Origin: Acidobacteriaceae bacterium
Lineage (GTDB): Bacteria; Acidobacteriota; Terriglobia; Terriglobales; Acidobacteriaceae
DNA: 64,000 nt
Direction: 5' to 3'
Assembly (NCBI GenBank): GCA_025462735.1
Contig: JAOAPC010000010.1
Location: forward strand, 124,001 to 188,000
The notes under the pieces: generated by a model
What the model saw: the letters and a program-made list of their open reading frames with translations, nothing else
What the model was told of the DNA's origin: nothing
Databases searched by the model: none
Program-made: the position numbers and the translations under genes
Part shown: positions 1 to 64,000 of the stretch, piece by piece
Numbering within the stretch: the stretch's first letter is position 1
How the letters are laid out: every line of letters starts with the position of its first letter

Positions 1-293
1 ATGAATTGCTGAACTGTCTGCCGCGCGCGCTCGTGCTCCGCCGTCGCAAGCTCAGAAAGAAAATGGACGCCGCGATGGATATTGGCATTCTCCAGCTCGT
101 AATAGCGGGACAGGGCATCAATAACTACGCGCGGCTTCTGCGAAGTGGCGGCATTATCTAGATAAACCAGCTTCTTTCCGCGAACATCACGGGCCAGGAT
201 AGGAAAGTCACGGCGTATTTTCTCGACATCAAAACCAGTCGCAAACGCGCGCGCGCTGGATCCAGTCGACGGTAGTTTTGCAGCGGTCGTCAC
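1..293 (-). CDS. sufS: Cysteine desulfurase SufS, N-terminal part (runs off left edge)
   Basis: Reading leftward from a GTG at 293-291, 97 codons are visible before the window ends. The frame contains [11 protein letters not shown], the conserved N-terminal stretch of the SufS/CsdA class of PLP-dependent cysteine desulfurases, then the helix ending [13 protein letters not shown]. The catalytic Lys and Cys lie outside the window. The GTG overlaps the TGA stop of sufD (GTGA), so the two are translationally coupled. By family, the enzyme takes sulfur from cysteine and passes it to the SufBCD scaffold. It is the last visible gene of the suf operon. Confidence 0.9.
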
Positions 294-1675
294 CCGATCT
301 CCTCCAAGTTCCTGCCGGCATCCACACCGACTGTGGCACCTGGCAATCGTGTCACTGAATTTGCGATCTGCAACAGATGCACGTGAATCAGTTTTTCCAC
401 GTGTTCGCGCGCGCCGCCCTCGGCCATGCGATCCAGACACTCGTTTGCAAAAGCCAAAAGCAAAAGTTTGCGTGCGGCGATCTCATCAATTCCGCGAGAG
501 CGCAGATAAAATAGCGCGTTCTCTTCAATCTGCCCGATGGTCGCGCCGTGCGTGCACTTCACATCATCGGCGTAGATTTCGAGTTGCGGCTTGGTGTCGA
601 TTCGAGCATCGTCGGAAAGCAACAGATTACGATTGGTCTGCTTGGCGTCGGTCTTCTGCGCGTCCTTGTGAACAATGATGCGGCCGTGAAACACGCCATG
701 CGCATGGTCATCCAGAATTCCGTTGTAGAATTGCCGGCTGGCGCAGTGCGGGCTGGCGTGCTCGACCAACATGTAGTTGTCGAGATGCTGCCGGCCGTTG
801 CCAATAAACAGGCCGTTGATCAGGCACTCTCCCCCTTCGCCGGCCAGAACCGGGTGCACGTTGTTTCGCACCAGGCCTCCGCCGAAAAGCACCGAGTGTG
901 ATGACACATTCGCGCTTCTTCCCTGCTGGATTCGCAAAGTGGAGATGTTGAAAGCTTGGCGATGCTCACGCTCGACCATGTAGTGCGAGACCACCGCGTT
1001 TTCCCCGGCTACCAACTCTGTGGCGGTGTTGGAGAAAGCGGGAGTCTCTCCGATAGAAACGTAGTCTTCCACGATCGTGGCCTGGGCTTCGTCACCAACC
1101 ACAATCAGATTTCGTGGGTGGGTCATGACCGGTTTGTCACTTGTGGTCGAAATGAACAGCAGATAAATGGGATCGGTGAGGACGACACCTCTGCGGACGT
1201 GAACATAAGCTCCATCTTCCGCAAAAGCTGTATTCAACGCAGAAAAAACATCTCGCTGGATATTCAGATAGCGCCCAAGATGCGATTCCACGTCACTCGA
1301 GTTGGCACTGAGTTCCTCGCCCAAGGAGTTGACGCTTACGCCTGCCGGTAACTGACCAATTGACGAAAGCTCCCGGGCAAATCGCCCATTTACGAAGATC
1401 AGGTGACAGCCAGGGCCGTCGACTCCGAATTGTTCCACTTCACGTTTAGAAACTTTGGCATCGCGCGCCAGTTCAAAAGGCGTCTTCGCGATCGCAGAGA
1501 CGTTGGTGAAGCGCCAGTCTTCGTCGTGCGTGGTAGGAAAGCCGACCTCGCAGAATCGCGCAAATGCACTCTCACGCAACTCACGCAGCCAGGGCAGATC
1601 GCGCCCAGCAGCACGCTTCTGAAATTCGGTGAAGCTCTCTAAGTAAGTGCCGAGTTGTTCGGTTGCAGCAATCAC
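290..1675 (-). CDS. sufD: Fe-S cluster assembly protein SufD
   Basis: 461 residues, normal for SufD. The C-terminal two thirds are the SufBD beta-helix core, with stretches such as [20 protein letters not shown] and the [10 protein letters not shown] segment near residues 375-385, which carries the His conserved in SufD. SufD pairs with SufB and SufC as the SufBC2D scaffold that builds Fe-S clusters in the cytoplasm. It lies 15 bp after sufC and overlaps sufS by four bases. Order and spacing show one transcript, regulator-sufB-sufC-sufD-sufS. Confidence 0.95.
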
Positions 1676-1690
1676 GTCTTCTTTTTCCTT

Positions 1691-2434
1691 TTAAGCGGGA
1701 ACAGCGTAGCCTGTTTCTTCAAGCTCTAGCGCCAGTTCAGGCCCGCCGGAACGCACAATCCGGCCATTCACCAGCACGTGAACAAAATCCGGAACAATGT
1801 AGTTCAACAAGCGCTGATAATGCGTAACCACGATCATCGCCCGCTCTGGGCCGCGCAATGTATTCACCCCTTTGGCAACGATTCTGAGCGCGTCAATATC
1901 CAGACCTGAGTCAGTCTCATCGAGGACCGCCAGTTTTGGTTCGAGCAGCGCCATTTGCAGGATCTCGTTGCGCTTCTTTTCGCCACCGGAAAAGCCTTCG
2001 TTCACCGAACGGTTCAGCAGCTTCTCGTCCATTTCCAGCAGCTTCAGTTTTTCGCGGAAGAGCGGGAGGAAATCCATTGCATCCATTTCGTCCAGCCCGT
2101 GATACTTGCGGATCGCGTTGAGCGCCGAGCGCATGAAATATGCGTTGCCGATTCCGGGAATTTCCACGGGATACTGAAAGGCTAAAAAGACGCCTTCGCA
2201 GGCTGCGTCTTCTGCTTTCATCGCCAGGAGATCTTTGCCGTTGTAGAGAATCTCGCCGGCAGTGACTTCGTATGCCTCACGTCGCGCGAGCACTTGCGCG
2301 AGCGTGCTCTTTCCCGAGCCGTTCGGGCCCATGATCGAGTGCACCTCGCCCGCATTTACGGCGAGGTCAATTCCCTTTAGGATCTCGTGGTTGTCAACGC
2401 TGACGTGCAGATTCTTGATTTCCAGTAGGCTCAT
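1691..2434 (-). CDS. sufC: Fe-S assembly ATPase SufC
   Basis: 247-residue ABC-type ATPase. Walker A is GPNGSGKST near residue 36, the signature is SGGEKKRNE near 150, and Walker B leads into DETDSGLD, a SufC hallmark. It energises the SufB-SufD scaffold. A 131-bp spacer separates it from sufB, wider than the other junctions of this operon, and that spacer contains a hairpin-forming dispersed repeat (2522-2554). Confidence 0.97.
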   Translation of the reverse strand: MSLLEIKNLHVSVDNHEILKGIDLAVNAGEVHSIMGPNGSGKSTLAQVLARREAYEVTAGEILYNGKDLLAMKAEDAACEGVFLAFQYPVEIPGIGNAYFMRSALNAIRKYHGLDEMDAMDFLPLFREKLKLLEMDEKLLNRSVNEGFSGGEKKRNEILQMALLEPKLAVLDETDSGLDIDALRIVAKGVNTLRGPERAMIVVTHYQRLLNYIVPDFVHVLVNGRIVRSGGPELALELEETGYAVPA

Positions 2435-2506
2435 TCGTATTCCTTAATTCCTCAGTGGATCTACGAGCGTCATCTCCCGTAGACAATTGAACTTGATGAC
2501 TACAGG

Positions 2507-2556
2507 CGAAACGCCGGGTGCCCTACCCTTCTCGCGTTCTTTGCGAGAGGTGGGTC
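2507..2556. repeat. Hairpin-forming dispersed repeat in the sufB-sufC spacer
   Basis: Arms at about 2522-2535 and 2542-2554 (CCTACCCTTCTCGC against GCGAGAGGTGGG) pair around a short loop. The preceding CGCCGGGTGCC resembles a dispersed intergenic element that I recall from acidobacterial genomes; that identification is from memory. It lies inside the operon and could act as an RNA stem between sufB and sufC. Confidence 0.55.
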
Positions 2557-2565
2557 TCGCAAAAC

Positions 2566-4023
2566 TTATCCGACACTGCCTTCCAAACTGACGCTCAGCA
2601 GCTTCTGCGCTTCGACCGCGAACTCCATTGGCAACTCGCGAAACACGCGCTTGCAAAAACCGTTCACGATCATGGAGACCGCGTCTTCAGCTTTTAGCCC
2701 GCGCTGCCGGAGATAAAACATCTGGTCTTCGCCGATCTTGGAAGTCGAGGCCTCGTGCTCCATGCGCGCGCTGGAATTTCTCACCTCTATATATGGGAAG
2801 GTGTGCGCGCCACACTTATCGCCAATCAGCAGCGAGTCGCACTGGGTGTAATTCCGCGCTCCCGTCGCGCCTTTGAGTATCTTTACCTGGCCGCGATAGG
2901 TGTTCTGCCCGTGACCCGCGGAGATACCCTTGGCCACGATTGTGCTGCGCGTGTTCTTTCCGATGTGAATCATCTTCGTGCCGGTGTCGGCCTGCTGATA
3001 ATTATTGGTCAGCGCAACCGAGTAGAATTCGCCCACAGAGTTATCGCCCTGCAGAATGCAGCTGGGATATTTCCAGGTGATCGCCGATCCAGTCTCAACC
3101 TGAGTCCACGAAATCTTCGAATTCACCCCCGCGCACTTGCCGCGCTTGGTGACGAAGTTATAGATTCCGCCCTTGCCTTGCTTGTCTCCGGGATACCAAT
3201 TCTGGACGGTCGAGTACTTGATCTGCGAGTTGTCCAGCGCAACCAGCTCGACCACCGCGGCGTGCAACTGGTTCTCATCGCGAATCGGAGCAGTACAACC
3301 TTCGAGGTAGCTGACGGAAGCGCCTTCGTCGGCAACGATCAGCGTACGCTCGAACTGTCCGGTTTCGGCCGCGTTGATACGGAAGTAGGTCGAGAGCTCC
3401 ATAGGACAGCGAACTCCCTTGGGCACATATACAAATGACCCGTCGCTGAAGACCGCCGCATTCAGCGCCGCAAAGAAGTTGTCGGTATACGGAACCACCG
3501 AACCCAAATACTTCTTAACGAGCTCGGGATGATTGCGAACTGCCTCCGAGAACGAACAGAAAATAATTCCCAGTTCCGCCAGTTTTCCTTTGAACGTAGT
3601 CGCGACCGAGACGCTATCAAACACTGCATCGACAGCGACTCCCGCGAGCATCTTCTGTTCCTGCAACGGAATTCCCAGCTTTTCATACGTGCGCAGAATT
3701 TCCGGATCGAGTTGGTCTAGGCTTTCCAGACGCGGCTTCTGCTTGGGCGCCGAGTAGTACACCATGTTCTGATAGTCGATTGCCGGGTACATCACGTTTG
3801 CCCACTTCGGCTCGGCCTGCGACTTCTCGAGCGCAGCCCAATGCCGGTAAGCCCTGAGCCGCCACTCCAGCATGAATTCCGGTTCCTGCTTCTTGGTCGA
3901 AATCAGGCGAATGACGTCTTCGTCCAGGCCCTTGGGGATCCGTTCTTCTTCAATGTCGGTGATGAAGCCCCATTTGTATTCCTGTTGGGCCAGATCTCGA
4001 ATTGTGTCGAGGTTCGTGCTCAT
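2566..4023 (-). CDS. sufB: Fe-S cluster assembly protein SufB
   Basis: 485 residues, the expected length. It shows the SufB N-terminal region ([18 protein letters not shown]), the [28 protein letters not shown] block, and the conserved C-terminal core with [21 protein letters not shown], including the Cys used in cluster building. It is the scaffold partner of SufC and SufD. Its ATG overlaps the stop of the upstream Rrf2 regulator gene (ATGA, 4020-4023), so regulator and SufB are coupled. Confidence 0.97.
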
Positions 4024-4502
4024 TGCGTGCTCCCTGAGATTCGGCTGATGCCGGGGACCAGGTTCCCCCGCTCATCTCGAATAGCTATCAATTGCAAAGG
4101 ATGAATCAGGTCCGCCAGCGTGAGTTTCTCCAGCGCACCTCGTACCACTTGGCTGATCATCTGCTGATTTCTTTTGATGGGACAGGATGGCTCTAAGTCG
4201 CACAATCCGGAAATATCTGTCGTGCATTCCGTCAAACCAATCGGCCCTTCAAACGCAGAGATGATTTCAGCCACTGAAATGTCGCGTGCATCGCGCGCCA
4301 GTGTATATCCGCCCTTAATGCCGCGATGCGATACCAAAAATCCGCTTTGCAGCAGGACCTTCAAAAGCTTGCTGACCGTCGGCAAGGGCAGCTTGGATTG
4401 CGCTGCCAAGTCGCGAGCCGTGCGGAGCCCCTGCTCGTCACCCTTTGCGACGTAGCTCATTAAGACCAGCCCGTAATCGGTTAATTTTCCAAGCCTGATC
4501 AT
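4020..4502 (-). CDS. Rrf2-family Fe-S responsive regulator of the suf operon
   Basis: 160 residues with the Rrf2 winged helix ([19 protein letters not shown], then an HTH around residues 29-60). A three-Cys cluster near residues 95-110 (C-x8-C-x6-C, ending CPIK) is typical of Rrf2 proteins that bind an Fe-S cluster, such as IscR and SUF-specific regulators. First gene of the suf operon, overlapping sufB, so autoregulation is expected. A palindrome 39 bp upstream of its start is the obvious operator. It is closer to the SUF-type regulators than to IscR itself; no symbol is assigned. Confidence 0.9.
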
Positions 4503-4537
4503 GCTGAAAGCACTCTAAAACGCCCTCTACTCTGGAT

Positions 4538-4567
4538 ATAGTACTAAATCAGTACAGTTTGATTATA
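4538..4567 (-). promoter_or_regulatory. Candidate operator and promoter of the suf operon
   Basis: GTACT at 4541-4545 and AGTAC at 4551-4555 form a perfect inverted repeat with a 5-bp spacer, 39 bp upstream of the Rrf2 start. On the minus strand TATAAT-like and TACTAT-like hexamers flank it, so a bound regulator would block RNA polymerase. It does not match the E. coli IscR type 1 box. Assignment to the adjacent Rrf2 protein is by position. Confidence 0.5.
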
Positions 4568-4800
4568 AAGTTCCCTGGGGGTGCCCGCAAGGGCAAATCA
4601 AGAAATCACCGGATCGGAAAGAGGGAAAAAGACGAACCTAAATGGTTGCAGGTTGCAAAGTTACGCACATTCGCTTCGCCGTCGAACCCGAATAGACCAG
4701 ACCGGCACCCGCCTGTATTCCTAAGTAGCTCAATGAATTCCGAACCAACTCCCCAGTTTGGAACTATTGGCAGACTGCTTGCATCTGTTGTGGTAAGAGC

Positions 4801-5643
4801 ATGATAGGGGCGTGGTCCATGCCGCACACCCAGATACGCGGCTGGCTTTTCGCGAACGGTCTCGGCAGAAGCCTCCTCAGCAAGACATGGCTGCCGATCC
4901 TTGTTTCTGTGTTTTGCTCCATCCTTAGCGGTGTCGCGCATTCCGCCGATAGTGCCCAGCCGGGTGCGCCCGCAGCCACGTCCGATCCTGCCATCGTTAT
5001 CGGCTTTGTCGGTGGTCACGTGCACCATGACGATCTTCGCCACGCGGAAGTGCAGCTGGCAAAGAAACTCGGTGCCGAATACGGCAGTCGCGCGCATGTG
5101 GGAATTTACGAAAATCGACGCCGGCAAGATGCTCATCTGTCAGTTCTCAAGTGGCTGGATGCCGATAGCGACAGCAAAATCTCCGACTACGAGAAGCGAC
5201 GGGCCCGGATCATCCTTTACGGTCACAGTTGGGGAGCGTCGGCAGTGGTGGAGCTAGCCCGGGAGCTGCAAAAAGATCGAATTCCTGTCGTACTCACGAT
5301 TCAGGTCGATAGCGTCACTAGATTCGGCGAGGATGACCACCTTATTCCCGCGAACGTGGCCCTGGCAGTCAATTTTTACCAAACCGGCGGCGTGCTCCAC
5401 GGCAATCGTGAAATCGTCGCCGCAGACCCTGGCCACACCTCGATCCTCGGAGACTTCCGCTTCGACTACAAGAGACAGCCTGAGCCCTGCTCCACCTACC
5501 CGTGGTTCGCGCGTCATTTTATGAAGGGGCACACCTCGATAGAGTGTGATCCCAACGTGTGGTCGCGGATCGAAGCTCTCATCAGCGAATACCTGCTTCC
5601 GCCTCAACCCCAAGCGGCAGACACAATAACCAGAAGCTTTTAG
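4801..5643 (+). CDS. Secreted alpha/beta-hydrolase-fold protein
   Basis: 280 residues. A positively charged start followed by a hydrophobic run (WLPILVSVFCSILSGVAHSA, residues about 30-49) is a signal peptide. A nucleophile elbow GHSWGAS lies near residue 142 and a late His (DPGHTS, about 205) could complete a Ser-His-Asp triad. A DADSDSKISDYE stretch (about 119-130) looks like a calcium-binding or EF-hand-like loop. The substrate cannot be told from sequence. The ATG at 4801 is the longest start; the one at 4819 would also keep the signal peptide. The 298-bp gap upstream holds only the suf promoter and no gene I can support. Confidence 0.7.
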   Translation: MIGAWSMPHTQIRGWLFANGLGRSLLSKTWLPILVSVFCSILSGVAHSADSAQPGAPAATSDPAIVIGFVGGHVHHDDLRHAEVQLAKKLGAEYGSRAHVGIYENRRRQDAHLSVLKWLDADSDSKISDYEKRRARIILYGHSWGASAVVELARELQKDRIPVVLTIQVDSVTRFGEDDHLIPANVALAVNFYQTGGVLHGNREIVAADPGHTSILGDFRFDYKRQPEPCSTYPWFARHFMKGHTSIECDPNVWSRIEALISEYLLPPQPQAADTITRSF

Positions 5644-5772
5644 GAAGCCGCGTAACCCCGACGCCCTCGTCCGGGGGATCTCCATCCAGTCAATGGTCCC
5701 AGTCTGCTTGTGGGTGGACGTGGACTTCCGCCCTTACATCCCTCTATTTCATATTCCAGTTCTGCATATTTA

Positions 5773-5787
5773 CTTGCACTTTGCAAG
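5773..5787. promoter_or_regulatory. Inverted repeat, candidate HxlR operator
   Basis: CTTGCA-CTT-TGCAAG is a perfect 6-bp inverted repeat with a 3-bp spacer, 25 bp before the GTG start of the HxlR gene. HxlR/MarR-like winged-helix dimers bind such short palindromes near their own promoters. Autoregulation is inferred from position. Confidence 0.45.
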
Positions 5788-5811
5788 CTAGATTTGCTAA
5801 GTTGTCCAGCG

Positions 5812-6285
5812 GTGCCCCAGAAGTTGAAGTCGAAGCAGTTGAAGTCGAAACGTCGATCCGGATGTCCAGTGAGCGTTTCACTGGAGGTTTTTGGGGACCA
5901 CTGGTCGCTCCTGATCGTTCGTGATCTCATGATCCGTGGCTACCGTACTTTTAAGGAGTTTGAGGAATCGGGTGAAGGCGTGGCGACAAATATTTTGGCG
6001 GACCGGCTTGAGAAGCTCGAATCCACAGGAATAATTACGACCGAGGTAGACGAAGCCGACCGTCGAAGGGTAAATTACCGCCTTACGCAAAAAGGTATTG
6101 ATCTCGCGCCGGTGCTGCTGGAGTTGCTGATTTGGGGAGCGCGGCACGAGAACACAGAAGTGCCTTGCGCCCTGATCGAGCAAATGGCGCAAAACCGCGA
6201 AGCTCTGCTCCACGAAATCCGGCGACGCTGGCGAGCGCGCGACCCGAGACCATTGCAAATCAACGGCCGCTGGGTTTGGCCGTGA
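5812..6285 (+). CDS. HxlR-family transcriptional regulator
   Basis: HxlR winged helix: CPVSVSLEVFGDHWSLLIVRDLM, then FKEFEESGEGVATNILADRLEKLESTGI, and a wing ending in YRLTQKG. HxlR proteins start only a few residues before the CP motif, so I place the start at the GTG at 5812 (157 codons). An in-frame ATG at 5710 would add an unlikely tail that translates through the operator. No strong Shine-Dalgarno is visible. The Cys at the head of the domain is a usual redox-sensing position in this family. The target may be the next gene, 77 bp downstream. Confidence 0.85.
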   Translation: MPQKLKSKQLKSKRRSGCPVSVSLEVFGDHWSLLIVRDLMIRGYRTFKEFEESGEGVATNILADRLEKLESTGIITTEVDEADRRRVNYRLTQKGIDLAPVLLELLIWGARHENTEVPCALIEQMAQNREALLHEIRRRWRARDPRPLQINGRWVWP

Positions 6286-6362
6286 GACGTCGTCGCTCTG
6301 ATCGACCATGTTCTGATCACCATCGTTCTTAATGTCGTTCTCAATCATGAAAGGAGCTGTAA

Positions 6363-7544
6363 ATGAGCAAAGTTCGAGTCCTGGCTGGCACACGAAAAGG
6401 CGCATTCATACTTACTTCAGACGGCAAGCGCGAGAAATGGGACGTCAGCGGGCCACACTTCGCTGGGTGGGAGATGTACCACCTAAAAGGATCGCCTGCA
6501 GATCCGAATCGTATTTATGCCTCGCAGACGAGCGGCTGGTTCGGCCAAATTATTCAGCGGTCGGACGATGGTGGCAAAACGTGGCACCAGCCGGGCACGC
6601 CTCCCGGAGAAAAGCCAGAGCCCGGCCCCCCGAAGGCAGCCAGCAACAAGTTCGCTTACGACACGTCGGCTGAGTCCGGCAAGCCGCTCACCACTCATCA
6701 GTGGTATGACGGCACGCAGCATCCGTGGGAGTTCAAGCGGGTGTGGCATCTCGAGCCCTCGCTTAGCGATCCCGACACGGTTTACGCCGGGGTGGAAGAC
6801 GCTGCCCTGTTTCGCTCGATCGATGGCGGCGAAAACTGGAAGGAACTCTCCGGCTTGCGCGGCCACGGCACCGGCCCCAAGTGGCAGCCGGGCGCGGGTG
6901 GCCTGTGCCTACACACGATACTTCTTGATCCGAAAAATGCCAAGCGGATGTGGATTGCGATTTCAGCAGCAGGCGCGTTTCGCACCGACGACGGCGGCCA
7001 AAGCTGGAAGCCGATCAACCGTGGTCTGCGTTCGCAATACATACCTGATCCCAACGCCGAAATCGGCCATTGCGTGCACCACATCGCGATGAATCCCTCG
7101 CGCCCCGGCGTACTTTTCATGCAGAAGCACTGGGACGTAATGCGCAGCGACAACGCCGGAGACGACTGGAAGGAAGTCAGCGGCAACCTGCCGACGGACT
7201 TCGGCTTTGCTATTGATGTCCACGCTCACGAACCGGAGACGATTTATGTCGTCCCCATTAAGAGTGATTCCGAGCACTTCGTACACGACGGCAAGCTGCG
7301 TGTCTTCCGCAGCCGCACCGGAGGCAACGAATGGGAACCGCTAACCAAAGGGCTGCCGCAAAAAGATTGCTATGTGAACGTGCTGCGCGATGCTATGGCC
7401 GTCGATTCTCTGGATAAATGCGGAATCTATTTCGGGACGACGGGCGGCCAGGTTTACGCCTCAGCCGACGCGGGCGATAGCTGGAACCCGATTGTGCGCG
7501 ATTTGCCGGCGGTGCTGAGCGTGGAGGTGCAGACGCTGAGGTGA
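6363..7544 (+). CDS. BNR/Asp-box beta-propeller protein (exo-alpha-sialidase-like fold)
   Basis: 393 residues. At least four Asp-box repeats are spaced along the chain (SDDGGKTW about 62, SIDGGENW about 154, TDDGGQSW about 208, SADAGDSW about 370), as in sialidase/sortilin-type propellers. There is no signal peptide, so it is probably cytoplasmic, and sialidase activity should not be assumed. In other genomes, as I recall, this subfamily sits beside a MoaD/ThiS-like gene; one is present here but 55 kb away (62099-62395). Confidence 0.8.
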
Positions 7545-7629
7545 TCCGTGCTAACTAGGCACAATTCCGGCCTGAAGACTGCAAATTCGTTATTTGTGAG
7601 TAGTACACTCGTGTGGCTCGGAGGTGAAT

Positions 7630-8607
7630 GTGCCAACCATACCAGCGTTCCTCACGATTTTGGCGCTACTGCTGAGTCCCTTGCCTGGCTGCGCGCAGGG
7701 ACTTCAGGATCAAACCCGTTCAATAGCAGTCAATGTCCTTGACTCACACGGTAGCGCGATTCGGGACTTGACGAAAGAAAACTTCCGGGTCCGAGTAAAC
7801 GGCAAACCTGCTGAGGTCCTCAGCGCGGAATACAGCCTCGCACCGAGAAGAATCGTCGTGCTGCTCGACACAAGCGGCAGCATGGCTGGAAACAGAAACA
7901 ATACGAAATGGCAGATTGCAAGAGAGGCCCTAACCGACGTAATAGCCACCACCCCCAAAAGTGTTCCGATTGCGTTGTTGGCCTTCTCTGACCGAATCAA
8001 CTCGACGTTCGGGTTTGAACAAGGAAGAGCAGCGATTGTAGACTGGCTTCGGCAAGGGCCAAGCCAACGCGAAAGGCTCAAAGGTCGTACGGCGCTCTTT
8101 GATGCTACTGTTGCCGCGATCAAACTACTGCAACCTCCGCAGCCCGGGGACTCGATTTACGCGATTACGGATGGGGGCGATGACGCCAGTACGGTTTCGG
8201 TACGCGACACCGAGAGAACAATGGTGCTTTCGGGTGTGCGGTTTTTTATTTTTTTACTTGCGGAGCCGTCAGTTACAGAGGAACAAAGATCCGGTTTGGA
8301 TTCAGTCACGCAGCTGGCGATCCGCAGCGGAGGATTTATCTTTGGCGCGCGCGCTCAAAGGCTCGATATGGACCTTGCCTACCCCAACACAGACGTGACA
8401 TACGATTACGATGAGGCCGCAAGAGAAAACATCAAATTATCTACGCAGGAGCTAAATATTCAGGTCAACGGTTTCTATATCCTGCAGCTTGCTGAGCCAT
8501 CGTCACGCAAGAACGGCAAAATCACCCTAGAAGTCCTCGACAAACCAGGCCGCTCGAGAAAAGACGTTGTGGTTAGCTACCCTCGAACGCTACCTGCTGC
8601 GAAGTAG
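7630..8607 (+). CDS. Secreted VWA-domain protein (acidobacterial VWFA-related type)
   Basis: About 325 residues. The signal peptide has a Cys at its end (LLLSPLPGCAQ), so it may be a lipoprotein. An N-terminal beta domain (DLTKENFRVRVNGKPAEV) is followed by a von Willebrand A domain with an intact MIDAS motif, DTSGSMAG, near residue 77. Acidobacteria encode many such proteins; their ligands are unknown. GGAGG at 7620-7624 is 5 nt before a GTG at 7630, which I prefer over the GTG at 7624 that overlaps the Shine-Dalgarno. Confidence 0.85.
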   Translation: MPTIPAFLTILALLLSPLPGCAQGLQDQTRSIAVNVLDSHGSAIRDLTKENFRVRVNGKPAEVLSAEYSLAPRRIVVLLDTSGSMAGNRNNTKWQIAREALTDVIATTPKSVPIALLAFSDRINSTFGFEQGRAAIVDWLRQGPSQRERLKGRTALFDATVAAIKLLQPPQPGDSIYAITDGGDDASTVSVRDTERTMVLSGVRFFIFLLAEPSVTEEQRSGLDSVTQLAIRSGGFIFGARAQRLDMDLAYPNTDVTYDYDEAARENIKLSTQELNIQVNGFYILQLAEPSSRKNGKITLEVLDKPGRSRKDVVVSYPRTLPAAK

Positions 8608-8737
8608 CACGCAACCACAACCTGGCCCACGTCGGCAGCAAGGTGCCGATTGAGTCACCGGCCCGACAACTAGCGTCAGTGCTCGATGTAGTCTTAGCAG
8701 AAATCTGTCCCGATATCGCCTTCGGCACGGCACGGAC

Positions 8738-10504
8738 TCAGTACTTCCTCGCTCTGGGCGGAATCAGCGACACATCCACCGGTTCGAACTCGAACTTCGG
8801 TTCGTCCGCGTCGGGGGCGAAATAGGCTTTCGTCGTCTTGAGCCAGTTCTTGTCGTCGCGCTCGGGGAAGTCGGGCTTGTAATGCGCCCCGCGCGATTCG
8901 TCCCGCATGCGGGCACCCTGCGCAATCACCCGCGACAACTGCAGCATGTTATAAAGCTGGCGGGTAAAGACGAACGACGTGTTCGCCCACATCGAGCGGT
9001 CGCTCAAATTCACGTGGCGGAAGCGCTCGAGCAATTCCACGAGCTTGGCATCAGTCTGCTGCAAATTTTTGTTGTATCGGATGACGGTACAGTCCTTGGT
9101 CATCAGTTCCCCGAGTTCGCGCCACAAACGGAAGGGATTCTCGTCACCTTCTGACGTCATCAATCCCGTATTGATCTCTTCCTGGCGTTTGCGCTCCGAT
9201 TCGAAGTGGCTGTTGCTCGCGGCTGCCTTCTGATTGCGTGCATAGCGCATGGCATTCGGCCCCGCGGTGAATCCCCCAAAGATACACGAAACCAGAGAGT
9301 TCGCGCCCAGCCGATTCGCACCGTGATATTGATACTCGCACTCGCCTGCGGCAAATATCCCGGGAATGTTGGTCGCCTGATTGAAGTCCACCCACAGGCC
9401 GCCCATGGTGTAATGCATGCCAGGAAAAATCTTCATCGGTGTGGTGCGCGGGTCGTCGCCGACAAACTTTTCGTAAATTTCCAGAATGCCCTCGAGCTTG
9501 CGATCGAGCGTGGCGCGGTCAATGTGCGTCAAGTCCAGATAGACCATCGGCTTGCCGTCAATGCCGAGGTGGTGCTCGTAAACCACTTTGAAAATCGCGC
9601 GAGTGGCAACATCACGTGGAACCAGGTTGCCGTATTTCGGATACCACTCTTCAAGGAAGTACCAGCGGTCACTTTCTGGAATCGAAACCGGGTCGCGTTT
9701 ATCGCCAAGAGTTTTCGGGACCCAGACGCGTCCACCTTCACCGCGCGCCGACTCCGACATTAATCGCAACTTGTCTTCGCCGGGAATCGAAGTCGGATGT
9801 ACCTGAATGAATTCGCCGTTGGCGTAATAGCATCCCTGCTGATAAAGCGCCGACTGCGCGGACCCAGTGCAGACCACCGAGTTGGTGCTCTTGCCGAAGA
9901 TCGCGCCAACGCCACCGGTCGCCATAATGATCGCGTCGGCGGGAAATGTGCGCACTTCCATCGAGCGCAGATCCATAGCGCAAATCCCGCGACAGATGCG
10001 CTGCGAGTCGAGCACAGCCGAAAGAAATTCCCACGACTCGTACTTCTTGACTTTGCCTTCGGACTCATAACGCCGCACTTGTTCATCGAGCGCGTAAAGA
10101 AGCTGCTGGCCGGTGGTGGCTCCGGCAAAGGCAGTGCGATGGTATAGCGTGCCTCCGAAGCGGCGGAAATCGAGCAGTCCCTCGGGAGTGCGATTGAAAG
10201 GCACGCCCATGCGATCAAGCAGGTCGATGATTGCAGGCGCGGCCTCGCACATGGCCTTCACCGGCGGCTGGTTAGCAAGAAAATCTCCGCCGTAAACGGT
10301 GTCGTCGAAGTGATGCCAGGTCGAATCGCCCTCGCCCTTCAGGTTCTTCGCGGCGTTAATTCCACCTTGGGCGCAGACGGAATGGGAGCGCTTGACCGGC
10401 ACAATGGAAAAAAGATCCACGTCGCCGCCCATCTCGGCGATCTTGATGACTGCCGCGAGCCCGGCGAGTCCCCCGCCCACAACGATTATTTTTGGATTAG
10501 CCAT
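8738..10504 (-). CDS. sdhA: Succinate dehydrogenase flavoprotein subunit
   Basis: 588 residues. It begins with the FAD-binding VVGGGLAGLAAVIKIAE, then RSHSVCAQGGINAAKN, whose His carries the covalent FAD, HHFDDTVYGGDFLANQ, the HPTSIPGEDKL active-site segment, and the C-terminal SRGAHYKPDFPERDDKNWLK block. It oxidises succinate to fumarate in complex II, or the reverse in a quinol:fumarate reductase. It follows sdhC after a 76-bp spacer made of dispersed repeats. The iron-sulfur subunit is not here; it lies at 62566-63315 on the other strand. Confidence 0.96.
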   Translation of the reverse strand: MANPKIIVVGGGLAGLAAVIKIAEMGGDVDLFSIVPVKRSHSVCAQGGINAAKNLKGEGDSTWHHFDDTVYGGDFLANQPPVKAMCEAAPAIIDLLDRMGVPFNRTPEGLLDFRRFGGTLYHRTAFAGATTGQQLLYALDEQVRRYESEGKVKKYESWEFLSAVLDSQRICRGICAMDLRSMEVRTFPADAIIMATGGVGAIFGKSTNSVVCTGSAQSALYQQGCYYANGEFIQVHPTSIPGEDKLRLMSESARGEGGRVWVPKTLGDKRDPVSIPESDRWYFLEEWYPKYGNLVPRDVATRAIFKVVYEHHLGIDGKPMVYLDLTHIDRATLDRKLEGILEIYEKFVGDDPRTTPMKIFPGMHYTMGGLWVDFNQATNIPGIFAAGECEYQYHGANRLGANSLVSCIFGGFTAGPNAMRYARNQKAAASNSHFESERKRQEEINTGLMTSEGDENPFRLWRELGELMTKDCTVIRYNKNLQQTDAKLVELLERFRHVNLSDRSMWANTSFVFTRQLYNMLQLSRVIAQGARMRDESRGAHYKPDFPERDDKNWLKTTKAYFAPDADEPKFEFEPVDVSLIPPRARKY

Positions 10505-10521
10505 CCGCTAGATCAAAACCT

Positions 10522-10575
10522 GAACCACAAAGGACACCCTTCGACTCCGCTCAGGGCAAGCTCCGTCTACACAGA
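10522..10575. repeat. Composite dispersed repeat between sdhC and sdhA
   Basis: The spacer contains a CCTTCGACTCCGCTCAGGGC segment flanked by ACCACAAAGGACAC and ACACAGAAGATC pieces. The flanks resemble degenerate forms of the ACCACAGAG-type repeats at 16.2 and 33.2 kb. Inside the operon these form part of the sdhC-sdhA message. Confidence 0.5.
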
Positions 10576-10580
10576 AGATC

Positions 10581-11321
10581 TCACCGCATGGTGAAGGAAT
10601 CCATTTCACTGCCTGTCGGCTTATACGGCTGTTGCTTCACCGACAAGAAGGAGTACATAGTGACCGCGCCGACGGCCACGAATCCGATTCCGATGATGAG
10701 GCAGACATATCCCCAACGCCTTTGCGCGATCGGGCCTTGCGTAATTCCCCACTTCGCTGCAAAGAGCCACAGTCCGTAGGCAAAATGCCAGGACGCACAG
10801 AAAATTCCGACCGCGTAAAAAGCTATGCCCAAGGGGTGACCGATCATTTCCGCCTGCACTTTGCCGAATGCCGAGGCGGGATAGGTCAGCAGGTGCACTC
10901 CGCTGAACCGCAAATGCCACGTATGCCAGACCATGTAGAAGAATGTGATCGCGCCGGTCCAACGCTGCGCGGAATACATCCAGTTGCCCATCCACGGATA
11001 ATCCGCGGCATTGCTCTCGCCGCGAAACCAGATGTAAAAACCGTAAAGCGAGTGATACAAAATCGGCAGCCAGATGCCAAACAGTTCCAGACCCACAACA
11101 AATGGAAAGCTGCTTAAGAACTCCACCTGCTTGCTGTACGCGCCTGGCCCTTTGGTCGCAAAAGCGTTTGAAAAGAAATGCTCAACCAAAAACAAGCCAA
11201 TCGGGATAATTCCGGTGAGCGAATGTAATCGTCGCAGAAAAAACGAATGGCCCTGCCCCGGTCGAATCGGAGCCACGCCGCCCTTAATTTTTGGAGTTGT
11301 TGTACTTGGAGCTGATGCCAC
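10581..11321 (-). CDS. sdhC: Succinate dehydrogenase cytochrome b558 subunit
   Basis: 246 residues with five hydrophobic membrane segments. His residues in LRRLHSLTG (about 33), YHSLYGFYIW (about 90), MVWHTWHLRF (about 130) and ASWHFAYGLW (about 178) fit the two-haem ligands of the Bacillus-type single-chain cytochrome b558. It anchors SdhA and SdhB and passes electrons to quinone. The start is GTG at 11321 with a weak upstream GGGA. First gene of the sdhCA pair. Confidence 0.92.
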   Translation of the reverse strand: MASAPSTTTPKIKGGVAPIRPGQGHSFFLRRLHSLTGIIPIGLFLVEHFFSNAFATKGPGAYSKQVEFLSSFPFVVGLELFGIWLPILYHSLYGFYIWFRGESNAADYPWMGNWMYSAQRWTGAITFFYMVWHTWHLRFSGVHLLTYPASAFGKVQAEMIGHPLGIAFYAVGIFCASWHFAYGLWLFAAKWGITQGPIAQRRWGYVCLIIGIGFVAVGAVTMYSFLSVKQQPYKPTGSEMDSFTMR

Positions 11322-11430
11322 GCGGTCCCTGGATTCTTTCGAGAAGATAGTCGAACCTTTTATTATGTTGGGCGCGAACGGAACTAGTCAAGGAAGGTTG
11401 AACCACGTGATTCGGACTGTTTGAGCATTT

Positions 11431-13176
11431 TCACTGCTCGAGTCGCACGATTGCATATTTCTCCGGAGGAACCGGGCCGAACGCGTAAGGCAGGATCGAC
11501 CAGTAGGAATAATAAAAACCCGCGCCGAGCTCCGGCGAAATCGTGGTCGCGTGGCTGCGTATGGGTAAGGCAAAACCCTCTCTTGAGCCGTGAAACTTCG
11601 GCGTGACGTCCTCGGGCCATACTTTGCCGTAGGGTACAACGATTACGTCGCCGGACTTGGTTTGCGGATGCGACCAGTCATAGGGACGAGCCCCAAGCGA
11701 TTGCATGTAATACTGAAAGCCCGAATGCCCTACAAACCACACGTTGTCGTTCGCGGCGGCTTTCTCGTGAATCAGCAGCGCAGCGGTCCGCGCCGAATTT
11801 GCCAGTTCTGTGTCGGCGCGTGCCAGCCAGAGCGACACGGTGCCCGATACTAACAATGCAGCAACGACCGACGTTCTCAATAGCCGGCTTGGATTTTTCA
11901 CAAGTGTGTCCAGCCTGCGGGTAACCAGAATTCCGATCGCAGGAACCATCGGCAGCACACTCCGCGCGTTGATCGTCCAATTCAGATACGCCGTAAACCA
12001 GAATGTGCCCACCACCCACAACAGGAGAAACAAGGAATCAGCATCTCGCTCGCGACGGTAGTCGGCCACGGCGAGCGCCAATGTTGAGACTCCACCGGCA
12101 ATAAAAAGGACGAGTTGAACACTGATTATGACCCAATGGTCGTTGCGCGCCGCAAACGCCAGTGGGCTACCCGCGGTCACACCGAGGCGCACCAGGCCTC
12201 GCATGATAAGGACCGCAGCCACTCCGCTCGAGACCGTCGCGATGATGATTTGCTTTCGCGACCAGACGAGCGGCGCCAACAGCATGGCGGGCAACGTACA
12301 CCCACCCACGTAGCTAAGGCCTATCAGGGTTCGCCCTCCTTTGCTGGCATGAGTCCACAGACGGCGCTTCTGCGAAAAATCTGCTGCCGTAGTGAGTAGG
12401 CCATGTCCATACATTTTGGCGGTCGCGAGTTCATATCCGATCAGGACGGCAACTGGTAAAAGCAAGTACCACGCCCAAGAACCCAGTCGTCTTTGCCGCG
12501 CAAAAGAATATGCAAAAAGGAGAGGAACCGGAGCGGCGCCGAAATATTTTGTCAGCTCGCTGGTGGCAATCAACAGAACGGAAGCTGTGAGCAACAGTGG
12601 CTTTCCCGAGTCGAGGCCCTCGATCCAGAAAATGGTCGCCCAGGTCCACAGCGCCAGCATCATCGGGTCACACATTGTGCTGCACGAGGAGACTAACAAG
12701 GCTGGCGTTAGCAGCGTAGTAATTGCAGCCATCGCGGGAGAACGCGTGAACTTTTTCGCTAGCCGATACACGCCAAGCACCAGCGCAGTAGTGGGAAATA
12801 GAAATGCGAGGTGCAGAGCCCGCTCGGACCATCCGACCACTTTCGCCACGGCCGCGATGTAGCAGGAAGCAAGCGGCGGATTCTGAGTGACCTCCGACAT
12901 GGGGAGTTCGGTTGTGTTCCAATTTACCTGGAATCGATAAGGATCAAGCGGATGGTTGGTGATTTGCTGCGCCGTCCAAATGAAGAGCGCATCATCAGTG
13001 GAGAACGCTCGTCCGGAAAACGGCAATAGACAAAGGAGGGTTGCAGCTATTAATAATAGATACGGTACCCATGCCTGTGCGGCTGGGTTCTGCAATCCGG
13101 TCAAGCGGGAATCTCGTGACAGAAGACATTTTCCTTCCCCAGTCGCCTGTCGCCAACCCGCCATTACTATTTTCAT
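11431..13176 (-). CDS. GT39/ArnT-like polytopic glycosyltransferase
   Basis: 581 residues, about eleven hydrophobic segments. An early loop carries FSTDDALFIWTAQQI (about residues 57-71), the acidic DD/DE signature after the first membrane helix of GT-C enzymes that use polyprenyl-phosphate sugars (the GT39, PMT and ArnT group). A soluble C-terminal part follows about residue 460. It probably moves a sugar from an undecaprenyl-linked donor to a lipid, protein or glycan. Divergent from the next membrane protein across a shared 154-bp promoter region. Confidence 0.75.
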   Translation of the reverse strand: MKIVMAGWRQATGEGKCLLSRDSRLTGLQNPAAQAWVPYLLLIAATLLCLLPFSGRAFSTDDALFIWTAQQITNHPLDPYRFQVNWNTTELPMSEVTQNPPLASCYIAAVAKVVGWSERALHLAFLFPTTALVLGVYRLAKKFTRSPAMAAITTLLTPALLVSSCSTMCDPMMLALWTWATIFWIEGLDSGKPLLLTASVLLIATSELTKYFGAAPVPLLFAYSFARQRRLGSWAWYLLLPVAVLIGYELATAKMYGHGLLTTAADFSQKRRLWTHASKGGRTLIGLSYVGGCTLPAMLLAPLVWSRKQIIIATVSSGVAAVLIMRGLVRLGVTAGSPLAFAARNDHWVIISVQLVLFIAGGVSTLALAVADYRRERDADSLFLLLWVVGTFWFTAYLNWTINARSVLPMVPAIGILVTRRLDTLVKNPSRLLRTSVVAALLVSGTVSLWLARADTELANSARTAALLIHEKAAANDNVWFVGHSGFQYYMQSLGARPYDWSHPQTKSGDVIVVPYGKVWPEDVTPKFHGSREGFALPIRSHATTISPELGAGFYYSYWSILPYAFGPVPPEKYAIVRLEQ

Positions 13177-13283
13177 ACCTGAGTATGATCACCTGGTGAA
13201 TCGTTGAGTGTTCGGTTTACGATGAATATATCGAACTCTGCGTTTACAGTCCTTTAACAATGCTGCACCGCAGCCGAATACCG

Positions 13284-13323
13284 CCTTAAGCCAACCTTAA
13301 GCCAACTTAGTGTGGAGTTAACT
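13284..13323 (+). promoter_or_regulatory. 11-bp tandem direct repeats before a membrane-protein gene
   Basis: CCTTAAGCCAA occurs twice in perfect tandem (13284-13305), followed by a partial third CTTA. A TTAACT hexamer at 13318-13323 could be the -10, only 7 bp before the ATG at 13331. One-helical-turn direct repeats placed over the -35 are typical of OmpR/PhoB-family response regulator sites. Confidence 0.4.
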
Positions 13324-13330
13324 GCCGACT

Positions 13331-14692
13331 ATGAATTCTGAAGTGGCATTGCAAACGCAAACGCTAGAAACCAAACTTAGTGTCAAAAAATGGCTAGGTG
13401 TGCTATGGGCTTATTTGCGAGACACGAACACCGCGTTTTCGGAACTGTCACACAGTCCCTTATTCCATCTGATCTTCTTCGTGAGCGCATTCTTAATCAT
13501 CTTCTCCCGCCGTCCCGACGCCATTCTCAACGCACAGTTTTGGGCTGAAGATGGCCAGCGTTGGTACGCCGATGCTTATCAATTTGGACTACGTTGTCTG
13601 TTTCTCACAGATGAGCTGGGCGGCTACTTGCACACGGTGCCGCGACTCACGGCGCTGCTAGCTTTACTTGTTCCATTCTCTTTGGCCCCACTGGTGATGA
13701 ATTTATGTGCGATCGCCATTCAAATATCACCAGCAAGCCTATTTGTTTCATCTCGTTTTTCAAATCTTCCTTTAGCGGGAAGGCTTCTCGCAAGCTTTGT
13801 ATATTTAGCGTTTCCCAACACCTACGAGGTGAATGCCAATGCTACGACCATCCAGTGGCATTTGGGGTTGCTGGCGTTTCTGGTTTTGGTGGCTCAGCCG
13901 GCCACCGGGTGGAAATGGCGAGTCTTTGACGGGATCGTGCTTGTGCTAATTACTTTAGAGAGTCCCATAGGGATTCTGCTTGTGCCTGTTGCAGCCGTTT
14001 TATGGTGGACGCGACGGACCCATTGGTCCAGAATTTCGCTTGCGGCACTTATTCCCGGCGCTGTGGTTCAGGCTTTCATCGTGCTCTCTTCGCACGCCCG
14101 GCCAACGGCGTCCAACGGGGCAAACTTCCATCGCTTGGTCGGGATTCTAGGAGGGCAAATTTTTCTTTCACCGCTACTGGGGAGCAAGGCGCTGCTCCAC
14201 ATGACACTGAGGCACATGCCCCACTATGTATACGCGAGAGAAATGACTGCCCTCATTATTGGATTAGCGGTTTTGTTATATTCGCTTCGCTATGCCCCTG
14301 TCGAAGTGAAACTTTTTGTTCTGTTTGGCTTCGCCGTCCTGTCTTTGAGTTTGGCCCGCCCCATCCCCGGACACATGCCCAAGCCACAGTGGGAATTGAT
14401 GTGCTTCCCAGGCCACGGGAACCGCTACTACATCCTGCCCTCGATTGCATTTATGGCAGCGTTGGTATGGGTCGCGATTGGTGGCTCGCGGGTACCTCGC
14501 TACGTTGCGGGCTTGCTGCTACTGCTGTTGCCGCTCGGCATCGTTCGTGACTGGCGTTATCCAGATTTCGTGAATTTGCACTTCCACAGGTATGCCTCAG
14601 AATTTAGGAGGTTGCCGCCCGGGGAGAAAATTGTCATTCCAATTAACCCGGTGAACGCCGACAACTGGAAGATGGAACTCACTAAACACTAA
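13331..14692 (+). CDS. Polytopic membrane protein of unknown function (GT-C-like)
   Basis: 453 residues, about ten hydrophobic segments. After the first one comes LNAQFWAEDGQRWYADAY (about residues 66-83), an acidic loop in the same place as the catalytic loop of GT-C glycosyltransferases. I cannot name a family with confidence. It is divergent from the GT39-like gene, which favours a role in surface glycan or lipid glycosylation, but that is inference. Its stop lies 6 bp from the convergent scoB stop. Local AT content is slightly higher than in neighbouring genes. Confidence 0.65.
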   Translation: MNSEVALQTQTLETKLSVKKWLGVLWAYLRDTNTAFSELSHSPLFHLIFFVSAFLIIFSRRPDAILNAQFWAEDGQRWYADAYQFGLRCLFLTDELGGYLHTVPRLTALLALLVPFSLAPLVMNLCAIAIQISPASLFVSSRFSNLPLAGRLLASFVYLAFPNTYEVNANATTIQWHLGLLAFLVLVAQPATGWKWRVFDGIVLVLITLESPIGILLVPVAAVLWWTRRTHWSRISLAALIPGAVVQAFIVLSSHARPTASNGANFHRLVGILGGQIFLSPLLGSKALLHMTLRHMPHYVYAREMTALIIGLAVLLYSLRYAPVEVKLFVLFGFAVLSLSLARPIPGHMPKPQWELMCFPGHGNRYYILPSIAFMAALVWVAIGGSRVPRYVAGLLLLLLPLGIVRDWRYPDFVNLHFHRYASEFRRLPPGEKIVIPINPVNADNWKMELTKH

Positions 14693-14698
14693 GCAATT

Positions 14699-15382
14699 TC
14701 ACTGCGGCATCGTCTTCAGCCGAGGACTGGCGATGAGAGACGCTTCGGTGACACGCTGCACATCATCAAAACTCAGCCCCGGAGCTATTTCTTCCAATAA
14801 CAGCCCTGTAGGAGTAACGCGGATGTACGCCATTTCGGTCACGATGGTGTCCACAACCTTCGATCCGGTCAAGGGGAGCGTGCATTTTTTCAATATTTTC
14901 GGCTGACCTTCACGCGTAGTGTGCTCCATGGCCACAACTACACGACGGGCGCCGGCAACCAAATCCATTGCGCCACCCATGCCCTTCACCATCTTGTCGG
15001 GGATCATCCAGTTTGCCAGGTTGCCTTCTTCGTCGACCTCCATTGCGCCCAAAACGCTCAAGTCGACGTGTCCACCCCGAATCATGGCGAAGGAATCGGC
15101 GCTAGAGAAATATGAAGTGCCCGGCATTTCGCTGATGGTCTCTTTGCCGGCGTTGATTAGGTCGGCATCTTCCTCGCCTTCGAGCGGATAAGGCCCAATC
15201 CCGAGCATGCCGTTTTCGCTCTGCAAGACGACGTGAATTCCAACCGGGACGTGATTGGCAACCAGCGTCGGCATGCCGATGCCAAGGTTCACGTAGAATC
15301 CGTCGCGCAATTCGGCGGCGACACGCTTTACGATGCGCTCACGTTTGTCGACATCCTTAACGAATTTGGTAGGTTCACGCAT
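14699..15382 (-). CDS. scoB: 3-oxoacid CoA-transferase subunit B
   Basis: 228 residues from the ATG at 15382. [14 protein letters not shown] holds the catalytic Glu of the beta subunit of succinyl-CoA:3-ketoacid CoA-transferase, and [23 protein letters not shown] is the other family block. A longer GTG start at 15430 adds sixteen non-conserved residues and is less likely. With ScoA it moves CoA between an acyl-CoA and acetoacetate or a related 3-oxoacid. It follows scoA after 66 bp and ends the long minus-strand run. Confidence 0.92.
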
Positions 15383-15448
15383 TGTTGAAAAGTGACTAAT
15401 GGATGGGATCAGTCGTGACTCCAGCAACACTGAGTTGGCCGTTGCCGA

Positions 15449-16156
15449 CTATTCACTGACGGCTGGTTTCCTCAGTGTCTTTTTCTCAATCCTTCTCTCA
15501 AACATCTCGCCTTGGAAAATCCGCTTCACGTAAATGCTTGGTGTGTGCACGAGATCGGGATCAAGCTCTCCCACTTCGACGAGGTGTTCAACTTCCGCAA
15601 TGGTTATCTTCGCAGCGGTCGCCATCATGGGATTAAAGTTACGCGCAGTTTTGCGATAGACCAGATTTCCCCATTTATCGCCCTTCCAGGCTTTGATAAA
15701 GGCAAAGTCGGCCTTGAGTGCGCGTTCCATCACGTACGTACGCCCATCAAATTCTCGAGTCTCTTTCTTGTCGGCAACTAAGGTACCAACGCCGGTAGGA
15801 GTAAAAAAAGCTGGGATACCTGCTCCGCCCGCGCGAATACGCTCGGAAAATGTTCCCTGTGGCACAAGTTCGAGATCGATTTTCTTTTCGAGCGCCATCT
15901 GTTCGAGCAGCCGGTTCTCGCCAACATAACTGCCGAAATGCCGGCGGATCTGGCCCGCCGCAAGCAGCAGACCCATGCCATATCCATCGACGCCAACGTT
16001 GTTGCTCATGGTGGTGAGGTTCTTCGTGCCTCGGCGGACCAATGCTCGAATCAGGTTTTCCGGGATGCCACAGAGCCCAAAGCCGCCGATCATGATGGTG
16101 ACGCCATCGGCGAGGTCTTGGATGGCTTCGTCTGCATTGGCAACAACTTTGTTCAT
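15449..16156 (-). CDS. scoA: 3-oxoacid CoA-transferase subunit A
   Basis: 235 residues. IMIGGFGLCGIPENLI (about 21-36) is the glycine-rich CoA-transferase signature of the alpha subunit; TFSERIRAGGAGIPAFFTPTGVGT follows. It forms the active transferase with ScoB. Its position directly downstream of tyrA suggests read-through from the aromatic amino acid cluster, though a repeat hairpin lies between them. Whether acetoacetate is the real acceptor cannot be told from sequence. Confidence 0.92.
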   Translation of the reverse strand: MNKVVANADEAIQDLADGVTIMIGGFGLCGIPENLIRALVRRGTKNLTTMSNNVGVDGYGMGLLLAAGQIRRHFGSYVGENRLLEQMALEKKIDLELVPQGTFSERIRAGGAGIPAFFTPTGVGTLVADKKETREFDGRTYVMERALKADFAFIKAWKGDKWGNLVYRKTARNFNPMMATAAKITIAEVEHLVEVGELDPDLVHTPSIYVKRIFQGEMFERRIEKKTLRKPAVSE

Positions 16157-16175
16157 CGCGAAGAAATTCTAAAGC

Positions 16176-16326
16176 AAATTCACCACGGAGGCACGGAGAC
16201 ACCGAGAAGGTTTAGAAGCGCGAACAAAGGGTAGTCGGATCAATTGGGCTATAGGGATTTTGACGAAGCAGCTCTCTTCTGTTCGCGTTTGCGTTTCTCC
16301 GTGTCTCCGTGCCTCCGTGGTGAGGC
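16176..16326. repeat. Inverted dispersed repeat overlapping the tyrA 3' end
   Basis: Two arms, about 16174-16207 and 16289-16325, each carry the CCACGGAGGCACGGAGACAC core in opposite orientation around an 80-bp loop. The right arm is inside the tyrA reading frame and the left arm is in the tyrA-scoA spacer. The same family appears at 33234-33296. Confidence 0.75.
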
Positions 16327-17175
16327 TCCGCTTTTAAGTTTGTGTGCGCGTTGGAATTCCTCTTCCAGTTGGCGGGTGTCGAGATTCTCGCGGATATGCG
16401 CCAAGCGCTGCTCCAGCTTGAGCAAGGCGTCAGCAATGCTGTTCTTGTTGGTGAGCGCGATGTCGCGCCACATGGAGTAAGGGCTGGCCGCAGTCCGAGT
16501 CATCTCCCGTAAGGCGCGGCCACCTGAATCGAGCAGAGGGGCGTCCTCGCCGTATTCATCAACCAGACTAGCCGCAAGCGCCGTCGAAATGATCTGTGGC
16601 ACGTGGCTGATCCAGGCGCAAAGCTGATCGTGCTTCCTGGGTTCCACCTCGGCGATTTCGGCACCGATTTTCTTCAGCCATGAAACATAGTCGCCGGTTA
16701 ACCCACGTTGGACCTTCTGCCCAGGCAACGGCGTCAGAAACCAGACCGCACCGCAAAACAAATCCGCGTCGGCAAATTCGATCCCTGAGTGTTCCTTCCC
16801 TGCCATGGGATGACCAGCCAGAAATCTGTCAGGCGCGCGGCTCCCAAAAGCTTTCTGAGCGCGCGACACAACTTCGGACTTGGTGCTGCCCACATCAGTC
16901 ACGAGAGCGTCGGCAGGCAGATGCGGTGCCAAACGCTCAATCAGATCAATGATCGTACCAACGGGAGTGGCGAGTACAACCACGTTACTGCTCTGGCAGG
17001 CTTTTATTGGATCGGTAATTCCTTGGTCAATCGCTTTAATTTTCTTCGCGAGCCGCTGGACATCCGGCTGATCGCAGCCGATGATCTTGCCCTTAAATCC
17101 TTTTTTGCGGAGAGCCAGCCCGAGTGACCCGCCGATCAAGCCGGTGCCGATGATCGTGATTTGGCGAATGGGCAT
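16249..17175 (-). CDS. tyrA: Prephenate dehydrogenase
   Basis: 308 residues. The NAD-binding GTGLIGGSLGLALRKKG lies at the start, then VTDVGSTKSEV, the GHPMAGKEHSG motif near 140 and the HDQLCAWISHVPQ catalytic segment near 205. It makes 4-hydroxyphenylpyruvate from prephenate. No ACT domain follows. After HKLKSG (about residue 282) the tail SPRRHGDTEKRKREQKRAA is the translation of a dispersed repeat, so the native C-terminus has been replaced or extended. It lies downstream of aroF and chorismate mutase, the preceding steps of tyrosine synthesis. Confidence 0.93.
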   Translation of the reverse strand: MPIRQITIIGTGLIGGSLGLALRKKGFKGKIIGCDQPDVQRLAKKIKAIDQGITDPIKACQSSNVVVLATPVGTIIDLIERLAPHLPADALVTDVGSTKSEVVSRAQKAFGSRAPDRFLAGHPMAGKEHSGIEFADADLFCGAVWFLTPLPGQKVQRGLTGDYVSWLKKIGAEIAEVEPRKHDQLCAWISHVPQIISTALAASLVDEYGEDAPLLDSGGRALREMTRTAASPYSMWRDIALTNKNSIADALLKLEQRLAHIRENLDTRQLEEEFQRAHKLKSGASPRRHGDTEKRKREQKRAASSKSL

Positions 17176-17254
17176 TGAGAGATTGAGTCATTGAATCATC
17201 GAAAAGACGCTCGAATTTCGATTTTCAATGACTGAATGTCAAATGGTTCAATGT
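17176..17254. repeat. Repeat-like tyrA-aroF spacer
   Basis: Short inverted and direct blocks built on ATTGA/TCAAT (GAGTCATTGAATCAT, then TTCAATGACTGAATG and GTTCAATG) fill this spacer. They can fold into an imperfect hairpin on the operon mRNA. I see no gene or strong promoter in it. Confidence 0.45.
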
Positions 17255-18274
17255 TTACGCGATCTTTCGTCCCACGGCGGGCGCAATCATTTTCAATGAT
17301 TCCATCAGCTCTGTGAACTGTTGTGGATAGAGTGACTGAGCGCCATCCGACAGCGCTTTATCTGGATTATGATGCACCTCGATCAGCAGGGCATCGGCGC
17401 CGGCAGCAACTGAAGCCCGGGCCATAGGAGCGACTTTGTCGCGCAGGCCAGTTCCGTGGGAAGGATCGGAGGCGATGGGCAGGTGCGAGAGCTTATGGAT
17501 GACCGGGATCGCGCAAATGTCGAGCGTGTTTCGAGTGTAGGTCTCAAAGGTGCGAATGCCGCGCTCGCAGGCGATGATATTGTAGTTTCCACCCGCCATA
17601 ATGTATTCGGCAGAGAGCAGAAGTTCTTCGAGAGTAGCGGCGATGCCACGCTTCAAGAGAATTGGAGTCTTAAGTTTCCCCAGCTCGCGAAGCAGATTGA
17701 AATTCTGCATATTGCGCGCGCCCACCTGGAGGATGTCTACGTAAGGAAGCATCACTTCGATCTGCGAGATCTCCATGACTTCGCTGATGACCAGCAGATT
17801 GAACTGGTCCCCGGCCTCGCGCAGGAGCTTCAGCGCTTCCAGGCCAAGCCCCTGGAATGAGTAAGGCGAAGACCGCGGTTTAAACGCGCCGCCGCGTAAC
17901 GCCCGCGCTCCGGCCTTCGCCACAAGTTCAGCAACGGTGAAGAGTTGGTCGCGCGATTCGACCGAGCACGGTCCAGCCATCACAACAACGTCCTTGTCGC
18001 CCACCTTCACGCCGTTGCGAAATTCAATGATCGTGCCCTGCGGACGGAAGCTGCGCCCCGCGAGCTTGTACGGCGCGCTGATGCGATGAACCTCCATCAC
18101 CCCACTGAGCACTTCCAGGTTGCGCGTGTCGAAGTCAGTTCGCGCGCCCACAGCGGCAAGAATCGTCTGCCGCTCGCCGGTGGTGCGGTGAACAGAGAAT
18201 CCGAGTTCTATCAGATGTTCGACCACGACCTGGATCTGGTCTTCGTTCGCGGTCTCCTGCATTGCGACGATCAT
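17255..18274 (-). CDS. aroF: 3-deoxy-7-phosphoheptulonate synthase (DAHP synthase)
   Basis: 339 residues: an N-terminal ferredoxin-like regulatory domain (about 1-75) and a TIM-barrel synthase of the class I-beta type, with VVMAGPCSVES (about 96-106), GGAFKPRSSPYSFQG, and the metal-binding SDPSHGTG near 273. It joins phosphoenolpyruvate and erythrose 4-phosphate, the first step of the shikimate pathway. The next gene upstream is a separate chorismate mutase; in some relatives the two are fused or interact, so feedback control through that partner is plausible. The symbol is used in the Bacillus-type sense. Confidence 0.93.
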   Translation of the reverse strand: MIVAMQETANEDQIQVVVEHLIELGFSVHRTTGERQTILAAVGARTDFDTRNLEVLSGVMEVHRISAPYKLAGRSFRPQGTIIEFRNGVKVGDKDVVVMAGPCSVESRDQLFTVAELVAKAGARALRGGAFKPRSSPYSFQGLGLEALKLLREAGDQFNLLVISEVMEISQIEVMLPYVDILQVGARNMQNFNLLRELGKLKTPILLKRGIAATLEELLLSAEYIMAGGNYNIIACERGIRTFETYTRNTLDICAIPVIHKLSHLPIASDPSHGTGLRDKVAPMARASVAAGADALLIEVHHNPDKALSDGAQSLYPQQFTELMESLKMIAPAVGRKIA

Positions 18275-18355
18275 AGATAGCTTCTAGCTGTTAGCTCTTG
18301 GCCTTTAGCTCCGTAGCACGTGATTTCGCCGAGAGCTAATAGCTCACAGCTGCCT
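18275..18355. repeat. AGCT-rich repeat spacer between aroF and chorismate mutase
   Basis: The spacer is dominated by repeated TAGCT-type blocks (AGCTTCTAGCTGTTAGCTC and CCTTTAGCTCC on one side, GAGCTAATAGCTCACAGC on the other), which can pair with one another. No gene is seen. Confidence 0.5.
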
Positions 18356-18685
18356 TTAATCATTTACTTCTGGATCGATTTCCGTATCGCCGAGTCCATC
18401 ACCAGACGCAAGCGTTTCTGGCGCGATCTCCTCGCGCTGGATCGCCCGCATCACGTCCATGATCCGTTCGTAGATGCGTTGCAAATCACGATCGGGCAGC
18501 GGCCCTTTGTTCGCACGACGCGCGTTTTCAAATACGGCGCGTTCGCGATCGGGCTCGTAAATTGGCATGCCAATATCTCGCTTTAGCTTGCCAATTTCAT
18601 GAGCTGCGTGCGCGCGCTGGCTGATTAACTCCACCAGCTTGCGATCTATCTCGTCGATTTGCCGCCGCCAATCAGCGATGTCCAT
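18356..18685 (-). CDS. Chorismate mutase (AroQ class)
   Basis: About 109 residues from the ATG at 18685 (MDIADWRRQIDEIDRKLVELISQRAHAAHEIGKLK). All-helical AroQ fold: the first helix carries R and D residues of the active site, and PDRERAVFENARR, then a last helix RIYERIMDVMRAIQRE follow. It turns chorismate into prephenate. Extending the frame to 18766 would only translate a dispersed repeat, so the shorter start is preferred. The acidic tail after about residue 90 is unusual. It sits between trpA and aroF. Confidence 0.88.
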   Translation of the reverse strand: MDIADWRRQIDEIDRKLVELISQRAHAAHEIGKLKRDIGMPIYEPDRERAVFENARRANKGPLPDRDLQRIYERIMDVMRAIQREEIAPETLASGDGLGDTEIDPEVND

Positions 18686-18835
18686 GTAAACGTCATTGGC
18701 CTTCAGTCGTTGGTCGTTGGTCAAGACAGTAGTCCATCCGGTCCGACCGAACCCACTAAGGCCCAAAAAATGTTTATGCAGAAAACAAAAATTGCACGAG
18801 GCTAACAGCCAACGACCGACGACCGAAGGCCGATG
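18686..18835. repeat. GTCGTTGG-type repeats flanking the trpA-chorismate mutase junction
   Basis: CAGTCGTTGGTCGTTGGTC (18706-18724) and, in opposite orientation, GCCAACGACCGACGACCG (18807-18824) form an inverted pair about 80 bp apart. A third copy of the family is at 21694-21722 upstream of trpF. The right arm runs into the last codons of trpA. Confidence 0.6.
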
Positions 18836-19581
18836 ACTTGTTTTATAAATTCTGCCACAGCTTGCGCTTCAGTGCCGGGATTGCTTTCGATTGTCTGCAC
18901 AATGGCGCTGCCTACAACCGCTGCCTCAGCAAACGCGCCCACTGCGGCAAACTGCTCGGAAGCAGAGATTCCGAATCCCACCGCAATGGGCAATTTTGTG
19001 AATTCGCGCAAGCGTCGCACCAATTTCTGCGCGTCCTCGGGCAATTCCTTGCGCGTACCGGTCACTCCCGTGCGCGACACAGCGTAAACGAAGGCGGTGG
19101 AGGCTTCCACAATCCGCTTCAGGCGTTCATCAGGGCTCGTCGGCGCCGCTAGAAACACCGTTGCCAGATTGCGCTTCCGCATATGCCGCAGGTATTCGGC
19201 GGCTTCCTCAACCGGCAGGTCTGTCACCAGCGCGCCATCGACTCCCACGTCTGCAGCTTTCGCCGCAAACTTTTCCATGCCCATCCGCAGAATCGGGTTG
19301 AGGTAGGAAAACACAATGAGCCCCGCCTCGCTCTTGTTCCGGATTTCCGCTGCTAAATCGAGCACCTGATCCAGGGAAACTCCATTCTTGAGCGCTCGTT
19401 CGCTCGCCCGCTGGATCACCGGCCCATCCGCCACGGGATCGCTAAACGGTACGCCCAACTCAATGATTTCGGCTCCTGCCGCAATGGCAGCCAGCGCAAC
19501 TTCTCGCGTAGTGCGGAGGTCAGGATCGCCGCAGGTGAGGTAGGCGACGAGAGCAGGACGGTTTGTGAACGAGATTGACAT
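18802..19581 (-). CDS. trpA: Tryptophan synthase alpha subunit
   Basis: 259 residues. IELGVPFSDPVADGPVIQ holds both catalytic acids, Glu (about 41) and Asp (about 52); GALVTDLPVEEA and VGFGIS follow. It cleaves indole-3-glycerol phosphate and channels indole to TrpB. The C-terminal residues (GLRSSVVGC) are encoded by the spacer repeat. It follows trpB after a 93-bp spacer that itself is an inverted repeat. Confidence 0.96.
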   Translation of the reverse strand: MSISFTNRPALVAYLTCGDPDLRTTREVALAAIAAGAEIIELGVPFSDPVADGPVIQRASERALKNGVSLDQVLDLAAEIRNKSEAGLIVFSYLNPILRMGMEKFAAKAADVGVDGALVTDLPVEEAAEYLRHMRKRNLATVFLAAPTSPDERLKRIVEASTAFVYAVSRTGVTGTRKELPEDAQKLVRRLREFTKLPIAVGFGISASEQFAAVGAFAEAAVVGSAIVQTIESNPGTEAQAVAEFIKQVIGLRSSVVGC

Positions 19582-19601
19582 CGCGTGATCTCATTCCGGC
19601 C

Positions 19602-19674
19602 TTTAGTGGCGAGGAATCTGAGGTGAATAAGCAGATTCCTCATGGCTAAAGTCATTCGGAATGACAATGAATTT
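19602..19674. repeat. Inverted repeat in the trpB-trpA spacer
   Basis: CATTCCGGCCTTTAGTGGCG with GAGGAATCTG (19605-19632) and, inverted, CAGATTCCTCATGGC with AAAGTCATTCGGAATGAC (19641-19671) can fold into a long hairpin between trpB and trpA. A related single copy lies at 21748-21790. The core GTCATTCCG...GGAATCTG resembles a dispersed bacterial repeat I recall as common in acidobacteria. Confidence 0.65.
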
Positions 19675-20946
19675 CTAAGTCAAAGTTAAACTCTCGCGAA
19701 GGATCCCCACGTCTTTATCGCCCCGGCCGGAGATGTTCACGATTACCACGTCTGATTTCTTCATTTGCGGCGCGCGCTTGATTATTTCTGCTACCGCGTG
19801 TGCTGATTCGAGCGCAGGAATAATTCCTTCGGTTTGCGCCAACAGTTTGCAGGCATCGAGGGCTTCCGCGTCTGATGCGGCGACGTACTCTGCGCGCCCG
19901 GAATCTGCGAGCCAGGCGTGCTCAGGCCCAATCGAGGGATAATCGAGTCCCGCCGAAACGGAGTGCGTGGTTGCGATCTGTCCGGCTTCGTCCTGTAAGA
20001 CGTACGAATACGTTCCTTGCAAAACGCCTGCTGATCCGCCGCGGAACCGGGCCGCGTGGTCGCCCAATTTGTCGCCGCGTCCACCCGCTTCGACTCCGAC
20101 CAGCTTCACTTTCTTGTCCCCGATAAATTCGTAGAAAACCCCAATCGCGTTTGAGCCACCGCCTACACAGGCGATCACCATAGTGGGCAGCTTTCCCTCG
20201 GCTTTCAGGATTTGTGCGCGGGCCTCGCGTCCAATCACTTTATGAAAATCGCGCACCATGGTCGGATAAGGATGTGCGCCCAAAACGCTGCCCAGAAGGT
20301 AATGCGTGGTGCGGACATTGGTTACCCAGTCGCGCATGGCCTCGTTGATCGCATCTTTCAGGGTGCGCGAACCTGCATCAACGCCGCGCACCTCCGCGCC
20401 CAGCAATCGCATACGAAAGACATTCAGCTCTTGCCGCCGCATATCTTCCGTGCCCATGTATACGACACACTCAAAGCCCAGCAGAGCGCAAACCGTCGCG
20501 GTCGCGACTCCATGTTGGCCAGCACCAGTTTCGGCAACCACGCGATGTTTGCCCATCCGTTCAACCAGAAGCGCCTGACCAATGCAGTTGTTGATCTTGT
20601 GGGCGCCGGTGTGCAGCAGGTCTTCGCGCTTTAAATAAATCTTTGGACCGCCAAGTTTCTGCGATAGGCGGCGCGCGAAGAACAACGGCGTCGGCCTTCC
20701 CGCATAGGTCTTCAAAAGTTCGTTGAGGCGCGCCTTGAAGCGCGGATCTTTTTTCGCTCGTTCATATTCACGCTCAAGTTCTTCGAGCGCGGCCATGAGA
20801 GTCTCAGGAACATAACGGCCTCCCCAGGGACCGAAACGTCCGGGCTGAATGACCAGGGAGGGGCCCTTTCCTTTCGCTTTTTTTGAAAGCTGTAAACTAC
20901 GACTTAAATTCACGGCTCGCTTTTTCGTGATGGATGCAGTTGCCAT
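19675..20946 (-). CDS. trpB: Tryptophan synthase beta subunit
   Basis: 423 residues, PLP enzyme. [16 protein letters not shown] (about 120-135) contains the PLP Lys, [11 protein letters not shown] the catalytic Glu region, and [10 protein letters not shown] (about 262) the phosphate-binding loop. It makes tryptophan from indole and serine. It has about 25 extra residues before the usual start ([18 protein letters not shown], basic). Its ATG directly follows the trpF stop (TGAATG), so the two genes are tightly coupled. Confidence 0.96.
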
Positions 20947-21690
20947 TCAGTTCCTCGAATTCGCTTTGTCGGCTTCGCGCACAGCTCGCACAAAAGCTCG
21001 CACCTTGTCTGGATCCTTCTTCCCCGGTTTCGCTTCGACCCCGGACGAAACATCGACGCCCCAGGGGTTAAGAATGCGCATGGCCTCTCGCACGTTTTCC
21101 GGAGTTAGACCACCAGCAACGACCAGCTTCAGGCCACCCTTGCGCATTCCTTCCGCAATGGGAATGGCTTTGCTCCATTCAAACGGTTCACCGGTGCCGC
21201 CTGGCCGGCCAGGCCCTCCGGAGTCCAAAAAAAAGGTCTCACAAAAGCTCTCCGGCAAGCGCGGCTGGCCGGGAGTTCGTCTTCGCACCCGGGAGAAATC
21301 TTCGGCAAGAAGCCCGATGCTTTGTTCGTCAGCGAGAAAAGAGGAGGACGACAATGAACGGAATTCTTTGAAACGCCGCTTGCCTTGATGAACAATCAAC
21401 TCCGTCAGTAGTTCCTCGGCTGGAGATTTTCTAACTCCGAGATGCCGCTGAATTGCCGTCAATTCGACAGCCGAGACGATGTCGAGCCAGTCGCTCTCGC
21501 TGTCACCCACGAAAACACCAACCTTCTCGACTTTGGCGGGCAGAGTCTTCGCAATCATGGCCGCGGCTTCGGGATCAATATTTCGCGGACTTTTTTCATA
21601 AAACACGAACCCCACCGCATTCGCGCCAGCCTCAACGGCGACGAGTGCGTCTTCCAGGTTCGTGATGCCGCAAATTTTTACCCAAGTCAT
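20947..21690 (-). CDS. trpF: Phosphoribosylanthranilate isomerase (enlarged)
   Basis: 247 residues from the ATG at 21690 (MTWVKICGITNLEDA), against about 205 in most TrpF. Start motif KICGIT with the catalytic Cys and a C-terminal VVAGGLTPENV phosphate site are intact, and LDSGGPGRPGGTGEPFEW carries the general acid Asp. The usual QLHG after strand four reads IQRHLG, and about 20-30 extra residues rich in Ser and Arg lie between KEFRSL and ETFFLDS. A longer start at 21744 would only translate a repeat. It isomerises phosphoribosylanthranilate. Confidence 0.9.
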   Translation of the reverse strand: MTWVKICGITNLEDALVAVEAGANAVGFVFYEKSPRNIDPEAAAMIAKTLPAKVEKVGVFVGDSESDWLDIVSAVELTAIQRHLGVRKSPAEELLTELIVHQGKRRFKEFRSLSSSSFLADEQSIGLLAEDFSRVRRRTPGQPRLPESFCETFFLDSGGPGRPGGTGEPFEWSKAIPIAEGMRKGGLKLVVAGGLTPENVREAMRILNPWGVDVSSGVEAKPGKKDPDKVRAFVRAVREADKANSRN

Positions 21691-21693
21691 AGA

Positions 21694-21790
21694 AGCAGTC
21701 GTTGGTCGTTCGTCGTTGGCGGTCGCTAGAACCGGAACACTCAAGCCCTTGTCATTCCGAACCGCTTTAGCGGTGAGGAATCTGCTTTTT
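21694..21790. repeat. Two repeat families in the trpC-trpF spacer
   Basis: A GTCGTTGGTCGTTCGTCGTT block (21698-21717) is followed by CTTGTCATTCCG, then the near-palindrome ACCGCTTTAGCGGT and GAGGAATCTGC (21748-21785). The second is the same family as the inverted repeat between trpB and trpA. Confidence 0.6.
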
Positions 21791-21799
21791 GTCGCGACC

Positions 21800-22609
21800 C
21801 TACTTCACCGCCGAAACTGACGAAGTAGCCTCGGCAAGCAATTCTCGCAAGGCGTCTCCCGGCGAAGGCGCCCTCATCAGAGTTTCGCCAATAAGAAACG
21901 CTTTGTACCCGGCTGAGCGTAACCGCGCTATATCCGCCCCGCTCTCTATCCCGCTCTCGGCAACAGCCAGCACGCCGGCGGGCATCTGTTCCGCAAGCCG
22001 GAATGCGGTGCCCAAATCAACCTTGAAGGTTCGAAGGTCGCGGCTGTTCACGCCGATCGAATTGCATCCTGCATTAAGCGCGCGGCGAAGCTCGTCTTCG
22101 TCGTGAACTTCGCAAAGAACATCTAACCCGTAATCGCCCGCCTTCCGCGTGAGTTCACCCAACTCTGGCTGCGACAACGCCGCCACAATCAACAAAATCG
22201 CGTCCGCGCCATTCGCCCTGGCTTCAAGAATCTGAAACTCGTCCACGATGAAATCCTTGCGCAAGCAAGGAAGTCGAGTTTCAGCAGACGCGATCCGCAA
22301 ATTTTCCAGCGATCCCTGAAAGAACTCTTCGTCAGTCAACACCGAGAGCGCGACCGCGCCGGCCTGTTCCAATTCCCGCGCCAGCTTCGCGGGATCAAAA
22401 TCTCGGCGGATCAAACCACGTGATGGCGAAGCTTTCTTCAACTCGGCGATGACGGCAATCCCCGAGTTGTTCGCCGACTCCAGGCTCTCGCGAAACCCGC
22501 GCGGAATGTGCAAACTCGCCTGCCGTTCCAATTCGCGCACGTCAGCTTTCGAGCGGCGCTCGCCCAGTTTTCGCCGAGTGGCGGCAACTATGTCAGCCAA
22601 AATCGCCAT
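21800..22609 (-). CDS. trpC: Indole-3-glycerol phosphate synthase
   Basis: About 269 residues from the ATG at 22609. VIAELKKASPSRG holds the catalytic Lys, then LRKDFIVDEFQI, GVNSRDL and AVAESGIE: all IGPS signatures. It closes the indole ring from CdRP. I prefer 22609 over the upstream start at 22648 because a perfect TATAAT lies between them. First gene of the trpCFBA run; trpE, trpG and trpD are not in the window. Confidence 0.95.
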   Translation of the reverse strand: MAILADIVAATRRKLGERRSKADVRELERQASLHIPRGFRESLESANNSGIAVIAELKKASPSRGLIRRDFDPAKLARELEQAGAVALSVLTDEEFFQGSLENLRIASAETRLPCLRKDFIVDEFQILEARANGADAILLIVAALSQPELGELTRKAGDYGLDVLCEVHDEDELRRALNAGCNSIGVNSRDLRTFKVDLGTAFRLAEQMPAGVLAVAESGIESGADIARLRSAGYKAFLIGETLMRAPSPGDALRELLAEATSSVSAVK

Positions 22610-22622
22610 TCTGAGTCTTTTG

Positions 22623-22651
22623 ATTATATGGGAAAAAACAGTTAGCACTCG
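22623..22651 (-). promoter_or_regulatory. Promoter of the trpCFBA-aroF-tyrA run
   Basis: Minus-strand TATAAT is at 22623-22628, 13 bp before the trpC ATG, giving a leader of only about 6-8 nt. No good -35 is seen (CGAGTG at 22646-22651 in register). A leader this short leaves no room for a classical trp attenuator. Confidence 0.55.
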
Positions 22652-22712
22652 GCAGTCAGCCTCGAGCGGTTTGGCGAGGAGAGCGAATCGAACTGGGGAG
22701 ACAAATGCCGAA

Positions 22713-23300
22713 TCAGCTGCCCTTTTTCAGCTCCACGAGCACTTGCCGGGCGATCTCTTTCAGCGTTTCGAAAACGCCTTGTCCTTGAAAGGCAACAGCT
22801 TCGAGCACTGGCTCATCTTTGCGGCGTAGATCTTTGGTGAGGGTATCAACCGGCAGAATGTTAGGCAGGTCGCGCTTATTGAGTTGCAGGACGTAGGGAA
22901 TCTTATTGAAGTCGTAGCCGTGCTCTTTCAGATTAGACATCAGGTTGTCGAGCGCTTCGGCGTTGGCGTCCATCCGCTCCTGTTGCGAGTCGGCGACGAA
23001 GACGATCCCGTCCACGCCGCGCAGGATGAGCTTTCGGCTGGCATCGTAAAAGACCTGGCCGGGAACCGTGTAGAGGTGAATGCGGGTCTTGAATCCGCGT
23101 ACAGACCCGAGATCCAGTGGAAGAAAATCGAAGAAAAGTGTCCGCTCGGTCTCGGTGGCGAGCGAGATCATTTTTCCCTTCTGCTGCTCGGCTGTCTTCT
23201 GGTAAATGTACTGCAGGTTCGTGGTTTTGCCGCCGAGGCCCGCGCCGTAATACACGATTTTGCAATTGATCTCGCGGGCTGCGAAATTGATAAAGCTCAA
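22713..23300 (-). CDS. mglA: MglA-like Ras-superfamily GTPase
   Basis: 195 residues if begun at the TTG at 23300 ([19 protein letters not shown]), the length and N-terminus of Myxococcus MglA. A GGGGAG lies just upstream of this TTG. The P-loop is [10 protein letters not shown] (about 21-30), the switch region holds TVPGQVFYD, and [10 protein letters not shown] is the base motif. MglA-type GTPases set cell polarity and motility in the cytoplasm. No MglB/roadblock partner is adjacent. An in-frame TTG at 23345 would add 15 unconserved residues. Confidence 0.88.
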
Positions 23301-23423
23301 GACTCTCCCCACACGGCGGACATTGGCGCTCGCCTTCGATCCCAACGCAAACCACGCGCACGTTGGCCACTGGCAGTCCGCTGATTTTTGGCTTGTTCAT
23401 TGGTTTTATACCATATGCGTGCC

Positions 23424-23452
23424 GTTACCAGCAGGGTTACTCCGGTTACTAC
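23424..23452. promoter_or_regulatory. GTTAC repeat motif upstream of mglA
   Basis: CGTTACCAGCAGGGTTACTC and CGGTTACTACT carry three GTTAC units within 29 bp, about 125-150 bp upstream of the mglA start. The 14-mer GTAACCGGAGTAAC on the minus strand is repeated exactly at 39345-39358, and the CCAGCAGG-GTTAC part recurs near 63700. Confidence 0.4.
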
Positions 23453-23473
23453 TTGAAAACTCAAGCTGGGCGA

Positions 23474-24877
23474 CTATTTGCCGAGTGCTGCTTGAGCCGC
23501 GTGGAAGCCACACATACCATGCACACCCCCGCCAGGCGGAGTTGAGGACGAACAGAGGTAAATGTCTTTGGCCGACGTTGCATAATGGCGACGGGTCGGG
23601 CGAAATAGGAATTGTCTGATGTCTAAGGCCCCGCCACCGATGTCACCGCCGATTAAGTTCGCGTCCACACTCTCCAGGTCCGCGGGAGAAAACACCCGCC
23701 GTGCAAGCACACAATCACGAAAGCCCGGAGCAAAGCGTTCAATCTGATTCTCAATTTTTTGCAGCATGTCCTCGTTGGATCCGTTCGGAACGTGGCAGTA
23801 AGCCCACGCCGTATGCTTTTCCGCCGGGGCCCGCGATGAATCAAACAAGCTCGGCTGGACAAGCAGCACGAACGGGCGTTCTGCGTGTAACCCGCTACGG
23901 ACGGCTTTCTCCGATCGAGCAATCTCCTCAAAGCTCCCGCCCAAGTGCACCGTGGCCGCCCGCAGGCACTCGGAGGCTGTCCACGGAATCGGGCTGGTCA
24001 ACGCGTAATCGACTTTGAAAGCGCCGGGGCCGTAGCGAAATCGTTGCAGGCTTCGTCTATATTTTGCAGTGAACCGTTCGCCCGCCAGCGCGAGAAGCTG
24101 TCGCGGAGTTACATCGCACAGAAATAGATCGTGGTTGGGCAACTGCCTGAGGCTTTCGATTAGCGACGAAGTTTGGATTTTTCCGCCGAGCTTTTGTAGA
24201 TAACCGCACAGTGCGTTTGTAAGCGATTGCGCGCCGCCGCGTGGAATGGGCCATCCCACGGCGTGCGCGGGTATCGCCATGAGCATGCCGAATGCGCCGC
24301 TGAGTGCCTCATCCAAACCCAGGCAGGAATGCGCGGCCAGCCCAGCAAACAGGGCGCGAGTCCGTTCACTCCGAAAATGGGTCGCAATCGCTCTCGCCGA
24401 TAGGAGCACTTTAATTCCGAAACGCGCCATCAGCCAGGGATGTTTCGGGACCAAGGAGACCGGACGGAGAACGGCGCAAGCGAACTCCGGCCAACGCTCA
24501 ACGAAGGGCTGAAGGAGTCTGCGCCAAGCTTCTCCGTCTTCGCCAAGGGAAGACTTTGCCTTAACCAGATCGCGTTCGAGAACGACTGCCGTGCCATCGT
24601 CAAAGGGATGCGCCACGGGAGCCGGTGAGTGTATCCATTCCAAGCCGTAGTCGGAAAGCGGCAGAGAAGAAAAGAACGGCGAGCCCACGCCCAGCGGATA
24701 AACCGCAGATCCGAAGTCGTGCAGGAATCCGGGCAACGTCAACTCCAGTGTGCGCGCAGCTCCACCGGGCGTCGCCTCGGCTTCGAACACTCCGACCTGC
24801 AGGCCCGCTTGGGCGAGTACGATCGCCGCGGCAAGGCCGTTAGGACCAGCACCGATTATGCAAGCCCTGGGGCTCAT
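23474..24877 (-). CDS. FAD-dependent oxidoreductase of the phytoene desaturase/PYROXD2 group
   Basis: 467 residues. It begins with a dinucleotide-binding IIGAGPNGLAAAIVLAQAG and EAEATPGGAAR, typical of COG1233 amine-oxidase-like flavoproteins. The C-terminal IYLCSSSTPPGGGVHGMCGFHAA completes the FAD site. The substrate is unknown: no other carotenoid genes are nearby, so phytoene is not implied. Divergent from the amidohydrolase gene at 24946 across a 68-bp spacer. Confidence 0.85.
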   Translation of the reverse strand: MSPRACIIGAGPNGLAAAIVLAQAGLQVGVFEAEATPGGAARTLELTLPGFLHDFGSAVYPLGVGSPFFSSLPLSDYGLEWIHSPAPVAHPFDDGTAVVLERDLVKAKSSLGEDGEAWRRLLQPFVERWPEFACAVLRPVSLVPKHPWLMARFGIKVLLSARAIATHFRSERTRALFAGLAAHSCLGLDEALSGAFGMLMAIPAHAVGWPIPRGGAQSLTNALCGYLQKLGGKIQTSSLIESLRQLPNHDLFLCDVTPRQLLALAGERFTAKYRRSLQRFRYGPGAFKVDYALTSPIPWTASECLRAATVHLGGSFEEIARSEKAVRSGLHAERPFVLLVQPSLFDSSRAPAEKHTAWAYCHVPNGSNEDMLQKIENQIERFAPGFRDCVLARRVFSPADLESVDANLIGGDIGGGALDIRQFLFRPTRRHYATSAKDIYLCSSSTPPGGGVHGMCGFHAAQAALGK

Positions 24878-24945
24878 TTCAATCTTACATCCGACCCGCG
24901 TAAAGTATTGCGTTCCATACCCAATCCTATTGGGTTAGTGATACC

Positions 24946-26253
24946 ATGCCATCCCGGAACATGATCAGCTATCGTTTTCGAATTCTCTTGCCCGTTCTTT
25001 TCGCGTTGGCTGCAGCCGGTGGGGCGCAGAGTCAGACTCCACCTAAAGCTTTAACCGTATTACATGCCGCACGTCTTCTAGATATCGAAAGCGGCCGCGT
25101 GCTGACTCCAGGCGAGGTGTTGGTAAACGGCGATCGCATCGTCGAAGCAGGTTCGACGGTGAAGCGCCCGGCTGGCGCGGTAATCATCGACCTCGGCGAT
25201 CGCATGTTGCTCCCCGGTCTGATCGATGCGCATATTCACCTGTTCTTGCATCCGGGTGCGGAAGACCTCCAAACCGTTCTAGAATCCGTGCCGCAGCGAA
25301 CGATCATGGCCACGGTCGCCGCGCGAGATGATCTGATGGCCGGCTTCACCGCCGAGCGCGACATGGGGACCGAGGGCGCCGGTTCGGCTGATACGGCTGT
25401 TCGCGACGCCATCACTCGCGGCGACATTCCCGGACCGCGGCTCAGGATCAGCGGAAACGCAATCAACATTCTCGGGGGGCACGAAGACGCCATCGGCTTC
25501 AATCCGGCGCAGCGCGTCCTGCCCAACGCCGATTTTGCCAATAACGCCGACCAACTGATCGAGGTGATGCGCGAACAATTTAAGCAAGGATCGGATTTCG
25601 CGAAGATTTACGAGACTGGGACGGATTCGGTCGAAAATGGCCGCCTCTCCACTCCTTATCAATATACGGAAAGTGAACTCAGCGCGGCCGTGCGTGAAGC
25701 CGCTCGCGTTGGCAAACATGTAGCTGTCCATGCGACTGGCGACCCGGGAGCCCTGTATGCGGCGCACGCGGGGGTCGCATCCATTGATCATTCATTCCAG
25801 CTTGGCGATGAGACCATGCGCGTGATGCACGAGAAGCATATTTTTGCGGTGCCCACATTCACCATCCAGGAGTATTTTGCCGCGCATCCGCTGACACCGG
25901 GAGGCGGTCCGAAAGAGCAAGCGATTCTCGATTTGCATGTCCAGAATTTTCGCAAGCAACTCGCCGCCGGTGTGCCCATCGCCATGGGGTCCGACGTGGG
26001 GCCGTTTCCTCACGGAACTCAGGCGCGTGAGCTTGAGCTGATGGTGAAGTTCGGCATGACTCCGCTTGGGGCTCTGCAAGCGGACCTGATCAATGGCGCA
26101 AAGCTGCTCGATTGGGAGGGCCAAATCGGCGCGCTCAAGCCGGGTTATTTTGCTGACATTGTTGCAGTTCCAGGCAACCCGCTGAATGACATCACTACCT
26201 TGCAGCACGTTGAATTTGTGATGAAGGGCGGAACGGTTTACAAGAAGCCTTGA
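24946..26253 (+). CDS. Secreted amidohydrolase (imidazolonepropionase/prolidase-like)
   Basis: 435 residues. The signal peptide is FRILLPVLFALAAAGGAQSQ. Metal ligands are visible in LPGLIDAHIHLF (about 87-98), HVAVHATGD (about 262) and SIDHSFQLG (about 282), with a late MGSDVGPFPHG Asp. A Lys usually carbamylated in this group may be the one in SDFAKIYETG. Secreted members act on dipeptides or cyclic amides; the exact substrate is not clear. The second ATG at 24961 is an equally good start and may be the real one. The next gene, an S9 peptidase, suggests joint use on peptides. Confidence 0.87.
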   Translation: MPSRNMISYRFRILLPVLFALAAAGGAQSQTPPKALTVLHAARLLDIESGRVLTPGEVLVNGDRIVEAGSTVKRPAGAVIIDLGDRMLLPGLIDAHIHLFLHPGAEDLQTVLESVPQRTIMATVAARDDLMAGFTAERDMGTEGAGSADTAVRDAITRGDIPGPRLRISGNAINILGGHEDAIGFNPAQRVLPNADFANNADQLIEVMREQFKQGSDFAKIYETGTDSVENGRLSTPYQYTESELSAAVREAARVGKHVAVHATGDPGALYAAHAGVASIDHSFQLGDETMRVMHEKHIFAVPTFTIQEYFAAHPLTPGGGPKEQAILDLHVQNFRKQLAAGVPIAMGSDVGPFPHGTQARELELMVKFGMTPLGALQADLINGAKLLDWEGQIGALKPGYFADIVAVPGNPLNDITTLQHVEFVMKGGTVYKKP

Positions 26254-26332
26254 ACGAGACGCCATCCGTCCCACAGGCGGTTTGTCCGGGCGCGGCTCCC
26301 CATGTATAAACCTGTATTCATTTCATATATAT

Positions 26333-28473
26333 ATGAGAATCTCTAAAGTTGGATCGTTGGTTTTCTCCTTTGTAACCGCCGTCCAACTTTTGCAGAAAAC
26401 AAGCCGAAAATAACGCTCGATGAGTTCTTCAACTCTGTCAGTTTTTCCTCCCTCGAATTATCGCCTGATGGCGGCTCGGTCGTTATCGGCACGGAACGCG
26501 CTGATTGGGACCGAAAAATCTTCAGCAAGGCCTTGTGGCTTTATCGGGGAGCGCGCGCCGGCACCCCTCTCGCCCAGCTGACACAATCCGGGCACGATAC
26601 TTCTCCGAAGTGGTCGCCTGATGGCCGCTGGATCGCCTTTTTGTCCGATCGAAAAACTGAAAAAGACACTGCCTCCACCGACGATTCCGATAACGCTTCG
26701 GACAAATCGGACAAAGATGAAGGCGTTGACCAGATCTATTTAATTGATCCCAACGGCGGAGAGGGATTCGCTGTTACTCGCGGTGAAGAGGAAGTTCACG
26801 CCTTTGCCTGGTCCGCGGACTCCAAAACTCTTTACTTTGCCACTCGTGACCCATGGACAAAGGCGCAGAAGGACGATTACCTCAAGCAATGGAAAGATGT
26901 CGTGCAGTATCGCACGGCTGAACGTGGCGACACGATTTTTGCTTTGGATCTTGCCACGGCACTTGCGAATCACATTTCCGCGTCAGCGAAAGAACAAAGC
27001 GATGCGGACAAAGAATCTGACATAACCCCTGGGACTCGCATCGTTGCAAATTCGCCTTTGCGCGTGGACGAACTCCTGACTTCGCCCGACGGCAGTAAGC
27101 TCGCGTTCATGACCAATGCAATCAACAAACGCCAAGAGAAATTCGACGATGTTGAAATTTATGCGGTTGACATCACGGACCAGGGTACTCGGAGTACGCA
27201 ATCGCCGCGTCGCATCACTCACAATCAAGCTGTAGAGAAACATCCGCGTTGGGCGAGTGACAGCCGCCACATATTTTTCACCATCGATGTCGGCGACGTA
27301 ACCGGGGCCTACCGTGACCTGCAGCCGCATCTTTACTGGGTTGATAGTCAATCGGGCGCAGTAGAGCAATGGAGTAAGGACTTCATCGGCCCGGTGGAGC
27401 ACTTTGCAATTAGTGCGGATAATATATTGGCATCAGCGCGCCTCGGAACGGAAGTGCAGATGTACTCCGCGTCGAAGCCAACGCAATCGCTTCGGCGCGT
27501 TGGCGGCTGGCAAGGCACGTACGAAATGATTTCGACCTCGCTGCACTCGCCGCGAGTAGCTTTTGTTTATTCGTCGCTAACCAAGCCAGCAGAGATTTAC
27601 CTGGCCGACAGCGCAGCCGATCTCGATCACGCGCAACCGATTACATCGTTCAATCAGTTATTCACCGAACGCGATCTGCCGCAGGGTAAACCGTATCGCT
27701 GGAAGGCCGATGACGGTACCACTGTTGAAGGAATGTTGATCTATCCTCCGGGCAAGTTCGAAGCTAAGAACCTTCCCATGTTCACGTTTATTCACGGCGG
27801 CCCGGCCGACGCGGATGGCAATCACTTCGAAGCCGACTGGTATCAGTGGGGCATTCTCGCTGCAACGAACGGCTGGCTGGTCTTTGAGCCCAACTATCGC
27901 GGGTCGTCCGGATATGGGGATAAGTTCCTGATGCAGATCGTGCCGGTGATCGTCTCTCGTCCCGGGAAAGACATTCTGGAAGGCGTTGATGCCTTAGTGA
28001 AAGACGGTATCGCCGATCCTAATCATCTCACCGTCGGTGGCTACAGCTATGGTGGCTACATGACCAACTGGCTGATCACGCAAAGCACCCGCTGGAAAGC
28101 TGCGGTCACCGGTGCGGGCGCGGTCGAGCACGTTGGCAATTGGGGTAACGACGACACAACCTTCGACGACGCCTACTTTCTTGGCGGACGTCCTTGGGAA
28201 GCCCCACAGCGTTACCACGACGAAGCTGCGATTTTCCAGATGGACAAAGTCCGCACACCGACTCATATGGTTGCCGGAGCCGACGATATTCGGGTGGCCG
28301 TGCTCGAGGATTATCTTTTAGAGCACGCGCTCTACTCGCTTGGGGTCCCCAATAAGCTCCTGATCTTCCCCGGGGAAGGCCACTCTCTCGACAAAAACCC
28401 CTGGCACGGGAAGATCAAAGTGCGGGAGGAGTTGAAGTGGCTGCAGAAGTACGGAGGGGTGCTCGCGGACTAG
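26333..28473 (+). pseudogene. Secreted S9 prolyl oligopeptidase-family peptidase, frameshifted near the start
   Basis: The body is an intact dipeptidyl/acylaminoacyl peptidase: WD-like propeller (SPKWSPDGRWIAFLSDRK) and alpha/beta hydrolase with Ser in GGYSYGGYMT, Asp in AGADDIRVAV and His in GEGHSLDKNPW. Reading upstream in the same frame gives ITLDEFFNSVSFSSLELSPDG, a normal N-terminus, but no start before a stop at 26344. The signal peptide (MRISKVGSLVFSFVTAVQL, from ATG 26333) is in another frame. One extra T in the run at 26388-26391 would join them. So there is a one-base deletion, or a sequencing error. If translated at all as is, it would start inside the propeller. Confidence 0.8.
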
Positions 28474-28677
28474 GTGCATCGCACCGTGGGCCCATGTTTT
28501 TGGCAAAATATGAAGCGCGTCACCTCGCGCTCAATTTGAGTCAAGCGACTCAGTAGTAAAACTTCAACGCAAACTCTCAATCGAGCATCTTGTCCCGGAC
28601 ACTTGTTCTGCGCCAAACGATCGCATGCTGCCGGTCGGAGGAATGAGGGCCTCACTCGCACGAAATCGTCAGAATGC

Positions 28678-28694
28678 TAGAATAGTGAGATTGC
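28678..28694 (+). promoter_or_regulatory. -10 element close to the rimO start
   Basis: TAGAAT at 28678-28683 ends 11 bp before the rimO ATG and no Shine-Dalgarno precedes that ATG, so the message may have a leader of about 5 nt. A -35 is not clear. Confidence 0.4.
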
Positions 28695-30179
28695 ATGTCG
28701 TCAAAATTCTCACCTGTAGCCACCTTAGAACCGCCTAAGTCTGCCGTTCCCAAAGTTGGATTTGTCAGCCTGGGGTGCCCCAAAAATCTCGTCGATAGCG
28801 AGGTGATGATGGGCATGTTGGCGCAGGCTGGAGCGGAACTCGTTTCTCGTGCCGAAGACGCCGACGTTATCATCGTCAACACCTGCTCTTTTATTGAGAG
28901 CGCGCAGCAGGAATCGGTGAACACCATTCTCGAGATGGCGCGGCTCAAATCAGGCAAGGTACGCAAGTTGGTTGTTGCAGGTTGTCTGGTCGAGCGCTTT
29001 CGAGAAGATATCCGCAAAAACATTCCGGAAGTCGACGCCGTGGTCGGAACTGGCGAGTTGGAGGGTATCCTCGCAGCGGCCGGGATAGCGCCCGTTGCTC
29101 CGAATCCGAACCAGCCAGGCCATTCGCCGTTCCGGATTCTGACATCGCGGCCGGAAGGCGATGCGCGCGCTGCCAGCGGCCGTTTCTCACGCGAAAATTG
29201 GGACGGTGCCATTGCCGACCTTCCGAATTATTTGTATGACGAAGCCACGCCGCGCGTGCTCGCAACTCCGGGCTATTCCGCATACATAAAAATTGCCGAG
29301 GGTTGCGATCATCCGTGCGGCTTCTGCATCATTCCGCAACTACGTGGAAAGTTCCGGTCACGCAGGTTTGAATCTGTGGTTGCGGAGGCCGAGCGGCTGG
29401 CGCGTTCAGGAGTGCGTGAGATCACCCTTATCGGCCAGGACACTACGTGCTATGGCGAAGATTTCGGACTGAAAGACGGCCTTCCGTTGTTGTTGGAAAA
29501 ACTTGCGGCGATTGAAGAACTGCGCTGGGTGCGATTCCTGTACGCCTATCCGAACAAGATTACCCAACGATTGCTGGATACGATCGCAAGATACGACAAA
29601 ATCTGTTCCTACGTGGACGTGCCTTTGCAGCACGCATCTTCGTCGGTACTCAAGCGAATGAAGCGCGGAGGTAGCGCCGACATTTTCCTGCGTACCATTG
29701 AGAAGATGCGCAACACTATTCCGGGCGTGACTCTGCGCACATCGTTTATTGTTGGATTTCCCGGTGAAACCGAGAAGGATTTCGAAGAGCTTTGCAGGTT
29801 CGTCAAAGAAGCCGAATTCGACTGGATGGGGACCTTCGCATACTCTGACCAAGAGGGCGCGACAGCCTTCTCACTCGACGAGAAACTTTCACCCCGCGAA
29901 ATCGAGCGTCGCCGTAAGCACCTGATGCAGATTCAAAAAGGAATCAGCCGTCGAAGGAAGAAGGCCATGCGCGGGCACGAATTCGACGTCCTACTGGAAG
30001 GACCATCCGAAGAGAGCGATCTGTTACTCGAAGGCCGCAGCGCGATGCATGCGCCCGAGATTGACGGCAAGCTCTACATCACCGATGTTCCTGAGGGAAT
30101 GATTCCCTCCCCCGGCGAATTTTATCGATGCCAAGTCACAGAAACTCACGATTACGATCTCGTCGCGCGGATCGTTTGA
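28695..30179 (+). CDS. rimO: Ribosomal protein S12 methylthiotransferase RimO
   Basis: 494 residues. The UPF0004 domain starts GFVSLGCPKNLVDSE with conserved Cys residues (also NTCSFIESA and AGCLVERF) for the auxiliary cluster; the radical SAM motif is CDHPCGFCIIPQ near 203; and a C-terminal TRAM domain follows. It adds a methylthio group to an Asp of ribosomal protein S12. It is about 50 residues longer than E. coli RimO because of an insertion (PNPNQPGHSPF and on, about residues 135-180) before the radical SAM core. Preceded by a 221-bp spacer with nothing but its promoter. Confidence 0.96.
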   Translation: MSSKFSPVATLEPPKSAVPKVGFVSLGCPKNLVDSEVMMGMLAQAGAELVSRAEDADVIIVNTCSFIESAQQESVNTILEMARLKSGKVRKLVVAGCLVERFREDIRKNIPEVDAVVGTGELEGILAAAGIAPVAPNPNQPGHSPFRILTSRPEGDARAASGRFSRENWDGAIADLPNYLYDEATPRVLATPGYSAYIKIAEGCDHPCGFCIIPQLRGKFRSRRFESVVAEAERLARSGVREITLIGQDTTCYGEDFGLKDGLPLLLEKLAAIEELRWVRFLYAYPNKITQRLLDTIARYDKICSYVDVPLQHASSSVLKRMKRGGSADIFLRTIEKMRNTIPGVTLRTSFIVGFPGETEKDFEELCRFVKEAEFDWMGTFAYSDQEGATAFSLDEKLSPREIERRRKHLMQIQKGISRRRKKAMRGHEFDVLLEGPSEESDLLLEGRSAMHAPEIDGKLYITDVPEGMIPSPGEFYRCQVTETHDYDLVARIV

Positions 30180-30363
30180 TTCTCCTCGTTTAGCTTTTCT
30201 CGATTAACCCACCATTCGAGGCGCGGTATTTCCGGGGCACACGCATATATCAAGGCGCGTCTTCGCAATCGTTCCCGCAAGGCCGGATCTAACCTTCCCG
30301 ATCCATTATTCGAGAGACAGTCACAGAGTTCCGACGAATTTGCACAAATCGCCGAGCAGAATT

Positions 30364-31614
30364 TTACGCGATCTTCTTTAGGACCAGCGCTGAATTCTTT
30401 GATCCGAAGCCCACGCAATTGCATATCGCATGCTCAATAGCAGTTTTCCGCCCGACGTCCGGTACGTAGTCGAGATCACAATTTGGATCGCGCTGATCGA
30501 GATTGATGGTAGGAGGAACTCGCCCGTGCTCCATCGCGATCAGCGTGGCCGCGACGCTGGCCGCGCCGCATGCGCCCTGCGCGTGTCCGATCTGCGACTT
30601 CAGTCCTGACATCGGAATGTTATAAGCGTGATCACCCAGCGCCAGCTTCAAGGCCCGGGTTTCCACACGGTCATTCATTTCAGTGGATGTACCGTGGAGG
30701 CTGACGTATTGAATATCTTCGGGAGCGATGCGTGCTTCTTCCAGGCCGAGAGAGATGGCGCGCGCAGGTTCCTCCGGCGAATCGCTCATGCGTACGCGGT
30801 GGTAAGCCTCGCAGGTCGCCCCGTAACCTGTGATCTCGGCGTAAATTCGCGCGCCGCGGGACTTCGCATGCTCATATTCCTCGAGAACGAACATCCAGGA
30901 GCCTTCGGCGAGCACGAATCCATCGCGATCGGCTGAAAAAGGCCGCGATGCGCGCTCGGGTTCGTCGTTCCATGATTGGGTGAGTGCGCGAATCATGGTG
31001 TAGCCTTTCACAATCCCATCCGTGATCGGCGAATCCACGCCGCCGGTGACGAACATTGGTTGCACTCCGGCTTGAATATGCTGATAGGAATAACCCAGCG
31101 CGTCAGTGGACGAGGTGCATCCCGCAGTAACCACGTGACTGTATCCGCGAAACCCAAATCGCATGCTGATTTCGCTCGGAATTGTCCCCATGGTTCCGCT
31201 GGGAACGCAAAAAAGGCTCACCTGCTTTTCTTTCCCGCTATGCCATAAGCGATACTGCTGCTCGGAGAACTCCTGCGCGCCGCCGCCAGTGCCGAGCACG
31301 ATCCCGATCTCTCGTTTTTCCTCAACCGACATTGAAGCTACGTCGAGTCCAGCGTCATTGACAGCTTCCGTGGTCGCAGCAAGACAGAGAGGCACCACGC
31401 GAGAAACATGCTTGCGCTCTCGTGCGTCCACCCACGCGAGTTCGTCAAACTCGGGGATCTCACCGGCGATGTGGACCGGCAGATGGGAAGAGTCGAAGCG
31501 CGAAATGCGCTTGACTCCAGACTTTCCGGCCAGGACGCCGCGGCAGAAAGCCTCTTTACCAATTCCATTTGGGCTGACTGCGCCCATTCCAGTAATGACG
31601 ACGCGGGGTAACAT
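30364..31614 (-). CDS. Beta-ketoacyl-ACP synthase II-type condensing enzyme
   Basis: 416 residues, KAS II fold. The catalytic Cys is in VTAGCTSSTDALG (about 166), and the two His are in LHGTSTEMND (about 306) and KSQIGHAQGACG (about 341). It extends an acyl chain with malonyl-ACP. It differs from housekeeping FabF in several loops and has no ACP or reductase gene beside it, so it could serve a specialised lipid. Divergent from hemW. Confidence 0.88.
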   Translation of the reverse strand: MLPRVVITGMGAVSPNGIGKEAFCRGVLAGKSGVKRISRFDSSHLPVHIAGEIPEFDELAWVDARERKHVSRVVPLCLAATTEAVNDAGLDVASMSVEEKREIGIVLGTGGGAQEFSEQQYRLWHSGKEKQVSLFCVPSGTMGTIPSEISMRFGFRGYSHVVTAGCTSSTDALGYSYQHIQAGVQPMFVTGGVDSPITDGIVKGYTMIRALTQSWNDEPERASRPFSADRDGFVLAEGSWMFVLEEYEHAKSRGARIYAEITGYGATCEAYHRVRMSDSPEEPARAISLGLEEARIAPEDIQYVSLHGTSTEMNDRVETRALKLALGDHAYNIPMSGLKSQIGHAQGACGAASVAATLIAMEHGRVPPTINLDQRDPNCDLDYVPDVGRKTAIEHAICNCVGFGSKNSALVLKKIA

Positions 31615-31685
31615 TGGTCAGTTAAACTCCGACTGTAAAGCAAAGTTGCGACCTTCGACACGATCGCAGTGGGATAATCATACAG

Positions 31686-32864
31686 ATGCCGCTCGGATTG
31701 TACATTTCCGTGCCTTTCTGCCGGACTAAGTGCAGCTATTGCAATTTCGCCTCAGATGTTTTTTCGCGTGCGGTTTTCGAAAAATACGTCACAGCGATCT
31801 GCGCCGAGGTTGAGCAGGCTGGCGAAACCGCCGGTCAGATGGGCGGTTTGCTCGAACACAAGGTTGACTCCATTTACTTTGGCGGCGGCACTCCTACACT
31901 GTTGGATGTAGCACAGCTGGAACGTGCCTTTGTCACTATTCGGCAAAATTTCGCCGTAACCGCAGCGTCTGAGATTACGGTCGAGTGCGCTCCAGGAACT
32001 TTGAGTGTACCCGTGATTGAAGGTCTCCAGCGCTGCGGGGTCAATCGCGTAAGCTTGGGAGTGCAATCGTTCAACGATCAGGAGTCGGCATCCGTCGGGC
32101 GCTTACACAAGCGTTCGACGATTATCGATGATGTTGCACGGCTGCGCTCGGCCGGAATTTCGAACATCAATATTGATCTGATTGCCGGCCTGCCGCACCA
32201 GACACGCGATAGTTGGCAAGCATCTCTGAATCAATTAATTACGCTTGAAGTCCCTCACGCCAGCATCTACATGCTCGAAGTAGATGACGATTCCAGGCTG
32301 GGACGCGAGCTCATCGCCGGAGGTCAGAAATTTCATGCGCACTTCGTGCCAGATGAAGATTTAATTGCCGACATGTACGAAATCGCCTGCGAGCGATTGA
32401 ATACCGCCGGAATTGAACAATACGAAATTTCGAATTTCGCGCGGGCGGGCTGCGAATCAAAGCACAACTTGAAATACTGGACACAGCAGCCTTATCTCGG
32501 ATTCGGAGTGGACGCACATTCCATGCTGCGGTCGCGTGATGGACGGGCAGTCAGATTTTCCAATCCTGACTCGTTGGAAAAATATCTAGCCGGTTCCGCG
32601 AAAGAACGCACACGAGTCTCGGCTGAATCTGCGGTACAAGAAGCCTTTTTCCTGGGGCTGCGGCTGAATCGCGGAATAGATATTCAGAAACTCCTCAGCG
32701 AGTTTGGCCAGAATGCGGTTTCTTACTACATGGAAAGCATCTGTGAGCTTGAGACCGCCGGTCTTCTTAAGAAAGACGGCGGCACTATTCGGCTCACCTC
32801 ACGGGGGAGAATGCTGTCAAACGAAGTTTTTGAGCGCTTCATATCCGTCGATTCCGCGGTATAA
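31686..32864 (+). CDS. hemW: Radical SAM haem chaperone HemW
   Basis: 392 residues. The radical SAM motif CRTKCSYCNF is at the N-terminus (CxxxCxxC followed by Asn-Phe, as in HemW rather than HemN), then YFGGGTPTLL, SLGVQSFND and the C-terminal HemN-like domain (AVQEAFFLGLRLNRGID). HemW proteins carry haem to targets and usually lack coproporphyrinogen oxidase activity. GATAAT at 31673-31678 lies 7 bp before the ATG with no Shine-Dalgarno, so a leaderless message is likely. Confidence 0.93.
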   Translation: MPLGLYISVPFCRTKCSYCNFASDVFSRAVFEKYVTAICAEVEQAGETAGQMGGLLEHKVDSIYFGGGTPTLLDVAQLERAFVTIRQNFAVTAASEITVECAPGTLSVPVIEGLQRCGVNRVSLGVQSFNDQESASVGRLHKRSTIIDDVARLRSAGISNINIDLIAGLPHQTRDSWQASLNQLITLEVPHASIYMLEVDDDSRLGRELIAGGQKFHAHFVPDEDLIADMYEIACERLNTAGIEQYEISNFARAGCESKHNLKYWTQQPYLGFGVDAHSMLRSRDGRAVRFSNPDSLEKYLAGSAKERTRVSAESAVQEAFFLGLRLNRGIDIQKLLSEFGQNAVSYYMESICELETAGLLKKDGGTIRLTSRGRMLSNEVFERFISVDSAV

Positions 32865-32887
32865 TCCGCCCGAAAACGAGGACACTC

Positions 32888-33166
32888 ATGGGGCTCTACT
32901 TGCATTACGATGGCGCGCATAACCATCCTGTAAATCGTGCGCTGCACCTGATCGCCATTCCTGTCGGTTTCTCATCCATTATCGTTGTGTGGTTTCACTG
33001 GATCATCGGCCTGCTGCTGATTCCCACCGCCTTCGCATTGGCATGGTTGGGGCATTTGATCGAAGGAAATAAACCCGCATTCCTGACCAATCCAGTGCAC
33101 GTATTCGTAGCTCCAATGTGGATGGCGAAAAAACTCTTTGGAAAACATGACGCCACTCGGACGTAA
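32888..33166 (+). CDS. Mpo1-like (DUF962) membrane protein
   Basis: 92 residues. YDGAHNHPVNRALHLIAIPVG and GHLIEGNKPAFLTNPVH match the two His-rich motifs of the Mpo1/DUF962 family, an Fe(II) dioxygenase that in yeast alpha-oxidises 2-hydroxy fatty acids. Two hydrophobic segments lie between them. 23 bp after hemW and possibly co-transcribed. It is shorter than the yeast protein, as are most bacterial members; the activity in bacteria is an extrapolation. Confidence 0.8.
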   Translation: MGLYLHYDGAHNHPVNRALHLIAIPVGFSSIIVVWFHWIIGLLLIPTAFALAWLGHLIEGNKPAFLTNPVHVFVAPMWMAKKLFGKHDATRT

Positions 33167-33233
33167 CCAACCGGTCGGCATGGGTGTTTTGGCCGCGTGT
33201 GCGCTTGTGGTGTAATTACTGAAAGGCCTTTAA

Positions 33234-33296
33234 CCACCGAGGTCACAGAGGTACGCAGAGGAATTTCGATAATCCCTGTGATCTTCTGTGAACTCT
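33234..33296. repeat. Inverted dispersed repeat upstream of the acyl-CoA dehydrogenase
   Basis: ACCACCGAGGTCACAGAGG (33236-33254) and, inverted, TTCTGTGAACTCTGTGGTT (33283-33301) form a long imperfect hairpin whose end lies about 25 bp before the TTG start of the next gene. Same ACCAC-GAG-CAC family as the element at 16.2 kb. Confidence 0.65.
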
Positions 33297-33326
33297 GTGG
33301 TTTTACGTCTTCCGGAGGAGTAGGAA

Positions 33327-34469
33327 TTGGATTTCCAGCTCAACGACGAACAACTGCAGCTCAAGAAAAGTGTTCGTGAGTTTGCCGAGCGCGAGATCGC
33401 GCCCAATGTGCGCAAATGGGACGACGCTGGAGAGTTTCCGCTTTCGACTATCAAGGAACTCGGCAAGCTGGGATTGATGGGCGTCATTTTCCCGCAGGAT
33501 TTGGGCGGCTCGGGAATGGGCTATGTGGAGTACGTTACCGCCGTCGAGGAGCTTTCGCGCGTGGATGGCTCGGTAGGGATCATCGTTGCCGCCCACACCT
33601 CGCTTTGTTCGAATCATATTTTTCTTGCCGCTAACGAAGCCCAGAAGAAGAAGTATCTTCCCAAGCTGGCTACCGGGGAATTCATTGGCGCATGGGGCCT
33701 AACCGAGCCATCTTCGGGTTCCGATGCCGGAAGCGCGCGCATGACCGCGGTGCGCAAAGGAAAGAACTGGGTCCTGAACGGAACCAAAACTTTTTGCACT
33801 AACGGCCACTATGCCGATGCGCTAGTCGTCGTGGCTGTGACCGACCGCGCTGCGCACACCCACGGGCTTTCTGCCTTCATCGTGGAGAAAGGAACTCCGG
33901 GTTTTCGTCCGGGGAAAAAAGAAGACAAGCTCGGGCTGCGGGCCAGCGACACTGCGGAATTGATCTTCGAAGACTGCGTGCTTCCGGCGGAAAATCTGCT
34001 TGGGACCGAAGGCCAGGGATTTGTCGATGCCATGCGCGTGCTCGATGGCGGCCGCGTCTCGATCGCAGCTTTGTCCCTGGGGATGGCTGAGGGCGCGTAC
34101 GAAGCGGCGCTAAATTATTCCAAGCAGCGCAAGCAGTTCGGACGCGCTATCAGCGACTTTCAGGCGATCCAGTGGAAGCTCGCCGATATGGCCACGGAAA
34201 TAGAAGCTGCAAAGCTGCTGACGTTTCGTGCCGCCGCGATGAAGGACGCCGGGCTCAAGACTACGCTCGAATCATCCATGGCCAAGCTCTTCGCCAGCGA
34301 AGTCGCGGTAAAGTGCGCCAATGAGGGTGTGCAGATCCACGGCGGCTATGGCTTCATTAAGGATTATCCGGCGGAGAAGTATTATCGCGACGTGAAGTTG
34401 TGCACCATCGGCGAAGGCACCAGCGAGATCCAACGGTTAGTGATCGCGAGGCAGTTGCTCAAGGATTAA
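33327..34469 (+). CDS. Acyl-CoA dehydrogenase (short-chain type)
   Basis: 380 residues, full length. FAD-binding [14 protein letters not shown] (about 113-126), [17 protein letters not shown] (about 340) and [11 protein letters not shown] (about 363), where the Glu is the catalytic base as in short-chain and butyryl-CoA dehydrogenases. It introduces a 2,3 double bond in acyl-CoA and passes electrons to ETF. Start is a TTG at 33327 with a strong GGAGGAG at 33314-33320. Followed after 74 bp by meaB. Confidence 0.93.
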
Positions 34470-34543
34470 AGCGCACCAGCCGTTAAGCTTCAGAACTTTC
34501 AATAACGTTTCCGTCGCCGCACTTTTTTCTTTACACTTCTTTC

Positions 34544-35497
34544 TTGAGCGTTTCGAAAGAAAGTCTCATCTCTCAGCTCCGTTCCGGCGACGCTCGCGCG
34601 CTGACGCGCGCGATTTCGACTGTGGAGAACCACTCTCCAGGTTGGATCGACTTGCTCAAGCAATTGTTTCCCCACACCGGCAAGGCCCGAACCATCGGCC
34701 TTACGGGGCCGCCCGGCGCAGGCAAGAGCACGCTTGTCGATCAGTTGGCGAAACATTATCGCGAGCAGGACCACACGATCGGAATCATAGCCGTCGATCC
34801 CACAAGTCCTTACACTGGCGGCGCGATCCTGGGCGATCGCATTCGCATGCAGCAGCATTTTTCCGATCCCGGCATTTACATTCGCAGCATGGCTACCCGC
34901 GGTTCACTCGGCGGGTTAGCGCGAACCACGGCCGATGTCGCGTCAGTGCTCGACGCAGCCGGTCGCAACCTGATTTTGATTGAGACCGTGGGCGTCGGGC
35001 AGGATGAAATCGACATTGTTCGCCTTGCCGATGTCACCGTCGTTATCCTCGTTCCCGGGATGGGCGACGATGTGCAGACCATCAAGGCCGGCATCATGGA
35101 AATTGCCGACATTTTCGTGATCAATAAAGTCGACCACGAGGGCGCGGAACGGGTCGAGCGGGAAATTCGAGCGATGCAGTCACTGGCTATGCGGCCCGAC
35201 AATTGGACTCCGCCAATCGTGAAGACAATGGCAACCGACGGGCGCGGAATCAAAGAGCTTGCGGATTCAATCGCCAGCTATGAATCACACCAGCAAAACC
35301 AAGGTTTGGTTTCGCAGCGCAGGATTCAGAACTGGGAAGCGCGTCTGCTCGAAATGCTGCGCGACACTCTGCTGCAACGGGCGCATGCTGCCATGCCGAA
35401 TGGCGAACTTTCGCGGTTAGCTGCCGAGGTTGCGGAACACAAGCGCGATCCGTATTCCGTGATCGAGGAGATCGCGGTGCGAATTGGAGTGTTGTAA
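34544..35497 (+). CDS. meaB: MeaB/ArgK-family G3E-like GTPase
   Basis: 317 residues. Walker A is LTGPPGAGKST (about 53-63), then IAVDPTSPYTGGAILGDRIRM, the ETVGVGQDEIDI switch and INKVD. This is the chaperone family that protects and reloads adenosylcobalamin-dependent methylmalonyl-CoA mutase. No mutase gene is in the window; the adjacent acyl-CoA dehydrogenase fits odd-chain or branched-chain acyl oxidation ending in methylmalonyl-CoA. Start is TTG at 34544. Confidence 0.92.
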   Translation: MSVSKESLISQLRSGDARALTRAISTVENHSPGWIDLLKQLFPHTGKARTIGLTGPPGAGKSTLVDQLAKHYREQDHTIGIIAVDPTSPYTGGAILGDRIRMQQHFSDPGIYIRSMATRGSLGGLARTTADVASVLDAAGRNLILIETVGVGQDEIDIVRLADVTVVILVPGMGDDVQTIKAGIMEIADIFVINKVDHEGAERVEREIRAMQSLAMRPDNWTPPIVKTMATDGRGIKELADSIASYESHQQNQGLVSQRRIQNWEARLLEMLRDTLLQRAHAAMPNGELSRLAAEVAEHKRDPYSVIEEIAVRIGVL

Positions 35498-35533
35498 AAA
35501 CCTCAGGAAATCAGTCGTTTCGAAATTCTTGTC

Positions 35534-35551
35534 GCCGAGCTTGCGCTCGGC
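35534..35551. terminator. GC-rich hairpin between convergent genes
   Basis: GCCGAGC (35534-35540) and GCTCGGC (35545-35551) form a 7-bp stem with a TTGC loop in the 135-bp spacer between meaB and the convergent HEAT-PilZ gene. There is no T tract on either side, so it is at most a weak or factor-assisted terminator. Confidence 0.3.
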
Positions 35552-35632
35552 CTGGAGGGGCGAGGGCGCCCGTCTCCACATGGTTCCTTTTGGTGCATTT
35601 TGTTTGAAGGGAATGTCGGCTGAAATCGGCTA

Positions 35633-38239
35633 CTACTGGCGTTCGTATCCCTTGCTACCGCGGAATCCTGGGCCGTGCTCGAGTGATCCCATCAGCAGTC
35701 GGCGCAGGCGATGGCGGCTTTCGAGGTCGATGTTCACGAACTCAAACCCAACTTCGTTGACGTGGGCGCGTCGCAGAACCACTTGGGCGCGAATGTTACG
35801 CATGCCCACGGTCATTTGGAGGTCCGCGTCGGAGCCGACCCGTAATGTGTCCGCTTTAGTTCCCATCCCTCCGCCCAAGCTCAGCTCGTGAATCGCGATG
35901 TTTGATTTTCCCCATGAACTGCTGATGCTCGCCGGAACCGGCCGCTTGAGGATAATGCGTTCATAGCGGCGCTGGCGTACCCACGGACAAGCAGGAGCAG
36001 AATCGAGAGGGCCAATCGCAAGCTCGCCGGGTTCCAGGCTGCTTTCGGACATAACCTGCGTGGCGTAGCGCAGGTCAATCTTCGCCAAAGCCTGTGCCGC
36101 CGCAATGCGCAGCTCGCGGTGGTGCTGCCATGTGAACATCTTTTTCGCTTCGAAAAGAATTTTTAGAACCGGCACCGCATCGGATTCCCGCAGTCTTCCA
36201 AGCGCCTCAATTGCTTTTAGCTGAAGCAACGGGGAGCGTCCCTGCGCCTCGCCGGCCGCCGCCATTACGATCAGTGGAGGAGCCGCGCTGCGGTCGCCGC
36301 TCATCCCAATTTCATCAAGCGCCTGGGGCACCACAGCGGGATCGAGGACTTCGAGAATCTCGAGCAAAGTGCGGCCACGGTCGCCGGCGGCACCGTAGGC
36401 GATCTGCCTCACGATCAAATCGTGATAAAAGCGGTTCAGCTGAGTCAGCCGGGACGGAAGTAGCTCCAACAGAGACGGCACATCCAACCGGCTCAACAAG
36501 CCAACCGCTGAAACTGCCTGGCGCTGAGGGCCGCTGCTGAGCATCTCTCGTAGATATTCATTTGCCCCTGAGCCAAGTTCATTCACCAGCTCCACGATGC
36601 GGTCGCACTCTTCTCGCTTCATGGCGCGGAAGAAACGGTCGGCCAGGTGCTCGGCTGAGGCCTTCGAGTTCCGACGCAACACCCCCACCAGATCGGGGTT
36701 GAATTTCGACTGCGAAAGAGCATCCTCAATGAACTCTGGCAACCGCCCTTCGACGCCAATACGCGATCGCAATTCCTTTTCGAGCGCAGGACGGCGAGTG
36801 GCGACATAATCCATGGCTTCGCAAGTCTGCGCGACGGCGCGGTATTGTTTGCGATGAGCAGCTTCCGAACTCAGCCGCACGAACGCTGCGCTCAGCAGAG
36901 CTTCAATTTCAGGGTTCGATTCCTTGGCGATCGCGTCGCCCAGTTTCTGCGTGGTCTCGCCGAGCACGCTTCCGCTTTCCGCGAACAAGTCGGAGAGCTG
37001 AGAGATTCCATCCGCCACTCGCGAGCGATAATCCGGATCTTTTGCCGACACAGAGTTGGCATAATTACTGAGGATTGCAGAAGCGGTTTCGCGGTCGCCA
37101 CGCTGAAGCAGCAGCTCCAGGTACTGGCGGACATTACGCGCGGGGACGCACGCTGCGTCTTCGGATTGCAGTGCCTTTTTCTTGCTACTTTCCGGCAGTT
37201 CGGCCCAGAACGTTCGATCAAGAATGTCTGCATGCGATTCGACCATGATGCCGGCCTTGCTCATCTTGGCTTCGTGCCCCTGCAGAATCTTGCGCAGATT
37301 CCCCATTTGCTGGCTCATCTGCTCCAGCATTTCGTGGACTGCATTCACCTTGAGGTCGCCGCTTTCAAAGCGCTCGAGTGCGTAGCGAATAGCTAACTGT
37401 TCGGCGGCGCGCATGAGAAGTGGCTTTGCGTTCTTGGGGTCTGGGCCTGAACTCGAGAGCTCATCGAGCAGTGTAAGCACTGAATTTTTGATTTTGTCTT
37501 CGGCGCGATCTAATTCCGATCCAATTAACTCCGGCTTGGGAGATTTGGCTGTGCCTATTTCACCAAAACGCGTCAGGAGTTGCAGCGCCTGTTGAGTTTC
37601 CTTGCTGTTCAACAGGGAAGGCGAACTTGTCCCGGCAGCCTCTCCGTCCTGAGCACCTGTACCGGAGCGGGTTCTGGGATTGTGAGAGCCTTCCGCAGCG
37701 GCGATTACTTGTATCAGCTTGTTGGGATCGTTGAGCCAATCTTTGAATTCCGGGCCCAGGGACTGCGCCACAATCTGGGCCGCGGCCGTCATATTTGCAG
37801 ATGCCGAATCGGAGGCTACGAACTTGACTTCGTTGACGCGAATATTTCCTTTGTTATCGGCGAAGGCGCTCTTGATCTGGTCGGCCAGGTCCTGGGCCTT
37901 TGCGCCATTGAACGCGAAAGCCCGCACCAGCTTCTCGAATTCTTCAGGTACGATATCCCTGCAGAACTGGATGCTGGCGAGTCCGGAAGCAGTAAGGAGT
38001 TGGGCAAAGCCGCGTTCGGCTTGTCCAGCTTCAATGGCAATCCCATCGAGCAGCAGGCGTTCACCGGCGACTCCCAGAACGAAGCTGCCTTTGCCAATCG
38101 GAAGGGCATCCTTTAATTCGGCCCACGCCACCTCAAATTGAGTTTGGGTGCGTTTGTGGGCGAAACCATAGAGCCGCACGTACTTCACCAGGATGTTCAG
38201 GCTGTGAATGAACGGGCGGGCTGACGCCTGAGCGATCAA
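35633..38239 (-). CDS. Large HEAT-repeat protein with C-terminal PilZ domain
   Basis: 868 residues, soluble. The long middle part is alpha-helical with HEAT-like pairs (for example SPLLQLKAIEALGRLRES and HHRELRIAAAQALAKID, about 650-720). The last 110 residues are PilZ-like: an Arg cluster RQRRYER (about 755-761), then HELSLGGGMG (784-793) and a C-terminal helix. PilZ domains bind c-di-GMP with RxxxR and (D/N)xSxxG; here the second motif has Glu in place of Asp/Asn. The N-terminal 150 residues are a separate domain I do not recognise. Start is TTG at 38239; the open frame continues upstream without ATG. Possible c-di-GMP-controlled scaffold. Confidence 0.75.
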   Translation of the reverse strand: MIAQASARPFIHSLNILVKYVRLYGFAHKRTQTQFEVAWAELKDALPIGKGSFVLGVAGERLLLDGIAIEAGQAERGFAQLLTASGLASIQFCRDIVPEEFEKLVRAFAFNGAKAQDLADQIKSAFADNKGNIRVNEVKFVASDSASANMTAAAQIVAQSLGPEFKDWLNDPNKLIQVIAAAEGSHNPRTRSGTGAQDGEAAGTSSPSLLNSKETQQALQLLTRFGEIGTAKSPKPELIGSELDRAEDKIKNSVLTLLDELSSSGPDPKNAKPLLMRAAEQLAIRYALERFESGDLKVNAVHEMLEQMSQQMGNLRKILQGHEAKMSKAGIMVESHADILDRTFWAELPESSKKKALQSEDAACVPARNVRQYLELLLQRGDRETASAILSNYANSVSAKDPDYRSRVADGISQLSDLFAESGSVLGETTQKLGDAIAKESNPEIEALLSAAFVRLSSEAAHRKQYRAVAQTCEAMDYVATRRPALEKELRSRIGVEGRLPEFIEDALSQSKFNPDLVGVLRRNSKASAEHLADRFFRAMKREECDRIVELVNELGSGANEYLREMLSSGPQRQAVSAVGLLSRLDVPSLLELLPSRLTQLNRFYHDLIVRQIAYGAAGDRGRTLLEILEVLDPAVVPQALDEIGMSGDRSAAPPLIVMAAAGEAQGRSPLLQLKAIEALGRLRESDAVPVLKILFEAKKMFTWQHHRELRIAAAQALAKIDLRYATQVMSESSLEPGELAIGPLDSAPACPWVRQRRYERIILKRPVPASISSSWGKSNIAIHELSLGGGMGTKADTLRVGSDADLQMTVGMRNIRAQVVLRRAHVNEVGFEFVNIDLESRHRLRRLLMGSLEHGPGFRGSKGYERQ

Positions 38240-38472
38240 TTTGCTTGTGCCGGTGCTCGAAATAGGGTTTCTCCCCGCAACTTATTCAATTAGCCTATGC
38301 CGAAAGAAACACCAGACGCACGTTACCGACGTCATAGGACGTACGGGGTATGAACCCCTAAGGTGCTGAAAATATTGAGCAGCGAGTTGTGGGCGGGCGG
38401 TTGCCATTCACTTCTGAGTGCCCACGATAACCAGCGGTTTGCCAAGAAGACCCGATTCGGAACAGCAACCGC

Positions 38473-39279
38473 TCATTTCTCCGAAATCACAAAGTTCACC
38501 ACCGCGCCTGAATTAGGTTTGACGCTGACCGGCTTCTCCCAGGTCCGCGGTGGAAGAAAGACAGGGCGCTCGACGCGTTTCTCAGTGAGCACATCGTACG
38601 CGGTTTCCTGGTGAGTAACCTTCCACCCTTCGTGCCAAGCCACGATTTCGTAGTCTCCGGGCGGCACGTTCGAAAGCTCGAATTTTCCGCTCTCGTCAGT
38701 GGCGGCATAATACGGATGCGGTACCACAAACATTTCGGCATTCATCCAGGTGTGGCCACCATTGCACTTCAAATTCACCAATCCAACTGTGGCCATATCA
38801 CGAGTTATAACTTGATTTGGAAAAGGAAAAGGCAGATTGTAGGTGGCCGCGCCGTCCATGTGGATGGTGTGCAGCGTCGCGTCTGAACTTTTCATCTGCA
38901 GCGTCGTATGCGACGGGACCAACAGAATGTGCGGCTCGTAGCGGCAATGTCTCTGGTCTAGGAACCGCCGCTGCTGCGGCAAATCCATCGCCTTGCCGCG
39001 TGAAACCTCTTTTAGAAAAACGACCGTATTCGCCACTCCCGCTTGGGGCCCGACAATGAGACGCTCCAGATCACGGGTCTTCTGCGAGTTCGGATCACAA
39101 ATTAACGCGTCCTTATTGATGGTGACCGGCAGCAGATGGGGCATCGGCCCCGACCATTTGACGGTTCCGTTTATGGTGCCGCCGTCGTGCACAGAGATGA
39201 CTTGATATTCCTGCGCGGAAAGAGCGGCCGCGAGTGCGAGCACGGCGGCCGCGACAGACATACCGAAATGCTTTGACAT
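38473..39279 (-). CDS. Secreted cupredoxin-like protein with carboxypeptidase-regulatory-like domain
   Basis: 268 residues from the ATG at 39279, which has GGAG 6 nt upstream. A signal peptide ends near SAQ (about residue 22). His in LHTIHM (about 139) and the set C-x4-H-x2-M in KCNGGHTWM (about 175) resemble the ligands of a type 1 copper site. It then continues into ESGKFELSNVPPGDYEIVAWHEGW, a carboxypeptidase regulatory-like beta domain. It probably works in the periplasm in electron transfer or copper binding. The 233-bp spacer downstream (38240-38472) holds only a GGGG-TATGAA-CCCC hairpin at about 38346-38359. Confidence 0.7.
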   Translation of the reverse strand: MSKHFGMSVAAAVLALAAALSAQEYQVISVHDGGTINGTVKWSGPMPHLLPVTINKDALICDPNSQKTRDLERLIVGPQAGVANTVVFLKEVSRGKAMDLPQQRRFLDQRHCRYEPHILLVPSHTTLQMKSSDATLHTIHMDGAATYNLPFPFPNQVITRDMATVGLVNLKCNGGHTWMNAEMFVVPHPYYAATDESGKFELSNVPPGDYEIVAWHEGWKVTHQETAYDVLTEKRVERPVFLPPRTWEKPVSVKPNSGAVVNFVISEK

Positions 39280-39338
39280 AAACAACTCCAGCTACCCACA
39301 ATGCGAGCGATCTTCAAATCCTAGTCTGGGAGTTACAG

Positions 39339-39361
39339 CACGCAAGTAACCGGAGTAACTA
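39339..39361. promoter_or_regulatory. GTAAC repeat motif upstream of the cupredoxin-like gene
   Basis: AAGTAACCGGAGTAAC is preceded by GGGAGTTACAGC, giving three GTAAC/GTTAC units within 30 bp, about 50-80 bp upstream of the gene start. GTAACCGGAGTAAC is identical to the element upstream of mglA, and GGAGTTACAG recurs near 63706. Confidence 0.4.
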
Positions 39362-39390
39362 AGGCCGGATCGTTTTCAGGAATGGAATGC

Positions 39391-42300
39391 CTAGTCAGCC
39401 TGGCTGCCCGCGGGGGCAATCTGTCCGGTAACAGGGCGGTGCCTTCGACTCCAGGCCCAGCGCATGCGGTCGAGATAGAGATAAATAACAGGAGTAGTGA
39501 ACAGCGTAAGCGCCTGGCTGAGGATCAAGCCGCCAACAATAGTAATTCCCAGCGGCTGACGCAATTCTGATCCCACGCCGGTTCCCAGGGCCAGCGGCAA
39601 CGCGCCGAGCAGCGCGGCCATGGTCGTCATCAGAATTGGGCGGAAACGCAGCATACAGGCTTCAAAGATTGCATCTTCCGGAGATTTGCCTTCGCGGCGC
39701 TCGGCATCGAGTGCGAAGTCGATCATCATGATCGCGTTTTTCTTCACAATGCCGATCAGAAGTATGATTCCGATCAATCCCATAACGTTGAGTTCGTTGT
39801 GAGTAATAAGCAACGCCAACAGCGCACCAAGCCCAGCCGACGGCAGAGTAGAAAGAATAGTTATGGGGTGGATATAGCTTTCGTAAAGAATGCCCAGGAC
39901 GATATAAACGGTGAGCAACGCGGTCAGAATGAGCACAGGTTCATTCGAAAGAGACTGCTGGAACGCCGCAGCCGTTCCCTGGAAACTGCCATGAATTGTT
40001 GCCGGAAACTGGATTTCATTCTTCGCTGCTTCAATGATCTGAGTTGCCTGGCCGAGAGAAACGTTGGGCGCCAGGTTGAAAGAAATCGTGGTTGCCGGGA
40101 ACTGTCCCTGGTGGCTGACTGCGAGCGCAGTATTGGCGGGCGCGAAATGCGCAATCGCCGAGAGAGGGATCATGGTGCCGTTCGACGACGCGACGTAAAC
40201 CGATTCCAACGCGGCCGGCGTTTGCTGGTACCGCGGATCCACTTCCATTACCGCGTGGTATTGATTCAATTGCTCGTAGATCGTCGAAACCTGGCGTTGG
40301 CCGAAGGCGTCATAAAGCGCATTGTCGATGGCCTGCGGAGAAACACCCAGCCGCGAAGCGGTATCGCGATCAATGACCACGTTGGCTTCGAGACCCCGGT
40401 CCTGCTGGTCTGTATTTACATCGCGCAGTTCTTTCAACGTGCGCAACTTCTGCATCAACCGCGGAGCCCAGGAATTAAGCTCCTTCAAGTCTTCTCCCTG
40501 AAGCGTGTACTGATATTGAGCCTGGCTCTGGCGCCCGCCAATAGTCAGGTCCTGGGCGGACTGCATGAATAGGGTCGCCCCAGGGACAGCAGTCAGTTTC
40601 CGGCGCATCTCCGCGATGACCTGGTCAGATGTAAGTTTGCGCTGCTTGCCTTTCGGTTTGAGAGTGATGAACATCCGGCCTTGATTCCTTGCTGTGTTCC
40701 CGCCGGCGAATCCGACAATGGTCTGAACGTTCGGATCCCTCATTACGATACTGACAAACTGATCCATTTTTTGCCGCATCGCGGGAAACGAGATGTCCTG
40801 GTCGGCCTGCACTGAACCCATCACGCGTCCAGTGTCCTGTTGCGGAAAAAACCCCTTTGGAACCTGAATGTAGAGGTAAACGGTAAGGCACATGGTGGCT
40901 ATGGTGACTGCCAATGTGAGTGGTTGATGCCGCAAAACCCACTTCAGGCTCACGCGGTAAGTTTTCAGTGTCCAGTCGAAGAAGGCCTGTGAGCTGCGGT
41001 AAAACCTACCGTGCTTCTCCTCCCCGATCGTCTTGAGAATCTGTGCGCACATCATGGGCGTCGTCGTAAGGGACACGAGCAACGAGACGCCGATGGCGAT
41101 GCTCAGAGTTACCGCGAACTCGCGGAACAAGCGACCGACAAGGCCGCCCATCATCAAAATGGGTATGAAGACCGCGACCAGCGACGTGCTCATGGAAAGC
41201 ACGGTGAATCCTATTTCGCGCGCGCCCCGGAAGGCCGCAGCCACTGGCGTCATTCCTTGTTCCAAGTAGCGCGTAATATTTTCCAGCACCACAATGGCAT
41301 CGTCCACCACAAAGCCGGTTGAAATCGCCAGCGCCATCAACGACAGATTGTCGAGGCTGTAGTGAAGTAAGTACATCACTCCGAAAGTTCCGATCAGCGA
41401 AAGCGGCACCGCAATACTGGGAATGATGGTGGCTCGAACCGTCCGCAGAAATGCGAAAACTACAAAAATTACCAGGATTACCGAAATTATCAGCGTGATC
41501 TCGATATCGCGAACTGATGCGCGAATCGTGGTGGTGCGGTCCATCACCACATCGAGATGGATGGCCGGCGAAATCGACGCGGCGAGTTGCGGCATCAGCG
41601 CGTACACGCGGTCGACGGTGTCAATGATGTTCGCGCCCGGCTGCCGGAAGACGATGAGCAGAACTGCGGGCTTTCCCTGCGCCGAAGGGTCTGTGGTGTT
41701 GTGCCCAGCCAGACCAATGACGCGCGTGTCCGCGACCGAATCCTGAACATCGGCCACATCGCCCAGCCTTACGGCTGCTCCATTGCGGTATGAGACAATC
41801 AGCGGGCGGTACTTATCGGCAGTTTTAATTTGGTCGTTATCTCGAATTGTCCAGGCATTGATCGCGTTTGCCACCTTGCCTTTCGCGCTATTCGCGTTGG
41901 CAACTCCGAGGGTGGTGCGTACTGAATCAAGTCCGATCCCAAGCTTATTTAGCAGATTCGGATTCGCCTCGACGCGGACCGCAGGCGGCGCAGCTCCTCC
42001 CACGAATACCTGGCCCACCCCATCGACCTGCGACAGCTTCTGTGAGAGGACGGAATCGCCGGCATCATATATCTGCGGCAACGTCATCGTATCCGAGGTA
42101 AGCGCGATGATCAGAACAGGCGCGTCCGCCGGATTGACTTTGCGGTAGGAGGGATTGCCCGGCAAATAGGAAGGCAAGTTGCTGCGCGCGGCATTGATCG
42201 CAGCTTGCACGTCACGTCCGGCGGCATCGATGTTGCGGTTCAGATCAAATTGCAAAACGATGCTAGTCGAGCCGATCTGGCTCGTCGACGTCATTTGGTT

Positions 42301-42531
42301 CACGCCGGCAATCCGCCCGAATTGCCGCTCGAGCGGAGTTGCCACCGCGGAGGCCATAGTTTCGGGGCTGGCGCCGGGCAATGAAGCGCCGACCTGAATC
42401 ACCGGAAATTCAACCTGCGGCAGGGGTGCGACCGGCAAAAGCTGAAACGCAAGAACTCCCGAGAGCAGAAGACCGATGGTAAGCAGCGAAGTGCCGACCG
42501 GGCGCTTAATGAATGGAGACGAAACGCTCAA
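39391..42531 (-). CDS. mdtC: RND multidrug transporter subunit, MdtC type
   Basis: 1046 residues, twelve membrane helices and two large periplasmic loops. The N-terminus (LLPVAPLPQVEFPVIQVGASLPGASPETMASAVATPLER) and the QSQAQYQYTLQ segment are close to E. coli MdtC. Proton-relay acids are in [13 protein letters not shown]. It ejects lipophilic compounds with MdtB and the adaptor MdtA. It starts 2 bp after the mdtB stop region and ends the operon. No TolC-like gene is present in the window. Confidence 0.92.
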   Translation of the reverse strand: MSVSSPFIKRPVGTSLLTIGLLLSGVLAFQLLPVAPLPQVEFPVIQVGASLPGASPETMASAVATPLERQFGRIAGVNQMTSTSQIGSTSIVLQFDLNRNIDAAGRDVQAAINAARSNLPSYLPGNPSYRKVNPADAPVLIIALTSDTMTLPQIYDAGDSVLSQKLSQVDGVGQVFVGGAAPPAVRVEANPNLLNKLGIGLDSVRTTLGVANANSAKGKVANAINAWTIRDNDQIKTADKYRPLIVSYRNGAAVRLGDVADVQDSVADTRVIGLAGHNTTDPSAQGKPAVLLIVFRQPGANIIDTVDRVYALMPQLAASISPAIHLDVVMDRTTTIRASVRDIEITLIISVILVIFVVFAFLRTVRATIIPSIAVPLSLIGTFGVMYLLHYSLDNLSLMALAISTGFVVDDAIVVLENITRYLEQGMTPVAAAFRGAREIGFTVLSMSTSLVAVFIPILMMGGLVGRLFREFAVTLSIAIGVSLLVSLTTTPMMCAQILKTIGEEKHGRFYRSSQAFFDWTLKTYRVSLKWVLRHQPLTLAVTIATMCLTVYLYIQVPKGFFPQQDTGRVMGSVQADQDISFPAMRQKMDQFVSIVMRDPNVQTIVGFAGGNTARNQGRMFITLKPKGKQRKLTSDQVIAEMRRKLTAVPGATLFMQSAQDLTIGGRQSQAQYQYTLQGEDLKELNSWAPRLMQKLRTLKELRDVNTDQQDRGLEANVVIDRDTASRLGVSPQAIDNALYDAFGQRQVSTIYEQLNQYHAVMEVDPRYQQTPAALESVYVASSNGTMIPLSAIAHFAPANTALAVSHQGQFPATTISFNLAPNVSLGQATQIIEAAKNEIQFPATIHGSFQGTAAAFQQSLSNEPVLILTALLTVYIVLGILYESYIHPITILSTLPSAGLGALLALLITHNELNVMGLIGIILLIGIVKKNAIMMIDFALDAERREGKSPEDAIFEACMLRFRPILMTTMAALLGALPLALGTGVGSELRQPLGITIVGGLILSQALTLFTTPVIYLYLDRMRWAWSRRHRPVTGQIAPAGSQAD

Positions 42532-42533
42532 TA

Positions 42534-45500
42534 CTAATCTCCCGTTGCGGGCTGCTCCTCAAAATGGCGGAACCCAAACCGCGAGAACCGCTCAGACAAT
42601 CGGTCGAACCAGAGGTAAACCACGGGCGTGGTGTAGAGAGTCAACAACTGGCTCACCAAGAGACCACCCACAATTGTGATTCCCAGAGGATGGCGCAGCT
42701 CGGAACCTGTTCCACTGCCCAGCGCTAACGGCAACCCGCCAAAAAGCGCTGCCATGGTCGTCATCATGATAGGACGGAACCGGAGCAAGGAAGCCTGGTA
42801 GATCGCCTCCTCAGGCGGCTTATGTTCCTCGCGCTCTGCTTCCAGCGCGAAGTCGATCATCATGATGGCGTTCTTTTTCACGATGCCAATCAGCAGGATG
42901 ATTCCAATCAGGCTCACCACGCCGAGATCATTGCCCGTAATCATCAGAGCGAGCAGTGCGCCGACGCCGGCCGATGGCAGCGTCGAAAGAATCGTGATCG
43001 GGTGGATGTAGCTCTCATACAACACTCCGAGCACGATATACACGGTGATGATCGCTGCCAGGATGAGCAGCGGCTCGCTCGAAAGTGAATTGCGAAACGC
43101 AGCCGCGGTTCCCTGAAAACTCGTATGGATGCTGGCTGGCATATGGATCGCCTGCTCGGCGGCATCGATTGCTTTCGTAGCTTCTCCCAGCGAAGCGTTT
43201 GGCGCCAGGTTGAAGGATAGAGTCACGACTGGGAACTGTCCCTGATGGTTGATTGCCAGAGTGGCATTCGAGCGCTCGATGTGACTAAATGCGGAGAGCG
43301 GAACTTGTGTGCCGGTGTTCGACTTTACATATAAATTGTTCAGCGACTCGGGGTCCTGCTGAAATTGCGGATCGACCTCGAGCACCACGTGATATTGGTT
43401 CAGCTGCGTGTAGATCGTAGAAACCTGCCGCTGGCCATAGGCGTCGTACAAAGTGCTGTCGATCTGCGCCGGCAAGATTCCGAGGCGGGACGCGGAATCG
43501 CGATCGATGACTACGTCGGCCTGAAGTCCGCCATTTTGCTGATCGCTAGCCACGTCGCTGAGTACGGGCGATGAACGAAGTTGTTGAATCAGCTTCTGCG
43601 ACCATACGGCGAGCTCCTGCGGGTCAATGTCCTCCATCGAATACTGGAATTGCGTGCGGCTTACGCGGTCCTCCACCGTCAAGTCCTGGATCGGCTGCAT
43701 GTAAAGCGTGATCCCCTCGATTTGCGCGAGCTGCGGCTGCAAACGGCGAATGATGTCAGAAGCGGTCGCTTTACGCTGATTTCGCGGCTTCAGGTTGATC
43801 TGAATTCGGCCGCTGTTCAGGGTGAGATTGGTCCCATCAATGCCGATGAACGAAGACAGGCTCAATACGTCAGGATCCTTTAAAATGGCCCGCGCCAGTT
43901 GCTGCTGGCGCTGTGACATGGCGCTGAAGGAGATGTTTTGCGGCGCTTCCGAAATCCCGAGAATTACACCCGTGTCCTGCACCGGGAAAAAGCCCTTTGG
44001 AACTACGATGTACAGGAGCAATGTGAGAACAAGAGTTGCGGCGGTAATCAGCAGCGTGGTGGTTTGGTGCTGAAGCACAAATTTCAGCGTGCGGCCGTAA
44101 CCCTGAACCACGCGCTCGTACACGTGCTCGGACCATTTGTAGAACCGCCCTTCCTTCTGGTCGGCTTTCGATTTCAATAGCCTCGCGCTCATCATCGGCG
44201 TGAGCGTCAGCGACACAACCGCCGAAACCAGAATTGTTACCGCCAGCGTCACCGCGAACTCACGGAACAGCCGACCAACAATGTCGCCCATGAACAGTAA
44301 GGGAATCAAAACCGCGATCAGCGAGACGGTTAGCGAGACGATCGTGAAACCGATTTGTCCTGCGCCCTTCAAAGCAGCATCCAGCGGTGAGTCACCGGCT
44401 TCTAGGAAACGGTCGATGTTCTCGATCATCACGATGGCGTCGTCCACCACAAAGCCGGTCGAGATGGTCAATGCCATCAGGGTCAGATTATTCAGGCTGT
44501 ATCCCAGCAGGTACATCACGCCAAAGGTCCCGACGATCGATAAAGGAACCGCGACGCTGGGGATAACAGTAGCGCGCAGGTTTCGCAGGAACAGAAAGAT
44601 CACCATCACCACCAAGCCGATGGTGAGCGACAGCTCAAATTCCACGTCTTTTACAGATGCGCGGATGGTTTCAGTCCGGTCGGTGAGAATCGAAACCTTA
44701 ACGGCGGCGGGAAGCGAGGCCTGAAGTTGCGGCAGCAGAAGTTTGATCTTATCCGCTACGCTGATGATGTTTGCCCCCGGCTGCCGCTGAATATTTACGA
44801 TCACGGCGGGCGATAGCACCGAACCTTGGCCCATCCATGCGGATTGATCTGTGTTCTCCACACTGTCAGCAACCTGGGCCACGTTATCCAGGCGCACCGG
44901 TGCGCCATTGCGGTAGGCAACTACGATGGGACGATACTGGGCTCCGGAGATCAGTTGGTCATTTGCACCGATGGTGAACGATTGCCGCGGACCGTCCAGT
45001 GTTCCCTTAGCTTGATCAACGTTCGCCGCCGCCAGCGCGGTGCGAACGTCCTCGAGGCTCAGACCGTATGAGGCCAGGGCAGTCGGATTTGCTTGCACGC
45101 GAACGGCCGGCTTCTGTCCTCCGCTGATTGAAACCAGTCCGACGCCAGTGACCTGGGAAATTTTTTGTGCGAGTTGCGTGTCCGCCAGGTCTTCGACCTT
45201 CGAGAGTGGCAGCGTGTCGGAACTGACGGAAAGAGTCAGGATCGGCGAATCCGCGGGATTCACCTTGCTGTAAATCGGAGGATTCGGCAGATCTACGGGA
45301 AGAAACGTTCCGGCTGAGTTGATGGAGGCTTGCACCTCTTGCTCAGCGATGTCGATGTTCTGATCAAGATTGAACTGGAGGGTAATGACCGAACTGCCGA
45401 GCGAACTGGTGGAGGTCATCTGGCTCAATCCCGGCACTTGTCCGAATTGCCTTTCCAGCGGCGCTGTCACCGAGGAGGCCATCACCGTGGGATCGGCGCC

Positions 45501-45656
45501 GGGATAAAACGTCATGACCTGGATGGTGGGGTAGTCCACCTCGGGTAAAGCCGAAACCGGAAGTTGCCGGTAGGCCACAATGCCCACCAGCAAGACCCCG
45601 ATCATGAGCAGGGATGTGGCGACCGGGCGAAGAATAAAAAGCCGTGACGGATTCAT
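42534..45656 (-). CDS. mdtB: RND multidrug transporter subunit, MdtB type
   Basis: 1040 residues with the same architecture as its neighbour but clearly a different paralogue ([38 protein letters not shown], as in MdtB). Proton-relay [14 protein letters not shown] is intact. In E. coli MdtB and MdtC assemble as a mixed trimer; the same gene order here supports this. The ATG overlaps the stop of the adaptor gene (45653-45656), indicating coupling. Confidence 0.92.
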
Positions 45657-46936
45657 TGGGAAGCAGTTCCGCGATTCTGATTGCTGCCGGAAGTATTTCC
45701 GCGTCGACCGTGCTGGGCCTGCGCTGGATTGGCGCTCGGAGAAACGTTGGGTGCATTAGGATTCGCGGTTGCGCTCTGCGCATTCCGATTTTCCCCTTGC
45801 ACGTGCGGTTCAACATGACTGCCCTGTTGCAGCTTGTCTTGTCCGTCAGTGATCACAAGTTCGTCAGGCGAGACTCCGCTTGAAATCTCGCTCAGATTGC
45901 CCTGAGTAACGGGAATCGTCACCGGACGAACTTCCACGGTTTTGTCGGCCTTCATTACGTACACGTAGGTTCCCTGAGGGCCGCGTTGAACCGCGGCAGA
46001 GGGGACCACAGTCACGTTCTTTTGCGTTTCGAGCAGCAGATGAATGTTTACAAATTGGTTGGGCCAAAGTTCATTGGCCTTGTTCTCGAAAACTGCCTTC
46101 AGTTTTCCGGTCCCGGTAGTTTGGTCAATCTGGTTGTCGATAGTGAGCAATTTGCCGCTAGCGAGTTTCGTCTGGTCATCGCGGCTGTAGGCATCTACCT
46201 GTAACGTACTCTTCCTCATGTGCTGCGCCACGTTAGGCAACTGGTCTTCTGGCAGGGTGAAAATTCCAGTAATCGGTTGAAGCTCAGTGATCACGAGCAT
46301 CGGATTGGTGTCGGCCGCATGCACAATGTTGCCAGGATCGACCAAACGCAGGCCGATGCGGCCGTCCACCGACGCCGTGATGTGGCAATAGACGAGATTT
46401 AACTTGGCGTTTTCGACAAGGGCTTGATCGTTGCGAACCGTGCCGTCTAGTTGATCGACGGTCGCGCGCTGAGTATCAACCTGCTGCTGCGACATCGCGC
46501 CGGAGTTCTGCAACAGGTCTTTGTAACGTTGATAATTCAGCCTGGCGTCGCGCAGTGATGCCTGGTCTTTAAACAGCTGTGCCTGGGCCTGATCTAACTG
46601 CACCTGATAGGGCCTGGGATCAATTATCGCCAGCAACGCCCCCTTCTTCACGGACTCGCCCTCTTTGAATTTCACATCCACGAGTTGGCCGTCGACGCGG
46701 CTCTTTACGCTGACTGTGTAGTAAGCCTCGATAGAACCAAGTCCGGTAAGGTAAATGGGTAAGTCCTGCTTTTGGGCGGGAGCAACCGTCACTTGCACCG
46801 CTTGCGGTGCATTGGCGCGCGCCGACGAAGGACTTGGTCCGGAACAGGCCGTAAAAAAAGATGGCAAAATGAACAGCGCTATGAGGGCCGCAACACGCAA
46901 AGGCACCCACTCAGATTTCAGCAGATTAGAATGCAT
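45653..46936 (-). CDS. mdtA: RND periplasmic adaptor (membrane fusion protein), MdtA type
   Basis: About 427 residues from the ATG at 46936. A lipobox FTAC closes the signal peptide, so it is probably a lipoprotein. Biotinyl-lipoyl halves ([24 protein letters not shown]), a helical hairpin ([22 protein letters not shown]) and beta-barrel domains follow in adaptor order. The last 50 residues are an Asn/Ala/Gln-rich disordered tail. First gene of mdtABC. Divergent from the GNAT gene. Confidence 0.92.
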
Positions 46937-47166
46937 TGCGTAGCTCGCCTCCGAAAGGACGGTGCGCAATCATCTTAAATAATCGAAATAGACCTTGCTC
47001 AGACCGGTGCGCGATTGTCCACATTCTTGGATGAGCATTGAAGTCAGTTGTCATCAGGCATTTACAAAAATTTACCTGGCCCAGGGCGAGAAGCGGGTTG
47101 CGCCGGTCATTCACAATGGCGGACCTGGACGGGCTCGGTTATATTGGACGGCCAACGGGAAGCGTG

Positions 47167-48027
47167 ATGTCACTCTCAATTGCTCAGTCTGCAATCATCA
47201 TCCGCGATCTGGAAACCATTGCGGAGCTCGAACCTATGCTCCGGCTGGAGAAAGAGGTGTGGGGTCTTGCCGACGCGGATGTGACTCCAATTACCCTCGC
47301 CGTGGCCTTAAAATCAGCCGGTAGCATGTTGATTGGCGCTTTTGAGGGCCCCCAACTTGTAGGGTTTGCCCTGGCCTTTCCTAGCTTTGAGCGTGGCAGG
47401 GTCGGGTTCCACTCCCATATGCTGGCCGTCCGACCCGCATATCGAGAACATGGCCTGGGATATCGATTGAAGCTGGCCCAACGCGAGCGAGCGCTGTCAC
47501 TTGGGATCACCGAGATGACATGGACCTTCGATCCGTTGCGCCGTCTGAATGCGCACTTGAATTTCTGCAAGCTCGGGGTCATCTCGGATAGCTACAGAGT
47601 GGATTTCTACGGCCCCCAAACCTCGAGTCCCCTGCACACCAACGGCACCGACCGGCTCTGGGTAACGTGGCATATGTCGGGTCAGCGCGTACAGGAACGA
47701 ATGGGCGGTAAAGAACAAGAACGAAGCGCGGAGGTCCTGGACGCGCTCAAACATCTAGAGCCGCTCGTGCGCTTTAACGGTGCCGGTAGACCTGCGGAAG
47801 GAGATCTGGCGGCAGCGCTTTCACGGCAAAGGATTGCGATCGAGATTCCCGGTGATATAGACCGGATCGAACAGAAGGATAAAGAACTTGCCCGTCACTG
47901 GAGGCTTGCCACGCGCCATGCATTCACGGAAGCTCTGAAAGCCGGCTTCATCGTCAAAGAATTCTGCCGGTCGATTCGCGGCCAACAGGGGCCTGGGGCA
48001 TATCTACTGGAACGCGCCAGCGAATGA
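47167..48027 (+). CDS. GNAT-superfamily protein (COG3375 type)
   Basis: 286 residues from the ATG at 47167, which has GGGAAG upstream. Acetyl-CoA-binding region LAVRPAYREHGLGYRLKLAQRERA (about 94-117) is of the R/Q-x-x-G-x-G/A kind, and MTWTFDPLRRLNAHLNFCKLGV is the block typical of the predicted acetyltransferase family COG3375. The substrate is unknown. Longer in-frame starts (47038, 47116) lie in the divergent promoter region and are less likely. Confidence 0.82.
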   Translation: MSLSIAQSAIIIRDLETIAELEPMLRLEKEVWGLADADVTPITLAVALKSAGSMLIGAFEGPQLVGFALAFPSFERGRVGFHSHMLAVRPAYREHGLGYRLKLAQRERALSLGITEMTWTFDPLRRLNAHLNFCKLGVISDSYRVDFYGPQTSSPLHTNGTDRLWVTWHMSGQRVQERMGGKEQERSAEVLDALKHLEPLVRFNGAGRPAEGDLAAALSRQRIAIEIPGDIDRIEQKDKELARHWRLATRHAFTEALKAGFIVKEFCRSIRGQQGPGAYLLERASE

Positions 48028-48042
48028 GAAGTTCCATGCCAA

Positions 48043-48675
48043 CTAACGTTTCTTCAGGAATGGGTTCGCTTCGCGCTCGCCTCCAATAGTAGTGAGCGGC
48101 CCGTGCCCAGGAACGACGGCAGTGTCGTCCGGCAGAGCAAGCAGTTTGTCATGCAATGAACGCATGATTTTTTCAAATGACCCACCGGGTAAGTCGGTGC
48201 GGCCGATGCTGCCAGCGAAGAGCGTGTCTCCGGCGATCAATTTCTTCTCAGCGGGAAAATACAGACAGATGCTTCCCTCGGTGTGTCCCGGCGTATGCAT
48301 AACGTTCGCCAGCAAAGAGCCGGCTTTTACGGATTCCTGCTCGCCGAGATTCTGATCGACCTCGACTTTTCCCGGCGCCTGCATTCCAATCCACGCGGCC
48401 TGGATGTCTATCATTTTCAAAAGCGCGTAATCGTTGTCATTGAGCAGGATCGGCGCGCCCGTGGCTGCGCGCAATTTCATCGCCCCGCCGACATGATCGA
48501 TGTGGGCATGGGTGATTACGATTTGCTTTACCGTAAGTTTGTGCTTTTCAATGATGGCAAAAATGTCCGCAATGTCATCGCCTGGATCGATGACCATCGC
48601 TTCGCGGGAAATCTCGTCGCCGATGACGGAACAGTTGCACTGCAAAGGACCGACGGGCAGAATTTCGTGGATCAT
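48043..48675 (-). CDS. Metallo-beta-lactamase-fold hydrolase (glyoxalase II-like)
   Basis: 210 residues from the ATG at 48675 (MIHEILPVGPLQCNC). Zinc motif THAHIDHVGG (about 60-69), then HTPGHTEGSICLY and AGDTLFAGSIGRTDLPGG and the last His in VVPGHGP. This is the small YcbL-type subgroup with glyoxalase II activity on S-lactoylglutathione or a related thioester. Its stop lies 15 bp from the convergent GNAT stop. Confidence 0.9.
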   Translation of the reverse strand: MIHEILPVGPLQCNCSVIGDEISREAMVIDPGDDIADIFAIIEKHKLTVKQIVITHAHIDHVGGAMKLRAATGAPILLNDNDYALLKMIDIQAAWIGMQAPGKVEVDQNLGEQESVKAGSLLANVMHTPGHTEGSICLYFPAEKKLIAGDTLFAGSIGRTDLPGGSFEKIMRSLHDKLLALPDDTAVVPGHGPLTTIGGEREANPFLKKR

Positions 48676-48785
48676 GTGAATTTGCAGCTCCGCTTTTTGC
48701 CGTTGGCTCGGAGCTTGTGACACGTTGCTAACCGCTTAGACACGAGACGGCTCGAAAGTAAGCAGCTAGGAACAAGAGGGTAGGG

Positions 48786-48995
48786 CTACTTTGAAGTCGT
48801 TCGCAACCTCCGCGAAAATGTATATCCAAGAATTGCGCCAATAACAGCGCCAATGAGAATTTCGACGCGGGAATCAAGCAGCACTCCATACCAAGTCTGA
48901 GAATAGCTGTCCAGTGAACCAAAGAACGCCCCAACCAACGCCACTCCAAGTGTCCAGAAGATGATCTTTCGCATTTGGCCACTCATGCTACCCAT
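48786..48995 (-). CDS. Small membrane protein, unknown
   Basis: 69 residues with two hydrophobic segments (IIFWTLGVALVGAFFGSL and VEILIGAVIGAILGYTF) separated by a short loop and closed by a basic tail, RRLRTTSK. A Gly-rich pair of helices in this arrangement is protein-like. I do not recognise the family. An overlapping frame (48728-48982) lacks this pattern. Located between secG and the beta-lactamase-fold hydrolase. Confidence 0.5.
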   Translation of the reverse strand: MGSMSGQMRKIIFWTLGVALVGAFFGSLDSYSQTWYGVLLDSRVEILIGAVIGAILGYTFSRRLRTTSK

Positions 48996-49054
48996 CTCTC
49001 CGCCCTCGCATGTGCTCCCTAGGGCCCGCTACCAGCACGAGAGCCGACTTGCAG

Positions 49055-49375
49055 TTATTTCTTGGGAGCAGGCGAATTCCCAGGTTTTGCGGGAGCTGCT
49101 GGCGTGGACTTATAGTCCGTCAGAACCGATTTTGGTCCGGTCTTGTGCGAGGCGGCAATCGACAGCGTGATAGAGGTCAGCATGAAGATGATCGCGCACC
49201 AGGTCGTGGCCTTGGTGAGTATGGTTGCCGCGCCACGCGGGCCGAAGGCGGTCTGGCTGCCCTGTCCGCCGAACGCTGCGGCTATGTCGCCGCTCTTGCC
49301 GCTTTGCAGCAGGACAACAATGATCAAAAAGAAGGAAACGAAAATGTGAACTATATAGATAAGCGTAGTAAGCAT
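49055..49375 (-). CDS. secG: Preprotein translocase subunit SecG
   Basis: 106 residues. Two membrane helices (IVHIFVSFFLIIVVLLQ and CAIIFMLTSITLSIA) enclose the SecG loop QSGKSGDIAAAFGGQGSQTAFGPRGAATILTK, including the conserved GxxGxGxxQTAFGxRG-type stretch. A Pro/Ala/Lys-rich tail follows. Start is the ATG at 49375; the open frame beyond it only reads into the tRNA gene. SecG assists SecYE during protein export. 54 bp downstream of tRNA-Leu and probably on the same transcript. Confidence 0.95.
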   Translation of the reverse strand: MLTTLIYIVHIFVSFFLIIVVLLQSGKSGDIAAAFGGQGSQTAFGPRGAATILTKATTWCAIIFMLTSITLSIAASHKTGPKSVLTDYKSTPAAPAKPGNSPAPKK

Positions 49376-49429
49376 GAATGCGGAAACCTTTGCTGGAACG
49401 AGTCTTTTCTGAGCTAGTGCTCCGGAACA

Positions 49430-49514
49430 TGGTGCGGAAGGGGGGACTTGAACCCCCACGCCTTTCGGCGCCACCCCCTCAAGATGGTGTGTCTGCCAAT
49501 TCCACCACTTCCGC
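49430..49514 (-). tRNA. tRNA-Leu (GAG)
   Basis: 85 nt, minus strand, with encoded CCA (49430-49432). Acceptor GCGGAAG pairs with CTTCCGC; D-arm region TGGCAGACAC; anticodon stem CCATC/GGTGG encloses TT-GAG-GG, giving anticodon GAG; a long class II variable arm (GGCGCCGAAAGGCG region); T-arm GGGGGTTCAAGTCCCCC. It reads CUC and CUU. The E. coli leuU gene with the same anticodon is also next to secG, there downstream of it. Confidence 0.95.
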
Positions 49515-49662
49515 TAAACTGAGCACTTTTCGGCGTTTATTGGGTACTTGAGACCAACTGGGTGAGGCGTAGCCCACAGAAAGTCATTCAAAGCTTACAC
49601 TGACAGGCGGCGCGAATTCAAGCCAAGCACCTCAATAGGAAGCACCGCCGCGGACCTAAATT

Positions 49663-50505
49663 GTGATCACCGATTGCCACATTCACATCCAGCCGCTGCA
49701 TATGTTTCATCCGCATGCTTTGGAGCTGATAAAGAAACGAAGGCCGAATTTCGAGCAGATCGTCGAGTTCACTCGTTCTCCGAAATCATTCCTCAAGTAT
49801 TTGGACGCTGCCGGCGTGGACCGGGCGGTGCTGATCAATTACGTTGCGCCGGACGTGATTGGCTTTAGCTCAGAAGTGAACCAATTCATCGCGGATTATG
49901 TGAAGGCGGACCCAAAGCGCCTGATTCCGTGCGGCGGCGTACATCCCAGGCAATCTCGCGATATCGAATCGGAGATCGAACAAATCCTGCGGCTGAAACT
50001 CCGCATGATCAAGATCCATCCTCCGCACCAGCTCCTTTTCCCTAACGACTATCTGAATGGAGTCAAGGAACTTGAGATCATCTATCGCTCCGCCGAAGCG
50101 AATGGCATTCCAGTCATGTTTCACACCGGAACTTCAATTTTTCCCGGCGCTCGCAACCGCTATGGCGATCCAATTTTCATCGACGATGTCGCAGTCGATT
50201 TCCCCAAGCTGAAGATCATTCTCGCGCACGGAGGCCGGCCGTTGTGGATGCAGACGGCATTCTTTCTTCTGCGGCGGCATCCCAACGTGTTTCTCGACAT
50301 TAGCGGAATTCCGCCTAAGTCCCTACTCAAATATTTTCCCCGCCTGGATCAGATCGCAGCAAAAACTCTCTTCGGCACCGACTGGCCCGGGCCCGGTGTA
50401 CCCGAGGTAAAAGCGAATCTCGACGATTTTCGTGCGCTTCCGCTAAGTGAAGAAACTCGGCAGCAGATTCTTTCGAAGACAGCCGCGAGAATTTGGGCGG
50501 AATAA
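49663..50505 (+). CDS. Amidohydrolase-family metal-dependent hydrolase
   Basis: 280 residues from a GTG at 49663. Amidohydro_2 pattern: DCHIHIQP at the start (HxH), IPVMFHTGTS (about 151-160), IILAHGGRP (about 186) and LFGTDWPGPGV (about 238), where the Asp completes the metal site. Members hydrolyse or decarboxylate small cyclic or aromatic acids; the substrate is not clear. No signal peptide. A decayed copy of its last 120 bp lies beyond the next gene. Confidence 0.85.
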   Translation: MITDCHIHIQPLHMFHPHALELIKKRRPNFEQIVEFTRSPKSFLKYLDAAGVDRAVLINYVAPDVIGFSSEVNQFIADYVKADPKRLIPCGGVHPRQSRDIESEIEQILRLKLRMIKIHPPHQLLFPNDYLNGVKELEIIYRSAEANGIPVMFHTGTSIFPGARNRYGDPIFIDDVAVDFPKLKIILAHGGRPLWMQTAFFLLRRHPNVFLDISGIPPKSLLKYFPRLDQIAAKTLFGTDWPGPGVPEVKANLDDFRALPLSEETRQQILSKTAARIWAE

Positions 50506-50591
50506 ACTCATCATTTCACCACGCGCGCTTTTCGCCTAAAATAACCATCCGTCGGATCAATAGTAGCCGGGACTTTTTAGGAGGGACGATT

Positions 50592-51611
50592 TTGCGACGA
50601 CCGCTGAACGTTTACATTACGACGATATTGGCTTTGTGTGCCCTGCTGTCGAACGCGCAGGAGAAGTTACCACTAAAGTTGATCACAACAACCCCGATGC
50701 CGGGTTTCATCGGTGATTTCGACCACTTTGGCTTAGACCGCAAAGGCAACCGCCTTTTTCTCGCGGCTGAGGAACACAAGACAGTCGAGGTGTTCGACCT
50801 CCGGACGGGGGGGCGGATTCATAGTATTGAGGGCTTCGGGCAGCCGCTAATGATGGTTTATTTGCCCGAGCAGAACCAGTTGGTCGTGACGGACGGAGGT
50901 GATAGCGCGGTTCATCTTGTCGATTGCAAGAGTTACAAGATTATTAAAACCATTAAGTTGGGTGAGGGCGTAGATCACGGCGTGCTTAATCCAGTGAATC
51001 ATTACTACTACGTGGAGAGCGGAGGCGGGTCCAATGCTCCCACGCATGTTCTCGGCATAATTGACACGAAGTCGTTTAAACACGTCGGCGACATCACCGG
51101 ACTGCCCGGAAGTTCTAATGAAGGAATGGTCATCGATCACGCTGGCAAGAAGTTGTATGTAAACCTCACGGGTACGGACGAGATCGGCGTCGTTAGCCTT
51201 GACACTCGCCAGCTCGTCGCCAAGTGGCCCTTGCCTAACGCGCACGTAGCCCATGCGATAGTGCTTGATGAAACCGAGCATCGAATTTTTATCGCGACCC
51301 GCCAGCCACCACAGTTCATCGTTTTTAATACCGATACCGGTAAAGTCGTGACTTCTCTCCCGTGCGTCGGTGTCAACAGTGACATGTCGTTTGATATCGC
51401 GCGTAAACGAATTTATGTGACTGGAAGTGAAACGGCGTCTGTCTTTGAACAGCTAGATGCGGACCATTACGAGCACATCGCCGAAGTGCCTACTGCTTAC
51501 CGTGCCAAATCCTCAATTTTTGTACCCGACCTGAAGCGGCTCTATGTCGCAGTTTCAGGTAAAGGTAAGCCCGATGCAAAATTGGAGTTGCTAATTTACG
51601 AAGTTCAATGA
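50592..51611 (+). CDS. Secreted YncE-like beta-propeller protein
   Basis: 339 residues from a TTG at 50592 preceded by AGGAGGG at about 50579-50585. A short signal peptide (YITTILALCALLSNAQ) is followed by seven-blade YVTN/YncE-type repeats (KTVEVFDLRTGGRIHSIEGF, SAVHLVDCKSYKIIKTIKLG, DEIGVVSLDTRQLVAKWPL, FIVFNTDTGKVVTSLPC). Such proteins are periplasmic binding platforms without catalytic residues. It lies between the amidohydrolase and a decayed copy of the amidohydrolase tail, so it may have arrived by insertion or recombination. Confidence 0.82.
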   Translation: MRRPLNVYITTILALCALLSNAQEKLPLKLITTTPMPGFIGDFDHFGLDRKGNRLFLAAEEHKTVEVFDLRTGGRIHSIEGFGQPLMMVYLPEQNQLVVTDGGDSAVHLVDCKSYKIIKTIKLGEGVDHGVLNPVNHYYYVESGGGSNAPTHVLGIIDTKSFKHVGDITGLPGSSNEGMVIDHAGKKLYVNLTGTDEIGVVSLDTRQLVAKWPLPNAHVAHAIVLDETEHRIFIATRQPPQFIVFNTDTGKVVTSLPCVGVNSDMSFDIARKRIYVTGSETASVFEQLDADHYEHIAEVPTAYRAKSSIFVPDLKRLYVAVSGKGKPDAKLELLIYEVQ

Positions 51612-51654
51612 TCTAAGTTCATCAACATAACCTTCCGCTTCGCGTGAATTTCTG

Positions 51655-51773
51655 AATGCCCCGGGGTCCCCGAGGTGAAAGCGAATCGCGATGATTTCGC
51701 TCGCGCCCGCTCAGTGACGAAACTCGGCAGCACATTCTTTCGAAGACAGCATTGAGCATTTGGCCGGAACAAG
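51655..51773 (+). pseudogene. Decayed duplicate of the amidohydrolase 3' end
   Basis: CCGAGGTGAAAGCGAATC, then GAAACTCGGCAGCACATTC and TTTCGAAGACAGCATTGAGC match 50401-50500 (CCGAGGTAAAAGCGAATC, GAAACTCGGCAGCAGATTC, TTTCGAAGACAGCCGCGAGA) with substitutions and several 1-3 base gaps that break the frame. There is no open frame here. The rest of the 346-bp spacer holds only the promoter of the TonB receptor. Confidence 0.8.
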
Positions 51774-51852
51774 TCGGTTGGTAATTGCCGCTAATGTTCG
51801 AAACCAGACAACTCTGAGGGCACAGAGTGTCGCTAGGTTTTTTTCATCTGCT

Positions 51853-51897
51853 ATTCACACTCCATTCACACTCCGTTTATTCTGTGGTCTTTAAAAT
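51853..51897 (+). promoter_or_regulatory. Pho-box-like tandem repeats and -10 of the TonB receptor gene
   Basis: ATTCACACTCC occurs twice in perfect tandem (51853-51863, 51864-51874), followed by a degenerate third half (TTTATT, 51876-51881). TAAAAT at 51892-51897 is 10 bp further on. Direct repeats of 11-bp period ending about 10 bp before a -10 is the arrangement of PhoB/PhoP-type activator sites. Confidence 0.5.
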
Positions 51898-51957
51898 TCG
51901 GCCATTCCATTCAGCATGAAACAGAGTCGGCGCTTAGGCCGAAAAGGAGACTCTCCC

Positions 51958-54801
51958 ATGACTCGCTTGCGCGTGCTAGCGGTGGTTTGTCTGATCAGTC
52001 TTGGTTTACTTCATAACTTTGCAGCCGCACAAAGCGGTCGGAGCGGAATCGTTGGCCACGTGAACGACTCCGCCGGAGCAGTCGTTCAACATGCCAGGGT
52101 GGAACTCCAGCCCGGCGGCATAGTCGCAACCACCGGCGACACAGGAGATTTCACGATCTCAGACCTTGCCCCGGGAGACTACACGCTCACGGTCTCATAC
52201 GTCGGTTTCTCTGTTTTTTCTAGCAGAGTAAGGGTCGGGGCCGGAGAACCGGTTCGGGTGAACGCGGTCCTACAACTCGGCACTCAGAATGAGTCAGTGA
52301 CCGTGCATGCCGACCGGCAAGGGGGAGAGGCCGAGGCCCTGGACATTGAACGTACTGCGGACAACATCGTGCAGGTGCTACCAGCGGACGTGATCACCAG
52401 CTTGCCTAACACTAATATCGCGGACGCCCTAGGCCGCCTGCCCAGCGTTTCGCTGGAACGTGACGAGGGAGAGGGCAAGTACGTTCAGATTCGCGGCACC
52501 GAACCTCGCCTAAGTAACGTAACTGTAAACGGGATTCATTTGCCGTCTCCTGAAGGTGTACGCAATGTGAAGCTGGACGCGATTCCAGCGGACCTGGTCG
52601 AATCTGTGGAAATTAACAAAACACTGTCCGCAAATCAGGACGCTGACGCCATCGGAGGGTCAGTAAATCTAGTTACCCGGTCGCCCGCAGATCAACCATA
52701 CGTTAGCTTGATGGGAATGGGCGGGTATACGCCAATCACCGGCGGTCGGGAGCTCCATCAGTTCGCAGGAACTGCCGGACAACGGTTTGGTCAGAGCAAA
52801 AAATTTGGCGCGCTGTTCGGCTTCAGTTACGACTACAACGCGCGCGGAATTGACGATTTGGAACCTGGGCCGGCGATCAACACGTTCACGCCAGACAACG
52901 GAACTGTGTTCGTTGGGCCGCCCACTGCGGATCTTCGCAACTATCACTATGATCGCAGCCGCTACGGATTCGATGGCGATCTTGACTACAGATTGGGAGA
53001 AATGTCCAGTGTTTACCTGCGCGGCCTTTTCTCGCACTTTAACGACAATGGAGAGGACTGGATCTACAGTCCAGCCATCAATGTCTTCCCTTCCAACCTT
53101 TCTGATCCCACAACTAACACTTGTGGCCTTACGAACGCGACCGCATTTGGCAATCCGACTGGTTGCGGCGGCGTGGGTTTCAAAGATATCTATCGCAAGC
53201 CTGCTCAGCAGCTTGTCAGTGTCCAGGCTGGAGCGCGGCATGCCTTTGGGAAGACGCTCTTGATCTATGAAGCAGCGCTTTCTGAGTCCAGTTACACGGG
53301 TGGTTTTTCATTTTCCGGCTTCGATGGGCGGGGTGCCGCTGACAACAGCGTGGCGTTTGCAGTGGACACGAGAAATCCCTTCGTTCCCAAATTTCCGGTA
53401 CTTAACGGCGTCAACATTTATGATCCCGCGGCATACACGCTGGCCTTTGCTGATACTGAAAAAGACGGAATTTTTGAGCGCGACGTTGTCGGAGACATAT
53501 CTTTGAGCAGGCAGTACTCCCTTGGAGGCCATTTCAGCACCTTCGAACTCGGATTCAAAGGATGGGATGCCAGTAAGACATCGGTGGTGGATAGGGAGAA
53601 TTTCAACAGCGCTGGCGGCCAGCCTATGACCCAGTTCCTGGGCAACTACAGGGATAATAATTACTACTTCCACCAGCTCACATACGGACCAACGACTTCA
53701 TTCAATAAAATTCGCGCAGCGCTGGAACCAGGAGGCACGTCGCCGGATCTAGGTACCAACATTCCCAATGATTGGGACATTAGTGAACGCATCTGGGCTG
53801 GTTACGCGATGGACACTATCAACCTGGGCAATTTCCGACTCCAGGCTGGAGTTCGCGTTGAATCCACTTCGGATGACCTCTTGGGCAACACGTTCACCAA
53901 TCAAATCAATCAATTCGGACCTGTGTCCAAGGCCCACAGCTACACTGACGTATTTCCGAGTGTGCAGGCGCAGTATCGCCTCGATTCCGACACGATTCTG
54001 CGCGCGGCCTACGGCATTGGTATTGCACGGCCCAACTTTCAAGACATCGCACCGTACCAATCTTATGATCCAACGGCCTCAAATTTTCCCGTGACCGCCG
54101 GCAATCCTAACCTTCTGCCGACTCGCGCCCAGAACTTCGATTTGCTCGCTGAGCACTATTTTGGATCTCTCGGCATAATCCAAGGCGGAGTTTTCTACAA
54201 ATCTTTGACGAACCCTATCTATTTTGTGGATTCACAGGTTCCTCCAGGATTCCCGAATGCGGGGTTGGGGGAAGTCGCGCCCATCAATGGACCAAGCGCT
54301 CACATTGTTGGTTTTGAAGCAGCGTGGCAACAGCGGCTCACGTTTTTGCCAGGGGCTCTGAACAGCATGGGCGTGAGCGCCAACTATGGACACACAACCT
54401 CCCGAGCCAGCTTTCCGGCTGGCGCAGGCCGAACAGACCACCCGACACTGCTGCGCACGGCACCCAACAATTGGAACTTCGACGTGACTTATGACAAGAA
54501 AGCCGTTTCTGCACGTATGGGACTCTCTCACAACGACGCCAACCTTTGGTCGTACGGCGGCAGCAATGCTAAGGACCCGAGCGGTGACCTTTACCTTTAT
54601 CCCCACACTCAGGTCGATGCGCAAGTCAGCTATTGGATTCCCCGCGCGCGTGGTCTGCAGGCAATCGTATCCGGGCTGAATCTGAACAACGAAGTCTTCG
54701 GATTCTATCTCGGCGCCGAGCGTTATCCTATCCAGCGCGAGTATTACAGTCGGACTTTCTCGGCGGGTCTACGGTGGACGTTGGGAGGCGAGCCGCACTA
54801 A
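51958..54801 (+). CDS. TonB-dependent outer-membrane receptor
   Basis: About 947 residues from the ATG at 51958, which follows AAAAGGAGA. Signal peptide ending AAAQS; a carboxypeptidase-regulatory-like domain (GIVGHVNDSAGAVVQHARVEL, about 28-110); a TonB-box-like ESVTVHA; a plug domain with VQIRGTEPRLSNVTVNG and INKTLSANQDADAIGGSVNLVTR; then a long beta barrel ending in an aromatic GLRWTL segment near the C-terminus. The plug resembles the Xanthomonas/Caulobacter receptor class, which imports diverse nutrients. An in-frame ATG at 51916 is less likely. The phosphoesterase behind it and the repeats in front suggest phosphorus-related uptake. Confidence 0.93.
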   Translation: MTRLRVLAVVCLISLGLLHNFAAAQSGRSGIVGHVNDSAGAVVQHARVELQPGGIVATTGDTGDFTISDLAPGDYTLTVSYVGFSVFSSRVRVGAGEPVRVNAVLQLGTQNESVTVHADRQGGEAEALDIERTADNIVQVLPADVITSLPNTNIADALGRLPSVSLERDEGEGKYVQIRGTEPRLSNVTVNGIHLPSPEGVRNVKLDAIPADLVESVEINKTLSANQDADAIGGSVNLVTRSPADQPYVSLMGMGGYTPITGGRELHQFAGTAGQRFGQSKKFGALFGFSYDYNARGIDDLEPGPAINTFTPDNGTVFVGPPTADLRNYHYDRSRYGFDGDLDYRLGEMSSVYLRGLFSHFNDNGEDWIYSPAINVFPSNLSDPTTNTCGLTNATAFGNPTGCGGVGFKDIYRKPAQQLVSVQAGARHAFGKTLLIYEAALSESSYTGGFSFSGFDGRGAADNSVAFAVDTRNPFVPKFPVLNGVNIYDPAAYTLAFADTEKDGIFERDVVGDISLSRQYSLGGHFSTFELGFKGWDASKTSVVDRENFNSAGGQPMTQFLGNYRDNNYYFHQLTYGPTTSFNKIRAALEPGGTSPDLGTNIPNDWDISERIWAGYAMDTINLGNFRLQAGVRVESTSDDLLGNTFTNQINQFGPVSKAHSYTDVFPSVQAQYRLDSDTILRAAYGIGIARPNFQDIAPYQSYDPTASNFPVTAGNPNLLPTRAQNFDLLAEHYFGSLGIIQGGVFYKSLTNPIYFVDSQVPPGFPNAGLGEVAPINGPSAHIVGFEAAWQQRLTFLPGALNSMGVSANYGHTTSRASFPAGAGRTDHPTLLRTAPNNWNFDVTYDKKAVSARMGLSHNDANLWSYGGSNAKDPSGDLYLYPHTQVDAQVSYWIPRARGLQAIVSGLNLNNEVFGFYLGAERYPIQREYYSRTFSAGLRWTLGGEPH

Positions 54802-54876
54802 GCACAGCTTGTGCTCAGCTGAAAGCCTGACCTAACATTTGTTCAGGTCTCAAAAAATTAATGACGAGGTGGGCTT

Positions 54877-55827
54877 TTGAACACACGTTCTCTTGCATCG
54901 TGGTCGCATTATTCCGTAGCGCTGTGCAGTTCGTTGATCCTGGTATTCTTCGTGGTCGGAGCATCGTCCTTTTCCCCAGCCGCCGACGACACTAAGCCGG
55001 CAGAGAAGAGTGTCGCCAGTTCTAACCCAGTTTTCGTCGGCGCTGGAGATATCGCCAGTTGCGACGATCTTTCGGGCGCATACGCGACTGCCAAGCTGAT
55101 CGAAAAAATTCCCGGTACTGTTTTTGCGGTCGGCGACCTTGCCTATCCCGGAGGAACCGATGAGGACTTCGCCAACTGCTACGGCCCTACCTGGGGACGA
55201 TTCAAAGACCGTACGCATCCTGTGCCGGGGAATCACGAATACAAGAACGCCGGCGCATCCGGCTACGTTCACTATTTCGGTGCAGCGGCGGGAGATCCAA
55301 CGAAGGAGTACTACAGCTACGATGTGGGGCAGTGGCACATCATTGCGCTGAACAGCGAGTGCGCCCAGGTTGGCGGCTGCGGCGCGACCTCAGAGCAGGC
55401 GAAGTGGCTACAGCACGATCTTACTGATCACCCAGCCGGGTGTACTCTTGCCTACTTTCATCGTCCGCTGTTTAGTTCGGGAGTGGCGCATGGCGCTGAT
55501 CCAGAGGTAAAACCCCTTTGGGACATCCTGTACCACGCCGGCGCCGACGTTGTGATCAATGGCCACGATCACGATTACGAACGGTTCGCGCCGCAAGACC
55601 CCAACGGCAAAGCCGAACCCCAGCATGGGATTCGCGAATTCGTCGTCGGCAGCGGGGGAAAGAATTCGCATCGCGTTTTTGGCTTGCCTCAACCTAACAG
55701 CGAAGCGCGCAATGCCGACACTTATGGAGTGCTGAAGCTCACGCTTCATCCCAAGAGCTACGACTGGGAGTTCGTTCCAGAACAAGGAAAGACGTTTACT
55801 GACTCCGGCACCGGGACCTGTCACTGA
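54877..55827 (+). CDS. Secreted metallophosphoesterase (purple acid phosphatase-like)
   Basis: 316 residues from a TTG at 54877 with GAGGTGG upstream. Signal peptide SLILVFFVVGASSFSPA. Calcineurin-like metal ligands appear in order: VGAGDIASCD, AVGDLAYPGG, VPGNHEY, LAYFHRPLFSS and INGHDHDYER. Acts outside the cytoplasm on phosphomonoesters. 75 bp after the TonB receptor with only a weak stem between them (54826-54847), so probably the same operon. Confidence 0.9.
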   Translation: MNTRSLASWSHYSVALCSSLILVFFVVGASSFSPAADDTKPAEKSVASSNPVFVGAGDIASCDDLSGAYATAKLIEKIPGTVFAVGDLAYPGGTDEDFANCYGPTWGRFKDRTHPVPGNHEYKNAGASGYVHYFGAAAGDPTKEYYSYDVGQWHIIALNSECAQVGGCGATSEQAKWLQHDLTDHPAGCTLAYFHRPLFSSGVAHGADPEVKPLWDILYHAGADVVINGHDHDYERFAPQDPNGKAEPQHGIREFVVGSGGKNSHRVFGLPQPNSEARNADTYGVLKLTLHPKSYDWEFVPEQGKTFTDSGTGTCH

Positions 55828-55828
55828 C

Positions 55829-56137
55829 TCAGAGAGTCGTGTCCACCCGCACTTCGTAATGGTTCACGATCGTATCGAATCTCGTCAGCAGCCGCTTCGC
55901 TTCCGGCTCAAATACTGGGACCCCGTAGTTTTGCCCAGCGAATTGGCGCACGGAATCAAGCGAGTCAAACAAGTTTAGGACCACAAACTCTGATTCCTCC
56001 GCATCACTCCGCAGAACGTATCCACCGCGGTAGCCTGTGATCTTCTTCAGCTCAGGAAGAACTTTGGTTGTGATCAACTCCTCGTAAGCGTCAGCGTCTT
56101 GAAGCTTGGTCCAGCCGCGCCAGTGACGTGCAATCAT
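55829..56137 (-). CDS. Antibiotic-biosynthesis-monooxygenase-like (ABM) small protein
   Basis: 102 residues, a single dimeric alpha/beta-barrel domain: MIARHWRGWTKLQDADAYEELI, ITGYRGGYVLRS and FVVLNLFDSLDSVRQFAG. ABM-like proteins include quinone-forming monooxygenases and many uncharacterised stress proteins; no catalytic residue fixes the role here. Its stop lies next to the convergent phosphoesterase stop. Confidence 0.75.
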   Translation of the reverse strand: MIARHWRGWTKLQDADAYEELITTKVLPELKKITGYRGGYVLRSDAEESEFVVLNLFDSLDSVRQFAGQNYGVPVFEPEAKRLLTRFDTIVNHYEVRVDTTL

Positions 56138-56225
56138 GTCCCGATGATAACCGGCTCAACGTCCAGTTGCGCGCACGTCGCTATGCTGCTAGCTTCATGA
56201 GTTAATTTTTCCAAGGCCAAGGAAA

Positions 56226-57395
56226 ATGGGCAAACTCTCTGCTTCGCGTGTGGTGAACATTGCGGACCTTCGACGAATGGCGGGACGGCGCGTCCCCAGA
56301 GCGGTATTTGATTATCTGGACGGCGGTGCCGATGGCGAAATCACGCTTCGCGAGAATTGCCGCGCATTCGAGGAAATCACCTTCCGGCCACGCCAGGCCG
56401 TCGCGATAGAAAGTTGTAATCTTCGCACCACGGTTTTAGGACAGGAAATTTCCTTTCCAGCGATGCTTGCTCCCATTGGCTACAGCCGTCTGATGCATCC
56501 CGAAGGCGAGGTAGCAGCAGCGCGGGCCGCGGGAGAAGCCGGCACTGGATACATTCTTTCTACGATTTCAGGGCACAAGCTCGAGGACGTGAAGGCGGGG
56601 ACAAAGGGATTTGCCTGGTATCAGCTCTACTTAGCGGGAGGCAGGCCAGCAGCCGAAGGGGCAATGGAGCGCGCGCGCAACGCCGGATTCTCTGCGCTGG
56701 TGGTCACAATCGATACTGCGGTTGCAGGCATGCGGGAACGGGACCCGCGCAACGGCGTGCCGCAACTTCTGGGCAGTGGCGTCTTCGCGAAGGTTCCCTT
56801 TCTGCCGAACCTGCTCCTGCATCCGGGATGGCTGATCTCATTCGTGTTCGATGGCGGAGTACCTAAGCTCGAAAACGTTGTCGTGCCGGGACAAGGTCCG
56901 CTGGATATGGTGAACGTTAGCGAGTCATTGTCTCGCGGCGCGGTGAATTGGAACGATCTGCGCTGGATCCGTGAGTGCTGGTCCGGACCCATCGTAATTA
57001 AGGGCGTGCTCATCGCAGACGACGCGCGACGCGCGGTGGACGAGGGCGCGTCCGCAGTCGTGGTTTCGAACCATGGGGGCCGTCAGTTGGATTCCGTCTC
57101 GCCCACGATCCGCGCTCTTCCGGAAATAGTTTCGGCTGTGGGTCGCCAAACCGAAGTACTGATGGATGGGGGCGTTCGCCGAGGCAGTGACATTGTTAAG
57201 GCGCTCTGCCTAGGAGCCCGTGCGGTGCTGGTTGGACGGGCTTACGCTTACGGCCTTGCTGCCGCCGGACACCCGGGAGTTACTCGCGCGATTCAGATAC
57301 TGAGAAGCGACGTCGATCGCACCATGCGCCTGCTGGGATGCAATTCCGTCAGCGAACTCGACGCATCCTATGTCGCTTATCCCAAGGAATGGTGA
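56226..57395 (+). CDS. FMN-dependent 2-hydroxyacid oxidase/dehydrogenase
   Basis: 389 residues, TIM barrel. VFDYLDGGADGEITLREN (about 27-44), LAPIGYSRLMHPEGE, WYQLYL, VIKGVLIADDA with the flavin Lys, and the catalytic His-Arg pair in VSNHGGRQLD (about 279). It oxidises an L-2-hydroxyacid such as lactate, glycolate or mandelate. An extra segment (FAKVPFLPNLLLHPGWLISF, about 185-205) is hydrophobic and could make it membrane-associated, as in LldD and mandelate dehydrogenase. Substrate not assigned. Confidence 0.9.
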   Translation: MGKLSASRVVNIADLRRMAGRRVPRAVFDYLDGGADGEITLRENCRAFEEITFRPRQAVAIESCNLRTTVLGQEISFPAMLAPIGYSRLMHPEGEVAAARAAGEAGTGYILSTISGHKLEDVKAGTKGFAWYQLYLAGGRPAAEGAMERARNAGFSALVVTIDTAVAGMRERDPRNGVPQLLGSGVFAKVPFLPNLLLHPGWLISFVFDGGVPKLENVVVPGQGPLDMVNVSESLSRGAVNWNDLRWIRECWSGPIVIKGVLIADDARRAVDEGASAVVVSNHGGRQLDSVSPTIRALPEIVSAVGRQTEVLMDGGVRRGSDIVKALCLGARAVLVGRAYAYGLAAAGHPGVTRAIQILRSDVDRTMRLLGCNSVSELDASYVAYPKEW

Positions 57396-57429
57396 GCGTC
57401 AGTCCCGCTTGAACGGCTGGCTCACGCCG

Positions 57430-57486
57430 CTAATTTAAAAAAAGGCAGTCCAGTACGAAGGAGCCTCCGGGATGGGCTGGACTGCC
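57430..57486 (-). terminator. Intrinsic terminator of the small-peptide gene
   Basis: Read on the minus strand, GGCAGTCCAG (57486-57477) pairs perfectly with CTGGACTGCC (57453-57444) over a 23-nt loop that has its own small GGAG/CTCC stem, then TTTTTTT at 57443-57437. The T tract is on the minus-strand side only, so it does not serve the oxidase gene on the plus strand. Confidence 0.8.
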
Positions 57487-57564
57487 CAAAAAATGTGCTC
57501 ATTCTGCGGCAAATAAGTGCTCAAGGTGACACTCACTCTCAGTGAGCGCACCTGGAACAAGAAC

Positions 57565-57657
57565 TCACTTAATGAGTCGGGCGACAGCCACGATGATTGT
57601 GGTCCAGAAGCCAACTCCCACCGCGAGTGTCGTCGTCCACGCAACAAGAAATGTCAA
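57565..57657 (-). CDS. Small hydrophobic peptide gene (30 codons), uncharacterised
   Basis: TTG at 57657 begins a 30-codon frame ending in TGA at 57567-57565. AGGAGG (57670-57665) lies exactly 7 nt upstream. The product begins MTFLVAWTTTLAVG and ends in TIIVAVARLIK: a single membrane-spanning helix with two Trp near its ends and a basic C-terminus. Downstream, a strong hairpin (57527-57553) precedes the intrinsic terminator at 57444-57486, and a promoter with an overlapping near-palindrome lies upstream. No neighbour explains it. It could be a small membrane regulator or a type I-toxin-like peptide; neither is proven. Confidence 0.65.
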   Translation of the reverse strand: MTFLVAWTTTLAVGVGFWTTIIVAVARLIK

Positions 57658-57688
57658 AAATCAACCTCCTATAACTGCTACGCGATAA

Positions 57689-57718
57689 AGTCTATTAACA
57701 TAGTAGACTATATGTCAA
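57689..57718 (-). promoter_or_regulatory. Promoter and palindromic operator of the small-peptide gene
   Basis: Minus-strand TTGACA is at 57718-57713; TAGACT at 57694-57689 is an acceptable -10 at 18-bp spacing. AGTCTATTA (57689-57697) and TAGTAGACT (57701-57709) form a near-perfect inverted repeat (8 of 9) with a 3-bp spacer between the -35 and the end of the -10, an ideal repressor site. Confidence 0.55.
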
Positions 57719-57828
57719 GAATATTTTGGCATTTTCTAGACTAAGGACAGCTCCGGTTTAGCGGTACCAGTGGTAAGCCAGTCGGATCTCAACGCCGTTG
57801 AACTCGGGATTCCGTATGCCCAGATTTA

Positions 57829-58782
57829 TTAGCCGGCGTCGCGCTGTCGTGGATCCGAGGCCTGTGGGTAGCGCCCGCCGTTAGCCATCAACTTTTCGAT
57901 ATCTTGCACCGACTGGAGTCCGCCGCGTGCGCCATGACCTGTGCAGTTCAGAGCGGCAGCGCCGCAGGCAAAATCCAGTTGCCGCTGCAGTGGCCAGCCT
58001 CGGAGAAGGCCGAAAATGAATCCCGCGTGGAAGATGTCTCCGGCTCCGGTTGTATCCACGACCGGCACGCGATAGGCACGGGCCGAGTGAAACTCCTTGC
58101 CATCCCAGGCCAGCACGCCGTTGAGGCCGAGCGTTGCCGCTGTTAGCCGACATCCGAAGCGGCGCTGCAACAGCGGCAGAGATTTTTTATGATCACATTC
58201 TCCGCAAAGTTTCTCCGGAAAGTCTCTGCTCACGATCAGGTAATCAATGTTTTTCATCAGAGCTTCAATTCCCGGGTAGGCCTCGTCGAAATCGGCGATC
58301 ACGGGAATCTCTTCCTGGCGGGCCCATTCGGCTGCGGTCGTTGCTGCGGCGGTGTCACATCCATCTACCAGGAGCGCGCGGGCGTTCGAGATCCACTCGC
58401 GCTTGAGCTCGGAAGGCTGAAGCAGAAGCTTCTCATCGCTGCGACGGACAACAGTGCGTTCGCCGTTAGTATCAACAAGAATGAAAGACTGGTGGCTTGC
58501 ATATCCAGAGGCGGTAATGATTTGCGCCTCGACCCCGGCGCGGGCGAACTCTTTGCGGTGAATGGCAGCGGCGGCATCGTCTCCCAGTTTTCCGACGTAG
58601 CGGGTCTGCAGTCCCCAGCTCTGGCACGCAATCACAGCGCTTGCCACTTGTCCGCCGGGAAGAACAGTCACCGATCTCGATTCAACTTTCGAACCACGCG
58701 CAGGATGCTCGGGAACAAGGATGAGTGTATCGGTGGCATTCAGCCCGACGCCGACAAGATCAACTTTGGAGGCTTCGCTCAA
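57829..58782 (-). CDS. PfkB-family sugar kinase
   Basis: 317 residues. VGVGLNATDTLILVP starts the fold, LPGGQVASAVIACQSWG is the substrate-side PfkB motif and VVDTTGAGDIFHAGFIFGL (about 242-260) the ATP/anion-hole motif with the catalytic Asp. It is a ribokinase/fructokinase-type enzyme; the sugar or nucleoside cannot be assigned. The 171-bp spacer between its end and the small-peptide promoter shows no gene. Confidence 0.88.
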   Translation of the reverse strand: MSEASKVDLVGVGLNATDTLILVPEHPARGSKVESRSVTVLPGGQVASAVIACQSWGLQTRYVGKLGDDAAAAIHRKEFARAGVEAQIITASGYASHQSFILVDTNGERTVVRRSDEKLLLQPSELKREWISNARALLVDGCDTAAATTAAEWARQEEIPVIADFDEAYPGIEALMKNIDYLIVSRDFPEKLCGECDHKKSLPLLQRRFGCRLTAATLGLNGVLAWDGKEFHSARAYRVPVVDTTGAGDIFHAGFIFGLLRGWPLQRQLDFACGAAALNCTGHGARGGLQSVQDIEKLMANGGRYPQASDPRQRDAG

Positions 58783-58873
58783 TTTGAGGGCACTTCAAAC
58801 ATGGATCAGGGATCAGGGTTGTTGATCAAAAATGATACGCATAGCGAACCGGCCGGGATACAGCTAGCGGAGC

Positions 58874-60157
58874 TCATAAAATTGACCAATCCAGTTCGCG
58901 TAGTCTTTCGGCCCTGGACAGCAGCAACTCCCGCTCGCGAGTATTCTGCGTGAGCGAAGCTGCACGTGCAAACTCCGCACGGGCCTCAGCCAAGCGCCCC
59001 AGCTTAGTTAGGAGATCGCCACGCACGCTCGGTAACAGATGGTAATTTCTTAACGATAATTCCGAAGTGAGCTTTTCCGTCAGTTCGAAACCCGCCGCCG
59101 GACCCGACGCCATCGACACAGCTACAGCGCGATTCAGTTGCACAACCGGAGACGGCGTCAGTTCCGCAAGCGCATCGTAGAGCGACACAATGCGTGCCCA
59201 GTCGGTTTCCTCTGGTGAGCGGGCTCGGGCATGACAAGCCGCGATTGCGGCCTGAATAGTGTACGAGCCACGCGTAGCGCTGAGTTCTTCTGCCCGGTCC
59301 AGCGCAGCCAGCCCGCGGCGGATGAGTAATTGGTCCCATCGCGCGCGATCCTGATCGAAGAGCAGGATCGGCTCGCCCGACGGTCCGACCCTCGCCTTCA
59401 TCCGCGAGGCTTGAATTTCCATCAATGCAACCAGCCCGTGGACTTCCGGCTCCAGTGGAGCGAGTTCAGCTAGTGTGCGGCCCAACCGCAACGCCTCTTC
59501 GCAAAGCCCAGGCCGTATCCAGTCCTCGCCTGCGGTCGCCGAGTATCCCTCATTAAAGATCAAATAGATGACTTCGAGAACCGACGATAGGCGCGCGACC
59601 AGTTCCCTACCTCGCGGGACTTCGAACAGAACATGCGCATCAGCAAGCGTTCGCTTGGCACGCACAATGCGCTGTGCGATGGCCGGCTCCGACGCAAGAA
59701 AAGCCCGCGCTATCTCATCGGTCGTCAGACCTCCGAGCAGTCGAAGTGTAAGCGCAGCGCGAGCCTCAGTTGAGAGCACAGGATGACAGGATATGAACAT
59801 CAGGCTGAGCAGGTCATCACCGATGTTGTCTTCGACAGCGGCGTCGAAGTTGGGCATGGCCATCTGCTTGACCTCAATTTCGCGGCCCACTTCCTCGTGC
59901 TTTCGCGCAAGGAGCTGATTGCGGCGGAACAGATCGATTGCGCGATGCTTAGCGGTCGCCATGAGCCAGGCGCCCGGGTTATTCGGGACACCCGATTCCG
60001 GCCACTGTTCAAGCGCTACAACCAGAGCGTCCTGAGCCAAGTCTTCCGCCAGACCCACGTCTCTCACGATGCGCGTGAGTCCGGCGATGACCTTCGCCGC
60101 TTCCATTTTCCAGACGGCGTCGATGGTGCGATGTATATCGGTGGCAGTCACTGCCAC
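58874..60157 (-). CDS. ECF42-type RNA polymerase sigma factor with C-terminal TPR-like extension
   Basis: 427 residues. Sigma region 2 (VRDVGLAEDLAQDALVVALEQWP and NPGAWLMATAKHRAIDLFRR, about 30-80) and region 4 (LGGLTTDEIARAFLASEPAIAQRIVRAKR, about 140-168) are followed by 240 helical residues with YLIFNEGYSATAG, the hallmark of the ECF42 group. That group has no anti-sigma factor; the C-terminal domain is needed for activity, and it is encoded with YciI/DGPF proteins. Start is a GTG inside a perfect palindrome, 15 bp after the yciI-like gene, so translation is probably coupled. Confidence 0.92.
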   Translation of the reverse strand: MAVTATDIHRTIDAVWKMEAAKVIAGLTRIVRDVGLAEDLAQDALVVALEQWPESGVPNNPGAWLMATAKHRAIDLFRRNQLLARKHEEVGREIEVKQMAMPNFDAAVEDNIGDDLLSLMFISCHPVLSTEARAALTLRLLGGLTTDEIARAFLASEPAIAQRIVRAKRTLADAHVLFEVPRGRELVARLSSVLEVIYLIFNEGYSATAGEDWIRPGLCEEALRLGRTLAELAPLEPEVHGLVALMEIQASRMKARVGPSGEPILLFDQDRARWDQLLIRRGLAALDRAEELSATRGSYTIQAAIAACHARARSPEETDWARIVSLYDALAELTPSPVVQLNRAVAVSMASGPAAGFELTEKLTSELSLRNYHLLPSVRGDLLTKLGRLAEARAEFARAASLTQNTRERELLLSRAERLRELDWSIL

Positions 60158-60160
60158 CGA
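60138..60160 (-). promoter_or_regulatory. Perfect hairpin covering the start codon of the sigma gene
   Basis: TCGGTGGCAGT (60138-60148) and ACTGCCACCGA (60150-60160) are exact inverted 11-mers around one base. In the mRNA this gives a 10-bp stem with a 3-nt loop holding the GTG start at 60157. No Shine-Dalgarno is visible, so translation probably needs ribosomes arriving from the upstream gene, whose stop is 15 nt away. Confidence 0.65.
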
Positions 60161-60171
60161 TCACATCATGT

Positions 60172-60552
60172 TTAACTCGCCACCGCAACCGTCTTCGGCT
60201 CATAACAACTCGCCTCACCCGGGTCGTAAATCTGACGTAACTCACACTCCCCGTCTCCGGCGACTCTAAGGAACTGTCTGGCCAACTCGATCGCCTCTTC
60301 TTTCGAACTCGCCTTCAATATTGCGAAGCCACCCACAACCTCTTTCGCCTCCGTGAACGGCCCGTCGGTTACAGTCAGCTTGCCGCTCGACCGCCGGACA
60401 CGTGCGCCCAGTTCTGTCGGCAGGCAGCCTTCCGTCGCGAGCAGCCAGCCCGCCTTCATTCCTTCTTCGACTAACTTCCCCATGGTTGCCATTTCCTCCG
60501 CTGTCGGCGGAGTTGCCCGTTCTGCTGTCTTGTAGATACTCAGGAATCGCAT
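60172..60552 (-). CDS. YciI/DGPF-family protein 1 of the ECF42 regulon
   Basis: 126 residues. MRFLSIYKTAE start, then VTDGPFTEAKEVVGGFAILKASSKEEAIELA: the DGPF core of YCII-related proteins. They form dimeric alpha/beta barrels, with a conserved His/Asp site in some relatives; the role with ECF42 is unknown. AGGAG lies 8 nt before the ATG. Directly upstream of the sigma gene and driven by its own TGTCGA promoter. Confidence 0.9.
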   Translation of the reverse strand: MRFLSIYKTAERATPPTAEEMATMGKLVEEGMKAGWLLATEGCLPTELGARVRRSSGKLTVTDGPFTEAKEVVGGFAILKASSKEEAIELARQFLRVAGDGECELRQIYDPGEASCYEPKTVAVAS

Positions 60553-60639
60553 GTGTGTTTCTCCTTGAATTTATTGATTCAGCTCGCGAGCTGGATTCCC
60601 GAGGTCTCGCATCGGCACGAATCCTCGCTCTATAGATAC

Positions 60640-60666
60640 GTCGAATGAAGGACCGCAAAATCGACA
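60640..60666 (-). promoter_or_regulatory. ECF42-type promoter of the first YciI gene and sigma gene
   Basis: Minus-strand TGTCGA (60666-60661), 17-bp spacer, then CGAC (60643-60640). The flanks TGTCGATTTT and ATTCG are the same as in the promoter at 61183-61209. Known ECF42 promoters carry TGTCGA at -35. The 5' leader contains a perfect 14-bp palindrome, CAGCTCGCGAGCTG (60580-60593). Confidence 0.75.
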
Positions 60667-60682
60667 CCGAAACAAAAATCTT

Positions 60683-61108
60683 TTACGACGCTTTTTGCTT
60701 CTCGATCTGCTGGCGAATTCGCTCTTCTTGCTCCCTGAGTTCAGGAGTGAACTCCGCGCCGAAGTCCTCCAACTCGAATACCTGGCGAATCTCGATCTCG
60801 GTTCCGCCGTCGAATGGAGCGCGTTTGAGCCACTTCACTGCTTCTTCCATTGATCGGACCTGCCACAGCCAGAAGCCGGCAATGAGTTCCTTGGATTCGG
60901 TAAATGGTCCGTCGATCACGGTACGCGTTGCTCCTGAGAACTTCACACGCTTGCCTTTTGAAGTGGGCTGCAGGCCTTCGCCCGCGAGCATCACGCCGGC
61001 CTTGGCCAACTGCTCGTTGAATTTGCCCATTTCGGCAAAAAGCTCCTTCTTAGGCAAAATGCCAGCTTCAGAATTCTTGTCGCCTTTCACTATGACCATG
61101 ACTCGCAT
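60683..61108 (-). CDS. YciI/DGPF-family protein 2 of the ECF42 regulon
   Basis: 141 residues. MRVMVIVKGDKNSE start and TVIDGPFTESKELIAGFWLWQVRSMEEAVKWLKRAP: the DGPF motif. The C-terminal RQVFELEDFGAEFTPELREQEERI is typical of the larger members linked with ECF42. Shine-Dalgarno AGGAG 8 nt before the ATG. Transcribed from its own TGTCGA promoter; probably reads on into the promoter of the next unit. Confidence 0.9.
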   Translation of the reverse strand: MRVMVIVKGDKNSEAGILPKKELFAEMGKFNEQLAKAGVMLAGEGLQPTSKGKRVKFSGATRTVIDGPFTESKELIAGFWLWQVRSMEEAVKWLKRAPFDGGTEIEIRQVFELEDFGAEFTPELREQEERIRQQIEKQKAS

Positions 61109-61182
61109 TGTTTATATCTCCTTTTGATTTTGGAGCCGGCTGTCCGTACAATCTTTGCGGTTAAGCCTCGCTCTATTATCAC

Positions 61183-61209
61183 GACGAATGGGAAGATAGA
61201 AAATCGACA
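61183..61209 (-). promoter_or_regulatory. ECF42-type promoter of the second YciI gene
   Basis: Minus-strand TGTCGA (61209-61204), 17-bp spacer, CGTC (61186-61183). Shares TGTCGATTTT, ATTCG and the downstream ATAGAGCGAGG with the other YciI promoter, which marks both as targets of one sigma factor. Confidence 0.75.
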
Positions 61210-61240
61210 TGCGCTAGGATTTTTTTACGACACCTTCCTC

Positions 61241-61266
61241 GCTGAGCTTTTAAGCTGAGCTTTTAA
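61241..61266. repeat. 13-bp tandem duplication after the nucleotidyltransferase gene
   Basis: GCTGAGCTTTTAA occurs twice without a gap, 15 bp beyond the stop of the nucleotidyltransferase gene. AGCTTTTAAGCT inside it is palindromic, so one copy junction can form a small stem followed by a T run. Confidence 0.7.
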
Positions 61267-61280
61267 ATAGAGTCAAAAGG

Positions 61281-61847
61281 TTACGATTTCAGGCCTGCCG
61301 ACTGCTGAGCTTCGCCCCATTGTTTGGTCAAATCCAACTCGCGGATCCATTTCTCCAGGTAGCGGCGATCCAACCCGCCCAGTCGCACCCTCATGATGGC
61401 CGCCACATCTTCAATCTGACGCTGCGATTGCGCTAATTTAGACCATTCGAGCTTAGCCACGATAACGTCCTCGACACTGGCTACAAAAATGGAAATCCCG
61501 TGCAGGATGACTTGATGGCGACGAGCGAACTCCGCTTTACTGAAAGGCCTAGATTTGCGAAGCACGAAGTCGATTTTCCAGCCACCGCCGATGTCAATCA
61601 CATTGAACATCGATTCCCGCTCATGAGCTTCGAGCGCAGCAGTCAGATCGACGTAGTATTCAGCCTCTGGCAAAGCTTGGACGAGTGCTTTCAATTGTGC
61701 AGGTGTCGCATTGATGACGAAATCAATGTCCTGCGTTGACCGTGGTGCACCGTGGTAAGCGCTGGCAAATGATCCGGTGAGCATGCACTCGATACCGGCC
61801 TGGTCTAGCGCCGCAGTAATTCTTCGCAGGACGTCGGCAGCGTTCAT
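61281..61847 (-). CDS. Nucleotidyltransferase-fold protein (candidate toxin of a two-gene module)
   Basis: 188 residues from the ATG at 61847. Pol-beta-type motif GSFASAYHGAPRSTQDIDFVI (GS, then Asp-x-Asp about 17-22 residues later) near residues 25-45; the third acid may be in WKIDFVL (about 91). Similar to the DUF6036/AbiEii-like minimal nucleotidyltransferases, which add nucleotides to RNA or protein targets. Overlaps the upstream small gene by four bases (ATGA). Longer start at 61922 is unlikely because it lies wholly in that gene. Confidence 0.78.
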   Translation of the reverse strand: MNAADVLRRITAALDQAGIECMLTGSFASAYHGAPRSTQDIDFVINATPAQLKALVQALPEAEYYVDLTAALEAHERESMFNVIDIGGGWKIDFVLRKSRPFSKAEFARRHQVILHGISIFVASVEDVIVAKLEWSKLAQSQRQIEDVAAIMRVRLGGLDRRYLEKWIRELDLTKQWGEAQQSAGLKS

Positions 61848-62080
61848 CGGAGCCGCGCAGGCAGTGGCGCCGGCAGAAAAGCGATCCTGATAAGTTCGCG
61901 GGCGATCAAGGCGGGGGACCAATCTGGATGCTCTTGCCTTATTCGCTGACTCGCCAATTCGCGGGCAAAGTCGCTCATTTCAAGTGCCAGAAGGAGGCGC
62001 TGTTCTCCCGTCATCTTCCGATGAATCTCAAGCTGGAGAGCTTGCGCGGAAGGACTTGTGTCACTCGTGCGCACCGTCAA
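61844..62080 (-). CDS. Small partner of the nucleotidyltransferase (candidate antitoxin)
   Basis: 78 residues, mostly helical and charged: LQLEIHRKMTGEQRLLLALEMSDFARELASQRIRQEHPDWS. A PALIARELIRIAF stretch follows. This RxMTxxQRLxxALxMSxxAR pattern is one I recognise in short genes paired with nucleotidyltransferases in cyanobacteria and acidobacteria; I know of no proven function. The stop overlaps the downstream start (ATGA), so the two are coupled in antitoxin-then-toxin order. Confidence 0.7.
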   Translation of the reverse strand: MTVRTSDTSPSAQALQLEIHRKMTGEQRLLLALEMSDFARELASQRIRQEHPDWSPALIARELIRIAFLPAPLPARLR

Positions 62081-62098
62081 ATGTTAACACCACACAGT

Positions 62099-62395
62099 CT
62101 AGCCCCCCGCAATCGCCCCGATCACAATGAATGGTTCTTTTCCGGATGCGATCTCGTCGGGCAATGGCGCGTCCGGCGGGTCGTGGGACAGGTCTTGCTC
62201 GCAGGCAAAAAAACGAAGGAATGCCCGGCGTTGCAGCGTATCGTGATCGCGAATGGCGCCGCGCAGCATGGGATAACGTGCCTCGAGGGCGTCGAGCACG
62301 GAACGCTGAGTAATGGGGCCGTCGACTTCGAGCGTCACCTCGCTGCCGACATGCGCCAGATTTCGCAGATGGAATGGGAGCACGACGCGGATCAT
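62099..62395 (-). CDS. MoaD/ThiS-like ubiquitin-fold sulfur carrier protein
   Basis: 98 residues. Beta-grasp pattern ([17 protein letters not shown], then [16 protein letters not shown]) and a C-terminus ending AIAGG, the GG tail that is adenylated and thiocarboxylated in sulfur carriers. No moaE, thiF or moeB gene is near, so its pathway is unclear. As I recall, members of this subgroup are often encoded beside a BNR-propeller gene like the one at 6363-7544. Confidence 0.82.
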
Positions 62396-62478
62396 CTTCC
62401 AGCCTCAGCTTGTTTAGTGTGGCTTTCAAATCTCAAGCATCAGGTGTGCGGCACATAATTCTCACACATTAACTCTTG

Positions 62479-62500
62479 AGGAGGAAGCATGTGCTTCCTC
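62479..62500 (+). promoter_or_regulatory. Hairpin with embedded Shine-Dalgarno and ATG upstream of sdhB
   Basis: GAGGAAGCA (62481-62489) and TGCTTCCTC (62492-62500) form a perfect 9-bp stem with a TG centre. AGGAGG at 62479-62484 lies 4 nt before an ATG at 62489 that opens a 59-codon frame running out of phase into sdhB. sdhB itself has no Shine-Dalgarno. A regulatory leader is possible. Confidence 0.4.
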
Positions 62501-62565
62501 GCGAGTTTTGCTACGATTGTCTTTTCGCTTGAGAAAAAGCCCAAGTCTCCTACACATAGACCTCA

Positions 62566-63315
62566 ATGGCTGAAAAATCCGTCCTCTTCAAAATCAGGCG
62601 CCAAGATTCTCCCGAAGCCAGCCCACGCTGGGAGGAGTTCGAGCTGGCATGGCACGCGGGTATGAACGTGATCTCCTCGATGATGGAGATTGCGCGTAAC
62701 CCAGTCACGCGTGACGGCAAGCCGACCACCCCAATCACTTACGATTCGAATTGTCTGGAAGAGGTGTGCGGCTCGTGCGCCATGTTGATCAATGGGAAGG
62801 CGCGGATGGCCTGCTCGGCCCTGGTTGATAATCTTGAAAAGCCGATCCGCCTGGAGCCGCTGTCGAAATTTCCCGTGGTTCGCGATCTTGCCGTTGATCG
62901 TAGCGTGTTGTTTGAAAACTTGAAGCGGGTAAAAGCCTGGGTGCCGGTAGATGGCACTTACGATCTCGGCTCCGGCCCTCGCGTCACCATGCAGGAGCAG
63001 GAAGAGGCGTATCCGCTCTCGCGGTGCATTTCATGTTGCATCTGCATGGAGGTCTGCCCGCAGTTCAACGAGCACACTGGCTTCGTGGGCGCGGCAACTG
63101 TTTCGCAGGTCCGGCTGTTCAATACCCATCCAACCGGCGCTGCATTAAAACGGGAGCGGCTGGCTGCGCTGATGGGCGATGGCGGAATCCAGGAATGCGG
63201 CTACGCCCAGAATTGCGTCGAGGCCTGCCCTAAGGACATTCCTCTTACCCGGTCGATCTCCGAAGTGGGCGGCGCAGTGATGAAGCAGGCGCTGGGAGAC
63301 CTGTTCCGGCGCTGA
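62566..63315 (+). CDS. sdhB: Succinate dehydrogenase iron-sulfur subunit
   Basis: 249 residues. The [2Fe-2S] cluster Cys are in CLEEVCGSCAMLINGKARMAC (about 65-85), the [4Fe-4S]/[3Fe-4S] set in RCISCCICMEVCPQ (about 152-165) and CGYAQNCVEACPKDIP (about 205-220). It carries electrons from SdhA to the cytochrome b subunit. It resembles the B subunits that go with a b558-type SdhC, matching the sdhC at 10.6 kb, but it lies alone 51 kb from sdhCA. An upstream in-frame stop at 62557 fixes the start at the ATG at 62566. Confidence 0.95.
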   Translation: MAEKSVLFKIRRQDSPEASPRWEEFELAWHAGMNVISSMMEIARNPVTRDGKPTTPITYDSNCLEEVCGSCAMLINGKARMACSALVDNLEKPIRLEPLSKFPVVRDLAVDRSVLFENLKRVKAWVPVDGTYDLGSGPRVTMQEQEEAYPLSRCISCCICMEVCPQFNEHTGFVGAATVSQVRLFNTHPTGAALKRERLAALMGDGGIQECGYAQNCVEACPKDIPLTRSISEVGGAVMKQALGDLFRR

Positions 63316-63831
63316 ACTCCGGAGCTGATTGCAGGGCACCACTTCGCATCTCGGCGTCATTCTGCGCGAAATCATTCGTCGCCCGACTTCTCCGGCTTTT
63401 TTCCCCCGAATCGCCTTCTTTCGTAGGTAGATCGGAGGACCTAAGGGGCAGATCTCCTTGTATTGAACGTCGCTTCAAGGACGAAATTACCTATGACACT
63501 TAATCGTAACGTGACCGAAAACTTTTGCCACTTTTAGGTTCTCCTTGTCCTCTAAAAGCACGGACGGACAGGGCCTTCGGCAACTTCCGGGCAGGAGCCG
63601 CTGCATCCAAAGCAGATGTTTTTCGGCAGCTCAAGCTACTCGGAACGGCATCTTACCTGCAACTGAATAGGCGTAAGACAGTCTGAGTAATTGGAGGTAA
63701 CCAGCAGGAGTTACAGGTGATGAGTCCAAGGTAACCATTAGGTTCTAAGTTTTGCGCTTGGATTTTTCAGGAACTGTCATAGAATAAACCCCTGGAATGA
63801 ACGCTTGGAACGCATTCTGCCAAGTTCGCCG
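63316..63831. other. 516-bp spacer without a supported gene
   Basis: No frame here has good coding character. The right half has several short stems (TCTTAC at 63651-63656 with GTAAGA at 63672-63677) and repeated GTAAC/GTTAC units (GAGGTAACCAGCAGG, GGAGTTACAGG, AAGGTAACC, 63694-63736) about 100-140 bp before the next start. It may be a structured leader or a promoter region for the secreted-protein gene at the right edge; I could not match a known riboswitch. Confidence 0.5.
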
Positions 63832-64000
63832 ATGAGAATTCAGAAACACGCTATCGTCTTTTTCGCAACTCTGGTGATGAGCTGCCAGGCATTTGCAGTT
63901 CGGCCCATGGTTTCGCCACGTTACCATAGGATGCATCGCATTCGTCGCATTCCATGGAATCCGGCATTCAGGCCATCGCATGCATCTCTTCTTTTGCAAA
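63832..64000 (+). CDS. Secreted protein, N-terminal part (runs off right edge), possibly DUF5715-like
   Basis: 56 codons from an ATG at 63832. A signal peptide MRIQKHAIVFFATLVMSCQAFA is followed by a basic His/Arg-rich stretch and WNPAFRPSHASLLLQ. A WNP-x3-R/G-SH-x-SL-x2-Q pattern is what I remember for the start of secreted acidobacterial DUF5715 proteins, some of which are cell-wall related, but too little is visible to be sure. An opposite-strand frame over the same bases (63745-63999) has no protein-like features. Confidence 0.5.
   Translation, partial: MRIQKHAIVFFATLVMSCQAFAVRPMVSPRYHRMHRIRRIPWNPAFRPSHASLLLQ

Follow-up and report, generated by a model that had tools for sequence, protein, structure and literature searches.

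We identify in the genome of a soil-type acidobacterium (Acidobacteriaceae) a pair of adjacent genes, encoding a TonB-dependent outer-membrane receptor and a purple-acid-type phosphatase, that we judge likely to form a PhoB-activated phosphorus-scavenging operon. The pair lies in a 64,000-nucleotide stretch (the window, G000:C13:124001-188000) of a 97% complete genome of 4.36 Mb in 24 contigs, and is preceded by a tandem-repeat array that the first-pass annotation had read as a Pho box. Sequence comparison supports this regulatory reading, with like arrays preceding pstS both in this genome and in 29 foreign genomes. Because the same promoter tag also precedes phosphate-uptake genes, the receptor–phosphatase pair is probably induced by phosphate starvation, being switched on at phosphate depletion to scavenge organic phosphorus.

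A four-unit repeat array precedes a receptor–phosphatase gene pair

The first gene (51958–54801, + strand) encodes a 947-aa TonB-dependent receptor with matches to TIGR01782 (445.5 bits, cut-off 310), PF13620, PF07715 and PF00593, and its better start is the ATG at 51958, which has GGAG 8 bp before it, rather than 51916. After a gap of 75 bp on the same strand, a second gene (54877–55827) encodes a 316-aa metallophosphatase matching PF00149 (Metallophos; 40.2 bits, cut-off 21.5). The family matches bear out the first-pass annotation of a TonB receptor followed by a calcineurin-like phosphatase, and we infer that the two genes are co-transcribed. Among the matches listed, the closest named relatives of the phosphatase come from Acidobacteriota metagenome-assembled genomes (MAGs; 77–78% identity), and the protein of a Candidatus Sulfotelmatobacter MAG is 71% identical. 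A beta-propeller protein gene (50493–51611) lies directly before the receptor gene, and another lies directly after a receptor homologue at locus L082.

Upstream of the receptor gene, two perfect copies of ATTCACACTCC occupy 51853–51863 and 51864–51874 and a degenerate unit, TTTATTCTGTG, begins at 51876, much as the first-pass annotation had described. That annotation missed a further in-phase unit upstream, TTCATCTGCTA at 51843, so that the array comprises four 11-bp units arranged head-to-tail and in phase, starting at 51843, 51854, 51865 and 51876. The resulting predicted PhoB operator, TTCATCTGCTA-TTCACACTCCA-TTCACACTCCG-TTTATTCTGTG, spans 51843–51886 on the + strand. The proposed -10 hexamer, TAAAAT at 51892–51897 (+ strand), lies 16 bp downstream of the last unit's first position; the hexamer is present as first annotated, but its assignment as the exact -10 is uncertain, with TATTCT at 51878–51883 as an alternative. 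A promoter scan returned TTCACA-18-TATTCT (51854–51883, 9/12) but gave no -35 partner for TAAAAT, at an overall count of 2 promoter-like sites compared to 2.2 in shuffled sequence.

We scored the array with a 38-bp matrix whose training set comprised 29 pstS promoters from other genomes: 73 of 90 genomes gave matches, and from these we took the 30 best loci and left out the genome's own. Its seed was an 11-bp TTCAC/GTAAC/GTAAC scheme that we derived from pstS upstream regions after viewing the window; we applied the matrix to selected stretches and covered the whole genome by pattern searches. Training forces a best site in each sequence, and the 29 training promoters score 20.4–44.1 bits. The window site scores 22.6 bits, the highest among about 128,000 positions on both strands of the window, and an exact calculation gives P = 7e-9 per position at this score, so that one would expect 0.0009 such sites in the window and 0.06 genome-wide. 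The maximum in a Markov simulation of 3 million positions was 16.9 bits.

These expectations bear on the possibility that the array is a set of chance repeats without function. Such an origin might be suggested by the only other place in the window where 11 bp are exactly duplicated in tandem (13284–13305, AACCTTAAGCC region), and by the chance-level frequency of the two-unit core described below, but with 0.0009 sites expected in the window at 22.6 bits, and with arrays recurring at homologues in which the repeat letters differ from those of the window, we regard chance as extremely improbable. The second-best independent matrix site in the window, TTTACAGTCCT-TTAACAATGCT at 13243–13280 (+ strand; 12.6 bits, 0.15 expected in the window), lies ~88 bp before the gene of a 453-aa membrane-type protein without a Pfam match, and the 13284–13305 duplication is 22 bp downstream of this site.

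The pst-phoU operon carries a similar promoter

Like repeats had been anticipated at the phosphate genes pstS, phoU and phoA/phoX, of which searches found no phoA or phoX here. We found one copy of pstS in the genome at the cut-off used, with the upstream sequence TTAACACGTGG-TTCATCGTCCT-TTAATTATGTG followed by TTTAAT, and the offset from the last unit to the -10 is 16 bp at this promoter and at the receptor promoter alike. The own pstS site, which was excluded from training, scores 13.2 bits, a modest value alone, given that chance would yield 7.5 sites per genome at that score. Across the 30 pstS upstream regions, most contain phased units such as TTCAY, TTCAC, GTAAC and GTAAC before a -10. 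The phoU gene shares a gene run with pstS.

PstS, PstB and PhoU score above their family cut-offs, and pstC and pstA are assigned from gene order. PhoB-like and PhoR-like genes follow in the same run; both score below their curated cut-offs (232.7 compared to 296.2 bits, and 317.5 compared to 334.2 bits, respectively), and in each case the assignment is still the best equivalog hit. A second PhoU-like gene (L027, G000:C11:353725; 103 bits, under the TIGR02135 cut-off) lies away from the pst operon and adjoins a CHAD/Ppx-like/HD-domain gene.

The array recurs upstream of some receptor homologues

Of 120 genomes, 17 contain receptor homologues, this one among them. A site of at least 10 bits lies upstream of seven of the 17 distinct foreign receptor genes (23.5, 22.3, 14.4, 13.3, 12.2, 11.4 and 10.1 bits) and is absent at the other ten, compared to ~0.03 sites expected from the simulated rate. 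Receptor homologues have phosphatase neighbors at L029, L034 and L038; in a further set of 80 named loci (80 kept of 235), the receptor match ends at most 500 bp from the phosphatase in eight and lies 1.2 kb away in L103. Six receptor–phosphatase loci of this named set have readable upstream DNA, giving, with the window, ten upstream regions altogether. Receptor starts in homologues were extrapolated from alignments.

We compared these regions to 535 controls, upstream regions of mechanical open reading frames among which are the window promoter itself and further sites that are likely genuine. A four-unit array placed all ten receptor–phosphatase upstream regions in the top 5% of controls, and a three-unit array placed nine there (L104: 0.054); among receptors with no phosphatase neighbor in sight, 5 of 14 reached the top 5% for four units. 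A spacing of eleven fitted best in 7 of 10 receptor–phosphatase regions (L104 ties), in 5 of 14 receptors without a phosphatase neighbor and in 30 of 30 pstS regions. With the 38-bp matrix, L116, which is near-identical to L111, was alone among six distant receptor–phosphatase pairs in reaching 9 bits.

All 11 distinct phosphatase upstream regions that we scored, stand-alone phosphatases included, fell below zero with the same matrix; because some receptor homologues carry the box and these regions do not, the box by this measure accompanies the receptor gene and not the phosphatase family as such. Close phosphatase homologues also occur in records titled Chloroflexi, Actinobacteria and others (L101–L180). 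Receptor matches were found in just ten loci, every one titled Acidobacteria or Acidiferrum-type, and many of the loci are truncated.

Perfect strict-pattern matches in the genome precede phosphorus genes

We searched the 4.36 Mb genome with patterns of differing strictness. We rejected the two-unit core TTCAC-N6-TTCAC as a genome-wide marker (8 matches compared to 7 for the reversed pattern), and a loose three-unit pattern was likewise not enriched (16 compared to 18 reversed). Matrix scoring of 13 of the 14 distinct loose-pattern places (C13:261441 was left out) separated four that reach 13 bits, namely the receptor operon, pstS, C11 and C17, from nine at 4.6 bits or less, including C18:281175 at 4.6 bits. 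A strict three-unit pattern gave five perfect matches at four promoters, compared to 0.26 expected, and all four promoters precede phosphorus genes: pstS, the receptor operon, a gene pair at C11:60464 (17.3 bits) encoding a PF04101 glycosyltransferase and a PlcP-like PF12850/PF00149 phosphoesterase, and a PF01663 phosphodiesterase gene at C17:44004 (13.9 bits). The C11 glycosyltransferase matches MGDG synthase below the cut-off. The strict pattern was composed after looser searches had shown the earlier matches, and its result is therefore support and not a blind test.

Allowing up to one mismatch gave 14 matches compared to 9 reversed, with the eight distinct one-mismatch places scoring 19.8, 11.1, 8.9, 8.8, 7.6, -1.8, -4.6 and -5.0 bits. 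The best of these (L194, G000:C20:156058, - strand; 0.30 expected in the genome) is a Pho-type site before a STAS-domain gene that outscores three of the four perfect strict-pattern promoters, and it may be real, though the STAS gene has no obvious phosphorus role. Lower-scoring places precede a 615-aa protein that appears barrel-like by eye and for which we found no informative match (C12:221536, 11.1 bits), a GT2 gene (C12:461617, 8.9 bits) and a PF04185 phosphoesterase gene (C15:297898, 8.8 bits); because 19 chance sites per genome are expected at 11.1 bits and 50 at 8.8 bits, we claim none of these places.

OmpR/PhoB-family response regulators as a class bind tandem repeats, so that another member of this family could read the array and the operon could answer a different signal, a reading in keeping with the sub-cut-off score of the PhoB-like protein and the strong site at the STAS gene. 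We consider it distinctly improbable, as pstS promoters were the sole source of the motif and every perfect strict-pattern match falls at a phosphorus gene.

The second gene encodes a purple-acid-phosphatase-type enzyme

By family, ligands and fold, the latter from a predicted structure, the second gene encodes a purple-acid-phosphatase-type enzyme. Residues D58, D87, Y90, N119, H195, H230 and H232 are invariant in 10 of 10 phosphatase homologues and provide the D, D, Y, N, H, H, H set that we take to be the seven metal ligands of purple acid phosphatases. A PDB profile search matched 16 sequences, which are purple acid phosphatases and a diphosphonucleotide phosphatase. In the structural model (mean pLDDT 77.4), Foldseek ranks 1–31 are purple acid phosphatases or phytases, with TM scores of 0.58–0.65 by query length and a best E value of 1.5e-12. 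The window enzyme shares the seven ligand positions and fold with plant and animal purple acid phosphatases but is a short, single-domain bacterial protein of 16–24% identity, and its first motif is GDIA in contrast to GDxG, presumably the usual first motif of these enzymes. A hydrophobic, signal-like N-terminus, recognized by eye, suggests that the phosphatase is probably exported. At E 0.001, searches for the PhoA, PhoD and PhoX families yielded nothing in this genome, whereas control genomes do match. A metagenomic purple-acid-type phosphatase is reported to have phytase activity (PMC6355987), which makes phytate a candidate substrate.

The cargo of the receptor allows two readings within Pho control. 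TonB receptors classically carry iron complexes, TIGR01782 membership leaves the substrate unspecified, and purple acid phosphatases, as the names of the PDB matches indicate, need iron; the receptor might thus bring in a metal, a siderophore or a cofactor, such as iron destined for the purple-acid-type enzyme, with the phosphatase acting independently outside the cell or in the periplasm. We find this unlikely, as a receptor gene that shares a Pho box with a phosphatase gene better suits an organophosphate, and in Flavobacterium phosphate depletion induces TonB transporters that occur with phosphatases (PMC8115612). The cargo that we infer for the receptor is an organophosphate or a complex of one.

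Discussion

In the model we propose, scarce phosphate would cause the PhoR-like kinase to phosphorylate the PhoB-like regulator; the genes of both lie behind pst-phoU. The regulator would then occupy the four repeat units head-to-tail, substituting for a -35, and recruit RNA polymerase to the -10 just downstream of the array. The transcript would yield the outer-membrane receptor and the probably exported phosphatase together; the receptor would probably import organic phosphate or a metal–organophosphate complex, and the phosphatase would release phosphate for the Pst transporter.

Several elements of this model are already known elsewhere: Pho boxes built of tandem 11-nt repeats, TonB receptors in a PhoB regulon, and phosphatase-associated TonB transporters that low phosphate induces. 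A review defines the Pho box as tandem 11-nt direct repeats (PMC4415409), the arrangement of the window array and of the pstS promoter here; the window unit core TTCAC resembles the GTTCACC it quotes for Streptomyces coelicolor, whereas the operator predicted here has a TTCAY/GTAAC consensus in three to four units. We found no mention of Acidobacteria in the available text of that review. TonB receptors, phosphatases, a phosphodiesterase and phospholipid-degrading genes all belong to the Caulobacter crescentus PhoB regulon (PMC11208175); in this it resembles the acidobacterial set, but it belongs to a different phylum and was measured, whereas the window operon is predicted. Flavobacterium has phosphate utilisation systems (PusCD), in which genes for TonB transporters adjoin phosphatase genes and are induced when phosphate is low (PMC8115612). 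The window operon has the same adjacency but differs in its purple-acid-type enzyme, and we found no SusD family in the receptor, the phosphatase or five neighbor proteins. The same source describes a PF04101 glycosyltransferase and a PF12850 PlcP as lipid remodelling genes in phosphate-depleted Flavobacterium, and the C11 pair matches these by Pfam. A pst/pho gene set is described in Gemmatimonadetes (PMC10875860). For Acidobacteriota, a literature search across titles and abstract openings, among the records listed, showed neither a Pho box nor a TonB operon under Pho control.

Being able to read the Pho operator of an acidobacterial lineage would make its phosphate regulon predictable from genomes. 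Acidobacteriota are abundant in soils, where much of the phosphorus is organic. More tentatively, the receptor and purple-acid-type phosphatase under a Pho box could constitute a SusD-less phosphate-utilisation system of Acidobacteriota, serving as a main route by which a lineage without PhoA, PhoD or PhoX would obtain organic phosphate from soil, perhaps in iron-bound or inositol form. In a genome in which the usual alkaline phosphatases were not found, the operator points to the receptor–phosphatase pair and to lipid-remodelling-type genes, and the result is a short gene list for low-phosphate work.
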